A stretch of 64,000 nucleotides of DNA from contig NZ_AP023415.1 of assembly GCF_018326305.1 (NCBI RefSeq), positions 1 to 64,000 of the forward strand. Reading direction: 5' to 3'. A program made the translations under genes and the position numbers. Below, in pieces: positions 1 through 64,000 of the stretch (position 1 is the stretch's first letter; every line of letters begins with the position of its first letter). The notes below the pieces were generated by a model. That model saw only the letters and a program-made list of their open reading frames with translations. It ran no database searches and was not told the DNA's origin. Source of the stretch: Vescimonas fastidiosa. GTDB lineage: Bacteria > Bacillota > Clostridia > Oscillospirales > Oscillospiraceae.

Positions 1-194
1 AAAACACAATAAAAATCTGATTATCCGCTAAAATACAGTATCTATCAGCATTTTCAAGGAAACAAACTCATCAATTTACTACTTATTTACTACCAACGAA
101 TGAGCCTTGATACGCAAGTTTTCCTAGATATGCAAAGATATGGTACAGCACATCAGTATTGAAACAAGAAAAAATTGAATATTTCATAGACTAT

Positions 195-257
195 GGAACG
201 CCTAAAATGACGTTCCTTTTCTATTTTCAGCCGTTCTTATTGGACGGCTATTTTATT
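195..257 (+). terminator. Tandem hairpins upstream of the adhesin gene
   Basis: Hairpin one pairs GGAACG (195-200) with CGTTCC (211-216) and is followed by TTTT. Hairpin two pairs AGCCGT (229-234) with ACGGCT (244-249), followed by a T-rich run, and ends 10 bases before the adhesin Shine-Dalgarno. The first probably ends an upstream ICE transcript. The second could be a leader attenuator for the adhesin, but nothing here proves it. The first 194 bases hold no gene I can support. Confidence 0.5.
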
Positions 258-284
258 ACCCAAAATGAAAGGAGCATTAGATTT

Positions 285-3200
285 ATGAAAAAGACATGGA
301 AACGATTGTGTACGGGCTTCTTAGCTCTTGCAACTGTCGTTACTTCTTTACCGACTACACCCGTTCATGCAGAAAGCAAGCAATACTGGACGGAAAGTGC
401 AGAGCGTGTCGGTATCATTGAAAAAGTAATGAATGACGGTTCTATCGGTTCGACATTCAATGAGGGCTATATGAAAGTTGAGGGCGAAACTGCCTATTGT
501 ATCGACATCAATACAGATTTCAAAAATGGTTACAAGACCAGAGCTGACGCAAGCTCACGCATGAGTACCGACCAGATTTCAGATGTGGCGTTATCCTTAG
601 AGTATGTCAAACAGTATGGCGAAGCTCACAAGGAACTGAACTACAAGCAACTCTATCTGTTGGAACAATGTGTTGTCTGGCAGAGATTGAGCGTACATCT
701 TGGCTGGCAATGTGATAACGTGCGAGCTTCTTATGATGAAATTCAAAAGGCTACGCAGGACGAAGTTTTCTCTGGTGCAAAAGCCTTTGTCAAAGAAAAT
801 AAAGGACGCTATGAATGTGGCGGTTATATCTACTCTGGCGAGGGGCAGGAATTAGGACAATTCTGGGCGAAACTGAATGTCGGAAATGCAAAACTACAAA
901 AGACTTCCAGTAATACCAGCATTACCGACGGTAATGGGAATTACTATATTGCAGGTGCAACATACGGTGTCTTTTCTGATAAAGACTGCACAAAACAGCT
1001 TGCCACCCTTACGACTGATGAAAACGGAAACACAGATATTGCAGAGGTAAAAGCAGGCACAGTCTATATCAAGGAATTATACGCACCAGCAGGATATAAA
1101 GTGGATAAAACTGTATATTCCTTAAAGGTTGAAGTTGGAAAGACAGCAATTTTGAAAGTATCAGATACGCCAAAAGTAACGGACACTTTGATTGAGCTTT
1201 TCAAGATTGATATGGAAACACAGAAAGACAATCCGCAAGGGAACGCTTCTTTAGCAGGTGCGGAATTTACATGGAAGTATTATGCTGGCTTCTACAATAA
1301 AGACAATCTCCCTGCCGAAGCTACTCGTACATGGGTTACAAAGACAATCGCTGAAACAGACAGCGACGGGACAACTCATTACATCACAAAATTAGCGGAC
1401 ACATACAAAGTATCTGGCGACAGCTTCTATATGCAGGACGGCAAGGCGGTTCTTCCACTTGGAACACTAACCGTAGAAGAAACAAAAGCTCCAAACGGCT
1501 ACTTGTTAGAGGGTGCATATATGCAGGCTGGCGATAAGTCCGAACAGATAAAAGGCTTATATGTAACACAGATTACCGAGGACGGCGACCTTGCCGTATT
1601 ATCTGGAAGTAACCAGTTTTCCGTATCAGACAAGGTTATCCGTGGCGGTGTCAAAATTCAGAAACGAGATTTAGAAACGGGCGATACAAAGCCACAAGGA
1701 AGTGCCACTTTGAAAGATACTGCCTTTGACATCATTTCCTTAAATGATAATGCAGTATTGGTTGAGGGCAAGTTATACAAGAAAAATGAAGTGGTAAAGA
1801 CAATTCGTACAGATATTGAGGGTGTCGCTTCTACTTCTTCTGACCTCTTACCTTATGGAAAATTCCGTATCGTTGAGAGTGAAGCTCCCAACGGTTACTT
1901 AACTGACGGTGCAAAGCCGATTGATTTTACAATCACAGAAAATGGAAAAATCGTGGACTTAACCGAAAAAGCCCATTCTATCTATAATCAGATTAAGCGT
2001 GGAGATATTGAGGGTGTAAAAATCGGTGCAGGCACACACAAGCGTCTTGCTGATGTTCCTTTTAGGATCACAAGCAAGACAACGGGCGAAAATCACGTCG
2101 TGGTAACTGATGATAACGGGCAATTCTCCACTTCTGCTGACTGGGCTTCTCATAAGCACAATACAAACGCAGGCAAGACCAGCGAGGACGGTGTGTGGTT
2201 TGGAACTTCTGAACCAGACGACAGCAAGGGTGCATTGCCTTATGATACCTACATCATTGAAGAAATGCGTTGCGACAGTAACAAAGGCTTTGAACTTATC
2301 CCACCTTTTGAAATCGTGGTATCAAGAAATAATCTTGTGATTGATTTAGGGACGCTGACTGATGAATACGAAAAAGAAATCTCTATCCATACCACAGCGA
2401 CCAGCAAGGACGGCGAAAAGACTATCCTTGCAGGAAAAGAGGTTACAATCGTTGATACTGTCAAATTAGACGGACTTACAAAAGGCACAAAATATCAGCT
2501 CAAAGGTTGGCAGATGTTAAAGGAAGAAAACGCCGAGCTTATCATTGACGGGAAACGTGTAGAAAACGATTATACCTTTGTCGCTGATGATGAAGAAATG
2601 AAAGTGGAAATTTCCTATACATTCAATGCGTCTGCTTTAGGTGGCAAGAACCTTGTTACCTTTGAGGAATTATATGATTTAAGCAATTCAGACGAACCCG
2701 TAAAAGTTGCGGAACACAAGGACATTGAGGACGACGGGCAAACGGTACTTATCACAGAGCGTATCATCAAGATACATACTACCGTTACCGATAAGGACGG
2801 CAATAAAGAGCTTAAAGCAGGAAAAGACGTTACAATCATTGATACCGTAACCTTAGAGGGCTTAGAAGTCGGTACACAGTACAAACTTGTGGGCTGGCAG
2901 ATGTTGAAAGAAGAAAATGCAGAACTTCTTATCAATGGAAAACGTGTGGAAAGTGATTACACTTTTATTGCTGACAGCGAAGCTATGAAAGTGGAAGTTG
3001 CTTTTACGTTTGACGCTACTTCTCTTGACGGCAAACAGCTTGTAACTTTTGAGGAATTATACGATTTAAGCAATCCAGACGAGCCGAAGAAAGTTACCGA
3101 GCATAAGGATATTGAGGATAAGGGACAGACGATTACCTTTAAGGAAAAGCCAGAAGAACCAGAGAAACCCGAAACACCACCGACACCGGAAAAGCCTAAC

Positions 3201-3329
3201 AGACCTAGCGACAGTCCCAAAACGGGCGACAGTACAAATGTAATGGCATTTATCGTGATGTTGCTTGCGTCTGCTGGTGGACTGGCTGGAACATATCTTT
3301 ACAAACGCCGTAAAATGAAGAAATCATAA
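285..3329 (+). CDS. Thioester-domain / VaFE-repeat surface-anchored adhesin
   Basis: A 1014-residue LPXTG-type cell-wall protein and the main cargo of the ICE. The start at 285 is chosen because AAAGGAGC sits 9 bases upstream and it opens a signal peptide (KRL, hydrophobic core, VHAES); an in-frame ATG-less extension further upstream is less likely. An N-terminal thioester-type domain shows the cysteine (AYCIDIN) and a Gln-Cys-Val-Val-Trp motif. Several SpaA/Cna-B-like repeats follow, each with YGxF or PxGY signatures. Two tandem VaFE repeats (about 700-960) each contain VTFEELYDLSN, the isopeptide-forming type. A Pro/Glu-rich stalk leads to the sorting signal SPKTGD, a hydrophobic helix and a basic tail (KRRKMKKS). 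No sortase gene lies in the window, so anchoring would use a host enzyme. Adhesion to host surfaces is known for thioester proteins and inferred here. Confidence 0.9.
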   Translation: MKKTWKRLCTGFLALATVVTSLPTTPVHAESKQYWTESAERVGIIEKVMNDGSIGSTFNEGYMKVEGETAYCIDINTDFKNGYKTRADASSRMSTDQISDVALSLEYVKQYGEAHKELNYKQLYLLEQCVVWQRLSVHLGWQCDNVRASYDEIQKATQDEVFSGAKAFVKENKGRYECGGYIYSGEGQELGQFWAKLNVGNAKLQKTSSNTSITDGNGNYYIAGATYGVFSDKDCTKQLATLTTDENGNTDIAEVKAGTVYIKELYAPAGYKVDKTVYSLKVEVGKTAILKVSDTPKVTDTLIELFKIDMETQKDNPQGNASLAGAEFTWKYYAGFYNKDNLPAEATRTWVTKTIAETDSDGTTHYITKLADTYKVSGDSFYMQDGKAVLPLGTLTVEETKAPNGYLLEGAYMQAGDKSEQIKGLYVTQITEDGDLAVLSGSNQFSVSDKVIRGGVKIQKRDLETGDTKPQGSATLKDTAFDIISLNDNAVLVEGKLYKKNEVVKTIRTDIEGVASTSSDLLPYGKFRIVESEAPNGYLTDGAKPIDFTITENGKIVDLTEKAHSIYNQIKRGDIEGVKIGAGTHKRLADVPFRITSKTTGENHVVVTDDNGQFSTSADWASHKHNTNAGKTSEDGVWFGTSEPDDSKGALPYDTYIIEEMRCDSNKGFELIPPFEIVVSRNNLVIDLGTLTDEYEKEISIHTTATSKDGEKTILAGKEVTIVDTVKLDGLTKGTKYQLKGWQMLKEENAELIIDGKRVENDYTFVADDEEMKVEISYTFNASALGGKNLVTFEELYDLSNSDEPVKVAEHKDIEDDGQTVLITERIIKIHTTVTDKDGNKELKAGKDVTIIDTVTLEGLEVGTQYKLVGWQMLKEENAELLINGKRVESDYTFIADSEAMKVEVAFTFDATSLDGKQLVTFEELYDLSNPDEPKKVTEHKDIEDKGQTITFKEKPEEPEKPETPPTPEKPNRPSDSPKTGDSTNVMAFIVMLLASAGGLAGTYLYKRRKMKKS

Positions 3330-3341
3330 GGCGGTAACGGT

Positions 3342-3440
3342 ATGAGGAAAGAAAAATCACGCTCTCCGCCGAAGCTGTCAAACGGCAGATTTTTTGCTTA
3401 TTCTGGCTTGTCTGCCAACAACCTGCAAGAACACGGATAG
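3342..3440 (+). CDS. Possible small ORF between adhesin and DUF961 gene
   Basis: A 32-codon frame starting MRKEKSRSPP, with only a weak ribosome site (AAGGCGG). It lies in the 240-base gap 3330-3569, which also holds a short hairpin with T-run (CTGTC/GGCAG near 3388) and an inverted repeat AAGGGT/ACCCTT near 3445-3470. These look like leader or promoter features of the conjugation operon. I do not recognise the peptide and its coding status is doubtful. Confidence 0.2.
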   Translation: MRKEKSRSPPKLSNGRFFAYSGLSANNLQEHG

Positions 3441-3569
3441 TCAAGGGTGCGTAAGCATTGATTTTACCCTTTACTATCTGGGGGGATTGCTGGTACTTCC
3501 CAAACCGCCAGAATAAGAAATCACAATTAAAAAACTTATCAAATATAGAAAGAAACGAGGTAAAACAAT

Positions 3570-3897
3570 ATGGAAATGAAATATGTCGTGCCAGATATGG
3601 CACAGTCTTTTGGAACTCTTGAATTTGCAGGGCGAAAGCGAGCCAGTCTTTGAAAGAGATAAAAATAATCGCAGGGTCTTAGCCAGACGAAGCTATAACC
3701 TTTATTCCGACGTACAGAAAGGCGAAAATGTTGTGGTAGAAATTCCCGTGCAGGCTGGCGAAAAGAAGTTCAAGTATGAGCAGAAAGTAAAACTTGTCAA
3801 TCCGAAGTTATACGGCAGAGGTTACGCAATCGGGGATATGGGACATACCGATTATGTATTAGTTGCTGATGATATTGTAGCAGTTGAAGAAAAGTAA
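3570..3897 (+). pseudogene. DUF961 (YdcP-like, Tn916 Orf23-type) protein, frameshifted
   Basis: The frame begins MEMKYVVPDMAQSFGTLEFAG at an ATG after AACGAGG, then runs into a stop within ten codons. The continuation, ERDKNNRRVLAR to the C-terminus VADDIVAVEEK, is in another frame. Removing one G from the GGG at about 3630-3632 restores a normal ~108-residue YdcP-family protein. It is the first gene of the conjugation operon and is followed 15 bases later by its intact paralogue. The biochemical role of DUF961 is not known; family members are conserved in Tn916/ICEBs1-type elements. The defect may be a base-calling error. Confidence 0.75.
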
Positions 3898-3912
3898 AGG
3901 AGTGAAGAAGTT

Positions 3913-4296
3913 ATGAGATTATCAAACGGATTTGTTATTGACAAAGAGAAAACATTTGGAGAATTAAAATTTACAGCAGTGCGTGATGTGTTCTTACAGA
4001 ATGAGGACGGGACACCGAGTACCCAGCTTAAAAAGCGTATCTATGATTTGAAGTGCAGTCTGCATGGTGGAATTATCCCCGTATCTGTACCGCCAGAAGT
4101 ACCGTTAAGAGAATTTCCGTACAATGCAGTTGTGGAACTTGTCAATCCCGTAGCCGATACGGTATCACGAAAGACCTATACGGGTGCAGATGTGGACTGG
4201 TATGTAAAGGCAGAGGATATTGTATTGAAGAATAAAGGAAACCAGAACGCAGGAAGTCCACAGAACCATACACCGCAGGGACAGCCGAAAAAATAA
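3913..4296 (+). CDS. DUF961 (YdcP-like, Tn916 Orf22-type) conjugation protein
   Basis: A 127-residue intact protein with the family pattern FGELKF near the N-terminus and VELVNP in the middle. AGGAGTGAAGAAG gives a good ribosome site. It lies 15 bases after the frameshifted paralogue and before the accessory HTH gene, matching the orf23-orf22 position of Tn916. The Gln/Asn/Pro-rich tail (last ~20 residues) is probably unstructured. Function in transfer is inferred from position only. Confidence 0.85.
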   Translation: MRLSNGFVIDKEKTFGELKFTAVRDVFLQNEDGTPSTQLKKRIYDLKCSLHGGIIPVSVPPEVPLREFPYNAVVELVNPVADTVSRKTYTGADVDWYVKAEDIVLKNKGNQNAGSPQNHTPQGQPKK

Positions 4297-4354
4297 AAAT
4301 TCTCCTCATAAGTTAGAAAAATAGAGGTACTCTCCCGTTAGTAGATTGCCTACC

Positions 4355-4381
4355 TTATCGTAAATGGTTAAAATAACGATA
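4355..4381. promoter_or_regulatory. Inverted repeat, likely operator of the HTH gene
   Basis: TATCGT (4356-4361) and ACGATA (4376-4381) form a perfect 6-bp dyad with 14 bases between the arms. It ends at the ribosome site (AGGAGG) of the HTH-membrane gene, a place typical for self-repression. Only the dyad is seen; binding is inferred. Confidence 0.4.
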
Positions 4382-4394
4382 GGAGGTGGCACAA

Positions 4395-5153
4395 ATGTAT
4401 CAAATCAACAATGAAAAATTTGGACAATTTTTAGCCGAAGTGCGAAAAGAAAAACAAATGACACAAAAGGACTTAGCAGATAAGTTGTTTGTGTCGGATA
4501 AAACAGTTAGTAAATGGGAACGTGGAAACAGTATGCCAAATGTTACATTACTTATCCCTATTGCTGATATACTTGGTATTACAGTAACAGAACTTTTACA
4601 AGGAGAAAAATTAAAAGAGAACAAGACATTAAATAGTGATGTGGTAGAAACTCTTGTTGTAAACTCGTTAGACTTGTCGTTGCGTGATACAATTCATCAA
4701 CGAAAAAAGAACTGGATATTTGCATTTCTTATCTCAATCGGTGTGGTAGTTATAGAGGCAATATTATTAACTGTTTCTGGAATTTCCATAGAACAAATGG
4801 GAGATAGTTTGTATATATCTTTGTTAATGCTTTTGTTTGCAAGTTGGCTTTGCATTTTTGCGAAAGAATTATTACCGACATATTATGATACAAATAAAGT
4901 TAATTTTGTATCACAAGGAATTTTCAGAATACACATGGCAGGGCTATCTTTTAATAATGCAAACTGGGGATATGTATTAACAGTATTTAGAGTATTTACA
5001 TTAGGAACTGCTATTCTATATCCTATTATTTGCTATATCAGTTTTTTAGTTGGTGGCATTTCATTATGGAATACTGTAAAACATCCAGCTATAATTATTT
5101 TGCTGATAGGAATGTTAGTAACAACCTATATTGTTGGGAAAAAACACGAATAA
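4395..5153 (+). CDS. XRE-family regulator fused to a membrane domain
   Basis: The protein has 252 residues. Residues 8-62 form a Cro/C1-type helix-turn-helix (MTQKDLADKL, SDKTVSKWERG, NVTLLIPIADILG). Four to five hydrophobic segments fill the C-terminal 150 residues. Such HTH-membrane proteins are common in Firmicutes and may couple a membrane signal to transcription; the signal here is unknown. ATG 4395 is preferred over a GTG nine bases upstream because AGGAGG lies 8 bases before it. The gene is not part of the Tn916 core: it sits between the orf22- and orf21-like genes and ends in a 38-base terminator found again after the NTF2-like gene, so it looks like inserted cargo. Confidence 0.75.
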   Translation: MYQINNEKFGQFLAEVRKEKQMTQKDLADKLFVSDKTVSKWERGNSMPNVTLLIPIADILGITVTELLQGEKLKENKTLNSDVVETLVVNSLDLSLRDTIHQRKKNWIFAFLISIGVVVIEAILLTVSGISIEQMGDSLYISLLMLLFASWLCIFAKELLPTYYDTNKVNFVSQGIFRIHMAGLSFNNANWGYVLTVFRVFTLGTAILYPIICYISFLVGGISLWNTVKHPAIIILLIGMLVTTYIVGKKHE

Positions 5154-5159
5154 TGATAT

Positions 5160-5197
5160 AAGCAGTTAGTCTTAGGATTGACTGCTTTTTTCTTACC
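5160..5197 (+). terminator. Terminator, copy 1 of a 38-base direct repeat
   Basis: AAGCAGT and ACTGCTT pair around an 11-base loop and are followed by TTTTTCTTACC. The identical 38 bases recur at 8884-8921. Each copy follows an accessory gene and precedes a core conjugation gene. Confidence 0.75.
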
Positions 5198-5217
5198 CAG
5201 AAAGGAGTGATTGATTT

Positions 5218-6613
5218 ATGCGTAAGATTTGGAACAAAGGACACCGTATCAGAGCCAGCGACAAGCACCTTGTCTACCATTTTTCCATAGGAACGCTTCT
5301 GTTTATATTCGTGGCGGTTCTTCTGCTACTGAATATAAAACAGCTCATGCGTACCGATTGGGAGCATTTCAGCTTGTTAGAAAACGGCTTGACGCTCTCC
5401 CCTTACAACTTCATAACCATACTGATAGCGACTGGTGTTTGTGCATTGGTCGTTTTTCTGTATTACCGATTCTGTTACGACAGTTTCAAGAAGCTCCTGC
5501 ACCGTCAAAAGCTGGCAAGAATGATACTGGAAAATAAGTGGTATGAAGCCGATACCATACAAGACAGCGTTTTTTTTACTGACCTGCAAAGCAGATCAAG
5601 GGAAAAAATCGTCTGGTTTCCAAAGATTTATTATCAAATGGAAAAGGGACTGCTTCATATCCGATGTGAAATCACATTAGGAAAATATCAAGACCAGCTT
5701 TTACGGTTAGAGGATAAATTGGAAAGTGGCTTGTATTGTGAGCTGACCGACAAGACCCTGCATGACGGCTATATCGAATATACCCTGCTTTATGATATGA
5801 TAGCGAACCGCATTACCATTGATGAAGTACGGGCAGAAAACGGCTGTCTTAGACTGATGAAAAATCTTGTCTGGGAATATGACGCACTCCCTCATGCTCT
5901 GATTGCTGGTGGGACTGGTGGCGGTAAAACCTATTTTCTGCTGACGCTCATTGAAGCCCTTACTGCATACCAACGCTGTCCTTTATATCTTAGACCCGAA
6001 GAACGCTGACCTTGCAGACTTAGGGACAGTTATGGGAAATGTGTATCACACCAAAGAAGAAATGATAGATTGCGTCAATGCCTTTTATGAGGGCATGGTA
6101 CAGCGAAGTGAGGAAATGAAGCGACACCCGAACTATAAGACGGGCGAAAACTACGCCTATCTGGGACTGCCACCCTGCTTTCTTATCTTTGATGAATATG
6201 TGGCGTTTTTTGAAATGCTGGGGACAAAAGAAAGCGTGAGCCTACTTAGCCAGTTAAAGAAAATCGTTATGTTAGGGCGACAAGCAGGTTATTTCCTTAT
6301 CGTTGCCTGCCAGCGTCCAGACGCAAAGTATTTCTCGGACGGTATCAGAGATAACTTCAATTTCCGTGTGGGACTTGGGCGTATCAGCGAATTAGGTTAC
6401 GGTATGCTGTTTGGTTCAGATGTGAAAAAGCAGTTTTTCCAGAAGCGTATCAAGGGGCGTGGCTATTGTGATGTGGGAACAAGTGTTATCAGTGAGTTTT
6501 ACACGCCTTTAGTCCCGAAAGGACATGATTTTTTGCAGACTATCGGCTCTCTTGCACAAGCAAGGCAGGACGGGACGGCGACGTGCGAAGCGAAAGGCGA
6601 CGGCACGGACTAG
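5218..6613 (+). pseudogene. FtsK/SpoIIIE-type coupling ATPase (Tn916 Orf21-like), frameshifted
   Basis: Two frames together give a ~464-residue protein like the Tn916 coupling protein, which links the relaxase-DNA complex to the transfer channel. Two N-terminal transmembrane helices are seen (residues ~22-45 and ~65-85). Walker A is GGTGGGKT and Walker B is FLIFDEY. The frames break at about 5960 in GCCCTTACTG, where one extra T separates IEAL from LHTNAVLYILDPKNAD; deleting it restores a full protein. The start ATG 5218 follows AAAGGAG. oriT lies directly downstream, as in Tn916. As written, the first frame ends just after Walker A, so the product would be inactive. Confidence 0.85.
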
Positions 6614-6618
6614 CCGTT

Positions 6619-6690
6619 GCTGGTGTGGCGTCAGCCACGCCAGCAGGTAAAACCCCTCGGTATCTAACAGAGGGGTACGTTTGCAAATAG
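6619..6690 (+). other. Origin of transfer (oriT)
   Basis: ACCCCTC (6652-6658) and GAGGGGT (6670-6676) form a 7-bp inverted repeat around GGTATCTAACA. The CTAACA loop next to a GGGGT arm matches what I recall of the Tn916/ICEBs1 nic regions. A second imperfect stem (6619-6629 with 6634-6644) lies just upstream. The position between the coupling ATPase and the relaxase gene is that of the Tn916 oriT. The rest of the gap, to 6796, carries no gene. Confidence 0.75.
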
Positions 6691-6796
6691 ACAATAGACA
6701 AAAAACATAGGAAACATAAGGCTTCTGGCATGGTTTTCTAGCAAAAATCGGCTGTGAAGTCGCCTTAAAAAACTTCACACTTTACAGATTGGGGGT

Positions 6797-7942
6797 ATGG
6801 TTCTGAATGAAGAACAACGGATAAAAGAATTACGGGAGAAACGGATTGCTTACGGTATCTCACAAGGCAGGCTGGCGGTGGCTTCTGGTATCACAAGGGA
6901 ATATTTCAACAAGATAGAAAGTGGAAAAATGAAGCCGTCAAAGGAACTTCTGGAAACTCTGCATAAGGAACTGGCAAGGTTCAATCCAGAAGTACCGCTT
7001 ACCATGCTGTTTGATTATGTGAAAATTCGTTTTCCCACGCTGGATATACAGCACATCATCAAAGATATATTAAAACTGAATATCAATTATATGCTCCATG
7101 AAGATTACGGACATTACAGTTATACGGAGCATTATTCTTTAGGGGACATCTTTATCTATACGTCGGCTGACGAAGAAAAAGGTGTCCTTTTAGAGTTAAA
7201 GGGGCGTGGTTGCCGACAGTTTGAAAGTTACCTGCTGGCACAACAAAGAAGTTGGTATGACTTTCTCATGGACGCACTCATAGACGGTGGCGTGATGAAG
7301 CGTATCGACCTTGCTATCAACGACCATACGGGTATTTTGGATATTCCAGAGCTTGCGGAAAAATGCAGGAAACGGGAATATATCGGAAAGTCCAGAAGTT
7401 ATAAGTTTTATCAGTCGGGCGAGCTTATCAAGCATAGAGAGGACGACAGAGAATATATGGGACGCACCCTTTATCTTGGTTCGCTAAAATCAGATGTGTA
7501 TTTCTGTATCTATGAAAAGGACTATGAGCAGTACGTCAAGTTAGGGACACCGCTGGAAGAAGCCGACATTATCAACCGTTTTGAGATACGGCTTAGAAAT
7601 GAACGTGCCTATTATGCAGTACGAGATTTGCTGACCTATTATGACGCAGAGCAGACTGCCTTTTCTATCATCAACCAGTATGTGCGGTTTGTTGATGAAG
7701 AAGCAGACAAGCGAAAAAATGACTGGAAACTCAATGACCGCTGGGCGTGGTTTATCGGCGATAACAGACAGAGCTTGAAGCTGACGACAAAGCCAGAGCC
7801 TTACACCTTAGACCGTACATTGCGGTGGGTACAACGGCAGGTAGCACCGACCTTGAAAATGCTGAAAAGGATTGATAAGGGAAACGGAACAGACTACATG
7901 AAAACTATCGAACAGCGAGGCAAAGCTCACAGAAAAGCATGA
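6797..7942 (+). CDS. Rep_trans-family relaxase (Tn916 Orf20-like)
   Basis: A 381-residue intact protein. Residues 8-62 are a helix-turn-helix (ISQGRLAVASGITREYFNKIE), and the rest is a replication-initiation-factor (HUH-related Rep_trans) domain with RIDLAINDHTG and YLGSLKSDVYFCIYEKDYE. In Tn916 and ICEBs1 this protein nicks oriT and starts rolling-circle transfer. The tyrosine nucleophile is probably within the YIGKSRSYKFYQSG region, but I cannot fix it. ATG 6797 follows GGGGG. It lies directly downstream of its probable target oriT. Confidence 0.9.
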   Translation: MVLNEEQRIKELREKRIAYGISQGRLAVASGITREYFNKIESGKMKPSKELLETLHKELARFNPEVPLTMLFDYVKIRFPTLDIQHIIKDILKLNINYMLHEDYGHYSYTEHYSLGDIFIYTSADEEKGVLLELKGRGCRQFESYLLAQQRSWYDFLMDALIDGGVMKRIDLAINDHTGILDIPELAEKCRKREYIGKSRSYKFYQSGELIKHREDDREYMGRTLYLGSLKSDVYFCIYEKDYEQYVKLGTPLEEADIINRFEIRLRNERAYYAVRDLLTYYDAEQTAFSIINQYVRFVDEEADKRKNDWKLNDRWAWFIGDNRQSLKLTTKPEPYTLDRTLRWVQRQVAPTLKMLKRIDKGNGTDYMKTIEQRGKAHRKA

Positions 7943-8007
7943 AATGATAATCAAACAGCAGACGACCCCTGCAAAAGATTTAGTAGAAAGTTAGGAGTGA
8001 TGAAAAA

Positions 8008-8142
8008 ATGTGGGAATTATTGAAAGACTTCCTGCTGGTATCTGTTGGAACGGGTATCGGCGTAGCCTTGATGTGTATTTTAAGTGTTGGCAAAGGAGCT
8101 GACTATGAAATGAAGAAATTAAAAGAAAGCGAGGACAAATAA
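8008..8142 (+). CDS. DUF3789-type small membrane protein
   Basis: A 44-residue peptide MWELLKDFLLVSVGTGIG, with one transmembrane helix and a charged tail. GGAGTGATGAAAAA gives a ribosome site and it abuts the Orf19-like gene. Peptides of this kind are common at this position in Tn916-related elements. The function is unknown. Confidence 0.7.
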   Translation: MWELLKDFLLVSVGTGIGVALMCILSVGKGADYEMKKLKESEDK

Positions 8143-8143
8143 C

Positions 8144-8365
8144 ATGAATTTCGGGCAAAATTTGTATCAATGGTTTTTAAGCAACGCACAGAGCTTAGTG
8201 CTTATGTCGATTGTGGTTATCGGTATCTACTTAGGGTTCAAGCGTGAGTTTTCAAAACTTATCGGTTTCTTGGTAGTTGCCTTGATTGCTGTCGGCTTGG
8301 TATTCAATGCTGGCGGTGTGAAAGATGTACTGTTAGAGCTGTTCAATAAGATTATCGGTGCATAA
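8144..8365 (+). CDS. Tn916 Orf19-like small membrane protein
   Basis: The 73-residue product has two hydrophobic helices (residues ~17-35 and ~40-58) and closely follows the Tn916 Orf19 pattern (MNFGQNLYQWFLSNAQSLVL, then KREFSKLIGF). It starts one base after the preceding stop. The role in conjugation is not established. Confidence 0.85.
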   Translation: MNFGQNLYQWFLSNAQSLVLMSIVVIGIYLGFKREFSKLIGFLVVALIAVGLVFNAGGVKDVLLELFNKIIGA

Positions 8366-8432
8366 AATTTTATTGTGGGGCTGATGTATGGGTGCTATAA
8401 TGTGAAAAAAGAAGTAATCGAGGTGTTCTATT

Positions 8433-8854
8433 TTGAATGAGAGAGAAAAAATTATTCGTTTATGGTTTGATATGTGGTTGAAACAGCAAGACTTAGGAAT
8501 AGATAAAATTTTTACAGAAGATGTTGTTTATACGGAAAGCTGGTGTCCTAAATATGAAAATCTTAAAACAGTAAAACATTGGTTTAATGAATGGAATACT
8601 CGTGGTAAAGTCATTATTTGGGATATTAAACAGTTCTTTCATAAAGAAAATCAAACTGTCGTAGAATGGTATTTTTAAAAAATGAAATGAATACGGGAAG
8701 CGTTGAAGAATTTGACGGTATTTCCTTAATTGAATGGACAGAAGATAACAAAATCAAATCATTAAAAGAATATGGTTGCAATCTGAATAACTATAATCCA
8801 TATCAACACAGCGATAACCCTCAATTTAGAGATGAAAAAACAAACTGGTTTTAA
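8433..8854 (+). pseudogene. NTF2-like (SnoaL-type) protein, frameshifted
   Basis: Two overlapping frames together give a ~139-residue NTF2-like fold protein: FDMWLKQQDLGIDKIFTED, then VVYTESWCPKYENL, and after the break SVEEFDGISLIEW. The break is in a T5A6 run at about 8671-8682, after TVVEWYF; one fewer base gives VVEWYFKNEMNTGS. The start is TTG 8433 with GAGGTG 7 bases upstream. This is accessory cargo: it sits between the orf19-like gene and the ArdA region and ends in copy 2 of the 38-base terminator. Enzyme substrate unknown. Confidence 0.65.
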
Positions 8855-8883
8855 AACTTAATCAAATTATATCCATATACATA

Positions 8884-8921
8884 AAGCAGTTAGTCTTAGG
8901 ATTGACTGCTTTTTTCTTACC
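8884..8921 (+). terminator. Terminator, copy 2 of a 38-base direct repeat
   Basis: Identical to 5160-5197: stem AAGCAGT/ACTGCTT with a T-rich tail. It closes the NTF2-like cargo gene. Confidence 0.75.
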
Positions 8922-8944
8922 TAAAATCAGATTGGAGTGATGAA

Positions 8945-9241
8945 ATGAGCGATATTTTTAAGGATATGCAGGCAAACGTCGGCTGTGATTATATTTCTAA
9001 CCTGCCCTCTTACAAGCGTAAAGTGTGGCATGAAATGAAGCGATTACCGCTTACGAATTATGATATAAAACAGTTAGAAGATTTTTCAAAGTATGTGTTT
9101 GGTATGTCGTACCAGAGCTTAAAAGATGTGATGAAGCAACAGAAAGGACGTGAGGAACAATGCAGGAAACAAGGGTGCTGGTGGAAACGAGAGGAACAAC
9201 TGGCGAAGAAACAATATCATACTGGTTCGACCTGCCGATAG
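8945..9241 (+). CDS. Small ICE protein upstream of ardA
   Basis: A 98-codon frame with ATG after GGAGTGATGAA. Residues 1-70 look like a folded helical protein (LPSYKRKVWHEMKRLPLTNYD). The last ~28 codons overlap the next gene in another frame and look non-native (WWKREEQLAKK), so the true protein may be shorter or the 3' end may be frameshifted. I do not recognise the family. Confidence 0.5.
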   Translation: MSDIFKDMQANVGCDYISNLPSYKRKVWHEMKRLPLTNYDIKQLEDFSKYVFGMSYQSLKDVMKQQKGREEQCRKQGCWWKREEQLAKKQYHTGSTCR

Positions 9242-9663
9242 ATGTTGCCGAGTTTGAAGAAAAGTTAGGTATCGGTGCAGAAAGTGGGGATTATCGTATT
9301 ATCGAAAAGGTGTTGCCTTATGCTGATGAAGTCCACGAACACACCAGCGTGTACCAGCTCAACGAATTAGATTTTATGTACCGCCAGCTTTCAAGTGATA
9401 TGCAGGAAGAATATGTATCACTACTTACGGTGTTTGAAAATTTAGAAGCACTTTATATTTGCAGGAACGTGATTATTGTTTATCCCGACTGTAAAAGCAT
9501 GATAGATGTTGCAAGGCAAAAGCTGATGAACGACCCGATGTTCAAGCATTTATCCGAGGACTGTCAAGAATACTACTTTGACTTTGAAGCCTACGCTTCT
9601 CACTTGCAGGAACACGGGAAATTTTTAGTAACAGAACACGGTATCTTTGAACTGCCAGAGTAG
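9160..9663 (+). CDS. ardA: ArdA-like antirestriction protein (divergent copy)
   Basis: A 167-residue acidic protein with the ArdA pattern: ISYWFDLPID near the N-terminus, SVYQLNEL, VYPDCKSMIDVA and a C-terminal YFDFEAYASHLQEHG...EHGIFELP. ArdA proteins mimic B-form DNA and block type I restriction enzymes when the ICE enters a new host. The length matches the Tn916 Orf18 protein. It is more divergent than the second copy, which begins 18 bases after its stop. Two ardA genes in tandem are unusual for the Tn916 backbone. Confidence 0.75.
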   Translation: MQETRVLVETRGTTGEETISYWFDLPIDVAEFEEKLGIGAESGDYRIIEKVLPYADEVHEHTSVYQLNELDFMYRQLSSDMQEEYVSLLTVFENLEALYICRNVIIVYPDCKSMIDVARQKLMNDPMFKHLSEDCQEYYFDFEAYASHLQEHGKFLVTEHGIFELPE

Positions 9664-9680
9664 GAAATGAGGTGGTGCTT

Positions 9681-10185
9681 ATGATTGATGATATGGCGGT
9701 TTATATTGCTAATCTTGGCAAATACAATGAGGGCTATTTAGTCGGTGCTTGGTTCACGTTCCCCATTGACGAGGAAGATGTGAAAGAAAAAATCGGCTTG
9801 AATGAACAGTATGAGGAATACGCTATCCATGATACCGACAACTTTCCCATTGCGATTGGCGAGTATGTTTCCATTGAAGAACTCAATGAGATGTATGAAA
9901 TGATAGAGGAACTTCCCGACTATATTGTAGAGTGTCTGGACGAATTTATCAGCCACTATGGGACGCTGGAAGAAGTCGTGGAACATAAGGACGATATTTA
10001 TTATTATCCCGACTGTGAAACCATGACAGACGTTGCCTACTACTACATAGACGAATTGCGAAGCACTTGGCGACATTCCACCCAGCTTACAGAACTACAT
10101 TGACTATGAAGCCTACGGGCGAGATTTGGATATGGGCGGTTGCTTTATTGAAACAAGCCGAGGTATGTGCGAGATACCATATTAA
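9681..10185 (+). pseudogene. ardA: ArdA antirestriction protein (Tn916 Orf18-like), frameshifted
   Basis: The N-terminal 125 residues (AVYIANLGKYNEGYLVGAWF and onward) are close to Tn916 ArdA. The frame breaks at about 10059, where an extra C follows GAATTG. Removing it gives EALGDIPPSLQNYIDYEAYG and a normal end CEIPY at TAA 10183-10185. As written, the protein ends early at 10103 with a foreign tail. ATG 9681 has GAGGTGG upstream. Confidence 0.8.
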
Positions 10186-10238
10186 CGCTGGAAGATCAGC
10201 GACAAGCATTGTTGCTACTGACAGCGTATTTCTCTTTT

Positions 10239-10270
10239 AAGGGACAGTCTGAAACATGGCTGTCCTTTTC
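10239..10270 (+). terminator. Hairpin before the TcpE gene
   Basis: AAGGGACAG (10239-10247) pairs with CTGTCCTTTT (10260-10269), followed by CTATTT. It lies in the 118-base gap between ardA and the TcpE gene and may end the ardA transcript. Confidence 0.45.
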
Positions 10271-10303
10271 TATTTAGAAACTTACGAAAGGAGCTGAAAG
10301 AAC

Positions 10304-10702
10304 TTGAAAAAGATTAAAAGCTACACGGGTATCTGGAACGTGGAAAAAGTCTTGTATGCAATCAATGACTTTAACTTACCCTTTCCCGTTACTTTTACAC
10401 AGATTACATGGTTTGTGATTACGGAATTTCTCATCATTCTGTTTGGGGATATTCCCCCACTTTCCATGATTGAGGGAGCATTTCTCAAATATTTTGGTAT
10501 TCCCGTTGCTCTCACTTGGTTTATGTCGCAGAAAACTTTTGACGGAAAGAAGCCGTACAGCTTTTTGAAATCACAGATAACCTATGCCCTGCGACCTAAA
10601 ATCACTTATGCAGGAAAAGCCGTAAAACTGCATAAGCAGACCTTGAATGAAACAATCACGGCAGTAAGGAGTGTGAACTATGTTCCCGATAAAATATATT
10701 GA
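10304..10702 (+). CDS. TcpE-family conjugation membrane protein (Tn916 Orf17-like)
   Basis: A 132-residue protein with two hydrophobic segments (residues ~25-45 and ~58-75) and the TcpE signature region KTFDGKKPYSFLKSQITY. TcpE-type proteins form part of the transfer channel. The start is TTG 10304; AAAGGAG lies 10 bases upstream and no ATG fits. Its 3' end overlaps the start of the ATPase gene by 23 bases, suggesting translational coupling. Confidence 0.85.
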   Translation: MKKIKSYTGIWNVEKVLYAINDFNLPFPVTFTQITWFVITEFLIILFGDIPPLSMIEGAFLKYFGIPVALTWFMSQKTFDGKKPYSFLKSQITYALRPKITYAGKAVKLHKQTLNETITAVRSVNYVPDKIY

Positions 10703-13138
10703 CAATAACCTTGTCTGGAACAAGGACAATGAGGTGTTCGCTTACTATGAGCTGATACCGTACAACTATTCTTTCTTATCCGCAGAGCAGAAATTTATCG
10801 TGCATGACAGTTTTCGCCAGCTCATTGCACAGTCCCGTGAGGGTAAAATTCATGCCTTGCAGATTGCCACAGAAAGCTCAATCCGCAGTATGCAGGAGCA
10901 GTCAAAGAAACTGGTAACTGGAAAATTAAAGGAAGTTGCCTATCAGAAGATAGACGAACAGACCGAAGCGTTAGTATCTATGATTGGGGACAATCAAGTG
11001 GACTACCGCTTTTTTCTTGGCTTTAAGCTCATGGTTACGGAAGAACAGCTCAATCTGAAGAACATCAAAAAATCGGTGTGGCTGACGTTCACAGAATTTC
11101 TCCATGAAGTGAACCACACGCTGATGAATGATTTTGTTTCCATGCCGAATGATGAAATCAACCGTTACATAAAAATGGAAAAAGTTACTGGAAAATAAAA
11201 TCTCCCGTCGCTTTAAGGTGCGTCGCTTGGAAATCCATGATTTTGGGTATCTCATGGAACATCTTTACGGCAGGGACGGTATCGCTTATGAAGATTATGA
11301 GTACCAGCTACCAAAGAAAAAATTGAACAAAGAGACGCTGATAAAATACTACGACCTTATCCGTCCGACAAGGTGTGTGATTGAGGAAAGCCAGCGGTAT
11401 TTACGATTGGAACATGAGGACAAGGAAAGCTATGTGTCCTATTTTACCGTCAATGCGATTGTAGGAGAGCTTGATTTTCCGTCGTCTGAAATCTTCTATT
11501 TCCAGCAACAGCAATTCACATTCCCCGTTGATACGAGCATGAATGTAGAAATCGTGGAAAATCGGAAAGCATTAACGACCGTCCGCAACAAGAAAAAGGA
11601 ACTGAAAGACCTTGATAATCACGCCTATCAAGCAGGAAGTGAAACCAGCTCAAATGTGGTGGACGCTTTAGACAGCGTGGACGAGCTGGAAACTGATTTA
11701 GACCAGACAAAAGAAAGTATGTATAAGTTAAGCTACGTCATACGGGTGTCTGCACCCGATCTTGACGAGCTGAAACGCCGTTGTGATGAAGTCAAGGACT
11801 TTTACGACGACCTCAATGTAAAGCTGGTGCGTCCTGCTGGGGATATGCTGGGGCTTCATTCTGAATTTTTTACCAGCCAGCAAGCGATATATCAATGACT
11901 ATGTGCAGTATGTAAAATCAGACTTTTTTTAGCTGGGCTTGGCTTTTGGTGCGACACAGCAGTTAGGGAGAAACTACGGGTATCTATATGGGCTATTCTG
12001 TTGATACGGGAAGAAATGTGTACCTGCAACCGTCCCTTGCCAGTCAAGGTGTAAAAGGTACAGTTACCAACGCTTTAGCGTCTGCTTTTTGTCGGTTCGC
12101 TTGGCGGTGGGAAATCGTTCTGTAACAATCTTCTGGTATATTATGCGGTGCTGTTTGGCGGTCAAGCACTTCTGTTAGACCCTAAAAGTGAGCGTGGTAA
12201 CTGGAAAGAAACGCTCCCAGAGATTGCACATGAAATCAATATCGTAAATCTTACCAGCGATAAGGACAATGCAGGGCTTCTTGACCCGTTTGTGATTATG
12301 AAGAATGTAAAAGACGCTGAAAGTCTGGCAATCGACATCTTAACATTCCTTACGGGTATTTCTTCAAGGGACGGCGAAAAATTCCCCGTACTTCGTAAGG
12401 CAGTACGCTCCGTTACCCAGAGCGACAGTCGGGGCTTGCTCCATGTGATAGACGAGCTACGCCGTGAAGATACGCCCATATCAAGAAATATCGCAGACCA
12501 TATCGACAGCTTCACGGACTACGACTTTGCACACCTGCTGTTTTCAGACGGTACGGTAGAAAAATGCTATCAGTCTGGATAATCAGCTCAATATCATTCA
12601 AGTAGCGGACTTAGTATTGCCAGATAAAGACACCACTTTTAATGAATACACAACCATTGAATTATTATCGGTGTCTATGCTGATTGTGATTAGTACCTTT
12701 GCACTCGACTTCATTCACAGCGACAGAAGCATTTTTAAGATTGTAGACCTTGATGAAGCGTGGGCGTTCTTAAATGTGACACAAGGAGAAACGCTCTCTA
12801 ACAAGCTGGTTCGTGCTGGACGAGCTATGCAGGCAGGCGTTTATTTTGTTACCCAGTCTGCCTATGATGTTTCAAAGGAAAGTCTGAAAAACAATATCGG
12901 CTTGAAATTTGCCTTTAGAAGCACGGATATAAACGAGATAAAGCAGACCTTAGAATTTTTCGGTATCGACAAGGACGATGAAAACAACCAGAAACGCTTG
13001 CGTGATTTGGAAAATGGACAATGTTTATTGCAGGACTTATACGGGCGTGTCGGTGTGGTACAGATACACCCCGTCTTTGAAGAACTGCTACACGCCTTTG
13101 ATACCAGACCGCCCGTACAGAGAAATGAGGTGGAGTGA
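10680..13138 (+). pseudogene. VirB4-like conjugation ATPase (Tn916 Orf16-like), multiply frameshifted
   Basis: Four frames tile a ~815-residue VirB4/TraE-type ATPase that powers the transfer channel. The order is an N-terminal region (MFPIKYIDNNLVWNKDNEVF), a middle region (DFGYLMEHLYGRDGIAYEDY), a Walker A region near 12,095-12,120 (VGSLGGGKS, split between frames), then LLLDPKSERGNW and IVDLDEAWAF (Walker B). Breaks occur at ~11,184, five between ~11,870 and 12,095, and ~12,565. Every one is repaired by removing bases, for example an extra T in GAATTTTTTACC and two extra T in GACTTTTTTT. Total length matches the intact homologue plus the insertions. If real, the element has lost its motor. 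Confidence 0.9.
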
Positions 13139-15355
13139 TGAAAGAAAGGATAAAAGGTGCGTTCACAAAAAAGAAGATTTTCCACTTTCTCAAAATGGCT
13201 CTGTTCGTGGTGGCACTCTCCCTTATCCTGCTTTCACTTTTGGGGACGGTGGCTCATGCGACGGGGCTTGTAGACGATACCATAAACGCAGAAAATCTTT
13301 ATTCAAAATATCCCCTTTCCAACTACCAGCTTGATTTTTTCGTCGATAATAGCTGGTCGTGGCTTCCGTGGAACTGGCTCGACGGTATCGGAAAATCGGT
13401 ACAATACGGGCTGTACTGCATTACCAACTTTGTCTGGACTATCAGTTTGTATTTGAGTAATGCAACGGGCTATGTGGTGCAGGAAGCCTATAAGCTGGAC
13501 TTCATCAATGATATGGCAGACAGTATCGGAAAGAGCATACAGACCCTTGCAGGCGTTACCGAGAACGGCTTTTCTTCTACGGGCTTCTATGTTGGTTTCC
13601 TGCTTCTCATTATCTTAGTGGTGGGAATGTACGTTGCTTATACGGGACTTATCAAACGGGAAACCAGCAAGGCACTTCACGCCGTTATCAACTTTGTAGT
13701 GGTGTTCGTACTGTCCGCTTCGTTTATCGCCTATGCTCCCGATTACATCAAGAAGATAAATGAATTTTCATCAGACATCAGTACCGCTTCACTTGATTTG
13801 GGAACAAAAATCATGCTCCCCAACTCTGACAGCGAGGGCAAGGACAGCGTGGACTTGATACGGGACAGCTTATTTTCTATTCAAGTGGAACAGCCGTGGC
13901 TACTTCTGCAATTCGGGAACAGCAACGCAGAGGAAATCGGGACAGACCGTGTGGTCGCTCTTGTATCGGCAAGTCCAGAGGACGAGGACGGGAAAACCAG
14001 AGAGGAAGTCGTGAAAACAGAAATCGAGGACAACGACAATAACAATCTGACAATACCGCAGGTCGTGAAACCGTTTGGGTATGGTGTTCTTCCTACTTGT
14101 TCTTTAACTTTAGGGTATCACGATATTTGTATTCTTGCTTACGGGCATGATGTTGTTCAGCCAGATACTTTTTTATTATCTTTGCAATGTTTTTTACCTA
14201 TCAGTTTTTCTACTTTCCATGATACCGAGCTATGAAAGCATGGCAAAGCAGGCAATCGTGAGAGTATTTAATACCATAATGACACGGGCAGGAATAACGC
14301 TCATTGTAACGGTGGCATTTAGTATTTCCAGTATGTTTTACAACATTTCCACAGACTACCCATTCTTTATGGTGGCGTTCTTGCAGATAGTATGTTTCGC
14401 TGGTATCTACATGAAGCTGGGCGACTTAATGAGTATGTTCTCACTTAATGCTGGCGACAGTCAAAGCATGGGACGACGCATATTCCGCAGACCGTATCTG
14501 TTTATGCGACATCGGGCTAGGCGTATGGAACACCGTATTGCAAGGGCGGTAAGTGCTGGCGGTATTTCGGGCGGTGTAGCTGGTGCGGTGGCTGGAAGTG
14601 CCGTTGCTGGCAAGAGAGCCGAAAGAAAAAATACGGCTTCTAAAGAAAATCGGGGCAATACCACTTCCAGCATGGGACAGCGTGCAGGTTCAAAAGTCGG
14701 TGCTGTTTTAGATACGAAAAATAAAGTGAAAGACAAGGCAAACGCTGTCAAAGAGAATATCAAGGATATGCCGACACAGACCGCTTATGCGGTGTATTCC
14801 GCAAAGGAAAAGGCAAAGTCCAGCGTGTCCGACTTCAAGCGTGGCATGGTGCAGGAACAGCAGTCCAGACAGACGGGACGCTTGGAAAAGCAGGAACAGC
14901 GTAAGAAAAATATCGCTGACAAACGTATGGAGCTTCAAAAGGCACAAGAAGCAAGGCAGGTACAGCGAAAGGCTGACGGATCAGCGACAACGGGAGCTAC
15001 CCGTCCCCATGAGCGACCAGTCACAGCTTCAACCATTCCAAAGCCGAGTGTTGAAAAAATGCAGGAAGTCAAACGCCCAGCCACAGCTCCAACTCCGAAA
15101 GCAAGTGAGCCAGTCAAGACAAATGTTATCAAAGAGCGTCCGTTATCTTCTGGTGCTTCTGATAAGAAAGCACCCCAGCCTACACAGACAGTACATAGGC
15201 AGAATGTAGAAAAAGTGGTATCGCAGGAAACACGCCAGAATGACACCAAAGACCGCAGGATAAAGGTTCAGCAGACCCAGAGCGTCCAGAAGAACCAGCA
15301 GACCATAGAGAAAACCCGTAACCTTGTAACGAAGAAAGGACAGAAGAAAAAATGA
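13138..15355 (+). pseudogene. Orf15-like polytopic conjugation protein, frameshifted
   Basis: This is the VirB6/TrbL-like channel protein of Tn916 elements. It has a signal/TM segment (residues ~20-40), a large ectodomain, several membrane helices and a long basic Gln/Lys-rich cytoplasmic tail (~250 residues). The first frame is good to about 14,050 and the second from about 14,215 (LLSMIPSYESMAKQ, then LGDLMSMFSL and RRIFRRP). Between them, in the membrane region, at least five insertions are needed to explain the reading: an extra A near GTGAAACCG, one T and AG near 14,107-14,115, and extra T in three T-runs. The start ATG overlaps the preceding stop. Confidence 0.85.
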
Positions 15356-16361
15356 AACTGAAACATATCGCTATCATTGGCAGTCTGTTTCCTATCCTCT
15401 TTTCTCTGGTGCTTTTCTTTGGCGTCCTCATTAGTGCGGACAGCGACGACGAGAACAGCAATTTTTCTTCTGGCATTACGGGTATGAACCTATCCGCAGA
15501 AGTCTTGAAACATCAGCCTATGGTAGGAAAAATACGCCAGAGAAAACGGTATCTCCGAGTATGTCAATGTGTTACTTGCTATCATTCAAGTAGAAAGTGG
15601 CGGTACGGCAGAAGATGTTATGCAGAGTTCGGAAAGTCTTGGTTTACCGCCTAATTCCTTAGATACGGAAAGCTCAATCAAGCAGGGGTGTAAGTATTTT
15701 GCGTCCCTGCTTTCTTCCTGCAAAAATCAAGGTATCGACGACTTGAATGTAGCGATACAGTCTTATAACTATGGCGGTGGCTATGTGGGATATGTGGCAG
15801 GAAAAGGAAAAAAACACACTTTTAATCTTGCAGAGAGCTTCGCCCGTGAGAAATCGGGTGGAAAGAAAGTAACCTACACCAACCCGATAGCCGTTGCTAA
15901 GAATGGGGGCTGGCGGTATGGCTATGGAAATATGTTCTATGTGGAAGTAGTCAATCAGTATTTAGCAGTTCCGCAGGTATCGGGAGAACTGGCACAAAAG
16001 GTAATGAATGAAGCGTTGAAATATCAAGGCTGGAAGTATGTGTATGGTGGCAGTAACCCGAATACTTCCTTTGATTGTTCGGGATTGACGCAATGGTGCT
16101 ATGGAAAAGCTGGTATCTCCTTACCGAGAACAGCACAAGCACAGTATGACGCAACCCAACATCTGCCACTCTCGCAGGCAAAAGCTAGGCGATTTGGTGT
16201 TTTTCCATTCCACCTATAACGCTGGTTCGTATGTAACACACGTCGGTATTCTTGTTTCGCCGACACAGATGTACCACGCAGGCGACCCGATAGGATATGC
16301 AGACCTAAGTAGTAGTTACTGGCAACAGCACTTAATCGGTGCAGGACGAGTAAAACAATAG
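15352..16361 (+). pseudogene. Lysozyme-like + NlpC/P60 cell-wall hydrolase (Tn916 Orf14 / CwlT-like), frameshifted
   Basis: Three frames tile a ~335-residue bifunctional peptidoglycan hydrolase that opens the wall for the conjugation channel. An N-terminal membrane anchor (residues ~5-28) is followed by a soluble lytic domain (LLAIIQVESGG with the catalytic Glu, then IQSYNYGGGYVGYV) and an NlpC/P60 domain (YGGSNPNTSFDCSGLTQWCY with the catalytic Cys, then the His region THVGILVS). The breaks are an extra G at about 15,526 (GTAGGAAAAA) and an extra A at about 16,187 (AAAGCTAGGC); removing both restores QAKAGDLVFFHS. The start overlaps the Orf15-like stop. Confidence 0.9.
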
Positions 16362-16377
16362 AAAGGACTTGAAAAAT

Positions 16378-17289
16378 ATGTTTAAGAAGAATAAGAAACA
16401 GACAGAAACTATCAAAGAACCAAAAGAAAAAAAGGTGCGTACTGTCAAGGTAGGCACACATAAGAAAACCGTGATTGCGTTGTGGGTGGTGCTTGTCGCA
16501 AGCGTGAGCTTTGGAGTATATAAGAATTTTACCGCTATCGACCAGCACACGACCCATGAAAAAGAAATCATAGAGCTTCGCTTGCAGGACACCAACGGGA
16601 TAGAAAATTTCGTAAAAAACTTTGCGAAGTCCTACTACACATGGAGTAACAGCAAAGAAGCGATTGAAGCAAGGACGCAGGCAATCAACGCTTATCTGAC
16701 AAAGGAATTGCAAGACTTGAATGTTGATACAATCAGAACGGATATACCGACCAGCTCCACAGTTACAGATGTGATTGTATGGCATATCGAGCAATCGGGA
16801 ACGGACACTTTTTCTGCTACCTACGAAGTAGATCAGCAGATAAAAGAGGGAGAACAGACAAGCAATGTGAAAGCAACCTATACTGTAAAAGTCTATGTGG
16901 ACGCTGACGGGGATATGGTAATCGTTCAGAACCCTACCCTTGCACCAGCAATCGAAAAATCAGACTATGAGCCTAAGACACCAGAAGCAGACGCAAGCGT
17001 AGACGCTGATACTGTCAATGACGCTACCGCTTTTCTGGAAACATTCTTTAAGCTCTACCCAACAGCCACAGAAAAAGAGCTTGCCTACTATGTAGCTGGA
17101 AATGTGATTGAACCTATCGGCAGGGACTACCTTTATTCTGAATTGGTAAACCCTATCTTTATAAAGGACGGGGACAATGTGAAAGTCAAGGTTGCTGTAA
17201 AATTCCTTGATAATCAGACAAAGGCAACGCAGGTATCGCAGTATGAGCTTGTGCTACATAAGGATAGTAACTGGAAGATTATAAAATAA
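16378..17289 (+). CDS. TcpC-family conjugation protein (Tn916 Orf13-like)
   Basis: A 303-residue intact protein with a basic N-terminus, one membrane helix (residues ~25-45) and an extracytoplasmic TcpC/VirB8-like domain pair (KNFAKSYYTWSN, then LETFFKLYPTATEKELAYYV). TcpC-type proteins assemble the channel. ATG 16378 is used because GAAAGGA lies 10 bases upstream; an in-frame TTG at 16369 is too close to it. This is the last gene of the transfer operon. Confidence 0.9.
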   Translation: MFKKNKKQTETIKEPKEKKVRTVKVGTHKKTVIALWVVLVASVSFGVYKNFTAIDQHTTHEKEIIELRLQDTNGIENFVKNFAKSYYTWSNSKEAIEARTQAINAYLTKELQDLNVDTIRTDIPTSSTVTDVIVWHIEQSGTDTFSATYEVDQQIKEGEQTSNVKATYTVKVYVDADGDMVIVQNPTLAPAIEKSDYEPKTPEADASVDADTVNDATAFLETFFKLYPTATEKELAYYVAGNVIEPIGRDYLYSELVNPIFIKDGDNVKVKVAVKFLDNQTKATQVSQYELVLHKDSNWKIIK

Positions 17290-17319
17290 TAGCTCTATTA
17301 TACCCCCCTCCTCAATATG

Positions 17320-17382
17320 TGTCATGCTAGCTTGACATTTGAAGTCAATATGATATAATGACAATGTAAGGCTAACTTGACA
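17320..17382 (+). promoter_or_regulatory. Promoter with two 18-bp operator copies
   Basis: The promoter is TTGACA (17332-17337), a 16-base spacer and TATAAT (17354-17359) with an extended TG at 17351-17352. TGTCATGCTAGCTTGACA (17320-17337) is a near-perfect palindrome (16 of 18) covering the -35. A second copy (17365-17382, 15 of 18 identical) lies 45 bases on, just after the -10. This suggests repression by the HTH protein encoded next. Confidence 0.7.
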
Positions 17383-17401
17383 CTGAAAAGGAGGGGTGAT
17401 T

Positions 17402-17608
17402 TTGAAAAACCGTGTAAAAGAGTTGCGTGAAAAGGAGGGACTAACGCAAAAGAAATTAGGCGAAAAAGTAAATGTTTCAAGACAAGCAATCAACGCTATT
17501 GAAACGGGAAAATATGACCCATCACTTTGGTTGGCTTATGATATTGCACAACTATTTAATATGAGCATTGAAGAAGTATTCAATTTTAAGGAGAGTGAGA
17601 GAAAATGA
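17402..17608 (+). CDS. Small XRE-family regulator
   Basis: A 68-residue protein, almost entirely helix-turn-helix: LREKEGLTQKKLGEKVNVSR, then QAINAIETGKYDPS. The start is TTG 17402, 7 bases after AAGGAGG; a GTG at 17396 lies too close to the ribosome site. It belongs to the YozG/regulator-of-adjacent-membrane-protein type and overlaps the next gene by 4 bases. It probably represses its own operon through the two dyads upstream. The gene sits where Tn916 carries tet(M). Confidence 0.8.
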   Translation: MKNRVKELREKEGLTQKKLGEKVNVSRQAINAIETGKYDPSLWLAYDIAQLFNMSIEEVFNFKESERK

Positions 17609-18039
17609 AATCATTAAAAAATCCTATGACTAATGCGATTTATATAGCTTCAATTACTGCTATTTACGCTATGATATTTATAGTTTCGTCTGAATTTGTA
17701 TCAAAGTATGCTTATTGGCTTTCTGATAGTCGGTGGTCTTTGTTCATTCAAAACAAAAACATGAAATTTATAGGACTTGGGATGATTGGCATAGCAATTA
17801 TCATTGACATATTCTCTGCTTTAAGAAGAAAGAAATATGATGAGTATCAAATAATTGCATTAGAAAAAATCATGCTATTTAATGGACTTTTTATAACGAT
17901 TATCTTTCCATTTTCTTTATTTATACTTATTTTTGCACCGATATATTTTGTGGAAACGATTTTTGCTTTTATTCTATTTCAATGGTTGTGTATGGTAATT
18001 ACAGAAGTGCTTTATTTATTTAAGAATTATAAAATTTAA
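17605..18039 (+). CDS. Four-helix membrane protein of the HTH cargo operon
   Basis: A 144-residue protein with four clear hydrophobic segments (about residues 10-30, 50-68, 88-110, 115-138) and few charged residues. AGGAGAG precedes the ATG, which overlaps the HTH stop. The HTH-plus-membrane-protein pairing is common in Firmicutes and resembles DUF2178-like proteins, but I cannot place it in a family. Its job is unknown. Confidence 0.7.
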   Translation: MKSLKNPMTNAIYIASITAIYAMIFIVSSEFVSKYAYWLSDSRWSLFIQNKNMKFIGLGMIGIAIIIDIFSALRRKKYDEYQIIALEKIMLFNGLFITIIFPFSLFILIFAPIYFVETIFAFILFQWLCMVITEVLYLFKNYKI

Positions 18040-18057
18040 GTGGAAGGAGTTGTTACT

Positions 18058-18417
18058 ATGTGGTTTGTTTGGGTTATGTGGGGAATAGTTACCATTTCTA
18101 TTATTGCAACAATTATTTTGATGACAGGAAAGGGAAGTAAATTTGTTACTGGTTTTAATACTAAAAGTACAGAAGAAAGAGCACAATATGACTCAAAAAA
18201 AGTGAGTAAACAAGCAGGAATTTTTATGATTTTAATAGATGTAGGATTGATTGCACTTGTTTCGTATATTCAGTTTAGAGCCGTTCCAGCTATTCAAAAT
18301 AACACAATTTCAAATTATGGAACAGAAATAACTATTGTTTCATTAGGAATTTGTGCTTATATAATTCTTGTTGCAATGATAGCGGTTATTCGTGGCTTTA
18401 AGTATAGTAAGAAATAA
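18058..18417 (+). CDS. DUF3784-type membrane protein
   Basis: A 119-residue protein with three membrane helices and the DUF3784-like segment GKGSKFVTGFNTKSTEERAQ between helices one and two. GGAAGGAG lies about 10 bases before ATG 18058. It follows the four-helix protein by 18 bases and is probably in the same operon. Function unknown. Confidence 0.7.
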   Translation: MWFVWVMWGIVTISIIATIILMTGKGSKFVTGFNTKSTEERAQYDSKKVSKQAGIFMILIDVGLIALVSYIQFRAVPAIQNNTISNYGTEITIVSLGICAYIILVAMIAVIRGFKYSKK

Positions 18418-18496
18418 TGAGGTTAGAATGATAACCTCAAGTTCCTATGTAATTATTAAAGAAATTTACTACAAATAATTTGTTTGAGGTATTGGT

Positions 18497-18721
18497 ATGA
18501 TAAGACTTAAAAAACGAGATATAAAAAAGGCATTAAAAGCTGGTGCAAAAGCTGGCGGTGTATCATTAGCTGATGTTCGAGCTGATATTGAAGCAACGAT
18601 TGATGAAGCAATGAACAGTACCGACCCTGATGTGCAGGCAAATTTCAAAAAGTATTTTGGAAATAAACGCCCTACGCCAGAAAAATATATTTATAAGATT
18701 ACGAAAAAGACAGTAAAATAA
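18497..18721 (+). CDS. Small conserved ICE protein of unknown function
   Basis: A 74-residue, mostly helical, charged protein: [20 protein letters not shown], then [12 protein letters not shown] and a basic end. GAGG lies 9 bases before the ATG. Similar short proteins are common in mobile elements of gut Firmicutes. I do not recognise a characterised family. Confidence 0.55.
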
Positions 18722-18987
18722 GTGCTTTAAAGGGGGCTTGTATTATGGAACGCTTTAAGTACAATCTTATACGGTCATACACTACCTAACTGCATTTTAT
18801 CAACAACTGAATATTTTATAGCTATAATAGCTCGTATAAAACTATATGTTTTGTGCGGGCTTTTTTCATACCCGAAAAAATTAAATTTTTTTCAAAATAG
18901 GTCATTAAATCACACCTTTCATTCCCTATATGGTGCGGAAAGAGGGATAAACACTTTTCAAATCATAGAGGAAAGGGGGTGAGATTG
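18722..18987. other. Non-coding gap before the sigma-like regulator
   Basis: About 265 very AT-rich bases without a supported gene. A terminator-like stem pairs AGCTCG (near 18,830) with CGGGCT before TTTTTTC (near 18,860). In Tn916 this interval lies between the resistance module and orf7. Confidence 0.4.
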
Positions 18988-19407
18988 ATGAAACCGTCTG
19001 ACTTCCAGAAAACAGTTCAATGTCGCTTTGAAAGTTGTTTGAAGAAAGTTGTCCGTCATGTTGTAAAGGACTACCAGCAAGGATTGAAACGACGAAAAGA
19101 TAAAGAAATTCCATTCTGTGAACTTCCAGAAATTTTCGTTGAAAATTTTGCTGTGTGGGACGACTACGAAACAGATTATACAATCTTTTCAGTATGTGGC
19201 ATTGATATTCGTGTCCTTGATGATGGGCTGGCAGAAGCCTTGAAGAAACTTCCAGAAAGAAAGAGAAATACTCTGTTGATGTATTACTTCTTGGAAATGA
19301 CAGAAAGTGAAATTGCCAACTTGCAAAAGATTACGCAAAGCGGTGTATTTAAAAACCGACATCATGCTTTAGAAACTATGAAAAAAATACTAAAGGAGAA
19401 GCAGTAA
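18988..19407 (+). CDS. Sigma-70-like regulator (Tn916 Orf7-like)
   Basis: A 139-residue protein that follows the Tn916 Orf7 layout: MKPSDFQ, a middle IFSVCGIDIRVLDDGLAEAL, and a C-terminal region-4-type helix-turn-helix (LPERKRNTLLMYYFLEMTES, EIANL). Orf7 activates the transfer/recombination promoters of Tn916. ATG 18988 has AAGGGGG about 8 bases upstream and is preferred over GTG 18979. It is followed after one base by the orf8-like gene. Confidence 0.8.
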   Translation: MKPSDFQKTVQCRFESCLKKVVRHVVKDYQQGLKRRKDKEIPFCELPEIFVENFAVWDDYETDYTIFSVCGIDIRVLDDGLAEALKKLPERKRNTLLMYYFLEMTESEIANLQKITQSGVFKNRHHALETMKKILKEKQ

Positions 19408-19408
19408 A

Positions 19409-19657
19409 ATGAAGCAAACATTTAAGAAGCCGTCCTACTATTTGCTTTCGCAGGCAATGGACGGGGACGAAAAAGCGATTGAAAAAATACTGGCATTTTA
19501 TGACCCGTACATATCAAAGTGCTGTCTGCGTCCACTCTATGATGAATACGGCAATGTTTATATTGTTGTAGATATGGAGTTAAAGGGACTTATCAGAGAA
19601 GCACTTATTAAAATGATTTTAGGGTTTGATATTGCCTTAGAAATCGAAGAAGAATAA
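19409..19657 (+). CDS. Helix-turn-helix domain protein (Tn916 Orf8-like)
   Basis: An 82-residue protein with the pattern LLSQAMDGDEKAIEKILAFY, typical of the sigma-factor-like HTH protein that follows orf7 in Tn916. AAAGGAGAAGC precedes the ATG. It probably acts with the Orf7-like protein in control of excision genes. Confidence 0.75.
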   Translation: MKQTFKKPSYYLLSQAMDGDEKAIEKILAFYDPYISKCCLRPLYDEYGNVYIVVDMELKGLIREALIKMILGFDIALEIEEE

Positions 19658-19765
19658 CAAGCAGTAACCGCAGAGCATGATTTGTTCAATCCCCTCTTTC
19701 CTGCTCTGCCCCTGCTTTTACATGAAAGCAACACGCTTTCGCCACAGCTCTTTGACAACTGAATA

Positions 19766-19994
19766 AAGCAGACAGATACGTTTGTGAGATAGCGAGCCAC
19801 GGGGACTGTACGCCACGACCTTTTCAAAAGAAAGCGAGCGACCCACGCAGTGATCCGAGAGCGACTGTTGGAAAAGTCGTTTTGCCACGACCTATCCTCA
19901 CAGAATAATGATACGTCCGCATGGTGCGGTTCTGCCCACAAGAATGGGAATAGTTGAGATACTAATGGAGCTTTCCAAAGCCGTCTGTCTGCTT
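19766..19994 (+). ncRNA. Candidate structured RNA with nested long-range stems
   Basis: Three nested stems lie in the 420-base non-coding gap between the orf8-like gene and the recombinase module. The outer stem pairs AAGCAGACAGA (19766-19776) with TCTGTCTGCTT (19984-19994), 11 perfect pairs. The second pairs GTGAGATAG (19784-19792) with CTATCCTCAC (19892-19901), one bulge. The third pairs ACGACCTTTTC (19815-19825) with GAAAAGTCGT (19871-19880), one bulge. A further hairpin follows near 20,012-20,043. No open frame of note crosses it. Strand is assumed from neighbouring genes; the family is not recognised. Confidence 0.45.
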
Positions 19995-20078
19995 CTGTAA
20001 CATTGTGAAAAATACGCATATTGGATAAGCCTATGTGCGTATGTTGAGAATAGATAGCTGACTAAGGGGGCTGATAAC

Positions 20079-20201
20079 TTGGCTAAAAAAGAACCTGCAC
20101 AATATATCGTAGAACGGGAATTTTTAGGTAAATTTTCCGTAGAGGAATTGCTTGTCCGTATCGTGAAATCTCATGTAAAAAAAGGACTATCAAGAGGGTA
20201 A
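20079..20201 (+). CDS. Small ORF upstream of the recombinase
   Basis: A 40-residue peptide (AKKEPAQYIVEREFLGKFSV) starting at TTG 20079, with AAGGGGG 8 bases upstream. Short proteins of this type often precede the recombinase in such elements and may aid excision, but I cannot show that. Ends in a basic segment (KSHVKKGLSRG). Confidence 0.5.
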   Translation: MAKKEPAQYIVEREFLGKFSVEELLVRIVKSHVKKGLSRG

Positions 20202-20280
20202 AACCCTTGAAAACAATGGAAAGAAGCCGTACTTTATGGTATAATATTATCATAGGTACGGCAGTTGAATAGGTGGAAAA

Positions 20281-21909
20281 ATGATTTATCAAAAAGGTTC
20301 AAACTTATTTAACATGGCTATTTATATCAGATTATCACGAGAGGACGGAGATAAGGAAGAAAGCGATAGTGTAGGAAATCAGAGAAAACTTTTAACAGAA
20401 TATGTGAACAAGCATGATGACTTTATCTTATATGATGTTTATATTGATGACGGTTTTACGGGAACGAATTTTAATAGACCAGACTTTCATAGAATGATTG
20501 CTGACATTGAAGATAACAAGGTAAATTGTGTTGTTGTAAAAGACCTTTCCCGTTTCGGACGAGATTACATTGATACGGGGCGATATTTGGAAAGAATATT
20601 TCCAGAGCTTAATGTTCGTTTTATTTCTGTAACAGATAATATTGATAGTATGAAGCAGGCATACGATATGTTACTTCCTATTAAAAATATATTCAACGAA
20701 CAGTATGCCAGAGATATTTCTAATAAAGTTCAAGCGACTGTAAAATCAAAGCAGAAAGCAGGAGAATTTATCGGAGCTTTTACAAGTTATGGTTATAAAA
20801 AATCTCCTGCAAATAAAAATAAACTTGTGATTGATGAATATGCGTCCGAAGTTGTAAAAAGAGTATTTACTATGTATGCACAAGGAATAGGAAAACAAAG
20901 CATTGCAAAAATACTAAATGCAGAGGGTATCCTTTGTCCGTCGGAATATAAAAAGCTCAACGGCGAAAACTACAAAAATTGCAACCGTTTAGAGAAAACT
21001 TCTTATTGGACGTATTCTACAATTAAAGTGATGTTACAAAATGAGCTTTATATTGGAAACATGGTACAAGGAAAGAAACATCAACGTATGAGAAGCAAAC
21101 AGCGTCCAGTTGAGAAAGAAAACTGGATAAGGGTTGAAAATACACATGAACCGATTATAGACCGTCATCTGTGGGATAAGGTACAAAAATTGCTGACGAA
21201 AAAGCACAGGGATATTGATTTAGAAACAAATAAAAATATCTTTGCAGGTTTTATCAAGTGTGGAGATTGTGGTCGGGCAATGATGAAAAATTTCTGGCGA
21301 CGTGCTGATGGAAGTAAGTCCTATTCATTCTATTGTGGAACTTACAAAAGAAGTGGAAAAGATTATTGTACTCCGCACACGCTCCCATTTCAAGTATTGA
21401 ATGATATTGTGCTGGGGGATTTAAAGCAGATAATCCGCAATGTAGAGAACTTGCAGGAACTTGTAAAATCACAATCTTTCACAGCAACAAAAATCAGAAA
21501 ATCAACAGACATAGAACTGACAAAGTTAAAAGCAGAGCTTGAAAGAGTGAAGAAACTGAAAAAGTCAATTTATGAAGATTACAAAGACGAACTGATTTCT
21601 AAAGAAGAATTTCTTTCTTATCGAGAGGACTATCAACAAAAAGAAACGCTTTACTCCAAACAGATTGAAACGCTGGAAGAAAAGAAAAAGGAAAGTGTAA
21701 CAGAAGATGTTTTTGAAACACCGTGGTTAAAGCGGTTGTTGGAACTGAAAGACATTGAAGAATTAGACAGAGATATTATAGTGGAAATGATAGACCAGAT
21801 AACAGTTTATGAAAACCACAAACTTAAAATCTCATACAACTTCGGAAATGAACTGGAACATTTATTTTCAAGCGTTTACTGTGAGGACTTGGAGAAAAAG
21901 GCTATCTAA
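20281..21909 (+). CDS. Large serine recombinase (TndX-like)
   Basis: This 542-residue recombinase cuts and joins the ICE ends. The N-terminal resolvase domain shows the catalytic serine (YIRLSREDGD), the VKDLSRFGRDY arginine motif and DDGFTGTNF. A recombinase domain follows (YGYKKSPANK, then YIGNMVQGKK), a zinc ribbon (CGDCGRAMM, then YCGTY and YCTPH) and a coiled coil (about residues 400-470). Length and layout match TndX of Tn5397. AGGTGG precedes ATG 20281. It is intact, unlike many transfer genes, so excision may still be possible. TndX-type enzymes need no separate excisionase. Confidence 0.93.
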   Translation: MIYQKGSNLFNMAIYIRLSREDGDKEESDSVGNQRKLLTEYVNKHDDFILYDVYIDDGFTGTNFNRPDFHRMIADIEDNKVNCVVVKDLSRFGRDYIDTGRYLERIFPELNVRFISVTDNIDSMKQAYDMLLPIKNIFNEQYARDISNKVQATVKSKQKAGEFIGAFTSYGYKKSPANKNKLVIDEYASEVVKRVFTMYAQGIGKQSIAKILNAEGILCPSEYKKLNGENYKNCNRLEKTSYWTYSTIKVMLQNELYIGNMVQGKKHQRMRSKQRPVEKENWIRVENTHEPIIDRHLWDKVQKLLTKKHRDIDLETNKNIFAGFIKCGDCGRAMMKNFWRRADGSKSYSFYCGTYKRSGKDYCTPHTLPFQVLNDIVLGDLKQIIRNVENLQELVKSQSFTATKIRKSTDIELTKLKAELERVKKLKKSIYEDYKDELISKEEFLSYREDYQQKETLYSKQIETLEEKKKESVTEDVFETPWLKRLLELKDIEELDRDIIVEMIDQITVYENHKLKISYNFGNELEHLFSSVYCEDLEKKAI

Positions 21910-21928
21910 TCTCAATACATTTCTAACT

Positions 21929-21945
21929 CCCCATAGATATTGGGG
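21929..21945. terminator. Hairpin after the recombinase, near the ICE right end
   Basis: CCCCA (21929-21933) pairs with TGGGG (21941-21945). It may end the recombinase transcript or mark the ICE end; it lacks a strong T-run. Confidence 0.35.
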
Positions 21946-21959
21946 AATACATATCACAA

Positions 21960-22321
21960 TTTGCGTAAACTACAACCAGCACACGGTGTTCGTGTTCAAA
22001 AAGCACTATGCCACCCATCGCTTTTCCGTGGGGTCGCACCCCACCGGACATGAAAGCTTCCGGGCGGCGGCAGAGTGGCTGGCGGAGCGCGGCATACCCT
22101 TTGAAGCGGCGGAGCTGGAGCTGGAAATGGGCCAGCCTCTGCGCTCCACAGAGGAGGCACGGCGTTTTTTCCGGCTCTACAGTCGAGACGAGGATAAGTC
22201 CGTTATCACCGACGAATTCCTGCGCGGAAGGCTAATAGAGACAGGGCGGACAGACTTTCCCCTGTACCTGCCCCATAAGCGGCCCGTGGGCTGCCTGAAA
22301 TTTTCCAGCAAGAATTTATAA
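21960..22321 (+). pseudogene. 3' fragment of a chromosomal methyltransferase-like gene cut by the ICE
   Basis: GC-rich coding sequence resumes here and ends at TAA 22,321. The preserved ~115 residues (HESFRAAAEWLAERGIPFEA, then EEARRFFRLYSRDED and PVGCLKFSSKNL) resemble the C-terminal part of class I SAM-dependent methyltransferases. No start codon or upstream part is present on this side of the ICE; the 5' part would lie beyond the ICE left end. The frame is still open into the recombinase 3' region, but codon use changes. The family call is tentative; the interruption is well supported. Confidence 0.55.
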
Positions 22322-22342
22322 TGTAAAAAAGGAGCAAGACGA

Positions 22343-23410
22343 ATGAAAGCAAAGAAGCTCTCAGCGCTGCTGCTGGCTGTGGTGATGATCTTCAGCCTGG
22401 CCGCCTGCGGCAGCAAGACCCCGAAGACAGACTCCAACGCCACGCGCATTTTCACCGACTCCACAGGCCGGGAGGTAGAGGTCCCCGCCCAGATCAACAA
22501 GGTGGCCCTCAGCGGCCCTCTGGCCCAGATCGTTCTGTTTGCCCTGTGCCCGGATAAGCTGGTGGGCGTTTCCAATGCCTGGAGCAGCGAGGCCCAGGAG
22601 TTCCTGGACGAAAAGTATTTCAATATGCCCCAGATCGGGCAGCTTTACGGCGGCAAGGGGGAGCTGAACCTGGAGACCCTGCTTCAAAGCGGCGCTCAGG
22701 TGGTCATTGATGTGGGCGAGAGCAAGGGCAGCATCAAGGAGGACATGGATTCCCTGCAGCAGCAGATCGGCATCCCATTCGTACACATCAGCGCCGATAT
22801 GCAGTCCTATCCCCAGGCCTATCGGATGCTGGGTGACCTCCTGGGTATGAAGACCGAGGCCGAGGCCCTGGCTACCTACTGCGAGAAGATCTACAGCCGC
22901 ACCGAGACCATTGCCTCCGGCGTGGAAAAGGCCAATGTGCTCTATGTCACCGGTGACATGGGCCAGAATGTCATTGCCAAGGGCGCCTATCACGCCGAGA
23001 TTTTGGACATGCTGACCAATAACCTGGCCCAGGTGGACGAGCCATCCTCCAAGGGTACCGGCAATGAGGTCAGCATGGAGCAGATCCTCACCTGGAACCC
23101 GGATGTGGTGATCTTCGCCCCGGAGAGCATCTACGCCACCGTGAAGGACGATGCCGCCTGGCAGAGCGTTACCGCCATCAAAAACGGCGCTTACTACGAA
23201 GTGCCCTTCGGCCCCTACAACTGGATGGGCTTCCCGCCCTCTGTGCAGCGGTATCTGGGCATGGTGTGGCTGAGTAAGCTGCTTTATCCCGACGCCACGG
23301 CGGACTACGACCTGTTTGCCGATGTGCAGGAGTATTACAAGCTCTTCTATCACTGCGACATCACCCGGGCCCAGTATGACGTCTTGGTAGCAAACTCCAT
23401 CGGAAAATAA
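22343..23410 (+). CDS. ABC transporter substrate-binding lipoprotein (BtuF/FepB type)
   Basis: A 355-residue extracytoplasmic binding protein. The signal peptide ends in a lipobox (LAAC-G, residues ~18-22). The body is a periplasmic-binding fold of the iron-siderophore/cobalamin class: ALSGPLAQIVLFALCPDKLV, then LLQSGAQVVIDVG and ILTWNPDVVIFAPE. It would deliver a metal chelate or corrinoid to an ABC permease. No permease or ATPase gene follows, so they must be elsewhere, perhaps upstream of the ICE insertion. AAAGGAGC precedes the ATG, 21 bases after the methyltransferase-like fragment, so an operon was likely split by the ICE. The gene may have lost its original promoter. Confidence 0.85.
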   Translation: MKAKKLSALLLAVVMIFSLAACGSKTPKTDSNATRIFTDSTGREVEVPAQINKVALSGPLAQIVLFALCPDKLVGVSNAWSSEAQEFLDEKYFNMPQIGQLYGGKGELNLETLLQSGAQVVIDVGESKGSIKEDMDSLQQQIGIPFVHISADMQSYPQAYRMLGDLLGMKTEAEALATYCEKIYSRTETIASGVEKANVLYVTGDMGQNVIAKGAYHAEILDMLTNNLAQVDEPSSKGTGNEVSMEQILTWNPDVVIFAPESIYATVKDDAAWQSVTAIKNGAYYEVPFGPYNWMGFPPSVQRYLGMVWLSKLLYPDATADYDLFADVQEYYKLFYHCDITRAQYDVLVANSIGK

Positions 23411-23417
23411 AAAAGGA

Positions 23418-23442
23418 GGGGGACTGCCTGAGGCAGTCCCCC
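23418..23442. terminator. Convergent terminator between the binding protein gene and cysK
   Basis: GGGGGACTGCC (23418-23428) pairs with GGCAGTCCCCC (23432-23442), loop TGA. It lies between two convergent genes and probably serves both. Confidence 0.75.
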
Positions 23443-23464
23443 AATATAATTCTATTCAGCCGTT

Positions 23465-24397
23465 TCAGTCTGCAAACAGGGGAGTGGAGAGATAGCGGTC
23501 GCCGGTGTCAGGCAGCAGGGCCACAATGGTCTTGCCCTTGTTCTCCGGGCGCTTTGCCAGCTGGATGGCGGCCCACACGGCGGCGCCGGAGGAGATGCCC
23601 ACCAGCACGCCCTCCTTCTTGCCGATGAGCTTGCCGGTGGCGAAGGCATCGTCGTTTTCCACGGGGATGATCTCGTCGTAGACCTTGGTATCCAGCACAT
23701 CCGGCACAAAGCCTGCGCCGATGCCCTGAATCTTGTGGCTTCCGGACACACCCTTGCTCAGCACCGGGGAGGCGGCAGGCTCCACAGCCACCACCTTCAC
23801 ATGGGGGTTCCGGCTCTTGAGATACTCGCCTATGCCGGTAACGGTGCCGCCGGTGCCTACGCCGGCCACGAAGATGTCCACCTTGCCGTCGGTGTCCTCC
23901 CAGATCTCAGGGCCGGTGGTGGCCTTGTGAACGGCGGGGTTGGCGGGGTTTACAAACTGGCCGGGGATGAAGCTGTTCGGGATCTCCTTGGCCAACTCGT
24001 CAGCCTTGGCGATGGCACCCTTCATGCCCTTGGCACCCTCGGAGAGCACCAGCTCCGCGCCGTAGGCCTTCATCAGCTGACGGCGCTCCACGCTCATGGT
24101 CTCGGGCATGACGATGATGATGCGATAGCCCCGGGCGGCGGCTACGGAGGCCAGGCCGATACCGGTGTTGCCGGAGGTGGGCTCGATGATGACGGAGCCG
24201 GGCTTCAGCAGCCCCTTCTGCTCGGCATCGTCGATCATGGCCTTGGCGATGCGGTCCTTCACGCTTCCGGCGGGGTTAAAGTATTCCAGCTTGCCCAGAA
24301 CCTTGGCCTCCAGGCCCTGGGCCTTCTCAATATGTACCAGCTCCAGCAGGGGAGTCTTACCGATCAGCTGATCTGCAGATGTGAAAATCTTGCTCAT
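23465..24397 (-). CDS. cysK: Cysteine synthase A (O-acetylserine sulfhydrylase)
   Basis: A 310-residue PLP enzyme that makes cysteine from O-acetylserine and sulfide. The PLP lysine is in NPAGSVKDR, the substrate loop is PTSGNTGI, and the phosphate-binding loop is [10 protein letters not shown]. Length is normal. The start at 24397 is chosen because GGAGG lies 8 bases upstream; an upstream ATG would put the Shine-Dalgarno inside the gene. It is divergent from an Rrf2/IscR-like gene and has a 140-base leader with a Cys-rich upstream ORF, so regulation by cysteine or sulfide supply is likely. Confidence 0.95.
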
Positions 24398-24466
24398 TTT
24401 ATATTCCTCCAAAATTTATTCTCAAAAGTTCCTATGGTTATCTGAATGTGGTGTCTGCGTTCTGGC

Positions 24467-24508
24467 TCACGGACAGCAGCAACATCGAAATTCGGCGGTA
24501 AAGTTCAT
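24467..24508 (-). CDS. Candidate cysteine-sensing leader peptide of cysK
   Basis: A 13-codon frame in the cysK leader encodes MNFTAEFRCCCCP and a TGA stop. Four Cys codons in a row (TGT TGC TGC TGT, 24473-24484) are far beyond chance in so short a frame. It starts about 29 bases after the predicted transcript start; AAGG lies about 14 bases before its ATG, so the ribosome site is weak. Cys-rich leader peptides upstream of sulfur genes are known in mycobacteria. No intrinsic terminator follows, but TTCAAAAT around its start can pair with ATTTTGGA over the cysK ribosome site. Confidence 0.6.
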   Translation of the reverse strand: MNFTAEFRCCCCP

Positions 24509-24519
24509 TTTGAATTACC

Positions 24520-24572
24520 AACCTTTCTTGTAGGTTAATACGGATTATAGACCTGCCGGGGCTGTTTGTCAA
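24520..24572 (-). promoter_or_regulatory. cysK promoter with small dyad
   Basis: On the minus strand TTGACA (24572-24567), a 17-base spacer and TATAAT (24549-24544) form a consensus promoter. A 5-bp inverted repeat AACCT/AGGTT (24520-24536) lies at the predicted start of transcription and could bind the divergent Rrf2-type regulator. The promoter is seen; the regulator link is inferred. Confidence 0.75.
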
Positions 24573-24595
24573 TACCCTTTAAGAAAATAATTTAA

Positions 24596-24624
24596 TTGAT
24601 TTACCCACTTCCCTGGTGTATAAT
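24596..24624 (+). promoter_or_regulatory. Promoter of the Rrf2-family gene
   Basis: TTGATT (24596-24601), 17-base spacer, TATAAT (24619-24624), 29 bases before the start codon. Confidence 0.7.
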
Positions 24625-24652
24625 AGGTAAAAAGAAAAGGGAGGGACAAAGT

Positions 24653-25084
24653 ATGCTGATTTCAACGAAGGGACGCTATGCGCTGCGGGTGATGATCGAC
24701 CTGGCCGAGCATCAGGCAGACGGATTCATCCCCCTAAGGACCATTGCCCAGCGCCAGGGCATTTCGGAGAAATACCTGGAGAGCATCATTAAGCTCCTGG
24801 TGAAGGCAAAGCTTCTCGCCGGACTCCGGGGTAAGGGCGGCGGCTACCGCCTGACCATGGCGCCGGAGCAGTACACCGTGGGCAGCATCCTGCGTCTGAC
24901 GGAGGACTCCATGGCTCCCGTGTCCTGCCTGGAGCCCGGGGCGGAGGTCTGCTCCCGCTCCGGCGAGTGCCGCACGCTGGCCCTTTGGCGGGGGCTGGAT
25001 AAGGTCATAAGTGACTATCTGAATGGTGTCACCCTGGCCGACCTGATGCACACCGATCCGGAGGGATTCGACTATGTGATCTGA
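24653..25084 (+). CDS. Rrf2/IscR-family transcription regulator
   Basis: A 143-residue regulator. The N-terminal winged HTH is typical (STKGRYALRVMIDLAEH, then RQGISEKYLESII and GLRGKGGGYRL). Three cysteines in CLEPGAEVCSRSGEC are placed like the [2Fe-2S] ligands of IscR, so it may sense iron-sulfur status or redox. ATG 24653 follows GGGAGGG. It is divergent from cysK across 250 bases with both promoters in the gap, which suggests a role like CymR/IscR in sulfur or cysteine control. Confidence 0.85.
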   Translation: MLISTKGRYALRVMIDLAEHQADGFIPLRTIAQRQGISEKYLESIIKLLVKAKLLAGLRGKGGGYRLTMAPEQYTVGSILRLTEDSMAPVSCLEPGAEVCSRSGECRTLALWRGLDKVISDYLNGVTLADLMHTDPEGFDYVI

Positions 25085-25169
25085 CCGTCGGCGCGATTTA
25101 TATGCCGGGGCCAGGTTGAGATTGCCGGAAAAAGGGGCGGAAGCCCCATAAAAGTCCATAGCTTAGGAA

Positions 25170-25203
25170 GCGGCGTGCCGGGAAGCTTTTTCCGGCACGC
25201 CGC
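25170..25203 (+). terminator. Terminator after the Rrf2-family gene
   Basis: GCGGCGTGCCGG (25170-25181) pairs with CCGGCACGCCGC (25192-25203), 12 perfect pairs, followed by ATTTATGTGTTTTATTT. It also lies downstream of the leftward ANTAR gene and may act in both directions. Confidence 0.8.
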
Positions 25204-25214
25204 ATTTATGTGTT

Positions 25215-25799
25215 TTATTTGTAGGTTTTGATAATATTCTCCGCTGCCTCCCGCCTGGAAATGCGCAGATCCATAGCCTGCTTTTCAATATACCGGTGCG
25301 CCTCCGCCTCTGTCATATTCAGGCATTCGATCAGGAGCCATTTTGCCCGGTTCACCAGGCGGATCTCCTTGATCTTTTCCTCTACGGTGGCCTGCTTGGC
25401 CTGCATTTGCCGTATCCGCTCCCGGGTGGCGCAGAGGATGCGCAGGTTTTGGGCCACCATTTGCCGGTTGGTGGGCTTGGACAGGGTGATTACCCCGTAG
25501 CGCACCACCTTGGAGTAGATCTCGTTATAGTGGTCGTTTTTCACCAGCAGCAGCACACCGGCGCCGCTGCCGGTGCAAATGTCAATGGCCAAATGCATTC
25601 CGAAATCGTCCGGCAGCGGTGTGTTGATCAGCACAATGTCAAACTCCGTGTCGGCCAGCCATCTGCGGGCCTCTGCCACACTGGACGCCGTTTGCACCGG
25701 CCAATAATCGGTCATGGGGAGCAGCGGCATAATGCTGTCTGTGAACCGTTCCGAGGCGGTAACGATCAAAACACTGTAGGTCCTTTCTTGAAATACCAC
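25215..25799 (-). CDS. ANTAR-domain antitermination regulator with pseudo-receiver
   Basis: A 194-residue protein. Residues ~8-120 are a response-regulator-like domain, but the acidic pocket is lost (LIVTASE) and the usual phospho-Asp position reads Asn (VLINTPLP), so phosphorylation is unlikely. A coiled coil (~120-145) leads to a C-terminal ANTAR RNA-binding domain (AKWLLIECLNMTEAEAHRYI, then AMDLRISRREAAENII). ANTAR proteins bind paired hairpins in leaders and stop terminator formation. It is the last gene of the glutamate synthase/GS operon, and terminators stand in the leaders of this operon and of the divergent type III GS gene, its likely targets. This resembles NitR-type control in clostridia. 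Confidence 0.88.
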   Translation of the reverse strand: MVFQERTYSVLIVTASERFTDSIMPLLPMTDYWPVQTASSVAEARRWLADTEFDIVLINTPLPDDFGMHLAIDICTGSGAGVLLLVKNDHYNEIYSKVVRYGVITLSKPTNRQMVAQNLRILCATRERIRQMQAKQATVEEKIKEIRLVNRAKWLLIECLNMTEAEAHRYIEKQAMDLRISRREAAENIIKTYK

Positions 25800-25835
25800 A
25801 GGCTCCCCTCCTTTCCCCCCGGAGATTCCGGCGAC

Positions 25836-27047
25836 TTACTTCACGCCAAAGGCGCACAGCACCGACTCGGGCAAATGTGCCCGCACAAACGGGCTGGTCT
25901 CGGCAAGGGCAATGGCCTCACCCAGGGAATCCGGCAGCGCTTGCAGCGCCTGCAGGATCTCTGCCGGGGCCGTGTAGAGATTGAAGTCCGAGGCCGGCGG
26001 GAGGGCCAGCTTATGGCTAATGCCGTAGAGCCCGGCGTAAATCAGCAGGGCATAGGCCAGATAGGGATTGGCGGTGGAGTCGGCGGAGCGCAGCTCTGCC
26101 CGGCGCTGCTCGCCCACAGCGGCGGGAATGCGGATCAGCTGGGAGCGGTTTTCATCCGACCAGGTGATGTACCGGGGTGCCTTGTCGCAGCCCAGGCGGC
26201 GATAGGATTCCTCGCTGGGATTTAAAAATAGGGTGATCTCGGCGATCTTATCCAGCAGACCGGCAATAACGGACGGCAGCAGGTCCGCCGTTCCGCCGTC
26301 CCTGGCGGAAATGTTTATGTGCATTCCGCTGCCGTCTCGGTCCGACAAAGGCTTGGGCTGAAAGCTGGCGCACAGGCCGTTTTGAGCGGCCACCGTGCGG
26401 ACCACGGCCCGGAAGGTGATGGCGTTGTCCGCGGCGGTCAGGGGATCGGAGTAGCGGAAGTCGATCTCGTTTTGCCCCGGCCCACTCTCGTGATGAGAGC
26501 TTTCGGGCTGAATACCCATCTGCTCCAGCATCAGGCAAATCTCCCGACGGATATGCTCGCCCTTATCGTCGGGGGCAATGTCCATATAGCTTGCCTGGTC
26601 ATGGGGGAGGGTAGTGGCCTTGCCGTATTCATCCAGCTTGAACAGATAAAACTCCATCTCCGCGCCGAAGGCGAACTCAATGCCCCTTTCGGCGGCCTCG
26701 GAAACGGCTTTTTTCAGGATGCTGCGGGTGTCCCGCTCAAAGGGCCGGCCATCGGGATAAAAAATATCGCAGAACATCCGGACCACCTTGCCATGCTCTG
26801 GCCGCCAGGGGAGCTGGATCAGGGTGGAGGGATCCGGCCGCAGTAGCAGGTCGGACCGCACCTCGCCGCCGAAGCCCTCAATGGCGGAGGCGTCGATGGC
26901 GATCCCGTAGGTGAAGGCCCGGGACAGCTCACCGGGCATAATGGCCACATTGTGCTGCTTCCCGTAGACATTGCAGAAGGCCAGGCGGATAAATTTCACA
27001 TCCTCCTGCTCCACGAACTCCATAATTTCCCTGGGTGTATACTTCAC
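25836..27047 (-). CDS. Glutamine synthetase family protein (type I-like)
   Basis: A 403-residue protein, about 40 shorter than usual GlnA. It keeps the beta-grasp start (RLAFCNVYGKQHNVAIMPGE), the metal/glutamate region EMEFYLFK, SSHHESGPGQNEIDF, a nucleotide region (GSGMHINIS) and the C-terminal NRSQLIRIPAA and RAELRSADSTANPYLA. The usual DGSSIRGF reads DASAIEGF. It lies 18 bases after the glutamate synthase GXGXG subunit and before the ANTAR gene. It may be a true glutamine synthetase or a GS-like ligase; the operon favours ammonia assimilation together with glutamate synthase. Confidence 0.85.
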   Translation of the reverse strand: MKYTPREIMEFVEQEDVKFIRLAFCNVYGKQHNVAIMPGELSRAFTYGIAIDASAIEGFGGEVRSDLLLRPDPSTLIQLPWRPEHGKVVRMFCDIFYPDGRPFERDTRSILKKAVSEAAERGIEFAFGAEMEFYLFKLDEYGKATTLPHDQASYMDIAPDDKGEHIRREICLMLEQMGIQPESSHHESGPGQNEIDFRYSDPLTAADNAITFRAVVRTVAAQNGLCASFQPKPLSDRDGSGMHINISARDGGTADLLPSVIAGLLDKIAEITLFLNPSEESYRRLGCDKAPRYITWSDENRSQLIRIPAAVGEQRRAELRSADSTANPYLAYALLIYAGLYGISHKLALPPASDFNLYTAPAEILQALQALPDSLGEAIALAETSPFVRAHLPESVLCAFGVK

Positions 27048-27065
27048 AAGCCCACCTGCTTTCCT

Positions 27066-27788
27066 TTAGTTTGTAACATAAAGCTGCTTATAGGGGTTGC
27101 TGCTGTTGGGGGTGATCACGGTAAAGGGCTGGCGCAGCAACGCATCACAGTTGCCGCCGAACAGCTGGCAGAATGTATGCAGATAGTCCCGCACCTCGTT
27201 CATATCCTTGCGGGAGGCCGGGCGGGCAATGACCTGCTTAGGCAGCAGGAGCTTTTTGCAGTCCGAGCGGATGTAGAGCTTGCCGCCGTGCATCCCTGTG
27301 CAGGGGAAATTGCTCACGATGGGACGGGGCCCGTCGGTAAGGCCTAAAACGATGATAATGCCGCCGGCCTGGTATTCGCCCAGAAAGCTTCCGGCCTTGC
27401 CGCCGATGACCATGACCGGCAGCTTGTCGCCGTAGGCCTTCATGTGGATCCCGGCCCGGTATCCGGCGTTTCCCTCTACATACAGCTCGCCGCCCCGCAT
27501 GGCATAGCCGGCGGCGTCGCCGATGCTGCCGTGTATAACAATGCGGCCTGCGTTCATGGTGTCGCCCACAGCGTCCTGGGCATTGCCGCGCACCTCGATG
27601 CAGGCGCCGTTGAGATAGGCACCCAGGGCATTGCCGGGTGTCCCCGTTATAGAGAGGCTTCCCTCCTCCAGTCCCGCACCGATAAACCGCTGCCCGTAGC
27701 AGTCGGTCACAGAAGCGTCTCCGGAGCAGTCGCGGATCGCCGCGTTGAGTTGTCGGTAATCCATTCCGGACGCATCAATATAGGTCAT
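27066..27788 (-). CDS. Glutamate synthase GXGXG-domain subunit (GltB C-terminal part)
   Basis: A 240-residue beta-helix protein with repeated Gly-rich turns (GTPGNALGAYLNGACIEVRG, then GSIGDAAGYAMRGGELYVEG). It matches the third domain of the glutamate synthase large subunit, which is a separate protein in archaeal-type and many clostridial enzymes. GGAGGTG precedes the ATG. It lies between the FMN-binding subunit and the GS-like gene, and completes the three-piece synthase. Confidence 0.88.
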   Translation of the reverse strand: MTYIDASGMDYRQLNAAIRDCSGDASVTDCYGQRFIGAGLEEGSLSITGTPGNALGAYLNGACIEVRGNAQDAVGDTMNAGRIVIHGSIGDAAGYAMRGGELYVEGNAGYRAGIHMKAYGDKLPVMVIGGKAGSFLGEYQAGGIIIVLGLTDGPRPIVSNFPCTGMHGGKLYIRSDCKKLLLPKQVIARPASRKDMNEVRDYLHTFCQLFGGNCDALLRQPFTVITPNSSNPYKQLYVTN

Positions 27789-27821
27789 TATAGCACACCT
27801 CCGTATAGCTTGTACATAGAA

Positions 27822-29327
27822 TTATTCGCCTGCATGGGAAATCCCCAAGATCTCCAGCTCCTTGTCGGTCATGCCGACGCCCCGGAGCATCAGGCGGTTC
27901 CCCTTCAGGGCCTCAATGGAGTTGATGCCCATGCCGCCCATCATCTCCTTGATCTCGTGCTTCCAGGCGGTCAGCAGGTTTACCAGTCTGTTTTTCCCCT
28001 CTTCGATGTCCAGCCGACTCACCAGCTCCGGGTTCTGGGTGGCAATGCCCCAGTTGCACCGGCCCGTCTGGCAGGAGCGGCACAGGTGGCAGCCCAGGGC
28101 CAGCAGAGCGGCTGTGCCGATGTAGCAGGCGTCCGCCCCCAGGGCAATGGCCTTGACCACATCGGCGGAGGAGCGGATGCTGCCGCTGGCGATGAGGGAG
28201 ATGTGATTTCGAATTCCCTCGTCCCGCAGACGCTGGTCCACCGCAGCCAGAGCCAGCTCAATGGGAATGCCCACGGTGTCTCGGATACGGGTGGGAGCGG
28301 CGCCGGTGCCGCCCCGGAAGCCGTCGATGGCAATGATGTCCGCGCCGCTGCGGGCGATCCCGCTGGCAATAGCGGCGATGTTATGCACCGCGGCTACCTT
28401 TACAATAATAGGCTTTTTGTATTCCGTTGCCTCCTTCAGAGAGTAGACAAGCTGGCGCAGATCCTCAATGGAGTAAATATCGTGGTGGGGGGCGGGCGAG
28501 ATGGCGTCGGTCCCCTCGGGCACCATGCGGGTCCGGGACACATCGCCTACGATCTTCGCACCGGGCAGGTGGCCGCCGATGCCCGGCTTTGCCCCCTGGC
28601 CCATCTTGATCTCAACGGCGGCACCGGCCTCCAGATACTGCTTGTGTACGCCGAAGCGGCCGGAGGCCACCTGGACGATGGTGTTGTCCCCGTAGGCGTA
28701 GAAGTCCTCGTGGAGCCCGCCCTCGCCGGTATTATAGCAGATGCCCAGCTCCTGAGCCGCCTGGGCCAGACAGGCGTGGGCGTTGTAGCTGATGGAGCCG
28801 TAGCTCATGGCGGAGAACATCACCGGCATGGACAGCTCGATCTGCGGCGGCAGCGTGCAGATAAGCTGTCCCTTTTCGCCTCGGCGGATGCTGTCGGGCT
28901 TCCGGCCCAGAAAAACTTTCGTTTCCATAGGCTCCCGAAGGGGGTCCACCGGGGGATTGGTCACCTGAGAGGCGTTGATGAGGATCCTGTCCCAATATAC
29001 GGGATAACGCTTGGGATTGCCCATGGACGACAGCAGCACGCCGCCGCTTCCGGCCTGCTTGTAGATTTCTTTGATCGTATCCTCGTCCCAGTTGGCGTTG
29101 TCCCGGAAGGTGCAGTCACTTTTTCGGATCTTCAGGGCATGGGTGGGGCAGAAGCACACGCACCGCTGGCAATTCACGCACTTGCTCTCGTCGGTGGTCA
29201 TGCAGCCCCGGTCTTTGTCAAAGCCGTGTACACCGTTGGCACATTGCTTTTCACACAGACGGCAGTTTATGCACCGAACCGGGTCGCGGACAACCTCAAA
29301 CTGCGGATAAATATAGTCGATACCCAT
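27822..29327 (-). CDS. Glutamate synthase FMN/ferredoxin-domain subunit
   Basis: A 501-residue protein. The N-terminal 85 residues hold two [4Fe-4S] ferredoxin motifs (CINCRLCEKQC and CVNCQRCVCFC). The rest is the FMN-binding glutamate synthase barrel (SAMSYGSISYNAH, GEGGLHED, GQGAKPGIGG, IVKVAAVH, then CHLCRSCQTGRCNWGIAT with Cys ligands of the 3Fe-4S type). It reduces 2-iminoglutarate to glutamate with ferredoxin-like electrons. Its ATG shares a base with the stop of the amidotransferase gene (TAATG), showing coupling. Confidence 0.9.
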   Translation of the reverse strand: MGIDYIYPQFEVVRDPVRCINCRLCEKQCANGVHGFDKDRGCMTTDESKCVNCQRCVCFCPTHALKIRKSDCTFRDNANWDEDTIKEIYKQAGSGGVLLSSMGNPKRYPVYWDRILINASQVTNPPVDPLREPMETKVFLGRKPDSIRRGEKGQLICTLPPQIELSMPVMFSAMSYGSISYNAHACLAQAAQELGICYNTGEGGLHEDFYAYGDNTIVQVASGRFGVHKQYLEAGAAVEIKMGQGAKPGIGGHLPGAKIVGDVSRTRMVPEGTDAISPAPHHDIYSIEDLRQLVYSLKEATEYKKPIIVKVAAVHNIAAIASGIARSGADIIAIDGFRGGTGAAPTRIRDTVGIPIELALAAVDQRLRDEGIRNHISLIASGSIRSSADVVKAIALGADACYIGTAALLALGCHLCRSCQTGRCNWGIATQNPELVSRLDIEEGKNRLVNLLTAWKHEIKEMMGGMGINSIEALKGNRLMLRGVGMTDKELEILGISHAGE

Positions 29328-30421
29328 TAGAATTTCCCCTCCTTTACCCGAACGATCACAGGCTCGCCGCCTGCCGGGGCGTAAATGTTCTCCACATCCG
29401 GCTCAATGACCCGAATGGCGGACTCCTCGCTGGCAATGTAGACCTTGTCGTCCTTTTCACCCACCACCATGCTGCGCAGCTTCAGCCGGTCATTCAGAGC
29501 CATAAGCCCGCCCTCAAAGCCCAGCACGATGGAAAACGGCCCCGTGATAAGCAGACTGGAAAAGACCTTGCGGAGATACCGCAGCTTCTCCTGCTCCTGG
29601 GGCGGCTTCCTGTCGATGGTACTCCAGAAGGGAGCGGCGATGACCGAGGCCAGCTCCTCCAGCGACAGCTTTTGCTTGCGCAGCAGATAATCGGCGATGT
29701 AGGTAATGACCTCCGTATCCGTTTGCAGGGTACACTTGTAGCCGAACATCTCAATGAAGCGGCGGTTGGTGTCGTAGGAGGATATTTCCCCGTTGTGAAC
29801 AATGGAGTAATTCAGCAGAGCGAAGGGATGCGCGCCGCCCCACCAGCCGGGGGTGTTGGTGGGATAGCGGCCATGGGCCGTCCAGCTATAGGCCTGGTAG
29901 TCCTCCAGCCGGTAGAAATAGCCCACATCCTCCGGATAGCCCACCGCCTTGAATACGCCCATATTCTTGCCGCAGGAAAATACATAGGCCCCCTTGATTC
30001 GGGTGTTGATGGCCATTACGGCCCGGGTCACGCACTCCTCCTCATCTATCTGCATGGAGGCCAGGGTGCTGCGCAGGGGTGTGACAAAGAACCGCCAGAT
30101 CAGCGGCTCATTGGTAATGGCCGGCGTTGTGCGAATGGGGATCCGCTCCAGGTGGACGATCTCCATGGTCTCCCGCAAAAAGGCCTCGCAGCTTTTCCGG
30201 GCGGCCCGGTCCTCCAGGAACATATGCAGGGCAAAAAAGTCCTTGTACTCCGGGTAAATGCCGTAGGCCGCAAAGCCGCCGCCCAGTCCGTTGGAGCGGT
30301 CGTGCATGGGGCGCATACTCTCTATGATCTTTTCTCCGGTCATGCGCTTCCCGTCTCTGGATATAACGGCGGAAATGGCGCAGCCGGAAGGGATGCGTAC
30401 CTGGCCTTCCATTTTATTCAT
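29327..30421 (-). CDS. Glutamate synthase glutaminase-domain subunit (class II amidotransferase)
   Basis: A 364-residue protein like the N-terminal glutaminase domain of glutamate synthase. Ntn-type features are HGRYPTNTPGWWGGAHPF, NYSIVHNGEISSYDTNR and QTDTEVITY. A mature N-terminal Cys nucleophile is expected; CAISAV at residues 14-19 would fit after removal of the first 13 residues. The start at 30421 is set by AGGAGC 8 bases upstream; it lies just after a leader terminator. First gene of the operon synthase-synthase-synthase-GS-ANTAR. Confidence 0.88.
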   Translation of the reverse strand: MNKMEGQVRIPSGCAISAVISRDGKRMTGEKIIESMRPMHDRSNGLGGGFAAYGIYPEYKDFFALHMFLEDRAARKSCEAFLRETMEIVHLERIPIRTTPAITNEPLIWRFFVTPLRSTLASMQIDEEECVTRAVMAINTRIKGAYVFSCGKNMGVFKAVGYPEDVGYFYRLEDYQAYSWTAHGRYPTNTPGWWGGAHPFALLNYSIVHNGEISSYDTNRRFIEMFGYKCTLQTDTEVITYIADYLLRKQKLSLEELASVIAAPFWSTIDRKPPQEQEKLRYLRKVFSSLLITGPFSIVLGFEGGLMALNDRLKLRSMVVGEKDDKVYIASEESAIRVIEPDVENIYAPAGGEPVIVRVKEGKF

Positions 30422-30436
30422 AAAATCAGCTCCTAT

Positions 30437-30496
30437 AAAAATAAAAAACGACAGAGTTTTGCAAGAGAAACTAATCTCTCTTGCAGAACTCCATCG
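30437..30496 (-). terminator. Leader attenuator of the glutamate synthase operon
   Basis: On the minus strand a long hairpin (30496-30449) has the stem CGA..GAGTT..TGCAAGAGA and its complement, with two mismatched spots and loop GATTAGTT. It is followed by TTTTTTATTTTT and then directly by the ribosome site of the first gene. The placement means transcription must read through to express the operon. Confidence 0.8.
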
Positions 30497-30505
30497 TTCA
30501 AGCAT

Positions 30506-30534
30506 AGTATAATCCATAATTTTGAATTATGCAA
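30506..30534 (-). promoter_or_regulatory. Promoter of the glutamate synthase operon
   Basis: Minus strand TTGCAT (30534-30529), 17-base spacer, TATACT (30511-30506). The leader starts just upstream of the attenuator stem. Confidence 0.65.
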
Positions 30535-30619
30535 TCCAGCAAATTGCAAAAAAATCATTTGTTAATTTTTCTGCATTGTGACAGAATGTGCAAAAATGCA
30601 CAAAAACCGCATTTTTTTG

Positions 30620-30648
30620 TTGACATTTGCCGCCGCGGGGTGTACTAT
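30620..30648 (+). promoter_or_regulatory. Promoter of the type III glutamine synthetase gene
   Basis: TTGACA (30620-30625), 17-base spacer, TACTAT (30643-30648). Transcription should start near 30,655, giving an 88-base leader. Confidence 0.75.
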
Positions 30649-30661
30649 TCGGCCATGTTAA

Positions 30662-30722
30662 GAGACACAGGCGTCTCGGAGGGAGCTTTCCCGCCCGGAC
30701 GCAGTGTCTCCTTTTTTATTTT
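30662..30722 (+). promoter_or_regulatory. Candidate ANTAR target and terminator in the GS III leader
   Basis: Hairpin P1 is GAGAC-ACAGGC-GTCTC (30662-30677), a six-base loop with A1 and G4 as in known ANTAR targets. P2 is GGG-AGCTTT-CCC (30681-30692), which has A1 but not G4. The alternative fold pairs GAGACAC (30662-30668) with GTGTCTC (30704-30710), plus inner GGCGTC/GACGC, followed by CTTTTTTATTTTT: an intrinsic terminator that excludes P1. The two folds are mutually exclusive, as expected for antitermination. Confidence 0.65.
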
Positions 30723-30742
30723 TCGGAAAGGAAGAATCTGTT

Positions 30743-32839
30743 ATGACAACTGTACCGGAATATTTTGGAAGCCTTGTTTTTGATACCCGTGTGATGAAGG
30801 CCCGCCTGTCCGGCGATGTATACCGCTCTCTGAAGCAGACCATTCAAAAGGGCGTTAAGCTGGACCCCACCGTGGCCGATGCCGTGGCCTCGGCCATGAA
30901 GGACTGGGCCATTGAGAACGGAGCCACCCATTTCACCCACTGGTTCCAGCCCATGACCGGGATTACCGCAGAGAAGCACGACAGCTTTATCAGCCCCGCT
31001 CCCGATGGGCGGGTCATCATGGAGTTCTCCGGCAAGGAGCTTATCAAGGGCGAGCCGGACGCATCCTCCTTCCCCTCCGGCGGCCTGCGCGCTACCTTTG
31101 AGGCCCGGGGCTACACCGCCTGGGACCCCACCAGCTTTGCCTTTATTAAAGGTAAGACCCTGTGCATTCCCACGGCCTTTTGCTCCTATGGCGGAGAGGC
31201 GCTGGATAAAAAGACGCCCCTGCTGCGCAGCATGGAGGCCCTGAACCGACAGGCACTGCGTATTTTGAAGCTGTTCGGAAACGAAAGCGTCCGGCGGGTG
31301 TCACCCTCTGTGGGCGCAGAGCAGGAGTATTTCCTTATTGATAAGGAAGTATACGATAAGCGCCGCGATCTCATTTACACCGGCCGGACCCTGTTCGGGG
31401 CCAAGCCCCCCAAGGGTCAGGAGCTGGACGACCACTATTTCGGCCCTATCAAGCCCCGGGTAGAGGCCTACATGGCCGACCTGAATGAGGAGCTTTGGAA
31501 GCTGGGCATTCTGGCTAAAACGGAGCACAACGAGGTGGCTCCCTCCCAGCACGAGCTGGCGCCTATTTTCACCACCACCAACATCGCTACCGACCAAAAC
31601 CAGCTGACCATGGAGATTATGCAGAAAGTGGCGGCGGGGCATGGCTTGGTGTGCCTGCTCCAGGAAAAGCCCTTTGCCGGGGTCAACGGCAGCGGCAAGC
31701 ATAATAACTGGTCCCTGGCCACCGATACCGGCGTCAACCTTCTCTCTCCTGGGGAGACGCCCTATGAAAACGCGCAGTTCCTGCTGTTTTTGGTGGCCGT
31801 TGTGCAGGCTGTGGACGACTACCAGGGCCTTCTGAGGGCTGCTGTGGCCACCGCCGGAAACGATCACCGCCTGGGTGCCAACGAGGCGCCTCCTGCTGTG
31901 GTCTCCGTGTTTCTGGGCGATGAGCTTACGGCCATTCTGGAGGCCCTGGAGACGGACACGGCATACGCCGGTGTGGAGAAGAAGAAGCTGAAGCTGGGCG
32001 TGGATGTGCTGCCCCATTTCTTCCGGGACACCACCGACCGCAACCGTACCTCCCCCTTTGCCTTCACCGGCAATAAGTTTGAGTTCCGCATGCTGGGCTC
32101 CAGCAACTCCATCGCCTGTGCCAACATCATGCTGAATACGGCTGTGGCTGAGTCCCTGCGTCAGTACGCCGACGAGCTGGAGTCTGCCTCTGACCTGAGC
32201 ACAGCCCTTCACGACCTGATCCAGCGTGTTATTCGCCAGCATAAGCGCATTATCTTCAACGGCAACGGCTATGACGATGCCTGGATTCAGGAGGCCACCG
32301 AAAAGCGCGGCCTGCTGAACCTGCGCACCACGCCGGACGCCATCCCCATGCTGGTTCAGAAGGACAATATGGCCATGCTGGTGCGCCACAAGGTCTTTAC
32401 GGAGTCCGAGCTTCGCTCCCGCTATGAGATCCAGCTGGAAAACTACTGCAAGACCGTCCGCATCGAGGCCCTGACCATGGTGGATATGGCCCGAAAGGAG
32501 ATCCTGCCGTCGGTAGAGGCCTATGTGTCCGACCTGGCCACGGCCGCCGCCGCCAAGAGCACCGTTTCCGAGGAGCTGCCCTGGGGCTATGAGAAGAAGC
32601 TGCTGCGCAAGCTGGCCTCCCTGGTGGACACCATGGATGGCCGGGTGGACAGCCTGGAGGAGAAGCTGGTGCGCCTGGATACCCTCCGGGATACCACCGA
32701 GGAGGCGGCCTTCATCCGCGACGAGCTTATTCCCGCCATGGGCGAGCTGCGGGCCGTAGCCGATGAGTCGGAGACCCAGACCGCTGCTAAGTACTGGCCC
32801 TTCCCCACCTACGGCGAGCTGCTGTTCAGCGTAAAGTAA
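30743..32839 (+). CDS. glnN: Type III glutamine synthetase
   Basis: A 698-residue enzyme of the large GS III class, which makes glutamine from glutamate, ammonia and ATP as a large multimer. Seen are [64 protein letters not shown] and [15 protein letters not shown], all GS III hallmarks. ATG 30743 follows GGAAAGGAAG, 20 bases after a leader terminator. It is divergent from the glutamate synthase operon and very probably co-regulated with it by the ANTAR protein. Confidence 0.95.
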
Positions 32840-32870
32840 AAACCGTTTTCGAGTGCCGGTAGACAAATAA

Positions 32871-32917
32871 TCCGCCCCGGGGCAACCTCTGTAAAGAGGA
32901 CGCTCCGGGGCGGAATT
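32871..32917 (+). terminator. Terminator of the GS III gene
   Basis: CCGCCCCGG (32871-32879) pairs with CCGGGGCGG (32904-32912), with an inner CCTCT/AGAGG stem, then AATTTTTG. Confidence 0.85.
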
Positions 32918-32933
32918 TTTGCGCTTTATTGGG

Positions 32934-34664
32934 TTACTTTTGCAGAGACAGAGCCCACTGGGAGTATTTGGCGATGTTTTCATCCCGCTGCTTGGGATCG
33001 CTTCCCAGGGTGAGGATATAGACCTTGATCTTGGGCTCGGTGCCGGAGGGACGGACCAGGATCACGGTGCCATCGGCCAGGGCGTAGCGAAGCACATTGC
33101 TGCCCTTCAGCTCCGAGGCGGTAACCTTTCCGCTTGCGCAGTCGGTGACGGTGCCGTCCTTATAGTCCGTGCGTGCCGTAACGGCCACCCCGGCGATGTC
33201 CGCAGGGGGCACATCCCGCAGGGACTGCATGAGCACAGCCATCTTCTCCAGACCGTCCAGGCCGGGCATCACCAGATTGTGGGTCTTTTCACCGTAGTAG
33301 CCGTACTTTTCGTACAGGGCCTGGAGGGCGTCAAAGAGGGTCATGCCCCGGCTCTGATACCAGGCGGCCATCTCCGTCAGCAGCAGGGAGGCGGTGACGG
33401 CGTCCTTGTCCCGGACATAGTCGCCCAGCATATAGCCATAGCTCTCCTCGTAGGAGAACACCACCTTACCCAAACCCTGGCTCTCCAGCTGCTGCTTCTT
33501 TTCGGCCATGAACTTGAAGCCCGTGAAGGTATCGTAGCAGGTGACGCCGTGACTCTCGGCCACCCGGCGAGCCATTTCGGTGGTGACGATGGTCTTCAGC
33601 AGCACGGCGTTTTTAGGCAACTTTCCGTTACGCGCCATGGCGCCCAGCAGATAATCCGCCAGCAGCACGCCGGTCTGATTGCCGGACACGGGGATGAAGC
33701 GGCCGTCGGTGCCGCGCACCAGGATGCCCACCCGGTCGCTGTCCGGGTCGGTGCCGATGATGAAGTTGGCGCCCACCTGGTCAGCCAGGGCGATAGCCAG
33801 ATAGAAGCCCTCGGGATTCTCGGGGTTGGGGGACTCTACCGTGGGGAAGGAGCCATCCAGCACCATCTGCTCGGGTACGCAGTGCAGGTGCTTCACGCCC
33901 AGGTCCCGCAGAGCCTGGGGCACCAGCTTCCAGCCGCAGCCGTGGAAGGGGGTGTAGACCACATGGAAGTCATCCGCCACCTTGGCGACACAAGCCCGGT
34001 CATTGACCATGGCCATGACATTTTCCATGAAGGCGTTGTCGGTTTCCTCCCCCATAAGCTCGATGCGTCCGGCGGCCTTGGCCTCGTCGAAGGGCATGGT
34101 CTTTACGCCGGTGAAAATGTCGATATTTTCCAGCTCCTTGGCAATGGCGTCGGCGTGGTGGGGGGGCAGCTGGGCGCCGTCGGACCAGTAGACCTTGTAG
34201 CCGTTATACTCCTTGGGATTGTGGCTGGCGGTGATGTTAATGCCCGCCTGGCAGCCGTAGTGCCGCACGGCGAAGCTCAGCTCCGGGGTGGGGCGAAGGG
34301 ATTCGAAAATGCGCACATGGATGCCGTTGGCGGCGCAGACTTCCGCGGCAGCCCGGGCAAACTCCATGCTGTGGTGGCGGCAGTCCATGCAGATGGCAAC
34401 GCCCTTATCCATGGCGGCGGGGCCTTCGGCGCAGATGACATTGGCAAAGCCCTGGGTGGCCCAGCGGATCACATAGATATTCATCTGGTGCAGGCCCATC
34501 TTCATGGTGCCCCGCAGACCGGCGGTACCGAACTCCAGGGGGCCGTAGAAGCGGCTCTCGATCTCCTTGTCATCGCCTGCGATGGATAAAAGCTCTGCCC
34601 GCTCATCTTCGGTGATGGCGTCGCTGTGGAGCCATTTTTGATATTCCGCTTTGTAGTCGATCAT
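32934..34664 (-). CDS. Phosphoglucomutase / phosphomannomutase
   Basis: A 576-residue alpha-D-phosphohexomutase interconverting hexose 1- and 6-phosphates. Seen are FGTAGLRGTMKMG, the catalytic serine loop ITASHNPKEYNGYK, the metal loop GTDPDSDRVG, FTGFKFMAEK for sugar recognition, EESYGYMLGDYVRDKDA, and the phosphate site RPSGTEPKIK. The length fits the bacterial/eukaryotic PGM2-like group. The start at 34664 is supported by AAGGGAG; an in-frame upstream extension has no ribosome site and reads poorly. Confidence 0.93.
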   Translation of the reverse strand: MIDYKAEYQKWLHSDAITEDERAELLSIAGDDKEIESRFYGPLEFGTAGLRGTMKMGLHQMNIYVIRWATQGFANVICAEGPAAMDKGVAICMDCRHHSMEFARAAAEVCAANGIHVRIFESLRPTPELSFAVRHYGCQAGINITASHNPKEYNGYKVYWSDGAQLPPHHADAIAKELENIDIFTGVKTMPFDEAKAAGRIELMGEETDNAFMENVMAMVNDRACVAKVADDFHVVYTPFHGCGWKLVPQALRDLGVKHLHCVPEQMVLDGSFPTVESPNPENPEGFYLAIALADQVGANFIIGTDPDSDRVGILVRGTDGRFIPVSGNQTGVLLADYLLGAMARNGKLPKNAVLLKTIVTTEMARRVAESHGVTCYDTFTGFKFMAEKKQQLESQGLGKVVFSYEESYGYMLGDYVRDKDAVTASLLLTEMAAWYQSRGMTLFDALQALYEKYGYYGEKTHNLVMPGLDGLEKMAVLMQSLRDVPPADIAGVAVTARTDYKDGTVTDCASGKVTASELKGSNVLRYALADGTVILVRPSGTEPKIKVYILTLGSDPKQRDENIAKYSQWALSLQK

Positions 34665-34698
34665 GCTGTAAAATCTCCCTTCCGTTTTATTGTGAAAG

Positions 34699-35079
34699 TT
34701 ATGAATTATCCTCGTCGAAAATGGGCTCGGCGTTGAGCAGGGCCCGGGCCTCCTCCAGGCGGGAGGCGGGGACATAGAGGTCGGCACCGTAGCCGGAAAA
34801 GCCGTTGATAACCTTGCCGGCGCCGCCCTCCTTGGCATAATACTTAAAGCAGGGGATGCCGCAGGAGTGCAAAAAGGAGACGGTCACATCCGACTCGGCG
34901 GGGGAGTCGAAGGTGGACTGGAGCAGAACGGCCTTCTCCTTTTCGCCCTTTTCGTCCACCGGCCAGGCCGGTTCCTCCTTGTGGAAGCGCCAGCCGGAGG
35001 AGAGATCGTCCCAAAAATTCTGCGGGAGCTCGCCGTTTCGGGCGGTTTCCGAGACAGCTAACATATCAAAATCGTTCAT
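34699..35079 (-). CDS. DUF2007-type putative signalling protein
   Basis: The 126-residue product is acidic at both ends. The core VLLQSTFDSPAESDVTVSFL, then GIPCFKYYAKEGG and GADLYVPASRLEEARALLNA, matches the DUF2007 fold (PII-like ferredoxin type). GGAGG precedes the ATG. It lies between phosphohexomutase and rlmH. Function unknown. Confidence 0.75.
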   Translation of the reverse strand: MNDFDMLAVSETARNGELPQNFWDDLSSGWRFHKEEPAWPVDEKGEKEKAVLLQSTFDSPAESDVTVSFLHSCGIPCFKYYAKEGGAGKVINGFSGYGADLYVPASRLEEARALLNAEPIFDEDNS

Positions 35080-35119
35080 GAAAAAACCTCCAATATGTTT
35101 TGTTATATGGTATCACCGA

Positions 35120-35602
35120 TTATTTGTGGTATTTTGTCCCCTGCCGGATCTGAAAGGCGCGGTAGATCTGCTCTAAGAGCATCACCCGGGCTAGGTGGTG
35201 GGGAAAGGTCATGGGGGACATGGAGAGCTTCCAGTCCGCCCGGCGCTTCAGGTTCTCGCTGAGGCCCACGCTGCCGCCGATGAGGAAGGTGAGCTGGGTC
35301 TTGCCGGAGACCGCCAGCTGCTGCATTTTGCGGCTCATTTCCTCGCTGGAGCAGGGAGTGCCCTCAATACACAGGGCCACCAGCGCCCCGCCCTTGGGGA
35401 GCTTTGCGGTGATGGCGGCGGCCTCCGCGTCCAGAGCCTGCTGGATTTGGGCGGGGGAGGGCTCCTCCGGTAGACGGCTCTCCGGCAGCTCGAGAATGTC
35501 TAATTTACAGTACCGACTCAGGCGCTTGGCGTACTCCGCCGTGGCGTCCAGGTAGAATTTTTCCTTTAATTTTCCCACGCACAGGACGGTTATTTTCTGC
35601 AT
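35120..35602 (-). CDS. rlmH: 23S rRNA pseudouridine-1915 N3-methyltransferase
   Basis: A 160-residue SPOUT methyltransferase acting on 70S ribosomes. The start ITVLCVGKLKEKFY, the LCIEGTP segment, the SAM-binding FLIGGSVGLSE and the C-terminal SLSPMTFPHHLARVMLLEQI-like end (here LSMSPMTFPHHLARVMLLEQ) are diagnostic. It overlaps the metallo-hydrolase gene by 13 bases, the usual walJ-rlmH pair. Confidence 0.96.
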   Translation of the reverse strand: MQKITVLCVGKLKEKFYLDATAEYAKRLSRYCKLDILELPESRLPEEPSPAQIQQALDAEAAAITAKLPKGGALVALCIEGTPCSSEEMSRKMQQLAVSGKTQLTFLIGGSVGLSENLKRRADWKLSMSPMTFPHHLARVMLLEQIYRAFQIRQGTKYHK

Positions 35603-36390
35603 GGCAGGCCCTCCGCTATGTAAGCCTCGCTGCACTCGCCCCGGGGCGCCACGGTGAGATGCACATCGGCAAAGCCGCCGCCGCGCAGGGCGCACTCCAC
35701 GGTATGGAGGGCGCAGACAGGGGTGTTATTCTCCTTGCTCAGATGCACCAGGACGAACTGGCGGGTGCCGGTTTTGGCCATGCGGCAGGCAAAGGCGGCC
35801 GCCGCATCGTTGGACAGGTGGCCCCGGTCGCTCAAAATGCGCTGCTTTAGGGGGTAGGGGTAGGGCCCCGTTTGCAGGTGGGTCACATCGTGATTGCTCT
35901 CCAGGAGCAGCAGGTCTACTCCGGCCAGAGCTTCCTCGGCGGCCTCGGTCACATAGCCGGTGTCCGAGAGAATCCCGGCGGAGGCGGTGGGGGTGTCGAA
36001 GCGGAAGTCCATAGACCCCTCGGCATCGTGGGAGGTGGCAAAGGGGGTAACGGTGAGACCGCCCAGCTCCTGGGCCAGACCCGGAGCCAGGGGATGGAGC
36101 AGCTCGGCCACTGTGGGGACCTGGCGGGAAAGGACCGCGCAGGTGGCGGGGGAGGCGAACACCGGCAGGGCCGTGTGCTTGAGAAAGACCCGCAGCCCGG
36201 CGGTGTGATCAGAATGGGTATGGGTGATGAAAACAGCGGAGAGGGTGTCCGGGGGATGGCCCAGGGCCTTCAGGGCCGTTTCCATGCGCCGGGCGGAGAT
36301 GCCGGCGTCCACCAGAATGCGCACGCCGCCGCCGCAGACCAGGGCGGCGTTTCCCTCAGAGCCGCTGGCCAAGGTATGGATGGTGATCAA
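35590..36390 (-). CDS. MBL-fold metallo-hydrolase (WalJ/YycJ-like)
   Basis: A 266-residue metallo-beta-lactamase-fold protein with ITHTHSDHTAGL, ESNHDV and GHLSNDAAA, the HxHxDH and later metal ligands. WalJ/YycJ proteins are probable DNA or RNA phosphodiesterases linked to the WalRK cell-wall system; no walRK genes are here. The gene is followed by overlapping rlmH, the common order in Firmicutes. Confidence 0.88.
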   Translation of the reverse strand: MITIHTLASGSEGNAALVCGGGVRILVDAGISARRMETALKALGHPPDTLSAVFITHTHSDHTAGLRVFLKHTALPVFASPATCAVLSRQVPTVAELLHPLAPGLAQELGGLTVTPFATSHDAEGSMDFRFDTPTASAGILSDTGYVTEAAEEALAGVDLLLLESNHDVTHLQTGPYPYPLKQRILSDRGHLSNDAAAAFACRMAKTGTRQFVLVHLSKENNTPVCALHTVECALRGGGFADVHLTVAPRGECSEAYIAEGLPCRK

Positions 36391-36440
36391 ATGTCAGACC
36401 TCGCTTGTGATTTCATGGGAGTAGAGAAAGGTGGTGGGAT

Positions 36441-36495
36441 AAAAACAGCGTCTGTACGCCGGCCGCCTTTCGGCGACTCTACGCGGCAGACGCTG
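36441..36495 (-). terminator. Terminator of murA
   Basis: Minus strand CAGCGTCTG (36495-36487) pairs with CAGACGCTG (36454-36446), with an inner GCCG/CGGC region, followed by TTTTTATCC. Confidence 0.8.
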
Positions 36496-36510
36496 CCTGG
36501 CGGCTGATCC

Positions 36511-37809
36511 TCAGCCGATATGGGCTTCTTTTTGCTCGGCGATGTCGGGCAGCTCCACCACGCGGATGTCCGCGCCTACGGCACGGAGCTTGCCCACCAG
36601 GTCCTCATAGCCCCGCTCAATAAACTGCACCTGGCTCAGCTCCGTGGTGCCCTGGGCGCTGAGACCGGCAATAACCATGGCCGCCCCTGCCCGCAGGTCA
36701 CAGGCCTGGACCGGGGCGCCCTGGAGATGGTCCACGCCCTCGATGACGGCCACATGGCCGTCGGCCTGGATGTTGGCTCCCATGCGCTTTAGCTCGTCGA
36801 TATACTTAAAGCGGCTGTTCCACACATTTTCGTTGACGATGCTGGTACCCCGGGCGGTGGTGAGGACCGCGGCGATCTGGGGCTGCATATCCGTGGGGAA
36901 GCCCGGGTAGGGCATGGTTTTCACATTGGTTTTCTGCAGGGGATCGCTGCGGCGAACCAAGATGGCGTCGCCCCGATCCTCTATATACACGCCCATCTCC
37001 ACCAGCTTGGCACTGATGCAGTCCAAGTGCTTGGGGATGACATTTTTGATGAGTACCTGTCCGCCGGTGGCGGCCACGGCAGTCATGTAGGTGCCGGCCT
37101 CGATCTGGTCGGGAATGATACAGTAGCTGCCGCCGCCCAGACGCTCTACGCCCCGGATCTTGATGGTCTCGGTGCCTGCGCCCCGGATATCGGCGCCCAT
37201 GGAGTTAAGGAAGTTGGCCAGGTCCACAATGTGGGGCTCCTTGGCGGCGTTTTCAATGACGGTGTTGCCCCGAGCCAGCACAGCGGCCATCATAATATTC
37301 ATGGTAGCGCCTACAGACACTACATCCAAATAGACGGAGGTACCGGTAAGGCGGCCGTCCTTGGCGGTGGCCTGGATGAAGCCGCCCTCTACGCCCACCT
37401 CGGCTCCCATGGCGGTAAAGCCCTTGATGTGTTGGTCAATGGGCCGCACGCCAAAGTCGCAGCCGCCGGGCATGGCCACGGTGGCCTCGCCGAAGCGGCC
37501 CAGCAGGGCGCCGATAAGATAGTAGGAGGCACGGATGCGCCGGGCCATTTCATAAGAGGGATGGGTGGAGTGGATGGCATGGCAGTCCAGCTCCACGGCG
37601 TGACGGTTCAGCACGCGGATCTTAGCGCCCAGCTCCTCCAGAATATGCAGAAGCAGGGTCACATCGCTAATCTGGGGGATGTTTTCAATGCGGCAGGTAC
37701 CATCCACCAGCAAAGCGGCGGGGATAATGCCTACGGCGGCGTTTTTGGCACCGCTGATGGTGATCTCTCCGAAAAGCGGATGTCCGCCTTCAATAATATA
37801 TTGTTTCAT
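36511..37809 (-). CDS. murA: UDP-N-acetylglucosamine 1-carboxyvinyltransferase
   Basis: A 432-residue enzyme for the first committed step of peptidoglycan synthesis. Seen are ISGAKNAAVG, the catalytic-loop region AMPGGCDFGVRPIDQHIKG with the Cys that reacts with PEP and fosfomycin, and PGFPTDMQPQ. Length is normal. A possible promoter (TTGCTT, 16 bases, TATACT) lies near 37,905-37,940 on the minus strand, followed by two small leader hairpins (CTGCGGCG... and GAGGC/GCCTC). Confidence 0.96.
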   Translation of the reverse strand: MKQYIIEGGHPLFGEITISGAKNAAVGIIPAALLVDGTCRIENIPQISDVTLLLHILEELGAKIRVLNRHAVELDCHAIHSTHPSYEMARRIRASYYLIGALLGRFGEATVAMPGGCDFGVRPIDQHIKGFTAMGAEVGVEGGFIQATAKDGRLTGTSVYLDVVSVGATMNIMMAAVLARGNTVIENAAKEPHIVDLANFLNSMGADIRGAGTETIKIRGVERLGGGSYCIIPDQIEAGTYMTAVAATGGQVLIKNVIPKHLDCISAKLVEMGVYIEDRGDAILVRRSDPLQKTNVKTMPYPGFPTDMQPQIAAVLTTARGTSIVNENVWNSRFKYIDELKRMGANIQADGHVAVIEGVDHLQGAPVQACDLRAGAAMVIAGLSAQGTTELSQVQFIERGYEDLVGKLRAVGADIRVVELPDIAEQKEAHIG

Positions 37810-38080
37810 AGAATTCCCTTTCCTAAAGTGAAGGAGGCCCAGTGCCTCATTATAAGAGCCGCTGCGTCAAACGCCGCAGGGCATAGTCATCCATTTATAA
37901 GAAATAGTATATCACATATTTTTTCAAAAGCAATCACCAATATTCCAAATCCGGCGGAAATCTTCCTCGGAAAATATGGAAAGAAGAAAAACAGGTCACT
38001 GAAAAAACCTTTCTGTCCCTGCTTTCCCTATTTCTACGGGGCCGTCAGCCTGAAAATTGCCGAATTTTTTTCAAAAGGGG

Positions 38081-38142
38081 TTGACACCGGAGAGAGATAG
38101 GTGTAGTATACAAACAACAAATATGTGAGCAATTATTCATAT
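38081..38142 (+). promoter_or_regulatory. Promoter and operator of the metal-resistance operon
   Basis: TTGACA (38081-38086), 17-base spacer, TAGTAT (38104-38109). A dyad with ATATG and CATAT arms (38121-38142) lies between the -10 and the start codon, the usual place for an SmtB/CadC-type operator. The dyad is imperfect in its middle. Confidence 0.65.
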
Positions 38143-38162
38143 GAACACTTGAGGAGAAAAAT

Positions 38163-38525
38163 ATGGAGCAGATGGAAAAGAACCAGGACCAGGAGTTCCT
38201 GTGTCTGGACGAGAGCGGCGTGGAGGCCGTGCGCCAGCAGATGCCCGACGAGGACGATCTGTATGATCTGGCGGAGCTTTACAAGGTGTTTGGCGACTCC
38301 ACCCGGATCAAGATACTCTATGTGCTGTTCGGCGCGGAGCTGTGCGTGTATGACATTGCAAGGCTCCTGGGCATGACCCAGAGTGCCGTGAGCCACCAGC
38401 TTCGCATTTTGAAAAACAACAAGCTGGTGAAGTTTCGCCGGGAAGGTAAGACTGTTTTTTATGGCCTGGATGACGACCATGTGCGCTCCATTTTGAAGCT
38501 GGGTATGGAGCATTTAGGCGACTGA
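38163..38525 (+). CDS. ArsR/SmtB-family metal-sensing repressor
   Basis: A 120-residue winged-HTH repressor: VFGDSTRIKILYVL, ELCVYDIARLLGMTQSAVSH, then the wing RREGKTVFY. The end DDDHVRSILKLGMEHLGD resembles the alpha-5 Zn/Co site of SmtB and CzrA (Asp, His, His), and ELCV gives a possible alpha-3 Cys. GAGGAG precedes the ATG. It heads an operon with an HMA protein and a P-type ATPase, so Zn/Cd/Pb sensing is likely. Confidence 0.88.
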   Translation: MEQMEKNQDQEFLCLDESGVEAVRQQMPDEDDLYDLAELYKVFGDSTRIKILYVLFGAELCVYDIARLLGMTQSAVSHQLRILKNNKLVKFRREGKTVFYGLDDDHVRSILKLGMEHLGD

Positions 38526-38544
38526 GGAAAGGAGACCCATTATT

Positions 38545-38763
38545 ATGAAAAAGACTTACAAAATCGAAGTAGACTGCGCTGCCTGCGCCGACAAGATGGA
38601 GCAGGCAGCTCAGAAAATCCAGGGTGTGGCTGCCGCCACCGTCAGCTTCATGACCCAGAAGATGAAGGTGGAGTTCGCAGAGGGCGCCGATGTGGAGGCG
38701 GTGATGCAGCAGGTGCTGAAGAACTGCAAAAAGGTGGAGGACGACTGCGAGATTTACCTTTGA
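38545..38763 (+). CDS. Heavy-metal-associated (HMA) domain protein
   Basis: A 72-residue ferredoxin-like metal chaperone with the DCAACADKME metal motif (CxxC preceded by Asp), typical of Zn/Cd rather than Cu proteins. The neighbouring P-type ATPase lacks an N-terminal HMA domain, so this looks like a detached domain that hands metal to it. AAAGGAG precedes the ATG. Confidence 0.88.
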   Translation: MKKTYKIEVDCAACADKMEQAAQKIQGVAAATVSFMTQKMKVEFAEGADVEAVMQQVLKNCKKVEDDCEIYL

Positions 38764-38780
38764 CTGGCGAAAAAATCCGT

Positions 38781-38822
38781 GTCATTGCGAAGCCAGTCCG
38801 CAGACTGGCTGTGGCAATCCGT
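38781..38822 (+). repeat. Dispersed palindromic repeat, family A copy 1
   Basis: GTCATTGCGAAGCCAGT, then the complement ACTGGCTGTGGCAATCCGT. The inner stem CCAGT/ACTGG and outer ATTGC/GCAAT pair. It lies in the 180-base gap before the ATPase gene, next to a family B repeat (38853-38879). Other copies: 44661, 58321, 60716, 60908. Confidence 0.8.
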
Positions 38823-38852
38823 GATACCCTATATCCCGTTTAGTCAGCGTGG

Positions 38853-38879
38853 CGGGCGACCGCAAGGGTCGCCCCTACG
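38853..38879 (-). repeat. GTAGGGGC hairpin repeat, family B copy
   Basis: Read on the minus strand: GTAGGGGCGACCcttgcGGTCGCCC. The 5' GTAGGGGC is shared with other copies while the stem differs and stays paired. Confidence 0.75.
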
Positions 38880-38943
38880 CAATTTTTGCCGATAAAAGGC
38901 TGCGATATTCTTTTTCGTAAACACAGAAGGAGGCGTAAAGGCC

Positions 38944-40809
38944 GTGACAAAGAAGCAGAAAACCAATCTTATACGGATCATCGTGTCGGCGGTGCTGGTG
39001 GCGGGGATTTGGCTCTCGCCCCTTACAGGCTGGCTGGAGGGCGTGCTGTACCTCCTCCCGTATTTCATCGTGGGCTATGACATTTTGCTCAAGGCTGTGA
39101 AGGGTATTTTCCGGGGGCAGGTGTTCGACGAGAATTTCCTTATGGCAGTGGCCACCGTGGGCGCTATGGCCCTGGGCGACTGGCGGGAGGGCTGCGCCGT
39201 TATGGTGTTTTACCAGGTGGGCGAGCTGTTCCAGAGCTACGCCGTGGGTAAGAGCCGCCGCAGCATCTCCGACCTGATGGATATTCGTCCGGACTATGCC
39301 AACATCGAGTCCGGCGGCACCCTGGAGAAGGTGGACCCGGATGATGTGGCCGTGGGCACCGTCATTGTGGTGCAGCCCGGGGAGCGCATTCCCATTGACG
39401 GCGTGGTGACCGAGGGTGAGTCTGCGGTGAATACCAGCGCTCTTACCGGCGAGAGCCTGCCCCGGCAGGTGAAGGCCGGGGACGAGATACTCTCCGGCTG
39501 CGTGAACCTCAGCGGCCTGCTGCATATCCGGACCACTAAGGAATTCGGCGACTCCACCGTGGCCAAGATCCTGGATCTGGTGGAAAATTCCAGCATGAAA
39601 AAGGCCAAGGCGGAGAACTTTATCACCAAGTTTGCCCGGGTCTATACCCCTGCGGTGTGCTACAGTGCCCTGGCTCTGGCGGTACTGCCGCCGGTGGTGC
39701 GGCTTGCTATGGGCAATGCACCCCTGTGGGGCGACTGGATCACAAGAGCCCTGACCTTCCTGGTCATCAGCTGCCCCTGCGCCTTGGTCATCAGCATTCC
39801 CCTGAGCTTTTTCGGCGGCATCGGCGGCGCGTCTGCCAAGGGGATTTTGGTCAAGGGCAGCAACTACTTGGAGGCCCTGGCTAAGACCGGGTGCGTGGTG
39901 TTCGACAAGACGGGCACCCTGACCAAGGGCGTTTTTCAGGTGCTGGAGACGGCCCCGGAGGGCATGGACGCACAGACCCTGCTGGGCTGGGCGGCCCAGG
40001 CGGAGTGCTACTCCGGACACCCCATCAGCCAGAGCCTGAAGGCGGCTTGGAGCGGCCGGGTGGATGCCGACCGGGTGACGGATGTGGAGGAGCTGGGCGG
40101 CTTCGGCCTTACGGCGCAGGTGGACGGCCACGCCGTGGCTGTGGGCAACCGGCGGCTCATGGAGAAGCTGGACATTCAGCCCGCAGAGCCTCAAAAGGCC
40201 GGAACCGTGGTCTATGTGGCCGTAGACGGCGTCTATGCCGGGTGTATCCTCCTGGGTGATGTGGTGAAGGAGCACGCAGTCCAGGCCATTCGGGGCCTGA
40301 AGGCGGAGGGCATCGAAAAGACCGTTATGCTCACCGGCGATGCAGACGCGGCGGCCCGGCAGGTGGCATCCCAGCTGGGCGTAGACGAAGTACACAGCCA
40401 GCTTTTGCCGGCGGATAAGGTCCGGCAGGTGGAGCGGCTGCTGCAGGAGCGCAAGGACGGTCGACTCCTGGCCTTTGTGGGCGACGGCATCAACGACGCA
40501 CCTGTGCTGGCCCGGGCCGACATCGGTATCGCCATGGGCGCCCTGGGCAGCGATGCGGCCATTGAGGCGGCGGATGTGGTGCTTATGGACGATGACCCGG
40601 CCAAGATCGCTCTGGCTATGCGCATCTCCCGGCGGACCCTGCGCATTGTGTACGAGAATATCGTATTTGCCCTGGCGGTAAAGGCGGTGTGCCTGGTGCT
40701 GGGCGCTATCGGTATCGCCAATATGTGGCTGGCCATCGGCGCGGATGTGGGCGTGATGGTGCTGGCGGTGCTCAATGCCACCCGGGCCCTGTCGGCGGGA
40801 AAAGAGTAA
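38944..40809 (+). CDS. Heavy-metal P1B-type ATPase (Zn/Cd/Pb exporter)
   Basis: A 621-residue pump without an N-terminal HMA domain. Seen are the ALTGES actuator loop, the CPC metal-site helix (ISCPCALVISIPL), the phosphorylated DKTGTLTKG, the HP-type SGHPISQS and GDGINDAPVLARADIGIAMG. About eight membrane helices. The start is GTG 38944, 10 bases after AAGGAGG. With the HMA protein and ArsR-type repressor it forms a metal export unit. Confidence 0.93.
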   Translation: MTKKQKTNLIRIIVSAVLVAGIWLSPLTGWLEGVLYLLPYFIVGYDILLKAVKGIFRGQVFDENFLMAVATVGAMALGDWREGCAVMVFYQVGELFQSYAVGKSRRSISDLMDIRPDYANIESGGTLEKVDPDDVAVGTVIVVQPGERIPIDGVVTEGESAVNTSALTGESLPRQVKAGDEILSGCVNLSGLLHIRTTKEFGDSTVAKILDLVENSSMKKAKAENFITKFARVYTPAVCYSALALAVLPPVVRLAMGNAPLWGDWITRALTFLVISCPCALVISIPLSFFGGIGGASAKGILVKGSNYLEALAKTGCVVFDKTGTLTKGVFQVLETAPEGMDAQTLLGWAAQAECYSGHPISQSLKAAWSGRVDADRVTDVEELGGFGLTAQVDGHAVAVGNRRLMEKLDIQPAEPQKAGTVVYVAVDGVYAGCILLGDVVKEHAVQAIRGLKAEGIEKTVMLTGDADAAARQVASQLGVDEVHSQLLPADKVRQVERLLQERKDGRLLAFVGDGINDAPVLARADIGIAMGALGSDAAIEAADVVLMDDDPAKIALAMRISRRTLRIVYENIVFALAVKAVCLVLGAIGIANMWLAIGADVGVMVLAVLNATRALSAGKE

Positions 40810-40816
40810 AAAATAA

Positions 40817-40857
40817 ACAGGCGGAGGGAGCTGTGGAAAGCCCCTTCGCCTGTTTTG
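40817..40857 (+). terminator. Terminator of the metal-resistance operon
   Basis: AACAGGCG (40817-40824) pairs with CGCCTGTT (40848-40855), inner AGGG/CCCT, then TTG. The gap to smc (40,858-41,011) holds nothing else I recognise. Confidence 0.75.
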
Positions 40858-41011
40858 TCTGCAGATTGCCCTTGTTTTTTTCGGAGTCGTAATCGCCATC
40901 TCTGAGCAACCGCTTGTCGCAGCGCTCTTACTATATTTATAGTACCACACGGACGGAAAATGTCAAGTGTGGGTTTTCTTTTGCCCCGGGTTGGGGGGCC
41001 ATATTTTAGTC

Positions 41012-41040
41012 TTGAAAACCCGACCTCTTTCTGCTACAAT
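41012..41040 (+). promoter_or_regulatory. Promoter of the smc cluster
   Basis: TTGAAA (41012-41017), 17-base spacer, TACAAT (41035-41040), 45 bases before the smc start. Confidence 0.65.
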
Positions 41041-41084
41041 TATTTAGTTAAAGTATGCCATTTTTGAGTAGTGAGGTGAACTGC

Positions 41085-44000
41085 GTGTACTTAAAAGCGC
41101 TTGAGATACAGGGCTTTAAGTCCTTTCCGGAGAAAACGGTTTTGAACTTCGGCGAGGACATCACAGCTATCGTCGGCCCCAACGGCTCCGGCAAGTCCAA
41201 TATTTCCGACGCCATCCGCTGGGTCATGGGCGAGCAGAACAGCCGTCAGCTCCGGGGCGCTAAGATGGAGGATGTCATCTTCGGCGGCACCGAAAAGCGC
41301 CGCCAGATGGGCTTTGCCCAGGTGACGCTGGTCATTGACAATACCGAGCACATTTTCAGCCGTGATGAGGCAGAGGTGGCGGTGACCCGCCGCTATTACC
41401 GCAGCGGTGAGTCGGAATATTACATCAACCGTCAGTCCGTGCGCCTCAAGGATGTGAACGAGCTGTTCATGGACACCGGCATGGGCCGGGAGGGCTATTC
41501 CATCATCGGTCAGGGTAAAATTGATGAGATATTATCCGTCCGCAGCGACGACAGGCGGGAGGTTTTCGAGGAGGCGGCGGGCATCAGCAAGTACCGCCAC
41601 CGCAAGGAGGAGTCTGAGCGGAAGCTCCAGCGCACGGAGGAGAACCTGGTGCGCATCAATGACAAGATCGCGGAGCTGGAGCTGCAGGTGGAGCCCCTGC
41701 GAAAGCAGGCGGAGACGGCTAAGAAATACCTGGTGCTTCACGATGAGCTGCGCACCCTGGAAATAAGCGTGTGGCTGGAAAATCTGCAGAAGCTGAAAAC
41801 CGATCGGCTGAAGCTGCAGGCGGACTTTGAGACCGCGCAGGCCGACCAGAAAAAGGCCCAGGCGGAGCTGGATGAGGTATATGCCCAGGCAGAGGAATGC
41901 GCCCGGCTTATGCACGAGAGCGACTGCGCCGCCGAGGAAAAGCGCGCCCGGGTCTCGGACCTGGAGAGCGCCATCGGCGAGCATGAGTCCGCCGCCGCCG
42001 TGGCCCGAACCACGGCCCGGCATCATGCGGAGACCATCCAGCGCATGGAGCAGGAGATGAGCGAGAGCCGCAGCCGCACGGAGTCCCTCCAGGAGCAGAC
42101 GGAGGCCCTGGGCCGCCGTATAGAGGAGATCGGAGAAGCCGCCCGGACTCTGGACGGGGAAATGGAGGCGCTGTGCGAGGAAATGCGCGGCAGCACCCAC
42201 AGCAGCGATGCCTATGCCGTCCGGCTGGAGGAGCTGCGCCGCCGGGAGGCTCAGGAGGTTGCCCAGGCGGCCCAGGCCCAGGCGGAGCTGTCCGCCCTCA
42301 CCGCCGGCTCGGACGAAATCGCCCAGCGTACCCGGGAGCTGGAGGATGAGCTGTCCCAAACCCGGGAGAAGCTGACCCAGGCCCAAGGAGAGGCCGGGGA
42401 GAACGAAAAGAAGCTGCAGGCTGCCCGGGAGGAGGAGCAGGCCGCCTCCAACATCATCGGCGGTCACAGCCTGAAAATGGAGGGCCGTCAGCGCCGCGCC
42501 CGGGAGAGTGCGGAGCAGAAGGACCGGCTGACCCTGGAGGAAAAGACCCTTTCAGACCGCATCCGGCTGCTGAGCGAAATGGAGAAGGAATACGAGGGCT
42601 TTTCCAAGGCCGTGAAGATCGTCATGCGGGCGGCCGAGGCCCGAACGCTCTCGGGTATCCATGGGCCGGTGGGCAACCTGATCCACGCCGACAAGGAGTG
42701 CAGCGTGGCTATTGAAATCGCCCTGGGCGGTGCGCTGCAGCATATTGTTGTGGATACGAAAAACGACGGCAAGAATGCCATCGGCCTATTAAAGCAGCGG
42801 GACGGAGGTCGGGCTACCTTCCTGCCTCTGGACACCATCCGGGGCCGCAGTCTCCGGGAAAACGGCCTGGAAAACGAGTACGGCTTCGTGGGCGTTGCGT
42901 CGGAATTGGTGCGCTACGAGGGGAAATATGGTGCCGTTGTGGAGAACCTTTTGGGCACTACCGTGGTAGTGGAGGACCTGGACTGCGGCATTCAGATGGC
43001 CAAGCGCCACGACAACCGCTTCCGCATCGTCACCCTGGACGGCCAGGTCATCAACGCCGGTGGCTCTATGACCGGCGGCAGCGTCAGCCGTAATGCGGGG
43101 ATTCTCTCCCGCTCCGGGGAGCTGGAGCAGCTGGAGAAAAAGCGCAAGAAGATCCAGTCCCAGCTTCAGGACGCAGCCCTTATGGCCGAGAGTGCCAACC
43201 GGGAGCTGCAGAAGGCCCAGTATGAGCTGGAGGTGGCCAAGGACCAGCAGCGCCGGGCCAATGACCGGGTGCTGACCCTGGAGGGCCGCAAAAACCACTT
43301 TGATATTTTGCTGGACAGCCTGAAGCACCAGCAGGAGAGCCTGCACATTCAGAAGGAGAACCTGCAAAAGCGCAGCAGCGATGACGCCGGGCGGATGGAC
43401 ACCATTCGCCGGACCATTGCGGACTTTACCGCCCGGGCGGAAGCCACCCGGGCCGAGACGGAGACGCTTCAAAAGGAGCAGGCGGACTGCCGGCAGAGCC
43501 TCAGTGAGCTGTCGGCCCGGCTGACAGAGAAAAAGGCCCGGCAGGCGGCCCTCACTGCCGAGGGGGAGAGTACCCGGCGCAGCATGGAGGACCTGGTCCG
43601 CCTCCGGGAGAGCCTGGAGGGTGAGCACACCGACCGGGAGAGCCTGCGCGTCCGAACGGAGGAGGCCATGGCCCAGGCACAGGCTGAGGAGGAGCGGCAG
43701 ATGCAGCAGGCCTGGGAGCTTCGGGAACACATTGAAGAGCATCGCCTGGCCCTGCAAAAGCTCGCCCAGGAGAAGATGGCCCTGGAGGCCCGGCGCAGCC
43801 AGACGGATCGGCTCAGCCGCACCTGCAACGATACCCTCCTCAACTGTGAGCGGGAGGTGACCCGCCTGGAGGGCAAGCTAAACGGCAGCGCTCTGGAGGA
43901 AAAGCAAATTCTGGATAAGCTGTGGGAGCGGTACGAGCTGAGCCACAGCGATGCCCAGAGCCTGCGCATCGAGCTGGAGAGCGTGCCCAAGGCTACCCGG

Positions 44001-44654
44001 CGTATCGGCGAGCTGAACCGGGAGATCAAGGGCCTGGGGCCCATCAACATCGGCGCTATTGAGGAGTTTGACCGGGTGAACACCCGCTATACCTACCTCT
44101 CTGACCAGCGCAACGATGTGGAGAGGGCCAAGGAGGAGCTGGTGGGCATCATCGAGGAGATCACCAAGCAGATGACGGAGATCTTCGCCACCCAGTTTGA
44201 GATACTCAAGCAGAGCTTCCAGGAGACTTTCCTGGAGCTGTTCGGCGGCGGCCGGGCTACCCTGGAGCTGGAGGACGAGAACGATATTCTCCGCTGCGGC
44301 ATTGAAATTAAGGCCCAGCCCCCGGGAAAACAGCTGAAGACCCTGTCGCTGCTCTCCGGCGGTGAGAAGGCCTTTGTGGCCATCGCCCTGTATTTCGCCA
44401 TTTTGAAGGTGCATCCCACGCCGTTTTGTGTGATGGACGAAATTGAGGCGGCGTTGGATGAGTCCAATGTGGTGCGCTACGCCAAGTATATGCGGCGCAT
44501 TGCCGGCAAGACCCAGTTCATCGTCATCACCCACCGCCGGGGCACTATGGAGGAGGCGGATGTGCTGTATGGCATCACCATGCAGGAGCGGGGCGTTTCC
44601 ACGGTGCTTACGGCCAACCTCAATGAGCTGAGCAAGGAAATGAAAATCAAGTGA
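41085..44654 (+). CDS. smc: Chromosome segregation protein SMC
   Basis: A 1189-residue SMC ATPase that organises and segregates the chromosome with ScpAB. Walker A is GPNGSGKSNISDAI, followed by two ~330-residue coiled coils around the hinge (residues ~510-670, with TGGSVSRN), then the signature LSGGEKAFVAIALYF and Walker B FCVMDEIEAALDE. The GTG at 41085 is chosen because it begins YLKALEIQGFKSFP, the normal SMC start, with GAGGTG upstream. Confidence 0.97.
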   Translation: MYLKALEIQGFKSFPEKTVLNFGEDITAIVGPNGSGKSNISDAIRWVMGEQNSRQLRGAKMEDVIFGGTEKRRQMGFAQVTLVIDNTEHIFSRDEAEVAVTRRYYRSGESEYYINRQSVRLKDVNELFMDTGMGREGYSIIGQGKIDEILSVRSDDRREVFEEAAGISKYRHRKEESERKLQRTEENLVRINDKIAELELQVEPLRKQAETAKKYLVLHDELRTLEISVWLENLQKLKTDRLKLQADFETAQADQKKAQAELDEVYAQAEECARLMHESDCAAEEKRARVSDLESAIGEHESAAAVARTTARHHAETIQRMEQEMSESRSRTESLQEQTEALGRRIEEIGEAARTLDGEMEALCEEMRGSTHSSDAYAVRLEELRRREAQEVAQAAQAQAELSALTAGSDEIAQRTRELEDELSQTREKLTQAQGEAGENEKKLQAAREEEQAASNIIGGHSLKMEGRQRRARESAEQKDRLTLEEKTLSDRIRLLSEMEKEYEGFSKAVKIVMRAAEARTLSGIHGPVGNLIHADKECSVAIEIALGGALQHIVVDTKNDGKNAIGLLKQRDGGRATFLPLDTIRGRSLRENGLENEYGFVGVASELVRYEGKYGAVVENLLGTTVVVEDLDCGIQMAKRHDNRFRIVTLDGQVINAGGSMTGGSVSRNAGILSRSGELEQLEKKRKKIQSQLQDAALMAESANRELQKAQYELEVAKDQQRRANDRVLTLEGRKNHFDILLDSLKHQQESLHIQKENLQKRSSDDAGRMDTIRRTIADFTARAEATRAETETLQKEQADCRQSLSELSARLTEKKARQAALTAEGESTRRSMEDLVRLRESLEGEHTDRESLRVRTEEAMAQAQAEEERQMQQAWELREHIEEHRLALQKLAQEKMALEARRSQTDRLSRTCNDTLLNCEREVTRLEGKLNGSALEEKQILDKLWERYELSHSDAQSLRIELESVPKATRRIGELNREIKGLGPINIGAIEEFDRVNTRYTYLSDQRNDVERAKEELVGIIEEITKQMTEIFATQFEILKQSFQETFLELFGGGRATLELEDENDILRCGIEIKAQPPGKQLKTLSLLSGGEKAFVAIALYFAILKVHPTPFCVMDEIEAALDESNVVRYAKYMRRIAGKTQFIVITHRRGTMEEADVLYGITMQERGVSTVLTANLNELSKEMKIK

Positions 44655-44660
44655 GGAAAA

Positions 44661-44702
44661 ACGGATTGCCACAGCCAGTGTGCGCACTGGCTTCGCAATG
44701 AC
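44661..44702 (-). repeat. Dispersed palindromic repeat, family A copy 2
   Basis: On the minus strand GTCATTGCGAAGCCAGT, then ACTGGCTGTGGCAATCCGT. It is followed at 44734-44760 by a family B hairpin (CATCG/CGATG stem). Both fill the 148-base gap between smc and ftsY. Confidence 0.8.
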
Positions 44703-44802
44703 AGGTTTACGGGACGCGGTGCGTGACCGGTGCGGGCCGATGTAGGCATCGACCCCTACGGATACGACGCATACATTTATAATTTGGAACAGGAGGCAGC
44801 AT

Positions 44803-45672
44803 ATGGGTATTTTCAGCAAGCTCAAGCAGGCCTGGTTCGGGGATGTGAACTGGGAAAAGCTGGACGACGAATTTTTTGATAATTTGGAGGAGTCCCTGAT
44901 CCTGGCGGATGTGGGGGTAAACATCGCCACCGAGGCGGTGAACTCCCTGCGTAACGCCGTGTTCAGCTACGACATGAAGGACCCGGAGCAGGTAAAGGCG
45001 GAGCTGCGGAAGATATTGCTGCAAAAGCTGTCCGTGGGCGATGCGGCCCTGGACACCGCCAAGAGCCCCACGGTGATTCTGGTCATCGGCGTCAACGGCG
45101 TGGGCAAGACCACCTCCATCGGCAAGCTGGCGGCGCGGCTGAAAGGGGAGGGGAAAAAGGTCCTCCTCTGCGCAGGGGACACCTTCCGGGCCGCTGCCGC
45201 CGATCAGCTGGAGATTTGGGCGAACCGGGCCGGGGTGCCCATTGTGCGCCAGCATGAGGGGGCGGACCCGGGAGCGGTGCTGTTTGATGCATTGCAGGCG
45301 GCCAAGGCCCGGGATGTGGATGTGGTCCTGTGCGATACCGCCGGTCGGCTGCACAATAAGCAGAACCTGATGAACGAGCTGGCCAAGCTCCGGAAGATCA
45401 TCGACCGGGAGCTGCCGGAGGCGGGCCGGGAGACACTGCTGGTGCTGGATGCCACCACCGGGCAAAACGGGCTTATCCAGGCCCGGAGCTTTAAGGAGAC
45501 GGCGGGGCTTACGGGCATCGTGCTGACCAAGCTGGACGGCACCGCCAAGGGCGGTATCGTTATCGCCATTGCCCGGGATCTGGGCGTGCCGGTTAAATTT
45601 GTAGGCGTGGGCGAGGGTATCGACGATCTGAAGCCCTTTGACCCGGAGGAATTCGTAAACGATTTGTTTTAA
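44803..45672 (+). CDS. ftsY: Signal recognition particle receptor
   Basis: This 289-residue SRP GTPase is the membrane receptor for SRP-ribosome complexes. The short N-domain lacks a long acidic A-domain. GTPase motifs are GVNGVGKTTSIGKLA, DTFRAAAADQL, DTAGRLHNKQNLM and TKLDGTAKGG. AGGAGGCAGC precedes the ATG. smc-ftsY adjacency is common in Firmicutes. Confidence 0.96.
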   Translation: MGIFSKLKQAWFGDVNWEKLDDEFFDNLEESLILADVGVNIATEAVNSLRNAVFSYDMKDPEQVKAELRKILLQKLSVGDAALDTAKSPTVILVIGVNGVGKTTSIGKLAARLKGEGKKVLLCAGDTFRAAAADQLEIWANRAGVPIVRQHEGADPGAVLFDALQAAKARDVDVVLCDTAGRLHNKQNLMNELAKLRKIIDRELPEAGRETLLVLDATTGQNGLIQARSFKETAGLTGIVLTKLDGTAKGGIVIAIARDLGVPVKFVGVGEGIDDLKPFDPEEFVNDLF

Positions 45673-45686
45673 CAGGGGGAGAGACT

Positions 45687-46403
45687 ATGACCAGAGCGGA
45701 CGGACGGGCTTTTGATCAGCTTCGGCCCGTGGAGCTGACCAAGGACTATATAAAATTTGCCGAGGGCAGCGTGCTGATTCGCTGCGGCGACACGGTGGTG
45801 CTGTGCAACGCCTCGGTGGAGGAGAAAACACCGCCCCATGTGCCGGAGGGCCACGGCTGGGTGACGGCGGAGTATTCCATGCTGCCCCGGGCCAACCGGG
45901 AGCGCTCCCGCCGGGATATTGACAAGCTGAAGCTCTCCGGCCGCAGCGCGGAGATTCAGCGGCTTATCGGCCGCAGCCTCCGGGCGGCGGTGGACAGAGA
46001 GGCCCTGGGGGAGCGGACCATCACCGTGGACTGCGATGTTTTGCAGGGAGACGGAGGCACCCGTACCGCCTCCGTTACCGGCGGCTTTGTGGCCCTGGCC
46101 CTGGCCTGCCGGAAGCTGATGGCTGAGGGTAAGGTGACAAAAAATCCCATTATCCATCAGGTGGCGGCGGTGAGTGCAGGCATTGTGGACGATGTGCCCC
46201 TGCTGGACCTGCCCTACGCCGAGGACAGCCGGGCCCAGGTGGATCTCAACTGCGTCATGAACGAAAAAGGGGAGCTCATTGAGCTGCAGGGCACCGGCGA
46301 GGGTCGGAGCTTTACCCTTTCGGAGCAGCAGGAGCTGGTGCGCCTGTGCGCTAAGGGCATCGGGGAGCTGCTGGAAAAGCAGCGCCGGGTGCTGCAGGGA
46401 TAA
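45687..46403 (+). CDS. rph: Ribonuclease PH
   Basis: A 238-residue phosphorolytic 3'-5' exoribonuclease that trims tRNA 3' ends. Seen are RADGRAFDQLRPV, GHGWVTAEYSMLPRAN, the RSLRAAVD phosphate site, DCDVLQGDGGTRTASVTG and QGTGEGRSF. It begins 14 bases after ftsY with GGGGGAGAG as ribosome site. Confidence 0.96.
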   Translation: MTRADGRAFDQLRPVELTKDYIKFAEGSVLIRCGDTVVLCNASVEEKTPPHVPEGHGWVTAEYSMLPRANRERSRRDIDKLKLSGRSAEIQRLIGRSLRAAVDREALGERTITVDCDVLQGDGGTRTASVTGGFVALALACRKLMAEGKVTKNPIIHQVAAVSAGIVDDVPLLDLPYAEDSRAQVDLNCVMNEKGELIELQGTGEGRSFTLSEQQELVRLCAKGIGELLEKQRRVLQG

Positions 46404-46426
46404 TACAAAAGTAAGAAGGTAGAGAT

Positions 46427-46711
46427 ATGTCATCGGAAATTTTCGAGGCAGGTATGCTGCTGTGCTTTGGCTGCTCCTGGCCCATGAACATCACCAAATC
46501 CATTCGGGCCAAGACGGCTAAGGGGAAAAGCCTGGCTTTTGAACTCTTTGTGCTGGTGGGATACATTTGCGGCATAACGGGTAAGTGCATCAGCGGACAG
46601 ATCAACTGGGTGTTCGCCATCTATATACTGGACCTGCTGATGGTGGCTACGGACATATTACTGACGCTGCGCAATCGGCGTCTGGACAAGAGAAAGGAGG
46701 CAGCGCAATGA
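46427..46711 (+). CDS. PQ-loop-like small membrane protein
   Basis: A 94-residue protein with three hydrophobic segments and a basic end. FGCSWPMNITKSIRAKTAKG resembles the proline-containing helix of SemiSWEET/PQ-loop proteins (KSIRAKTAKGKSLAF). It overlaps the rdgB start by 4 bases. A small sugar or metabolite carrier is possible; no substrate can be assigned. Confidence 0.65.
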   Translation: MSSEIFEAGMLLCFGCSWPMNITKSIRAKTAKGKSLAFELFVLVGYICGITGKCISGQINWVFAIYILDLLMVATDILLTLRNRRLDKRKEAAQ

Positions 46712-47298
46712 AATTCGTATTGGCATCCCATAACAAGGGAAAACTGGCAGAAATGCAGAAAATATTAGGTGAGCTGGGTGTGGAGGTGGTGCTCCAGTCG
46801 GATCTGGGTCTGGACCTTGAGCCGGAGGAGAACGGCGCAATCTTCACCGAGAATGCCCGCATCAAGGCTAAGGCTGTCATGGAGGCCAGCGGTCTGCCGG
46901 CCATCGCCGATGACAGCGGCCTGTGCGTGGACGCGCTGAACGGCGCGCCGGGGGTCTACTCCGCCCGGTACGGCGGGCTGGATGACGATGCAGCCCGCTA
47001 CCGCCTGCTGCTGCAGAATATGCGCGGCTCCATGACCCGGGCGGCCCACTTCCATACCTCGGTGGTGTGCCTGTTCCCCGACGGGACAGAGCTGACGGCA
47101 GAGGGGGAGTGCCCGGGTACCATTGCCTACGCCCCTATGGGGGACGGCGGCTTCGGCTATGACCCGGTGTTCTATGTGCCGAGTCTGCGCAAGACCTTTG
47201 CCCAGATGACACCGGAGGAGAAAAACGCCATCAGCCACCGGGGCAACGCCCTGCGGGCTTTCGGGACGGAATTAAAAGAATATTTGGAGAAGCATTGA
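46708..47298 (+). CDS. rdgB: XTP/dITP pyrophosphatase
   Basis: A 196-residue Ham1-family house-cleaning enzyme that removes ITP, dITP and XTP. Seen are ASHNKGKLAEMQKIL, ADDSGLCVDALNGAPGVYSA, GDGGFGYDPVFY and SHRGNALRAF. AAAGGAGG precedes the ATG. Confidence 0.95.
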   Translation: MKFVLASHNKGKLAEMQKILGELGVEVVLQSDLGLDLEPEENGAIFTENARIKAKAVMEASGLPAIADDSGLCVDALNGAPGVYSARYGGLDDDAARYRLLLQNMRGSMTRAAHFHTSVVCLFPDGTELTAEGECPGTIAYAPMGDGGFGYDPVFYVPSLRKTFAQMTPEEKNAISHRGNALRAFGTELKEYLEKH

Positions 47299-47300
47299 CT

Positions 47301-47621
47301 ATGGAACTGACAAGCAAGCAGCGTGCCCAGCTGCGGGGCCTGGCCTCCACTCTGGACACCATTATTCATATCGGCAAGGACGGCATCAGCGATAACCTGG
47401 TGAAGCAGGCAAACGATGCTCTGGAGGCCCGGGAGCTTATAAAGGGCAAGGTGCTGGAGAATTCCATGCTCACCGCCCGGGAGGCTGCCGAGGAGCTGAA
47501 GGTGGTCACCCGCAGCCAGGTGGTACAGGTGATCGGAAACAAGTTTGTTCTCTATCGGATGCAGCATGACAAGACAAAACGCAAGATTCAGCTGCCGAAG
47601 GCGACCCGGCGGGGTGAGTGA
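47301..47621 (+). CDS. yhbY: YhbY-family ribosome-associated RNA-binding protein
   Basis: A 106-residue CRM-domain protein with HIGKDGISDNLVKQANDALE, LIKGKVL and the GxxG-type VIGNKFVLYR. YhbY binds pre-50S subunits. It ends 2 bases before nadD, in the usual Firmicutes order yhbY-nadD-yqeK-rsfS. Confidence 0.93.
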   Translation: MELTSKQRAQLRGLASTLDTIIHIGKDGISDNLVKQANDALEARELIKGKVLENSMLTAREAAEELKVVTRSQVVQVIGNKFVLYRMQHDKTKRKIQLPKATRRGE

Positions 47622-47623
47622 CC

Positions 47624-48829
47624 ATGAAAATCGGCGTATTCGGGGGTACCTTTAACCCCATCCACCGGGGACATCTGGCGGCGGCCTCGGCAGCGGCGGG
47701 GCAGCTTTCTCTGGATAAGCTCCTGCTGATCCCGGACGCCATCCCGCCCCACAAGCCCTTGCCTTCCGGCAGTGCCGGGGCGGAGGAACGGCTGGAAATG
47801 GTGCAGCTTTGCACCGCAGAGGTGTCGGCTCCGGTGGAGGTTTTAGACCTGGAGCTGCGGCGGCAGGGGGCCAGCTATACCTGCGATACCTTAGCCCAGC
47901 TTCGGGAGCAGTACCCGGAGGAGGAGCTGTTTCTCCTTATGGGCTCGGATATGTTCTTGTCCTTTGAGACCTGGCGGCAGCCGGAGCGCATTTGCGATTT
48001 GGCGACCCTGGCGGTATTCAGCCGCCGGGAGGAGAGCGAGGCGGCGGCCTTTGCCCGGCAGAAGAAGCGCCTGGAGGAGACCTATGGCGCGCATATCCGG
48101 GTGCTGGAGAATCCGGAGGTGGTGGAAATCTCCTCCACGGAGCTGCGGGAAAAGCTGAGTCGGGGCGCGGGCCGGGCGTACCTTACCGAGCCGGTGTACG
48201 GCTATATTTTGCGCAAGGGCCTGTACGGCACAAAGGCGGATTTGAAGCATTTGACCCCGGAGGAGCTGCGACCCATTGCCCTGAGCTATTTAAAGCCCAA
48301 GCGGATGCCCCATGTGCTGGGCACGGAGCAGGAGGCGGCCTTCCTGGCGGAAAAATACGGCGCGGATGGCACGGCGGCCCGAGTAGCGGCCCTGCTCCAC
48401 GACTGCACCAAGAAGCTGGATATGGACCGGCAGCTCTCCCTGTGCCGCCATTACGGCATCGACCTGGACCCGCTGGAGCAGGTGAGCCTGAAGCTCCTGC
48501 ACTCCAAAACCGGCGCGGCGGTGGCCCGGGATAAATTCGGCGTGTCGGAGGAAATTTATAACGCCATTTTCTACCACACCACCGGCAAGGCGGACATGAC
48601 CCTGCTGGAAAAAATCATTTACCTGGCGGATTACATTGAGCCCAGCCGCCGCTTTCCCGGGGTGGACGAGCTGCGCCGGGCGGTGCATACGGACTTAAAT
48701 GAAGGGCTGTACCGGGCACTTTTGGACTCGGTCAAGGAGCTGCAGGGCTACGGAAGCCCTGTCCATCCCCACACCCGGGAGGCCCTGGACTCTATACGAA
48801 GCGAGATCGGAGGAACAATACATGAATAA
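47624..48829 (+). CDS. nadD: NadD-YqeK fusion: nicotinate-nucleotide adenylyltransferase + HD hydrolase
   Basis: A 401-residue fusion. Residues 1-200 are NadD (GVFGGTFNPIHRGHLAAA, then LLLIPDAIPPHK, MGSDMFLSFETW and ISSTELREKL), which makes deamido-NAD. Residues ~210-400 are a YqeK-type HD domain (ALLHDCTKKLD, then the NAIFYHTTGKADMTLLEKII region and LADYIEPSRRFPG), a probable Ap4A hydrolase. The two are separate, adjacent genes in Bacillus. The linker shows no remnant of a start. It overlaps rsfS by 8 bases. Confidence 0.95.
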   Translation: MKIGVFGGTFNPIHRGHLAAASAAAGQLSLDKLLLIPDAIPPHKPLPSGSAGAEERLEMVQLCTAEVSAPVEVLDLELRRQGASYTCDTLAQLREQYPEEELFLLMGSDMFLSFETWRQPERICDLATLAVFSRREESEAAAFARQKKRLEETYGAHIRVLENPEVVEISSTELREKLSRGAGRAYLTEPVYGYILRKGLYGTKADLKHLTPEELRPIALSYLKPKRMPHVLGTEQEAAFLAEKYGADGTAARVAALLHDCTKKLDMDRQLSLCRHYGIDLDPLEQVSLKLLHSKTGAAVARDKFGVSEEIYNAIFYHTTGKADMTLLEKIIYLADYIEPSRRFPGVDELRRAVHTDLNEGLYRALLDSVKELQGYGSPVHPHTREALDSIRSEIGGTIHE

Positions 48830-49193
48830 ATCACCCAAGGAACTGGCGCTGCTGGCGGCCCAGGCGCTGTCGGAGAAAAAGGGCCGGGAGATTCAGGTGC
48901 TGGAGATTGCGGACCTGACCACCCTGGCGGACTACTTTGTCCTGGCCACCGGCTCGTCCAATACGCAGATCAACGCCCTGGTTGACAATGTGGAAAAGGT
49001 GATCACGGAGCAGGCCGGCGAGGAGCCCCTGCACCGGGAGGGGTACCGGGGCGGCACCTGGGTGCTGCTGGACTATGGGTGCCTGGCCGTGCATGTTTTC
49101 AGCGCCGAGGCCCGGGAATTCTACGGCCTGGAGCGCCTGTGGCGGGACGGCAAGAGCGTGGACCTGACCGGCATCATCACCGATGGGGACTGA
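48822..49193 (+). CDS. rsfS: Ribosomal silencing factor
   Basis: A 123-residue protein that binds L14 and blocks subunit joining in starvation. Seen are ALSEKKGREIQVLEI, LTTLADYFVLATGSSNTQI, GTWVLLDYGCLAVHVFSAEA and FYGLERLW. GGAGGAAC precedes the ATG, and the stop overlaps the next gene by 11 bases. Confidence 0.95.
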   Translation: MNKSPKELALLAAQALSEKKGREIQVLEIADLTTLADYFVLATGSSNTQINALVDNVEKVITEQAGEEPLHREGYRGGTWVLLDYGCLAVHVFSAEAREFYGLERLWRDGKSVDLTGIITDGD

Positions 49194-50496
49194 GTTCCGG
49201 CCCATTATTGACCTTGTGCGCCGCCACGAGGCCACGGCGGACCGCTGGGTCACCGTGGCGGTGGCCCGGCCCGGGGGCTGCGAGCATCTGTCCCTGGGCC
49301 TGCACCGGGATGAGGCTATGGCGGCGGCAGACGAGGAATATGCGCTGCTCTTGGTAAAAACCGCCCTGTGGCTGCGAGGGGGCTGCACCCTTCTCACAGC
49401 GGATGAGGCGGTTTACCGTTGGCTGCAAGGGGCGTACGCCCCGGCGGGGGCGCGGGCCTTTGATCGGGCGTTTCTGTCCGGCATATACCGTTCGCCCTTT
49501 CAGGTGGAGCGGCGGCAGACGCTGCCCCCGGAGCGGGAAACGCCGGCCTCGGCAGCAGCCCGGACGGAGGGCTGCCGCATCGGCATCGACCTGGGCGGCA
49601 GCGACCGCAAGGCCGCAGCGGTGATAGACGGGGAGACCGTTTACACCGAGGAGGTGGTCTGGCAGCCTAAGACGGCGTCGGACCTGCGCTATCATTATGA
49701 GGGGATCACCGCCGCCCTGCGTTCGGCCAAGGCCCATCTGCCGAGAGTGGACAGCGTAGGCATTTCCACCGCCGGGGTGGTGATAGACGGTGAAATTCGC
49801 CGCTCCAGCCTGTTTGTGGGGGTGGAGCAGGCAACCTATGACCGCTTGGGCCGGGACCTTTTGGCCCGGGCGGTGCGGGAGACCTGCGGAAATGTCCCCT
49901 GGGCCGCAAGCAACGACGGCGATGTGGCGGCCCTGGCCGGGGCTGTGAGCCTGGGGCGGCGGAAGCTGCTGGGTATTGCCTTGGGCACCAGTGAGGCCGG
50001 CGGCTATGTGGACGGCAGCGGACGCATCACCGGGCGGCTCCATGAGCTGGCATTTTTGCCGGTGGATGTGAACCCGCTGGCTCCGGTGGACCCCTGGTCC
50101 GGAGACCGGGGCGTGGGAGAACGGTACTTCTCCCAGGAGGGTGTGCTGCGCTTGGCCGGGCTGAACGGACTTACCCCGGAGGGGGAGACCCCGGCGGAAA
50201 AGCTCCGCTGGGTTCAGGACCGGGCCCGGGCCGGAGAGAGCCGGGCAATAGCGGCTTTTTCGGAGTTGGGACGGCTTTTGGGGCTGACCCTACCCTGGTA
50301 TCAGCGGCTCACCGGCTGCGAAAGCGTGCTGCTGTTGGGTCGTGTCGTGGACGGTGCCAGCGGCGAGTGCCTGGTGGATTCGTGCCGGGCTGCACTGGAG
50401 AGCACCGGAGCGGCACTGGAGATATTGCTGCCGGAGGCTTCGCAGCGCCGGGTGGGTCAGGCTGCAGCAGCGGCATTTTTGAATAGTACATTATAA
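49183..50496 (+). CDS. ROK/ASKHA-like protein with extra N-terminal domain
   Basis: A 437-residue protein. Residues ~125-430 have an actin/hexokinase fold like ROK sugar kinases: GIDLGGSDRKAAAV (phosphate loop), VGISTAGVVIDG, SNDGDVAALAGAV and the LGTSEAGGYVDGSGRITG loop. The zinc motif of classical ROK proteins (CxCGxxGC) is missing. Residues 1-125 form an uncharacterised helical domain (DEAMAAADEEYALLLVKTAL). It is the last gene of the rsfS cluster and translationally coupled. Substrate unknown. Confidence 0.65.
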   Translation: MGTEFRPIIDLVRRHEATADRWVTVAVARPGGCEHLSLGLHRDEAMAAADEEYALLLVKTALWLRGGCTLLTADEAVYRWLQGAYAPAGARAFDRAFLSGIYRSPFQVERRQTLPPERETPASAAARTEGCRIGIDLGGSDRKAAAVIDGETVYTEEVVWQPKTASDLRYHYEGITAALRSAKAHLPRVDSVGISTAGVVIDGEIRRSSLFVGVEQATYDRLGRDLLARAVRETCGNVPWAASNDGDVAALAGAVSLGRRKLLGIALGTSEAGGYVDGSGRITGRLHELAFLPVDVNPLAPVDPWSGDRGVGERYFSQEGVLRLAGLNGLTPEGETPAEKLRWVQDRARAGESRAIAAFSELGRLLGLTLPWYQRLTGCESVLLLGRVVDGASGECLVDSCRAALESTGAALEILLPEASQRRVGQAAAAAFLNSTL

Positions 50497-50520
50497 TAAT
50501 ATAATGCGTATACACAAAAA

Positions 50521-50770
50521 GCAGGCCCGGCGGCCTGCTTGAGACTGTCGAAAAACCCTCCGGGTTTTTCCGACAAAAGGCTTGCGGTCTGCTGCGCGCA
50601 TAATTTGTCCGTCCATGACGGACAAATTCCACACTGGCAGCCCGAGCTGTATTTTCTCTCACGCACATGTCGCGAGAGAAAATGATTTTATTTCTTTGCC
50701 GCCTGCGGGCGGCAAACTCTGCGAGGCTTTTTTGACACACTGAAGCAGGCCCGCCGGGCCTGCTTTTTTG
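50521..50770. repeat. Hairpin-array element with terminal inverted repeats
   Basis: Six palindromes fill the 290-base gap between two convergent genes: 50521-50538 (GCAGGCC stem), 50546-50575 (TGTCGAAAAACCC), 50602-50628 (12 perfect pairs AATTTGTCCGTC), 50651-50683 (ATTTTCTCTC), 50695-50716 (TTTGCCGCC), 50744-50764 (AGCAGGCCC with TTTTTT after it). The left end GGCCTGCTTGAGACTGTC and the right end, read on the other strand, match in about 24 of 28 positions. It looks like a MITE-like element that also supplies terminators. Confidence 0.65.
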
Positions 50771-50784
50771 CGGTATTAGGAGCT

Positions 50785-51576
50785 TTAGTCCGTATGCACA
50801 TCCATCTGCGGATAGGGGATGGTAAAGCCGCTTTCCAGGAAGCGGCGACGGATGTGGCCCAGGGCCCGGCGGCGCACGGTGTTTTGAACGGCAGGCTTGG
50901 CCCGCAGGCCCAACAAATAGTCTACCGACCAGTCTCCCAGCTTGGAAAGCCCCAGAAAGGTGCAGCTTTCCACATCCGGCAGTTGGGCAATCTCTCGGGC
51001 CAGCTGCTGCAAAAAGGGCTCTATGGCATCGGGGCCGTCGTCATAGGAGGTGGAGACGGTGAGGTAAAGCTCATTGCTGAGCTGCGACACCTGGAAAATA
51101 TTCCGGTTGGAAACGGTGACCAGGTTTCCGGTGGCCAGCTCCCGAAGCTTGGTGGCCCGGAGGGAAAACTGCACCACCTCGCCGGTCACCTCGCCGTATT
51201 TCACCACATCCCCCACGGCGAAATACTCCCCGGTGAGGATGTTCATGCCCATAATCACATCCTTGAGCATATCCTGCAGGGCCAGGCCCACGATGGCGCC
51301 GATGATGCCCAGGCCGGCGACCAGGGAGGATACATTTACCCCATGGATCTGCAGAACAAGAATCAGCGCCAGCAGCGCCAGCAGGCCCCGGGCGAAATTC
51401 AGCGTCAGGGCCAGATAGGTCTGGCGGCGGCCGGAGAGGGCTCCGGTGGAGGTGATTTTCTCCGTGAAGCGGTGGATCAGGTGCCGCAGCAGCAGCCAGC
51501 ACACCAGGGCGGCGGCCACGGTGCAGAGACTGAAAATGAACTTGTAGGAGCCGAAATAGGCCAGTATCCGTTCCAT
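50785..51576 (-). CDS. MscS-family mechanosensitive channel
   Basis: A 263-residue small-conductance mechanosensitive channel. Three N-terminal helices include the pore helix SLVAGLGIIGAIVGLALQDM with Gly/Ala packing. The beta-domain is GDVVKYGEVTGEVVQFSLRA and TVSNRNIF, then a C-terminal alpha/beta domain. It protects against hypo-osmotic shock. The start at 51576 is favoured by GAGGTG; four upstream codons lack a ribosome site. Confidence 0.9.
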   Translation of the reverse strand: MERILAYFGSYKFIFSLCTVAAALVCWLLLRHLIHRFTEKITSTGALSGRRQTYLALTLNFARGLLALLALILVLQIHGVNVSSLVAGLGIIGAIVGLALQDMLKDVIMGMNILTGEYFAVGDVVKYGEVTGEVVQFSLRATKLRELATGNLVTVSNRNIFQVSQLSNELYLTVSTSYDDGPDAIEPFLQQLAREIAQLPDVESCTFLGLSKLGDWSVDYLLGLRAKPAVQNTVRRRALGHIRRRFLESGFTIPYPQMDVHTD

Positions 51577-51836
51577 GAGGCACCTCACAGCGATTTTTTC
51601 TCAGTATAGCACAGCCGCCGTGCCATTGCAACGCGGTTTTTTGCCGGGAAACGGGCGAAAAAACGGCGCAAGAGGCTTTACTTTGCGGCCCGGGACGGTA
51701 TATAATGACTGTGATTTGACAGAAACGGAAGGGGCAGGAGGCCCTGGCCCACCGCCTGGATAAAATCTGCATCCGGGCGGAAGCCCTGCAAACGCCCTTC
51801 GGCACAAGGGAGCACACCTATTCCGTCTCTTGCTCC

Positions 51837-51977
51837 ATGGCCATGCTGGCTTTGCAGGAGGCATGCCAAGCGCATTGCGAGAAGCATTGCAAGAAGTGCC
51901 AAAAAGAAAGCTGCGACCATGTGCCCTTCAAGGTTTTATTTGAGGAGCAGAACGGCGCGGAAAAGCAAGAAAAATAA
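51837..51977 (+). CDS. Small Cys/His-rich ORF of uncertain start
   Basis: The frame is open from 51,720 to TAA 51,977 but its first ATG is 51,837 (46 residues). A promoter-like TATAAT (51701-51706) and AAGGGGCAGGAGG (51729-51741) lie near the beginning of the open part, followed only by CTG codons, so translation may begin at a non-AUG codon (up to ~77 residues). The coded segment upstream of the ATG looks protein-like (RLDKICIRAEALQTPFGTRE). Cysteines cluster as CQAHCEKHCKKC and KESC, which could bind metal. It ends 11 bases before the transporter fusion gene, so they may be co-transcribed. No family recognised. Confidence 0.5.
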   Translation: MAMLALQEACQAHCEKHCKKCQKESCDHVPFKVLFEEQNGAEKQEK

Positions 51978-51988
51978 GAGGTCACAAA

Positions 51989-53509
51989 ATGTCTGAGAGA
52001 AGAGCGGAAGTGCTGCTGGCGGCGGTGATCATCGCCCGAAGCACCTCCTTTGTGTTCAATAAAATAGGCCTTCGTACCATGGATGCCTTCAATATGCTGG
52101 CGGTGCGGTTTCTGCTGGCCTTTGTGCTTTTGGCGGCTCTGTTCGGTAGGAAGCTGATAAAGGGTCTGAACCGCCGCGCCGTAGCCGGGGGCGCCCTGGT
52201 GGGCTTCCTCTTTTTCCTGGTGATGAGCTGCGAGATGCTGGCCCTGAAAACGGTGAACGCCGGCACGGTCTCCCTGCTGGAAAATTTGGCTATCATCATC
52301 GTGCCGCTGCTGGAGTCGGCCCTGCACCGCAGGGCTCCCTCGGCCATGAGCCTGCTGTGCGCCGCCATCGCCGTAGGGGGCGTGGCCCTGCTGACCCTGG
52401 AGGGCGGGAGCTTCCGCCTGGGCGCGGGGGAGTGTATTGCGCTGCTGGCGGCCTTCCTGTACGCCGCGGGCATCATCGCCATCGACCGCACCAGCCATCG
52501 GGCCGACGGCTTTGAGCTGGGAGTCCTGGAGGTGGGCTTTTTGGGCCTGTTTTCCCTTCTGGCTTCCTGCCTCTTTTCCTCACCCCGCCTGCCCCAGACG
52601 AGCAGCGAGTGGGGCATCATCCTGGTCCTGGCGGTGGTGTGTACCGGCTTTGGCTATACCCTGCAGCCTGTGGCCCAGAGCCATATCAGCGCAGATCGGG
52701 CCAGCCTGTTCTGCGCCCTGAGCCCGGCCTTTGCCACCATTTTCGGGGCCACGCTGCTCCATGAGCGGGTGGCAGGCCCGGGGTATCTGGGCATCGTTCT
52801 GATTTTGGGGAGCATCCTGCTGCCCAACCTGCTGACGCTGCGTGGAAAGTCCCGGGCCCGGGCTGTGCTGTTTGACATGGACGGCACGCTGCTGGACACC
52901 CTGGAGGACTTGCAGGACTCCGTAAATCATGTACTTTTGGCCCACGGATACCCGGCCCGGACCCGGGAGGAGATACGGGCCTTTCTGGGAAACGGTGCGG
53001 CCATGCTTTTGCGCCGGGCCCTGCCGGATACGGTGGGGGAGGAGGAATTTGCGGCCCTGCTGGCGGAATATAAGGCCTGGTATCAGGCGCACAACTGTGT
53101 AAAGACCCGCCCCTATCCGGGCATTCCGGAGCTGCTGGATAAGCTCCGGAAATCCGGAGTGCAGGTGGCCATCGTCTCCAATAAGCCCGACCCCACCACC
53201 AAGGCTCTGGCGGAGAAATTCTTCCCCGGCGTGCCGGCCTTCGGCCAGCGGGACGACCTGCCCGCCAAGCCCGCCCCAGACCTGGTGCTGCACGCCCTGG
53301 CGGTGCTGGACTGCCCCCGGGAGAGCGCCATCTATGTGGGCGACAGCGAGGTGGATATTCAGACCGCGTGGAACTGCCGCATGAACTATATCGGTGTGAG
53401 CTGGGGCTTCCGGGGCCGGGAGAAACTGCTGGCCGTAGCGCCCCGGGCCATCGTGGTAGACAGAGCTGAGGAAATTTTGCAGGGGAAAAATTTGCAACTT
53501 GTCCATTGA
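51989..53509 (+). CDS. EamA/DMT transporter fused to a HAD phosphatase
   Basis: A 506-residue fusion. Residues ~5-285 form ten membrane helices in two EamA repeats of the drug/metabolite transporter superfamily (second repeat ending GIVLILGSILLPNLL). After a short basic linker (LRGKSRAR) residues ~293-505 are a HAD hydrolase of the phosphoglycolate-phosphatase class: VLFDMDGTLLDTLEDL, VAIVSNKPDPT, AKPAPDLV and YVGDSEVDIQTAW. GAGGTC precedes the ATG. Both halves look complete. The phosphatase may dephosphorylate the carried metabolite, but neither substrate is known. Confidence 0.88.
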   Translation: MSERRAEVLLAAVIIARSTSFVFNKIGLRTMDAFNMLAVRFLLAFVLLAALFGRKLIKGLNRRAVAGGALVGFLFFLVMSCEMLALKTVNAGTVSLLENLAIIIVPLLESALHRRAPSAMSLLCAAIAVGGVALLTLEGGSFRLGAGECIALLAAFLYAAGIIAIDRTSHRADGFELGVLEVGFLGLFSLLASCLFSSPRLPQTSSEWGIILVLAVVCTGFGYTLQPVAQSHISADRASLFCALSPAFATIFGATLLHERVAGPGYLGIVLILGSILLPNLLTLRGKSRARAVLFDMDGTLLDTLEDLQDSVNHVLLAHGYPARTREEIRAFLGNGAAMLLRRALPDTVGEEEFAALLAEYKAWYQAHNCVKTRPYPGIPELLDKLRKSGVQVAIVSNKPDPTTKALAEKFFPGVPAFGQRDDLPAKPAPDLVLHALAVLDCPRESAIYVGDSEVDIQTAWNCRMNYIGVSWGFRGREKLLAVAPRAIVVDRAEEILQGKNLQLVH

Positions 53510-53534
53510 CAAGCCGGAAAAAGGTGCTTATAAT
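53506..53534 (+). promoter_or_regulatory. Promoter of the thrS T-box leader
   Basis: TTGACA (53506-53511), 17-base spacer, TATAAT (53529-53534). The -35 overlaps the stop of the upstream fusion gene. Confidence 0.85.
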
Positions 53535-53544
53535 ATGCTGTAAT

Positions 53545-53785
53545 CAAGAAAATGCACTGACGGAGAAGAGATCCCCCGCCCGCCGCCAAAGAGAGGCGCG
53601 TCCCGGCTGAAAGCGCGCTGCGGTGAAGAAGGATCGGTACCACTCCCGAGCTGTCCGTGAGGAGCGGACCGGCCCCTCCCGTTACAGAGGACACGAGCGA
53701 CGGAGTATTTCCGTAAGCAGGGTGGAACCGTGGAGTAAAGTCTTTTACCTCACCCCTGAATTTTGTCAGGGGTGAGGTTTTTTGT
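53545..53785 (+). promoter_or_regulatory. T-box riboswitch (threonine)
   Basis: The T-box sequence AGGGTGGAACCGTGG is at 53719-53733. Stem I is closed by ACGGA (near 53,560) and TCCGT (near 53,655). The specifier region reads GGTACCAC, giving the Thr codon ACC. The terminator CCTCACCCCTGA (53748-53759) with TCAGGGGTGAGG (53766-53777) and a T-run follows. Uncharged tRNA-Thr would stabilise the antiterminator and switch thrS on. Confidence 0.93.
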
Positions 53786-53810
53786 CACCCCAAGAAAGGA
53801 GAACACGATC

Positions 53811-55604
53811 ATGAGCGAAGAAAACATCTATACCTTTGAAAACAAGGACTACCGCAGCACCTACTGGCACACCTGCTCCCATGTGCTGGCCCAGGCCGTC
53901 AAGCGCCTGTACCCGGAGGTGAAGCTGGCCATTGGCCCCAGCATCGAGGGCGGATTTTACTACGATTTCGACGCCCCCTTCAACTTCACCCAGGAGCATC
54001 TGGACGCCCTGGAGGCGGAGATGCGCAAGATCTGCAAGGAAAAGCTGAAGCTGGAGCGCTTCGAGCTGCCCCGGGCCGAAGCCATCGCCTTTATGCAGGA
54101 GAAGGACGAGCCCTACAAGGTGGAGCTTATTAACGACTTGCCCGCCGACGCCCACATCTCTTTTTATAAGCAGGGCGAGTTTGTGGACCTGTGCGCAGGC
54201 CCCCATCTGGATTCCACCGGCCGCATCAAGGGCAACGCCATCAAGCTGACCCAGTGCTGCGGCGCCTACTGGCGCGGCGACTCCAACCGCAAGATGCTCC
54301 AGCGTATCTACGCCGTGGCCTTCCCCAAGAAGGAGGAGCTGGACGAGTACCTGAAGCAGCGGGAGGAGGCCCTCAAGCGCGACCATAATAAGGTGGGCCG
54401 GGACCTGGAGTATTTCACCACCGTGGACTATATCGGCCAGGGCCTGCCCATTCTGCTGCCCAAGGGCGCCCGGGTCATCCAGCTTTTGCAGCGCTGGGTG
54501 GAGGATGTTGAGCAGAAGCGGGGCTACCTGTTGACCAAGACCCCCCTTATGGCAAAGCGGGAGCTTTATAAGATCTCCGGCCACTGGGAACATTATCTGG
54601 ACGGTATGTTCATCCTGGGCGACCCCCACGACGAGACCAAGGAGTGCTTTGCCCTGCGGCCTATGACCTGCCCCTTCCAGTATCAGGTGTATCTGAACCG
54701 CCAGCGCTCCTACCGTGACCTGCCCATGCGCCTGGGCGAGACCTCTACCCTGTTCCGCAACGAGGATTCCGGCGAGATGCACGGGCTCATCCGCGTCCGC
54801 CAGTTCACTATTTCCGAGGGCCATTTGGTGCTGCGCCCGGACCAGCTGGAGGAGGAGTTCAAGGGCTGCCTGGAGCTGGCCAAGTACTGCCTGGGCACCG
54901 TGGGCCTGCTGGATAAATGTACCTTCCGCTTCTCCCAGTGGGACCCCGCCAACCCCAACAACAAGTACGAGGGCACCAAGGAGCAGTGGGACGAGGCCCA
55001 GCGCGTCATGGGCCAGATACTGGACGATTTGGACGTGAAGTACGAGATCGGCATCGACGAGGCCGCCTTCTACGGCCCCAAGCTGGATATTCAGTATAAG
55101 AATGTGTTCGGCAAGGAGGACACCCTGGTCACCATCCAGATCGATATGCTCCTGGCCCAGCGCTTCGGTATGTACTATATTGACGAAAACGGTGAGAAGG
55201 CTCTGCCGTATATCATCCACCGTACCTCTTTGGGCTGCTACGAGCGCACCCTGGCCTACCTTCTGGAGGAATATGCCGGAGCTCTGCCCACCTGGATGGC
55301 GCCCGAGCAGGTGCGCTTCCTGCCCGTCACCGATCGGGCCGCCGACTACTGCGCCGACGCCGCCAAGGCTTTGGAGGCTCAGGGCTTCCGGGTGGAGGTG
55401 GACTATCGCAACGAGAAGATCGGCAAGAAGATCCGCGATGCACAGGTGGAAAAGGTGCCCTACATGGTGGTGGTAGGCGACCGCGACATGGAAAACGGCA
55501 CCGTCTCTCCCCGGCACCGGGTCGACGGCGACCTGGGCGCCATGTCCCTGGATGACTTTACCGCCCTGCTCCGCGAGGTGGTAGACAGCAAGGCCAAGAA
55601 GTAA
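53811..55604 (+). CDS. thrS: Threonyl-tRNA synthetase lacking the TGS domain
   Basis: A 597-residue class II synthetase. It begins directly at the editing domain (HTCSH and CAGPHL, the zinc-like HxxxH and CxxxH sites). Class II motifs follow: motif 2 FRNEDSGEMHGLIRVRQF, the zinc-binding RPMTCPFQ, and motif 3 LPYIIHRTSLGCYERTLAYL, then the anticodon-binding domain (VRFLPVTDRA). The ~60-residue TGS domain usual at the N-terminus is absent; the ATG follows AAAGGAG, and no coding extension fits because the T-box terminator lies just upstream. Natural TGS-less forms exist. Confidence 0.95.
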   Translation: MSEENIYTFENKDYRSTYWHTCSHVLAQAVKRLYPEVKLAIGPSIEGGFYYDFDAPFNFTQEHLDALEAEMRKICKEKLKLERFELPRAEAIAFMQEKDEPYKVELINDLPADAHISFYKQGEFVDLCAGPHLDSTGRIKGNAIKLTQCCGAYWRGDSNRKMLQRIYAVAFPKKEELDEYLKQREEALKRDHNKVGRDLEYFTTVDYIGQGLPILLPKGARVIQLLQRWVEDVEQKRGYLLTKTPLMAKRELYKISGHWEHYLDGMFILGDPHDETKECFALRPMTCPFQYQVYLNRQRSYRDLPMRLGETSTLFRNEDSGEMHGLIRVRQFTISEGHLVLRPDQLEEEFKGCLELAKYCLGTVGLLDKCTFRFSQWDPANPNNKYEGTKEQWDEAQRVMGQILDDLDVKYEIGIDEAAFYGPKLDIQYKNVFGKEDTLVTIQIDMLLAQRFGMYYIDENGEKALPYIIHRTSLGCYERTLAYLLEEYAGALPTWMAPEQVRFLPVTDRAADYCADAAKALEAQGFRVEVDYRNEKIGKKIRDAQVEKVPYMVVVGDRDMENGTVSPRHRVDGDLGAMSLDDFTALLREVVDSKAKK

Positions 55605-55623
55605 AAACGGAATCCAAAATCCC

Positions 55624-55656
55624 CCGAGCGCCCCATTTTGGGGCGCTCGGACTTTT
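55624..55656 (+). terminator. Terminator of thrS
   Basis: CCGAGCGCCCC (55624-55634) pairs with GGGGCGCTCGG (55640-55650), then ACTTTTTT. Confidence 0.9.
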
Positions 55657-55670
55657 TTGTGAGGGAAAAC

Positions 55671-55980
55671 CTCCGTAGGGGCCGATGCCCACATCGGCCC
55701 GGTTGCATCGGCCCCAAATCCATCCGTAGGGGCGGACGACCCGCCCCATCGCACCATCGGAAAACTGCCCTCTCCCTTGCCTAAAGGAAGAGGGATACCT
55801 CTCCGTACCTTTCTGTACCGAACCTCTTGTAACTCCTCCGTAGGGGCCGATGCCCACATCGGCCCGGTTGCACCGTCTCCAAATCCATCCGTAGGGGCGA
55901 ACGACCCTGTCCGCCCTTTGCGGCGGCGTGAGGGCACGCCGCCCTACGGAAGCCCATCATGGGTGCGTAGGGGAGGGGCT
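55671..55980. repeat. Cluster of GTAGGGGC hairpin repeats (family B)
   Basis: The gap between thrS and uraA holds at least six units beginning GTAGGGGC with different paired stems (GCCGATG/CATCGGC, GGGCGG/CCGCCC, GCGGCGT/ACGCCGC). A ~65-base block at 55671-55735 recurs with few changes at 55836-55900. A family C fragment (TTGCCTAAAGGAAGAGGG) lies at about 55,775. No gene is seen here. Confidence 0.8.
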
Positions 55981-56006
55981 CTGCCCCGCCGTAGGCTCTT
56001 TCCCAC

Positions 56007-56039
56007 AAAAAAACAGGAGACGGCATAGGCCGCCTCCTG
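56007..56039 (-). terminator. Terminator of uraA
   Basis: Minus strand CAGGAG(GCGG) pairs with (CCGT)CTCCTG across 56039-56014, followed by TTTTTTTG. Confidence 0.8.
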
Positions 56040-56064
56040 AGAGGGTATTCTTTTTTGCCTTGTC

Positions 56065-57408
56065 TTAGTAGCTGCCCAGGTCGGCGGACTTGTCGCCCTG
56101 GGGGTCTACGCCGAACTTGTAGTCGTTGCCGGGGAGGATGGCGTTGAGAATCACGCCGCACAGGGCTGCGATGGCCAGGCCCGTGAGGGTGATGTCCGCG
56201 CCGCCCACGGTGAAGGTGATGCCGCCGGTGGAGCTGAAGCCCAGGCCGCTGACGAAGATCACCGCGGCGATGATCAGGTTCCGGGACTTGGTCAGGTCCA
56301 CCTTGTTCTCCACCACATTGCGCACACCCACAGCGGAGATCATGCCGTACAGCACGAAGCTGACACCGCCTACGATGGCCGTGGGGATGGAGTTGACCAG
56401 GGCGTCAAACTTGGGGGAGAAGGAGAGGATGATGGCGTACAGGGCTGCCAGACGGATGACCCGGGGATCGTAGACCCTGCTCAGAGCCAGGACGCCGGTG
56501 TTCTCGCCGTAGGTGGTGTTGGCAGGGCCGCCGAACATACCGGCCACCGCCGTGGCCAGGCCGTCGCCCAGGAGGGTGCGGTGCAGGCCGGGGTCTGCGA
56601 TGAAGTTCGTGCCGGTGGTGGAGGAGATGGCGGACATGTCGCCGATGTGCTCCATCATGGCGGCGATGGCGATGGGGGCCATGACCAGGATAGAGGTCAG
56701 GTCAAACTTGGCGATGACAAACTGCTGCAGACCCACAAAGTCGGCCTTGCCTACCTCGGTAAAATCCACCTGACCGGCGATGAGGGCCACAATGTAGCTG
56801 CCCACCACACCCAGCAGGATGGGGATGATCTTCACCATGCCCTTGCCCCAGATGTTGGCCACGATGATGATGGCGATGGCCACCAGAGCCAGCCACCAGC
56901 AGGTGGAGGCGTTGGTGATGGCGGTGCCGGAGAGGTTCAGGCCGATGAGGATGATGATGGGGCCGGTGACGATGGGGGGGAAGAAGCGCATGACCTTCTG
57001 GGGACCCACCAGCTTGAACAGCAGGGCCAGCACCAGGTACAGCCCGCCGGCGATGACGATGCCGCCCAGGGCGTAGGGGAGCTTTTCTTCGCCGGTCATG
57101 GTGGCGAACTTGCCCGCATCCAGCTTGGATACCGCTTCAAAGCCGCCCAGGAAGGCGAAGGAGGAGCCCAGGAAGGCCGGGACCTTGAACTTGGTACACA
57201 CATGGAACAGCAGCGTACCCAGACCCGCAAACAGCAGGGTGGTCTGGATGGAGAGCGGCAGGCCATAGCTCTGCACCAGGATGGGAACCAGCACCGTGGC
57301 GCCGAACATGGCGAACAGATGCTGCAGGCCCAGCACCAGCATCCGGGGCAGGCCCAGGGTGCGGGCGTCGTAGACGGCCTCATTGCCTAAGTTGTGTTTC
57401 TTCTTCAT
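56065..57408 (-). CDS. uraA: Uracil/xanthine permease (NCS2 family)
   Basis: A 447-residue membrane transporter with about 14 helices. NCS2 features are LGLQHLFAMFGATVLVP (with the QH motif), MMEHIGDMSAISS with the essential Glu, and GGPANTTYGENTGVL. This last motif is characteristic of uracil permeases, favouring uracil over xanthine. The start at 57408 follows GGAGGAG; an upstream open extension covers the leader and is not protein-like. Expression is probably set by the leader peptide/attenuator described next. Confidence 0.92.
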   Translation of the reverse strand: MKKKHNLGNEAVYDARTLGLPRMLVLGLQHLFAMFGATVLVPILVQSYGLPLSIQTTLLFAGLGTLLFHVCTKFKVPAFLGSSFAFLGGFEAVSKLDAGKFATMTGEEKLPYALGGIVIAGGLYLVLALLFKLVGPQKVMRFFPPIVTGPIIILIGLNLSGTAITNASTCWWLALVAIAIIIVANIWGKGMVKIIPILLGVVGSYIVALIAGQVDFTEVGKADFVGLQQFVIAKFDLTSILVMAPIAIAAMMEHIGDMSAISSTTGTNFIADPGLHRTLLGDGLATAVAGMFGGPANTTYGENTGVLALSRVYDPRVIRLAALYAIILSFSPKFDALVNSIPTAIVGGVSFVLYGMISAVGVRNVVENKVDLTKSRNLIIAAVIFVSGLGFSSTGGITFTVGGADITLTGLAIAALCGVILNAILPGNDYKFGVDPQGDKSADLGSY

Positions 57409-57454
57409 GGGAAACTCCTCCTTCATTTTATTTACATTTTTAATTGTAAACTGG

Positions 57455-57485
57455 CAAAAAAATTGACCGGTAAAAATACCGGTCA
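57455..57485 (-). terminator. Attenuator in the uraA leader
   Basis: Minus strand TGACCGGTA (57485-57477) pairs with TACCGGTCA (57472-57464), loop TTTT, followed by ATTTTTTT. The stop codon of the leader ORF forms the first three bases of the stem, so a ribosome finishing the leader would block the hairpin. Confidence 0.8.
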
Positions 57486-57557
57486 GAAAGGAAATATAGA
57501 AATGAAAACAGAGGCGCCAACAGTCGGGCATTTCTTTTTTGCAATAGAAAAGGTCAT
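57483..57557 (-). CDS. Candidate leader peptide of uraA
   Basis: A 24-residue frame (MTFSIAKKKCPTVG to the end FISIFPF) with GGGAGG 7 bases before its ATG. Its last ten codons are very rich in U in the RNA (GTT TTC ATT TCT ATA TTT CCT TTC), and the TGA lies in the attenuator stem. The layout is that of pyrBI/pyrE-type UTP-sensing attenuation in enterobacteria. No PyrR-binding sequence was found. Mechanism inferred. Confidence 0.6.
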   Translation of the reverse strand: MTFSIAKKKCPTVGASVFISIFPF

Positions 57558-57589
57558 GTCGTCGCCTCCCTTCAAATTTCATCCTGCCC

Positions 57590-57618
57590 ATTATACGGCT
57601 GGGAAAAACAAAAGGCAA
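57590..57618 (-). promoter_or_regulatory. Promoter of uraA
   Basis: Minus strand TTGCCT (57618-57613), 17-base spacer, TATAAT (57595-57590). The transcript would start near 57,583, 26 bases before the leader ORF. Confidence 0.65.
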
Positions 57619-57650
57619 TTAGGAGTAAGTCCAATTCTGAACTGAAAAAA

Positions 57651-58193
57651 TCACTGTTTTTTGTCGAAAAAAACTGACAGCTTCGGGAATAGAATCGCCG
57701 CCACAGCGATTTTCAGGGCGTCACCGGGGAGGAACAGGAGCATCCCGTCCCGCAGCAGCCGCCCCAGGCTCCAGCCCTTGTCCAGGTACACATTGAGAAT
57801 CAGCCCCATGTACGGCAGCCCCACGGCGTAGAGGGTGGCCAGGCCCGCCACGCAGGCCAGAATAATGCGCAGGGGCCTGCGGTTTTTCCTTGTAATAAGC
57901 CCTATGACCAGGGCCGAGGGGATAAGCCCCAGCAGAAAGCCGAAGGTGGGCTGAAACACATAGCCAAAGCCGCCGCCCAGGGTGAAAATGGGCAGACCTA
58001 CCAGGCCCAGAAGCACATATACCCCCTGGCTGGCCGCACCCCAATAGGGCCCCAGCAGGCACCCGGCCATGGCCGTAAAGAAGAACTGCAGGGTGATGGA
58101 GGAGTAGCCCAGGGGAATTTTAATAAACGCCCCCACGGCGGTCAGGGCCGCCAAAAGGGCTGCCCGGGCCAGCATTTTCGTTTTTTGGCTCAT
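57651..58193 (-). CDS. bioY: Biotin transporter substrate-binding subunit BioY
   Basis: A 180-residue S-component of the ECF biotin transporter with six helices. Seen are ALTAVGAFIKIPLG, GASQGVYVLLGLVGLPIF and FGYVFQPTFGFLLG, the BioY core. The start 58193 is set by AGAGAGG and by the BirA operator directly upstream. No ECF ATPase genes are near, as is usual for solitary bioY. Confidence 0.95.
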   Translation of the reverse strand: MSQKTKMLARAALLAALTAVGAFIKIPLGYSSITLQFFFTAMAGCLLGPYWGAASQGVYVLLGLVGLPIFTLGGGFGYVFQPTFGFLLGLIPSALVIGLITRKNRRPLRIILACVAGLATLYAVGLPYMGLILNVYLDKGWSLGRLLRDGMLLFLPGDALKIAVAAILFPKLSVFFDKKQ

Positions 58194-58195
58194 AT

Positions 58196-58281
58196 TTGTA
58201 AACCTCTCTGCAAACTGTTTTGGTTTACAATACAACAAAAGAAAAAACTTGTCAATCCTTTAATAGAAATTTGGTTTACAA
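58196..58281 (-). promoter_or_regulatory. BirA operator and promoter of bioY
   Basis: TTGTAAACC (58196-58204) and GGTTTACAA (58222-58230) are perfect inverted half-sites 17 bases apart, the layout of a BirA box. Another GGTTTACAA lies at 58273-58281. The minus-strand promoter TTGACA (58256-58251), 17 bases, TATTGT (58233-58228) has its -10 inside the operator. Biotin-loaded BirA should repress bioY; birA is divergent. Confidence 0.9.
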
Positions 58282-58320
58282 TTTCAAATTGCAGTGGTAC
58301 ACTCTCTTTGTCAAAAAAGA

Positions 58321-58363
58321 TGCCATAGCGAGACCGGTTTGCAAACCGGCTGTGGCAATCCGT
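58321..58363 (+). repeat. Dispersed palindromic repeat, family A copy 3 (variant stem)
   Basis: The inner stem is CCGGT/ACCGG where other copies have CCAGT/ACTGG, a compensated change. The end GTGGCAATCCGTG is conserved. A family B hairpin (GTAGGGGCGGAC, GTCCGCCC) follows at 58419-58446. Both lie between the bioY promoter and birA. Confidence 0.8.
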
Positions 58364-58487
58364 GGCCACCCTGCACCGCACGCTTTGTCATACACGCGGC
58401 GGGGGTATCGGCATCATTGTAGGGGCGGACGACCCTGTCCGCCCGGAGCGTGAGAATATATATTTATGTGGAGGGGAGGAAGCGAGC

Positions 58488-59474
58488 ATGAGTCAGCAGC
58501 GTGTGTGCCGTGCTCTGCAGGAGGCCGGGGACTATCTCTCCGGCCAGGAGCTGAGCCGGACCTTGGGCATCAGCCGGGCCGCCGTGTGGAAGGCGGTGGA
58601 GGCCCTGCGCCGCCAGGGGTACGATATCGAGGCCCGCACAGGCCGGGGCTACCGGCTCGTGGGCGCACCGGATCTCCTCTCCCGGGAGACGGTGGAGCGG
58701 TATTTGTCCCGGCCCCGGGAGGATTTCCGGGTGCTGGAAACGGTGGACTCCACCAACTCTTTCTGCCGCCGCCTGGCCCTGGAGGGGGCCCCTGACGGCA
58801 CGGCGGTGCTGGCGGATTGCCAGACGGCGGGCCGAGGGCGCCGGGGCCGCAGCTTCCAGTCCCCGGCAGGCAAGGGCCTGTTTTTCTCCATCCTTTGGCG
58901 GCCCGACTGCGCCCCAGAGAAGCTCTTGCCGCTGACGGCTCTCAGCGCCGTGGCTGTCTGCCGCGCCGTTCAGCGGGTGACCGGTGTTCGGCCGCAGATC
59001 AAGTGGCCCAATGATCTGGTGCTGGGAGGGCGCAAGCTGGCGGGCATCCTCACGGAGATGTCCCTGGAGGGGGAGAGCGGCCATGTGTCCCATGTGGTGG
59101 TGGGCATCGGCATCAATGTTCACCAGCAGCCGGAGGATTTTACCGGCGAGGTGGCGGACATTGCCACCTCCTTGGACCTGTCCCTGGGCGGGAGGGTCTG
59201 CCGGGCCCGGTTGGCGGCGGCCCTGCTGGAGGAGATGGACTATCTGCGCCGGGAGGTGCTGTTCACCCCGGAAAGATGGCTGGCGGATTACCGGGCGGCC
59301 TGCCTGAATGTAGGCAGGACCGTGCGCCTCCTTCAGGGCGATGCCCGGGAGACGGTACAGGCCCTGAGAATTGATGAGCAGTACGGCCTGGTGGTGCGCC
59401 ATGAGGACGGAAGCGTGGAAACTGTGCGCAGCGGCGAGGTGTCGGTGCGCGGACTTTATGGATATACGGAGTGA
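58488..59474 (+). CDS. birA: Bifunctional biotin ligase/repressor
   Basis: The 328-residue product has an N-terminal winged HTH (LSGQELSRTLGISRAAVWKA, then GYDIEARTGRGYRL), followed by the biotin protein ligase domain (VDSTNSFCRRLA, the AGRGRRGRSFQSP biotin loop, QIKWPNDLVLGGRKLAGIL and VVGIGINVHQ) and a C-terminal SH3-like domain. It attaches biotin to carboxylases and represses bioY. ATG 58488 follows GGAGGGGAGG. Confidence 0.96.
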   Translation: MSQQRVCRALQEAGDYLSGQELSRTLGISRAAVWKAVEALRRQGYDIEARTGRGYRLVGAPDLLSRETVERYLSRPREDFRVLETVDSTNSFCRRLALEGAPDGTAVLADCQTAGRGRRGRSFQSPAGKGLFFSILWRPDCAPEKLLPLTALSAVAVCRAVQRVTGVRPQIKWPNDLVLGGRKLAGILTEMSLEGESGHVSHVVVGIGINVHQQPEDFTGEVADIATSLDLSLGGRVCRARLAAALLEEMDYLRREVLFTPERWLADYRAACLNVGRTVRLLQGDARETVQALRIDEQYGLVVRHEDGSVETVRSGEVSVRGLYGYTE

Positions 59475-59479
59475 TAGCA

Positions 59480-60028
59480 ATGCTGAAAGACCTTTGGGAA
59501 CTGTTTTACACCTTCGCCAAGGTGGGCGTCATGACCTTTGGCGGGGGCTACGCCATGCTGCCCATTTTGCAGCGTGAGGTGGTGGAGAAAAAGGGCTGGG
59601 CCACCGACGAGGAGCTGACGGATTATTTCGCCATCGGCCAGTGTACCCCGGGGGTCATCGCCGTGAACACCGCCACCTTTATCGGTCAGAAGCATCGGGG
59701 TGTGGCCGGGGGCATCGTGGCCACCCTGGGAGTGGTGTTCCCGTCCCTTATCATCATCTCCGCTCTGGCCAAGGTCATCACCGCCTACGCCCACCTTAGC
59801 TGGGTGCAGCACGCCTTTGCGGGCATCCGGGTGTGCGTGTGCGTGCTGATCTTCAACGCCGTGCTGAAGCTGGTAAAAAGTGCCATGAAGGACGCCTGGT
59901 GCTGGGGTATTTTCGGATTGATCCTGGTTTTGTCCTTTGTGCTTGATGTGTCGCCCATCCTGTATGTGTTGGCGGCGGGCCTGGCGGGCGTAGTGCTTCA
60001 GGCCGTGAAAGGGAGGGAGAAGAAATGA
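59480..60028 (+). CDS. Chromate transporter, N-terminal-type half
   Basis: A 182-residue single-CHR-domain protein: FGGGYAMLPILQREVVEKKG, then IGQCTPGVIAVNTATFIG and VATLGVVFPSLIII. It pairs with the next gene, whose start overlaps by 4 bases. Such short-chain ChrA pairs form the transporter as two proteins with opposite topology. Chromate is the named substrate; the natural substrate in gut anaerobes is unclear. ATG 59480 is preferred over an upstream GTG inside the birA stop. Confidence 0.9.
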   Translation: MLKDLWELFYTFAKVGVMTFGGGYAMLPILQREVVEKKGWATDEELTDYFAIGQCTPGVIAVNTATFIGQKHRGVAGGIVATLGVVFPSLIIISALAKVITAYAHLSWVQHAFAGIRVCVCVLIFNAVLKLVKSAMKDAWCWGIFGLILVLSFVLDVSPILYVLAAGLAGVVLQAVKGREKK

Positions 60029-60588
60029 CCTATCTGCTGCTGTTTTACGAGTTTTTCAAGACCGGCCTTTTCGCCGTGGGCGGCGGTATGGCGACCCTGC
60101 CGTTTCTCTATGATATGTCCGCCCGGCATCCGGACTGGTTCAGCGCCTCCCAGATTGCCGATATGGTGGCCGTGTCCGAGTCCACTCCCGGCCCCATCGG
60201 GGTGAATATGGCCACCTATGTGGGCTTCCAGGTGGGGAGCATTCCCGGTGCCATCGTTGCCACCATCGGCCTGGTGACTCCGTCTATCATCGTCATCCTT
60301 ATCATCGCCGCCTTCCTGCGCAGCTTCCGGGACAGCAAGCTGGTAAACAGCGTCTTTTACGGCCTGCGACCGGCCTCGGCGGCCATGGTGGCGGCGGCGG
60401 GGCTCAGCGTGGCGGGGGTAGCCCTGCTCCATAGCGGCATGACGGGCTTGGCGGCGCTGAACTGGAAGGCTCTTCTTCTGGCGGCCGTGCTGCTGGTCCT
60501 CACCCGGTGGGTAAAGCCCACTAAGGGCCTGCATCCCATTCTGTTCATCCTGGCCTCCGCCGTGGTGGGCGTGGTATTTAGCTTTTGA
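60025..60588 (+). CDS. Chromate transporter, second half
   Basis: A 187-residue CHR-domain protein: FAVGGGMATLPFLYDMSARH, SESTPGPIGVNMATYVGFQV and TIGLVTPSIIVILI. It overlaps the first half (ATGA), consistent with a heterodimer. Confidence 0.9.
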   Translation: MTYLLLFYEFFKTGLFAVGGGMATLPFLYDMSARHPDWFSASQIADMVAVSESTPGPIGVNMATYVGFQVGSIPGAIVATIGLVTPSIIVILIIAAFLRSFRDSKLVNSVFYGLRPASAAMVAAAGLSVAGVALLHSGMTGLAALNWKALLLAAVLLVLTRWVKPTKGLHPILFILASAVVGVVFSF

Positions 60589-60592
60589 AATA

Positions 60593-60633
60593 AAAATTTC
60601 CCTGTCCGGCTTAAATACGGACAGGGAAATTTT
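60593..60633 (+). terminator. Terminator of the chromate transporter genes
   Basis: AAAATTTCCCTGTCCG (60593-60608) pairs perfectly with CGGACAGGGAAATTTT (60618-60633). Confidence 0.9.
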
Positions 60634-60649
60634 GCTTATCGGTAAACGG

Positions 60650-61105
60650 TGTGTAGGGGTCGGCCTCCCGGACGACCCGAACCGGGTCTGCGCCACATTT
60701 CTTGTGAAAACCGATGTCATTGCGAAGCCAGTGCGCAAACTGGTCGTGGCAATCCGTACCCCCCGTCCCCTCGGCCCCCTTGCCTAAAGGGGGCTGGCAC
60801 GGCGAAGCCGTGACTGGGGGATTCCGCTTTGCATCGCACCCCTTGTAACGCTTTCGTAGGGGCGGGGTTCTACCCCGCCCGGACTTGCACTGCACCTCTT
60901 GCAATGTGTCATTGCGCAGCCAGTGACATCGGTCACTGGCTGCGCAATCCGTACTCCCTACGGAGTTTCCTTTCTATCGTTGTAGGGGCGGACGCCTCTG
61001 TCCGCCCGTCTGCATTGGGCACTATCGCAGCGGCGTGAGGGTACGCCGCCCTACAAAATTGTCCAAATCCCTGCGTAGGGGCGACCCTTGCGGTCGCCCG
61101 CCCCC
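60650..61105. repeat. Repeat-filled intergenic region (families A, B, C)
   Basis: No gene is seen in ~480 bases. Family A copies lie at 60716-60758 and 60908-60952; the latter has a longer stem CCAGTGAC/GTCACTGG. Family B hairpins begin near 60,653, 60,855 (GGGGCGGGG/CCCCGCCC), 60,981 and 61,074, with an AGCGGCGT/ACGCCGC unit at 61,029-61,054. A family C unit (CCCCCTTGCCTAAAGGGGG, then CACGGCGAAGCCGTG) lies at 60,777-60,815. Confidence 0.8.
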
Positions 61106-61118
61106 AGGGAAAACCTCC

Positions 61119-61337
61119 TCAGGACATATTCTTTTTCCCCGGCGTCAGCTTCCGCTTGTTGCCCTGCTCATCCACCACCCAGGTGTTGTCCAGCTCCCGG
61201 CGGAGATTGTCCATGACGCTGTTGAGATACTCCTGGCGCAGAGCGGCCCGCTCCTCCGTCTCGGCAGGGGTCAGCCCCTCGGGGGTCTTGGCCTTCCGGG
61301 CCAGCTCATTGATGCGGTCAATTTTTTTCTGTTCCAT
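61119..61337 (-). CDS. DUF896 (YnzC-like) protein
   Basis: A 72-residue protein: KKIDRINELARKAKTPEGLT, then EERAALRQEYLNSVMDNLR, the DUF896 helical pair. A relative in Bacillus (YnzC) is tied to the SOS response; no LexA box was noted here. AAAGGGG precedes the ATG. Confidence 0.9.
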   Translation of the reverse strand: MEQKKIDRINELARKAKTPEGLTPAETEERAALRQEYLNSVMDNLRRELDNTWVVDEQGNKRKLTPGKKNMS

Positions 61338-61356
61338 TCTTTTATCCCCTTTATAC

Positions 61357-62142
61357 TTACAAAAATCGTTTCATGGTAATGCCTGTGCGTCCCTTGCGGC
61401 TTTGGCCGCCTACGGACTCCACCAGGCACTTGCCCAGGCCCCGAGCCGTAAGCACATCGCCCTGCTGCACCGGGGCGTCGGGCTTTTCGCAGGACATCCA
61501 GTTTACCTCTACCTTGCCGCTGCGAATCAGGTCCGCCGCCACACTGCGGCTGAGGGAAAAGCCGGCGGCCAATACGCTGTCCAGCCGCAGGGAGGCTACG
61601 GTGTCCCGCAGGAGCTTTGCCGGCTGCTCGGGAACGGCGATCTCCTCCGGCCCTATTTCCGACAGGCGCAGGTGTACCCGGCCCGCCTGAGACCATTCCT
61701 GCAAAAGGAAATCCGCCACGCTGCTGCCCACCAGCACATCCGCCCATTGGGGCGAAACCAAAATGTCACCGATCTTCTCCCTTGTCAGACCCAGTCCCAT
61801 GAGACTGCCCAAAAAGTCCCGGTGGGTAGGGTGGTCCGTCTCGTAAAACCGGCACCGCAGCGCCCGGATAGCTCCGGCCTCCGGCCCCTGGGCCCAGTCC
61901 GGGAGAAAGTGCATCTGCCGGCGCTGGGCGCCTTGGTAGCCGCCCCAAAGAGCCCAGCCCTCCTGCACGCCCAAGGCCTGCATCAGCTGCCCGGCCAAGG
62001 CCTGCTCGTGGGGGGAGAGGAAGCCGCTCTCCTCCGGTATATTGCGGCTGCGGCAGCGCTCCAGAGCGTCCCACAGACGGCCCAGCAGCACCCGCTCCTC
62101 CGCCGAGGCGGAGAGTTTATCCAAAAGAAGTCGTTTTTCCAT
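61357..62142 (-). CDS. ylmH: YlmH-like S4-domain RNA-binding protein
   Basis: A 261-residue protein. The first ~170 residues match the YlmH N-terminal domain (FLGSLMGLGLTREKIGDILV, then VLVGSSVADFLLQEW). The C-terminal S4 domain is LRLDSVLAAGFSLSRSVAAD, then LIRSGKVEVNWM. YlmH is linked to ribosome rescue and normally sits in the division/cell-wall cluster; here it lies alone with DUF896. CAGAGAGG precedes the ATG. Confidence 0.9.
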   Translation of the reverse strand: MEKRLLLDKLSASAEERVLLGRLWDALERCRSRNIPEESGFLSPHEQALAGQLMQALGVQEGWALWGGYQGAQRRQMHFLPDWAQGPEAGAIRALRCRFYETDHPTHRDFLGSLMGLGLTREKIGDILVSPQWADVLVGSSVADFLLQEWSQAGRVHLRLSEIGPEEIAVPEQPAKLLRDTVASLRLDSVLAAGFSLSRSVAADLIRSGKVEVNWMSCEKPDAPVQQGDVLTARGLGKCLVESVGGQSRKGRTGITMKRFL

Positions 62143-62194
62143 TTAATTACCTCTCTGCTAAGCAAAAAGAATAATATTTGTGCGTTTAGAATTA

Positions 62195-62224
62195 AAGCTG
62201 CGCCCTATTGAAAGGACGCAGCTT
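62195..62224 (-). terminator. Terminator of the Ig-like membrane protein gene
   Basis: Minus strand AAGCTGCG (62224-62217) pairs with CGCAGCTT (62202-62195), then TAATTCT. Confidence 0.7.
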
Positions 62225-62228
62225 ATAC

Positions 62229-63008
62229 TCAGTTAGTTCCGCCGCCGCGAACATTACAGGTAAGCGTTTGGCCATCTACAGTTGCGGTTATAGTGGTGAC
62301 TTTACTTGCATCGTTAGAAACGCCAGTTACAATACCATCTGCGGAAATTGTTGCAACAGAAGTATCACCGATTTTCCATGTCACCGCAGAGTCAGTTCCG
62401 TCAACGACCATTTGGACTTCTTCCCCGGGGGTAATGCTGAAATCATCTAAAGAGGTTCCTTCGTCCTGGAAGATAGATCTCAGTGTCAGGCCCTTTGCAG
62501 GCACATCCGTCTGCTCCGTCCCCTTCACCGCTACGCTGCAGGAGGCGGTAAGGTCTCCTGCCTTGGCAGTGACCACGGCGCTGCCCTCGCCTACGGCCTT
62601 CACGGTGCCGTCGGCGGAAACGGTGGCCACGGCTTCGTTGCTGCTGGAGAAGCTGACGATGCTTTCGCCTCCGGAGGCGGTGAGCTTCACGGTGCTGCCC
62701 ACAGTGAGGTCGGCATTTCTTTGGCTGAGCGTCAGAGCCCGGACGGGCGTGTCGGTCTTGCCGCCGGTGAAAAGCTCGGTGAATTGGCTGCCGAAGATGG
62801 TGCAGGCCACCAGACCCAGCACCAGCACCAGGCACGCCACCACGACACCGCCGCCCACCTTGGGCCGGGCCTTGGCGCCGCCTACCCGGCGTCCGCCGGT
62901 CTTTACGGGCTTGCCGCTGTGCAGCTCCTCATCCTCCTGGCAGAAGGGACAGGTTTTATATGTATCGGAGAACATTTCTCCGCATTTGGGACATTTCAAA
63001 AGGCGCAT
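62229..63008 (-). CDS. Zinc-ribbon membrane protein with two Ig-like (BIG2) domains
   Basis: A 259-residue protein. The N-terminal zinc ribbon is CPKCGEMF and CPFCQ. A basic stretch leads to one membrane helix (VVVACLVLVLGLVACTI). Outside the cell two bacterial Ig-like domains follow: SQRNADLTVGSTVKLTASGG with FSSSNEAVATVSADGTVKAV, and a second with WKIGDTSVATISADGIVTGV. The ribbon would be cytoplasmic and the Ig domains exposed. Function unknown. The second domain's DNA (62,229-62,470) has lower GC than the first, which may mean recent acquisition. Confidence 0.85.
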   Translation of the reverse strand: MRLLKCPKCGEMFSDTYKTCPFCQEDEELHSGKPVKTGGRRVGGAKARPKVGGGVVVACLVLVLGLVACTIFGSQFTELFTGGKTDTPVRALTLSQRNADLTVGSTVKLTASGGESIVSFSSSNEAVATVSADGTVKAVGEGSAVVTAKAGDLTASCSVAVKGTEQTDVPAKGLTLRSIFQDEGTSLDDFSITPGEEVQMVVDGTDSAVTWKIGDTSVATISADGIVTGVSNDASKVTTITATVDGQTLTCNVRGGGTN

Positions 63009-63104
63009 TGCTGATCCTCCTAACTTTACATAATTATTCTATACGGATTCTGCGCCTGCGTCAACTGGAAAACATGGGAATTCATCCTTTTTTAACAAGT
63101 TCCC

Positions 63105-63133
63105 TTGCAATTATTCCGCATCCTGCCTATAAT
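63105..63133 (+). promoter_or_regulatory. Promoter of the uridine kinase gene
   Basis: TTGCAA (63105-63110), 17-base spacer, TATAAT (63128-63133), 33 bases before the start codon. Confidence 0.75.
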
Positions 63134-63165
63134 GGAAGAAAAATGACAGCAGGGGGACATCGCTT

Positions 63166-63792
63166 ATGAACACCATGATCATCGGCATCGCCGGAGGTAC
63201 CGGCAGCGGCAAAACTACCCTCACCGACCATCTGGCCGCCCACTTCGGCTCGGCCATCAGCGTCGTACACCACGATAATTACTATAAGCGCCAGGATGTC
63301 CCCTTTGAGGAGCGCTGCAAGCAGAATTACGACCACCCCGATGCCTTTGATACCGGCCTCATGGTCAGCCAGCTCAAGGAGCTGAAGGCGGGCCGCCCCA
63401 TCCGCTGTCCGGTGTACTCCTACGCGGATCACAACCGCACGGAGGAAACGGTGCTCATTCAGCCTGCCCCGGTGATCATCGTGTAGGGCATCCTCATTTT
63501 CCACGATCCCCGCCTGCGGGAGCTGATGGATATTCGCATCTTCGTGGAGACGGACGCGGATGTGCGCATTCTGCGTCGGGCCCTGCGGGATGTGGAGGAG
63601 CGGGGCCGCTCCATGCAGTCCGTTGTGCAGCAGTATCTGACCACGGTGAAGCCCATGCACGAGCAGTTCGTGGAGCCTACGAGAAAGTTTGCCGACATCG
63701 TGGTGCTGGAGGGAGGTCACAATCTGGTGGCTCTGGACCTTATCATGCAGCGCATCGCCGGCCATATCGCAGAGGAAGCGGCGCATGAATAA
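63166..63792 (+). pseudogene. udk: Uridine kinase interrupted by one in-frame TAG
   Basis: The reading frame gives a full-length ~208-residue uridine/cytidine kinase except for TAG at 63484-63486. The first part has the Walker A loop (GIAGGTGSGKTTLTDHL), HHDNYYK and the uridine region YDHPDAFDTGLM. The TAG stands in VIIV-stop-GILIF, where the family has VEGIL; one G-to-T change in GAG would cause it. The frame continues correctly ([20 protein letters not shown], then [13 protein letters not shown]) to its normal end. The Glu lost is in the conserved Walker B-like motif, so truncation at residue 106 should inactivate the kinase. Confidence 0.9.
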
Positions 63793-64000
63793 GATACTCC
63801 GTTATAGCCTGGCGGTGCTTTTTATAGGCCTGGGCCTATATTTTCTGCTGCCCTTAGGCATCGGCGTGCGCCATATAGGCATGTTTGCCCCGGCGGCGGT
63901 ATTCGGCATCTTTGCCTGGATACTCCTGCGCCCGCAGAAGGTAAAGGCACTGCTCACCGGGCGGCATCGGGCCCTGTGGCGAACGCTGCTGGCCCTGTTT
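63785..64000 (+). CDS. Membrane protein, 5' part only
   Basis: Seventy-two codons to the window edge. The start overlaps the uridine kinase stop (ATGAATAA). Two hydrophobic helices are seen ([18 protein letters not shown] and [16 protein letters not shown]), then a basic segment [13 protein letters not shown] and the beginning of a third helix. Some YdcF-family proteins begin like this, but too little is present to decide. Confidence 0.6.

Follow-up and report, generated by a model that had tools for sequence, protein, structure and literature searches.

The 64,000-nucleotide stretch of Vescimonas fastidiosa DNA analyzed here, referred to as the window, carries on its minus strand a cysK gene (23465..24397) for O-acetylserine sulfhydrylase (cysteine synthase A) of 310 aa, which belongs to TIGR01139 (461.6 bits against a cut-off of 350.95) and PF00291 and whose best named relative is encoded by a MAG filed as Dysosmobacter (93% identity). 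The gene has its start codon at 24397 and a GGAGG SD at 24406..24410 and is followed by an intrinsic terminator with an 11-bp stem (23418..23442, minus strand). Upstream on the same strand lies a sigma-70 promoter (TTGACA-17-TATAAT, 24544..24572) that matches the consensus at 12 of 12 positions; judged from the -10 element, transcription would start near 24537 and yield a leader of ~140 nt, the length given in the preliminary description of this DNA. Divergently oriented on the plus strand is a gene for an Rrf2-family regulator resembling CymR and IscR (24653..25084; TIGR00738 and PF02082). The protein, with a query sequence beginning 6 bases 5' of the ATG, scored 123.3 bits against the Rrf2 superfamily model TIGR00738 (cut-off 73.3) and 98.5 bits against the CymR equivalog NF047409, below its cut-off of 195, and it also stayed below the cut-off of the IscR equivalog. 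Adjoining this Rrf2-cysK pair, positions 25215-29330 hold genes for an ANTAR-domain response regulator and a glutamine-synthetase-like protein and, judged by eye, for glutamate-synthase-like proteins. Elsewhere in the window, an Rfam pemK RNA motif match (39.8 bits) was found at 19905-19968 (plus strand), upstream of an ORF (20281-21909) that resembles a serine recombinase by eye.

An operator-like inverted repeat, ATTAACC-TACAAGAAA-GGTTGGTAAT (24514..24539, minus strand), spans ~+1 to +25 of the predicted transcript and is a candidate Rrf2 site, to which the divergent regulator possibly binds. The repeat is recognizable in 14 aligned leaders, the word AACCTA is enriched 5' of cysK genes, and the 20-base core occurs as one exact copy in the V. 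fastidiosa genome. A second operator-like place (G000:C2:176198-176217, 2 mismatches) is likely due to chance, because the reversed pattern gave 7 matches. Within the repeat (24539-24514) sits an AAAGG SD that serves a leader ORF of 13 codons, MNFTAEFRCCCCP followed by a stop codon (24467..24508, minus strand), beginning ~29 nt past the predicted transcription start. The four-Cys ORF reported earlier between the cysK promoter and the gene is thus present as described (minus strand, 24508-24467), with the codons ATG AAC TTT ACC GCC GAA TTT CGA TGT TGC TGC TGT CCG TGA. Its four Cys codons occupy 24484-24473, a core of CGA-TGT-TGC (Arg-Cys-Cys) that proved to be conserved lies at 24479..24487, and the family motif CGATGTYG, described below, covers 24487-24480. 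The 2.5-Mb genome has 23 sites with four successive TGY codons, of which 8 were inspected; the three other short frames with a start codon among them (L002, L004, and L005) lie beneath longer ORFs.

Leaders of other cysK genes were collected from two sources. The family sample comprised 89 loci, 30 from 150 genomes searched and 59 from further upstream stretches, with one best cysK per genome (paralogues, weaker matches, and some genomes were left out); the named-genome sample consisted of the best 80 of 590 confirmed cysK loci. The resulting 169 upstream regions were reduced to 164 non-redundant ones by dropping 5 near-duplicates. Another 13 loci found by motif were added for the frame, masking, hairpin, and duplex tests; they are biased towards the motif, although the patterns used set no frame, and they were absent from the word, next-codon, dicodon, and strand counts and tallied separately in the motif-free operator scan. 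The sequences are related, so none of the counts below are independent.

A word count made without any information on the ORF found CGATGT in 37 of the 164 leaders (200 nt upstream), compared to 5.1 expected from dinucleotide shuffles. This ranked sixth among all 6-mers 5' of cysK, with only -35 and SD words higher. Longer words were further enriched, with CGATGTTG observed 18 times against 0.3 expected and CGATGTCG 13 times against 0.2. The signal was strand-specific: in 32.5 kb of cysK leaders, CGATGTYG occurred 31 times in the sense and never in the antisense direction, compared to 9 sense and 21 antisense occurrences in 199 kb of DNA flanking 80 named loci. Short ORFs starting with ATG and encoding a CC pair were likewise found in 16 leaders in sense and 2 in antisense, and those encoding CCC in 5 and 0, whereas plain Cys content gave a weaker contrast (at least three Cys, 12 sense against 5 antisense; at least four, 6 against 3). 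Word statistics of this kind can reveal leader ORFs whose shortness puts them beyond the reach of gene finders. When promoter and motif were searched for together in 400 family genomes, 42 matches were obtained compared to 2 with the reversed pattern. Inspection of 28 of these loci placed 12 before cysK, 8 before an rnpA-like gene, and 8 at scattered sites; all 12 cysK-preceding loci have an in-frame ORF (in L242 via GTG or TTG). Outside the inspected set were L240 and L244, the former assigned to cysK by script, and 12 matches that added no new locus. By eye, no cysteine gene was recognized downstream of the remaining 16 of the 28, but, as the search required an almost perfect promoter, the motif may also precede other genes. 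As a class-wide marker, the combination of motif and promoter was discarded (26 matches in 391 genomes compared to 9 for the reversed control). A recurrent leader hairpin with CCGATGTTGAGTA was observed before rnpA (rpmH-rnpA region, by eye) in family genomes (L233-L237, L247, L251, and L252).

The reading frame of the motif is conserved. At 45 of 48 CGATGTYG sites (43 leaders), the earliest open upstream ATG is in frame 0, compared to open upstream ATGs in frame 1 at 4 and in frame 2 at 12 sites; the remaining 3 start with GTG (L067, L045, and L202), and 37 of the frame-0 starts carry an SD-like match of at least 4 bases. The distance from that ATG to the motif ranges from 6 to 78 nt and varies in threes. 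Measured from the operator, the first ATG is in frame with the motif at 18 of 18 sites in 16 leaders, with 2 further operator leaders having no ATG after the operator. Codon choice is just as constrained: in the interval -130 to -30, CGATGT occurs in 32 of 164 leaders in sense and 8 in antisense, whereas the 11 remaining Arg-Cys dicodons all stay at background (1-5 sense and 1-8 antisense each). Outside this core the peptides cannot be aligned and share neither an N- nor a C-terminus, as illustrated by MKHNHILRCCRRR, MRSHLPYFRCRRYC, MFLLKERC, MFKRC, MKRC, MIRNLLRCRC, MKSVLYFRC, and MKLELLHFRCRCC; MKRC-stop (L106) is among the shortest leaders carrying the dicodon. A functional micropeptide binding metal or thiol would fit a sequence rich in Cys, but it is scarcely credible for peptides reduced to MKRC-stop, MFKRC-stop, and MFLLKERC-stop whose termini are not conserved and in which codons rather than residues have been kept.

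That CGATGTYG is instead a nucleic-acid site, recognized by a DNA-binding or RNA-binding protein or serving as an sRNA target, has to be weighed against the same data. The nucleotides are kept, synonymous Arg-Cys dicodons are not used, and the codon after TGT is nearly always YGN (32 of 33 sites; the 33 codons comprise 11 for Cys, 13 for Arg, 7 stops, and one each for Trp and Gln), all as expected of such a site. Against it stand the strand specificity, the in-frame ATG, found at 45 of 48 sites and at distances that vary but are divisible by three, and the finding that YG follows CGATGT at 32 of 33 sites within a short ORF but at 0 of 9 sites without one. CCN as third codon in three leaders of the same genus (L348, L350, and L356) makes YG a strong tendency rather than a rule. 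A purely nucleic-acid role appears improbable to us; judged from frame and codon choice, the motif is read as codons, and it may have a mixed role as codons and nucleic-acid site.

Comparison with close relatives identifies what is kept. The closest relative of the window's CysK (L335, 97% identity over residues 1-296) has a leader of equal length, MSFIWRYRCCRCQ followed by stop, in which CGATGTTGCYGCTGTC is retained and N-terminal codons are changed; the frame and the Arg-Cys core thus survive, and the four-Cys run does not. Relatives differ in their Cys patterns (CCRC in L335, FRCRRYC in L011, FRC-stop in L258, and MKRC-stop in L106). Within the genus, L335, L336, L337, and L340 carry the in-frame motif, in L348 and L350 a CCN codon comes after CGA-TGT, and many leaders have none; further peptides from the genus are MDYRCCSGSHA, MTRTLVLLTGRC, and MTKRYEPGFRCRD. 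The in-frame CGATGTYG ORF has a patchy distribution, occurring in 14 of 89 family leaders and in 16 of the 80 named loci (the best 80 of 590). The prediction that Cys codons would be kept in aligned relatives thus held for the frame and for CGA-TGT where a leader is present and failed for the poly-Cys run, which we reject as the conserved signal. On these alignments, the conserved feature is one CGA-TGT (Arg-Cys) dicodon, and a genuine leader ORF, conserved though patchy, is well supported by the sequence comparisons. Mycobacterial polycysteine leader ORFs, described as cysteine-responsive attenuators (Canestrari et al. 2020, Mol Microbiol 114:93, as cited in PMC13236596 and PMC9094748) and reported by a citing paper to act by translation attenuation, share with it the placement of Cys codons in a short ORF before cysteine genes. 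As far as those accounts go, the mycobacterial ORFs are leaderless and polycysteine, whereas that of the window is SD-led, clostridial, and linked to cysK, with one CGA-TGT and extra Cys codons optional. It falls outside the polycysteine-attenuator type, defined by leaderless ORFs with a poly-Cys run, as it is SD-led and its run, found in the window, is not conserved. In its sequence features it resembles amino-acid leader peptides in general, being a short ORF with codons for the pathway product in a leader (whose transcription the promoter implies) and having its frame and codons kept.

The promoter-operator architecture raises the question of whether the ORF matters at all. Cysteine control might reside solely in an Rrf2/CymR-like repressor acting at the inverted repeat, with the leader ORF a bystander and its Cys codons incidental. 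The strong promoter and operator together with the divergent Rrf2 gene speak for this possibility, as do operator-like repeats without a Cys ORF in L012, L013, L016, and L020. We nevertheless consider it unlikely, since enrichment, frame, and dicodon are conserved while the remaining peptide cannot be aligned. Of the leaders picked by the operator and independently of the motif, 11 had a Cys ORF; all 11 encode Cys by TGT, in 9 cases directly after CGA. The same scan returned 16 leaders without an ATG within the next 22 nt (some start later or by GTG) and 5 whose ORF lacks Cys.

The retained codons are ones that may be read slowly. Across 41 long ORFs from the window, CGA accounts for 58 of 905 Arg codons (6%) and TGT for 65 of 195 Cys codons. 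Among all 54 tRNA hits scanned in the V. fastidiosa genome, the tRNA-Arg anticodons are ACG, CCG, TCT, and CCT, tRNA-Arg(TCG) was not found, and tRNA-Cys is represented by a single GCA species. With this tRNA set, decoding rules leave the ACG (inosine) tRNA as the reader of CGA and require a G-U wobble for TGT. In a reporter study of a bacterial his leader, codon pairs with rare Arg codons ranked among the slowest, CGA was slower than CGU and CGC, and NNC codons were mostly faster than NNU (PMC4046918); by analogy, these published speeds fit a leader tuned to be slow. More tentatively, the clostridial cysteine sensor could be a single hard-wired slow pair, CGA being read in the P site only by inosine-adenine wobble and TGT in the A site by G-U wobble. 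A single Cys codon, even in a leader no longer than MKRC-stop, would then suffice for a graded readout of Cys-tRNA, and an entire set of cysK genes in Oscillospiraceae would be controlled like this with no terminator, T-box, or Rho involved. Because these leaders keep just one of the twelve synonymous Arg-Cys codon pairs, they would lend themselves naturally to testing whether ribosome speed depends on codon pairs.

Known regulatory elements were searched for in the leader. The earlier statement that it contains no terminator agrees with our scan, in which 0 terminator-like sites were found in 24380-24660. Rho did not exceed the cut-off in the 97% complete V. fastidiosa genome (best 27.7 bits compared to 509.45), whereas it did so in 8 of 14 control genomes. 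At Rfam gathering scores, neither a T-box nor any other Rfam element was found near the window's cysK, and no T-box was found in 20 motif loci and 20 other cysK loci. The failure to find a terminator and Rho suggests that control is probably exerted at the level of translation. Candidate leader peptides of actinobacterial cys operons have Cys runs near the stop and lack terminators, and Rho has been suggested for them (PMC1262725); Cys codons and the missing terminator are common to both cases, which differ in phylum and genes, with no Rho over the cut-off here. A T-box(Cys) with a TGC specifier and a terminator precedes cysKE in Clostridium perfringens (PMC2940859). Both elements lie before clostridial cysK, and the T-box responds to cysteine supply by reading tRNA directly; none was found here. 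His leader peptides exist in bacilli (PMC2965389). The window leader would share with his/trp leader attenuators the stalling at regulatory codons, which we infer here, but was found to have neither terminator nor antiterminator. Control of clostridial amino-acid genes is usually ascribed to T-boxes, riboswitches, and repressors. Searches of openly available literature, from which most subscription journals are missing, brought up no description of clostridial Cys leader peptides that we recognized as such.

We examined by RNA pairing prediction how a ribosome halted in the ORF could affect cysK. The 36 nt around the Cys codon formed a more stable predicted duplex with the leader's own cysK start region (-13.66 kcal/mol) than with swapped (-11.24 kcal/mol) or shuffled start regions (-11.45 kcal/mol; n = 41), an advantage seen in 0 of 10,000 permutations. 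Masking 30 nt on the Cys codon increased the predicted accessibility of the cysK SD by a mean of 0.111, compared to 0.023 for shuffled leaders (n = 41; 12 control sets, highest 0.061). The mean effect was larger with the mask at offset -5 (0.127) and fell to between 0.00 and 0.06 at offsets of at least 25 nt. Accessibility rose by more than 0.2 in 13 of 43 leaders and fell by that much in none. Within individual leaders, the rank of the Cys position (mean 0.43, with 0 the best) was slightly better than that of other positions, and a duplex test restricted to the SD gave p<0.05 in 6 of 41. Clear hairpins were predicted in L070, L084, L054, L067, L056, L258, and L011. The octamer was rejected as an RNA pairing element in itself, as pairing of the 8-nt core by itself was not specific (p 0.23). 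The preliminary description had also proposed that 8 bp between the start of the ORF and the cysK SD could hide the latter; TTCAAAAT (24514-24507) and ATTTTGGA (24415-24408) are present as placed, and their pairing is unsupported (own leaders -5.49 compared to swapped -5.66 kcal/mol, p 0.71, n = 38). A different candidate anti-SD arm, CCGAATTT (24488..24495, minus strand), is weak, with a possible partner at 24417-24409 and one bulge. The window's leader folds no more stably than its shuffles (z +0.71), and masking its Cys codon raised SD accessibility from 0.30 to 0.47 (duplex p 0.13). In L335 the duplex p was 0.92, the mask changed accessibility from 0.53 to 0.50, and the CCGAATTT pairing has no counterpart. 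Held-out leaders of the same genus gave p<0.05 in 2 of 6 cases (L337 and L350), and in L350 the mask lowers accessibility. SD occlusion is likely in part of the family according to these folding models, with a weak predicted fold in the window.

The reading we favor, and regard as reasonably probable, is that the ORF is a cysteine-responsive leader of cysK in which a stalled ribosome frees the cysK SD. Transcription would begin at the perfect promoter, with the divergent Rrf2 regulator probably acting as its gate, and ribosomes would translate the 13-codon ORF. When Cys-tRNA is short, the ribosome would come to a halt with rare CGA in its P site and TGT in its A site, leaving the cysK ribosome-binding site free for translation; with ample cysteine it would run off, and the leader RNA could fold over the cysK SD. 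Cysteine sensing by the leader is likely on this evidence; that the ORF is translated, that ribosomes stall in it, that the response runs in this direction, and that the operator is bound are steps that we infer from the sequence. The weak SD-occluding fold in the window means that the last step could differ here. One such route is that the stalled ribosome acts through mRNA decay, by protecting or exposing the message, or through queueing or coupling into cysK rather than by unfolding an SD hairpin. Neither the window nor the L335 leader has a convincing SD hairpin, and the short ORFs of L018 and L132 end at or within the cysK start, as such a route would allow; the family-wide pairing signal speaks against it, and we rate it as possible, if on the unlikely side. 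In translational attenuation of the ermC type, stalling of a ribosome uncovers the SD of the gene that follows. The proposed cysK mechanism would differ from that type in its signal, an amino acid rather than a drug, and the SD hairpin of the window is predicted only weakly. A leader ORF of this kind offers a defined handle on cysteine sensing in gut Oscillospiraceae.

A final alternative to translational control by the stalled ribosome is that transcription is attenuated, through Rho or a hidden terminator, in the manner of tna-type leaders. Leader peptides commonly work through transcription attenuation, and the same genus contains a more distant cysK type with a leader ORF, antiterminator-like codons, and a terminator; the window leader, in which no terminator was found and whose 97% complete genome yielded no Rho over the cut-off, makes this explanation very improbable for the gene studied here. 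The distant type, 59-65% identical, is the best or only cysK in several genomes and a second copy in others, and the V. fastidiosa genome lacks it, its other two matches being 27-28% identical. At the distant-type loci (L352, L353, and L355-L361), a short ORF rich in Met and Cys has antiterminator-like 3' codons and is followed by a strong intrinsic terminator. In L358 the ORF encodes MTRFTMAGSMCMDMMCIMPCCCRVRTGHTFSAA, ends with a stop codon, and precedes a strong terminator; by eye, its last codons, CATACGTTTTCTGCC, can pair with the 5' arm of the terminator (duplex -15.8 kcal/mol), the arrangement of a textbook antiterminator. From their sequence, leaders of this type resemble classical transcription attenuators in which Met and Cys codons are intermixed, and unlike the window leader they fit the his/trp attenuator type. 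These leaders suggest that control by leader peptides with Cys codons is in use within this group. Overall, a Cys-rich ORF before a terminator was present in 14 of 196 leaders, 9 of them of the distant type and some of the others apparently accidental (e.g., L118). In L073, a Cys-rich ORF and a terminator-like hairpin lie 5' of the MFLLKERC leader, perhaps forming two tandem control layers. Other cysK genes (L123, L143, and L341) have Cys-rich leader ORFs (e.g., MRKATFSCICCCTVCCDQHPRFVVPM) followed by terminator-like hairpins.
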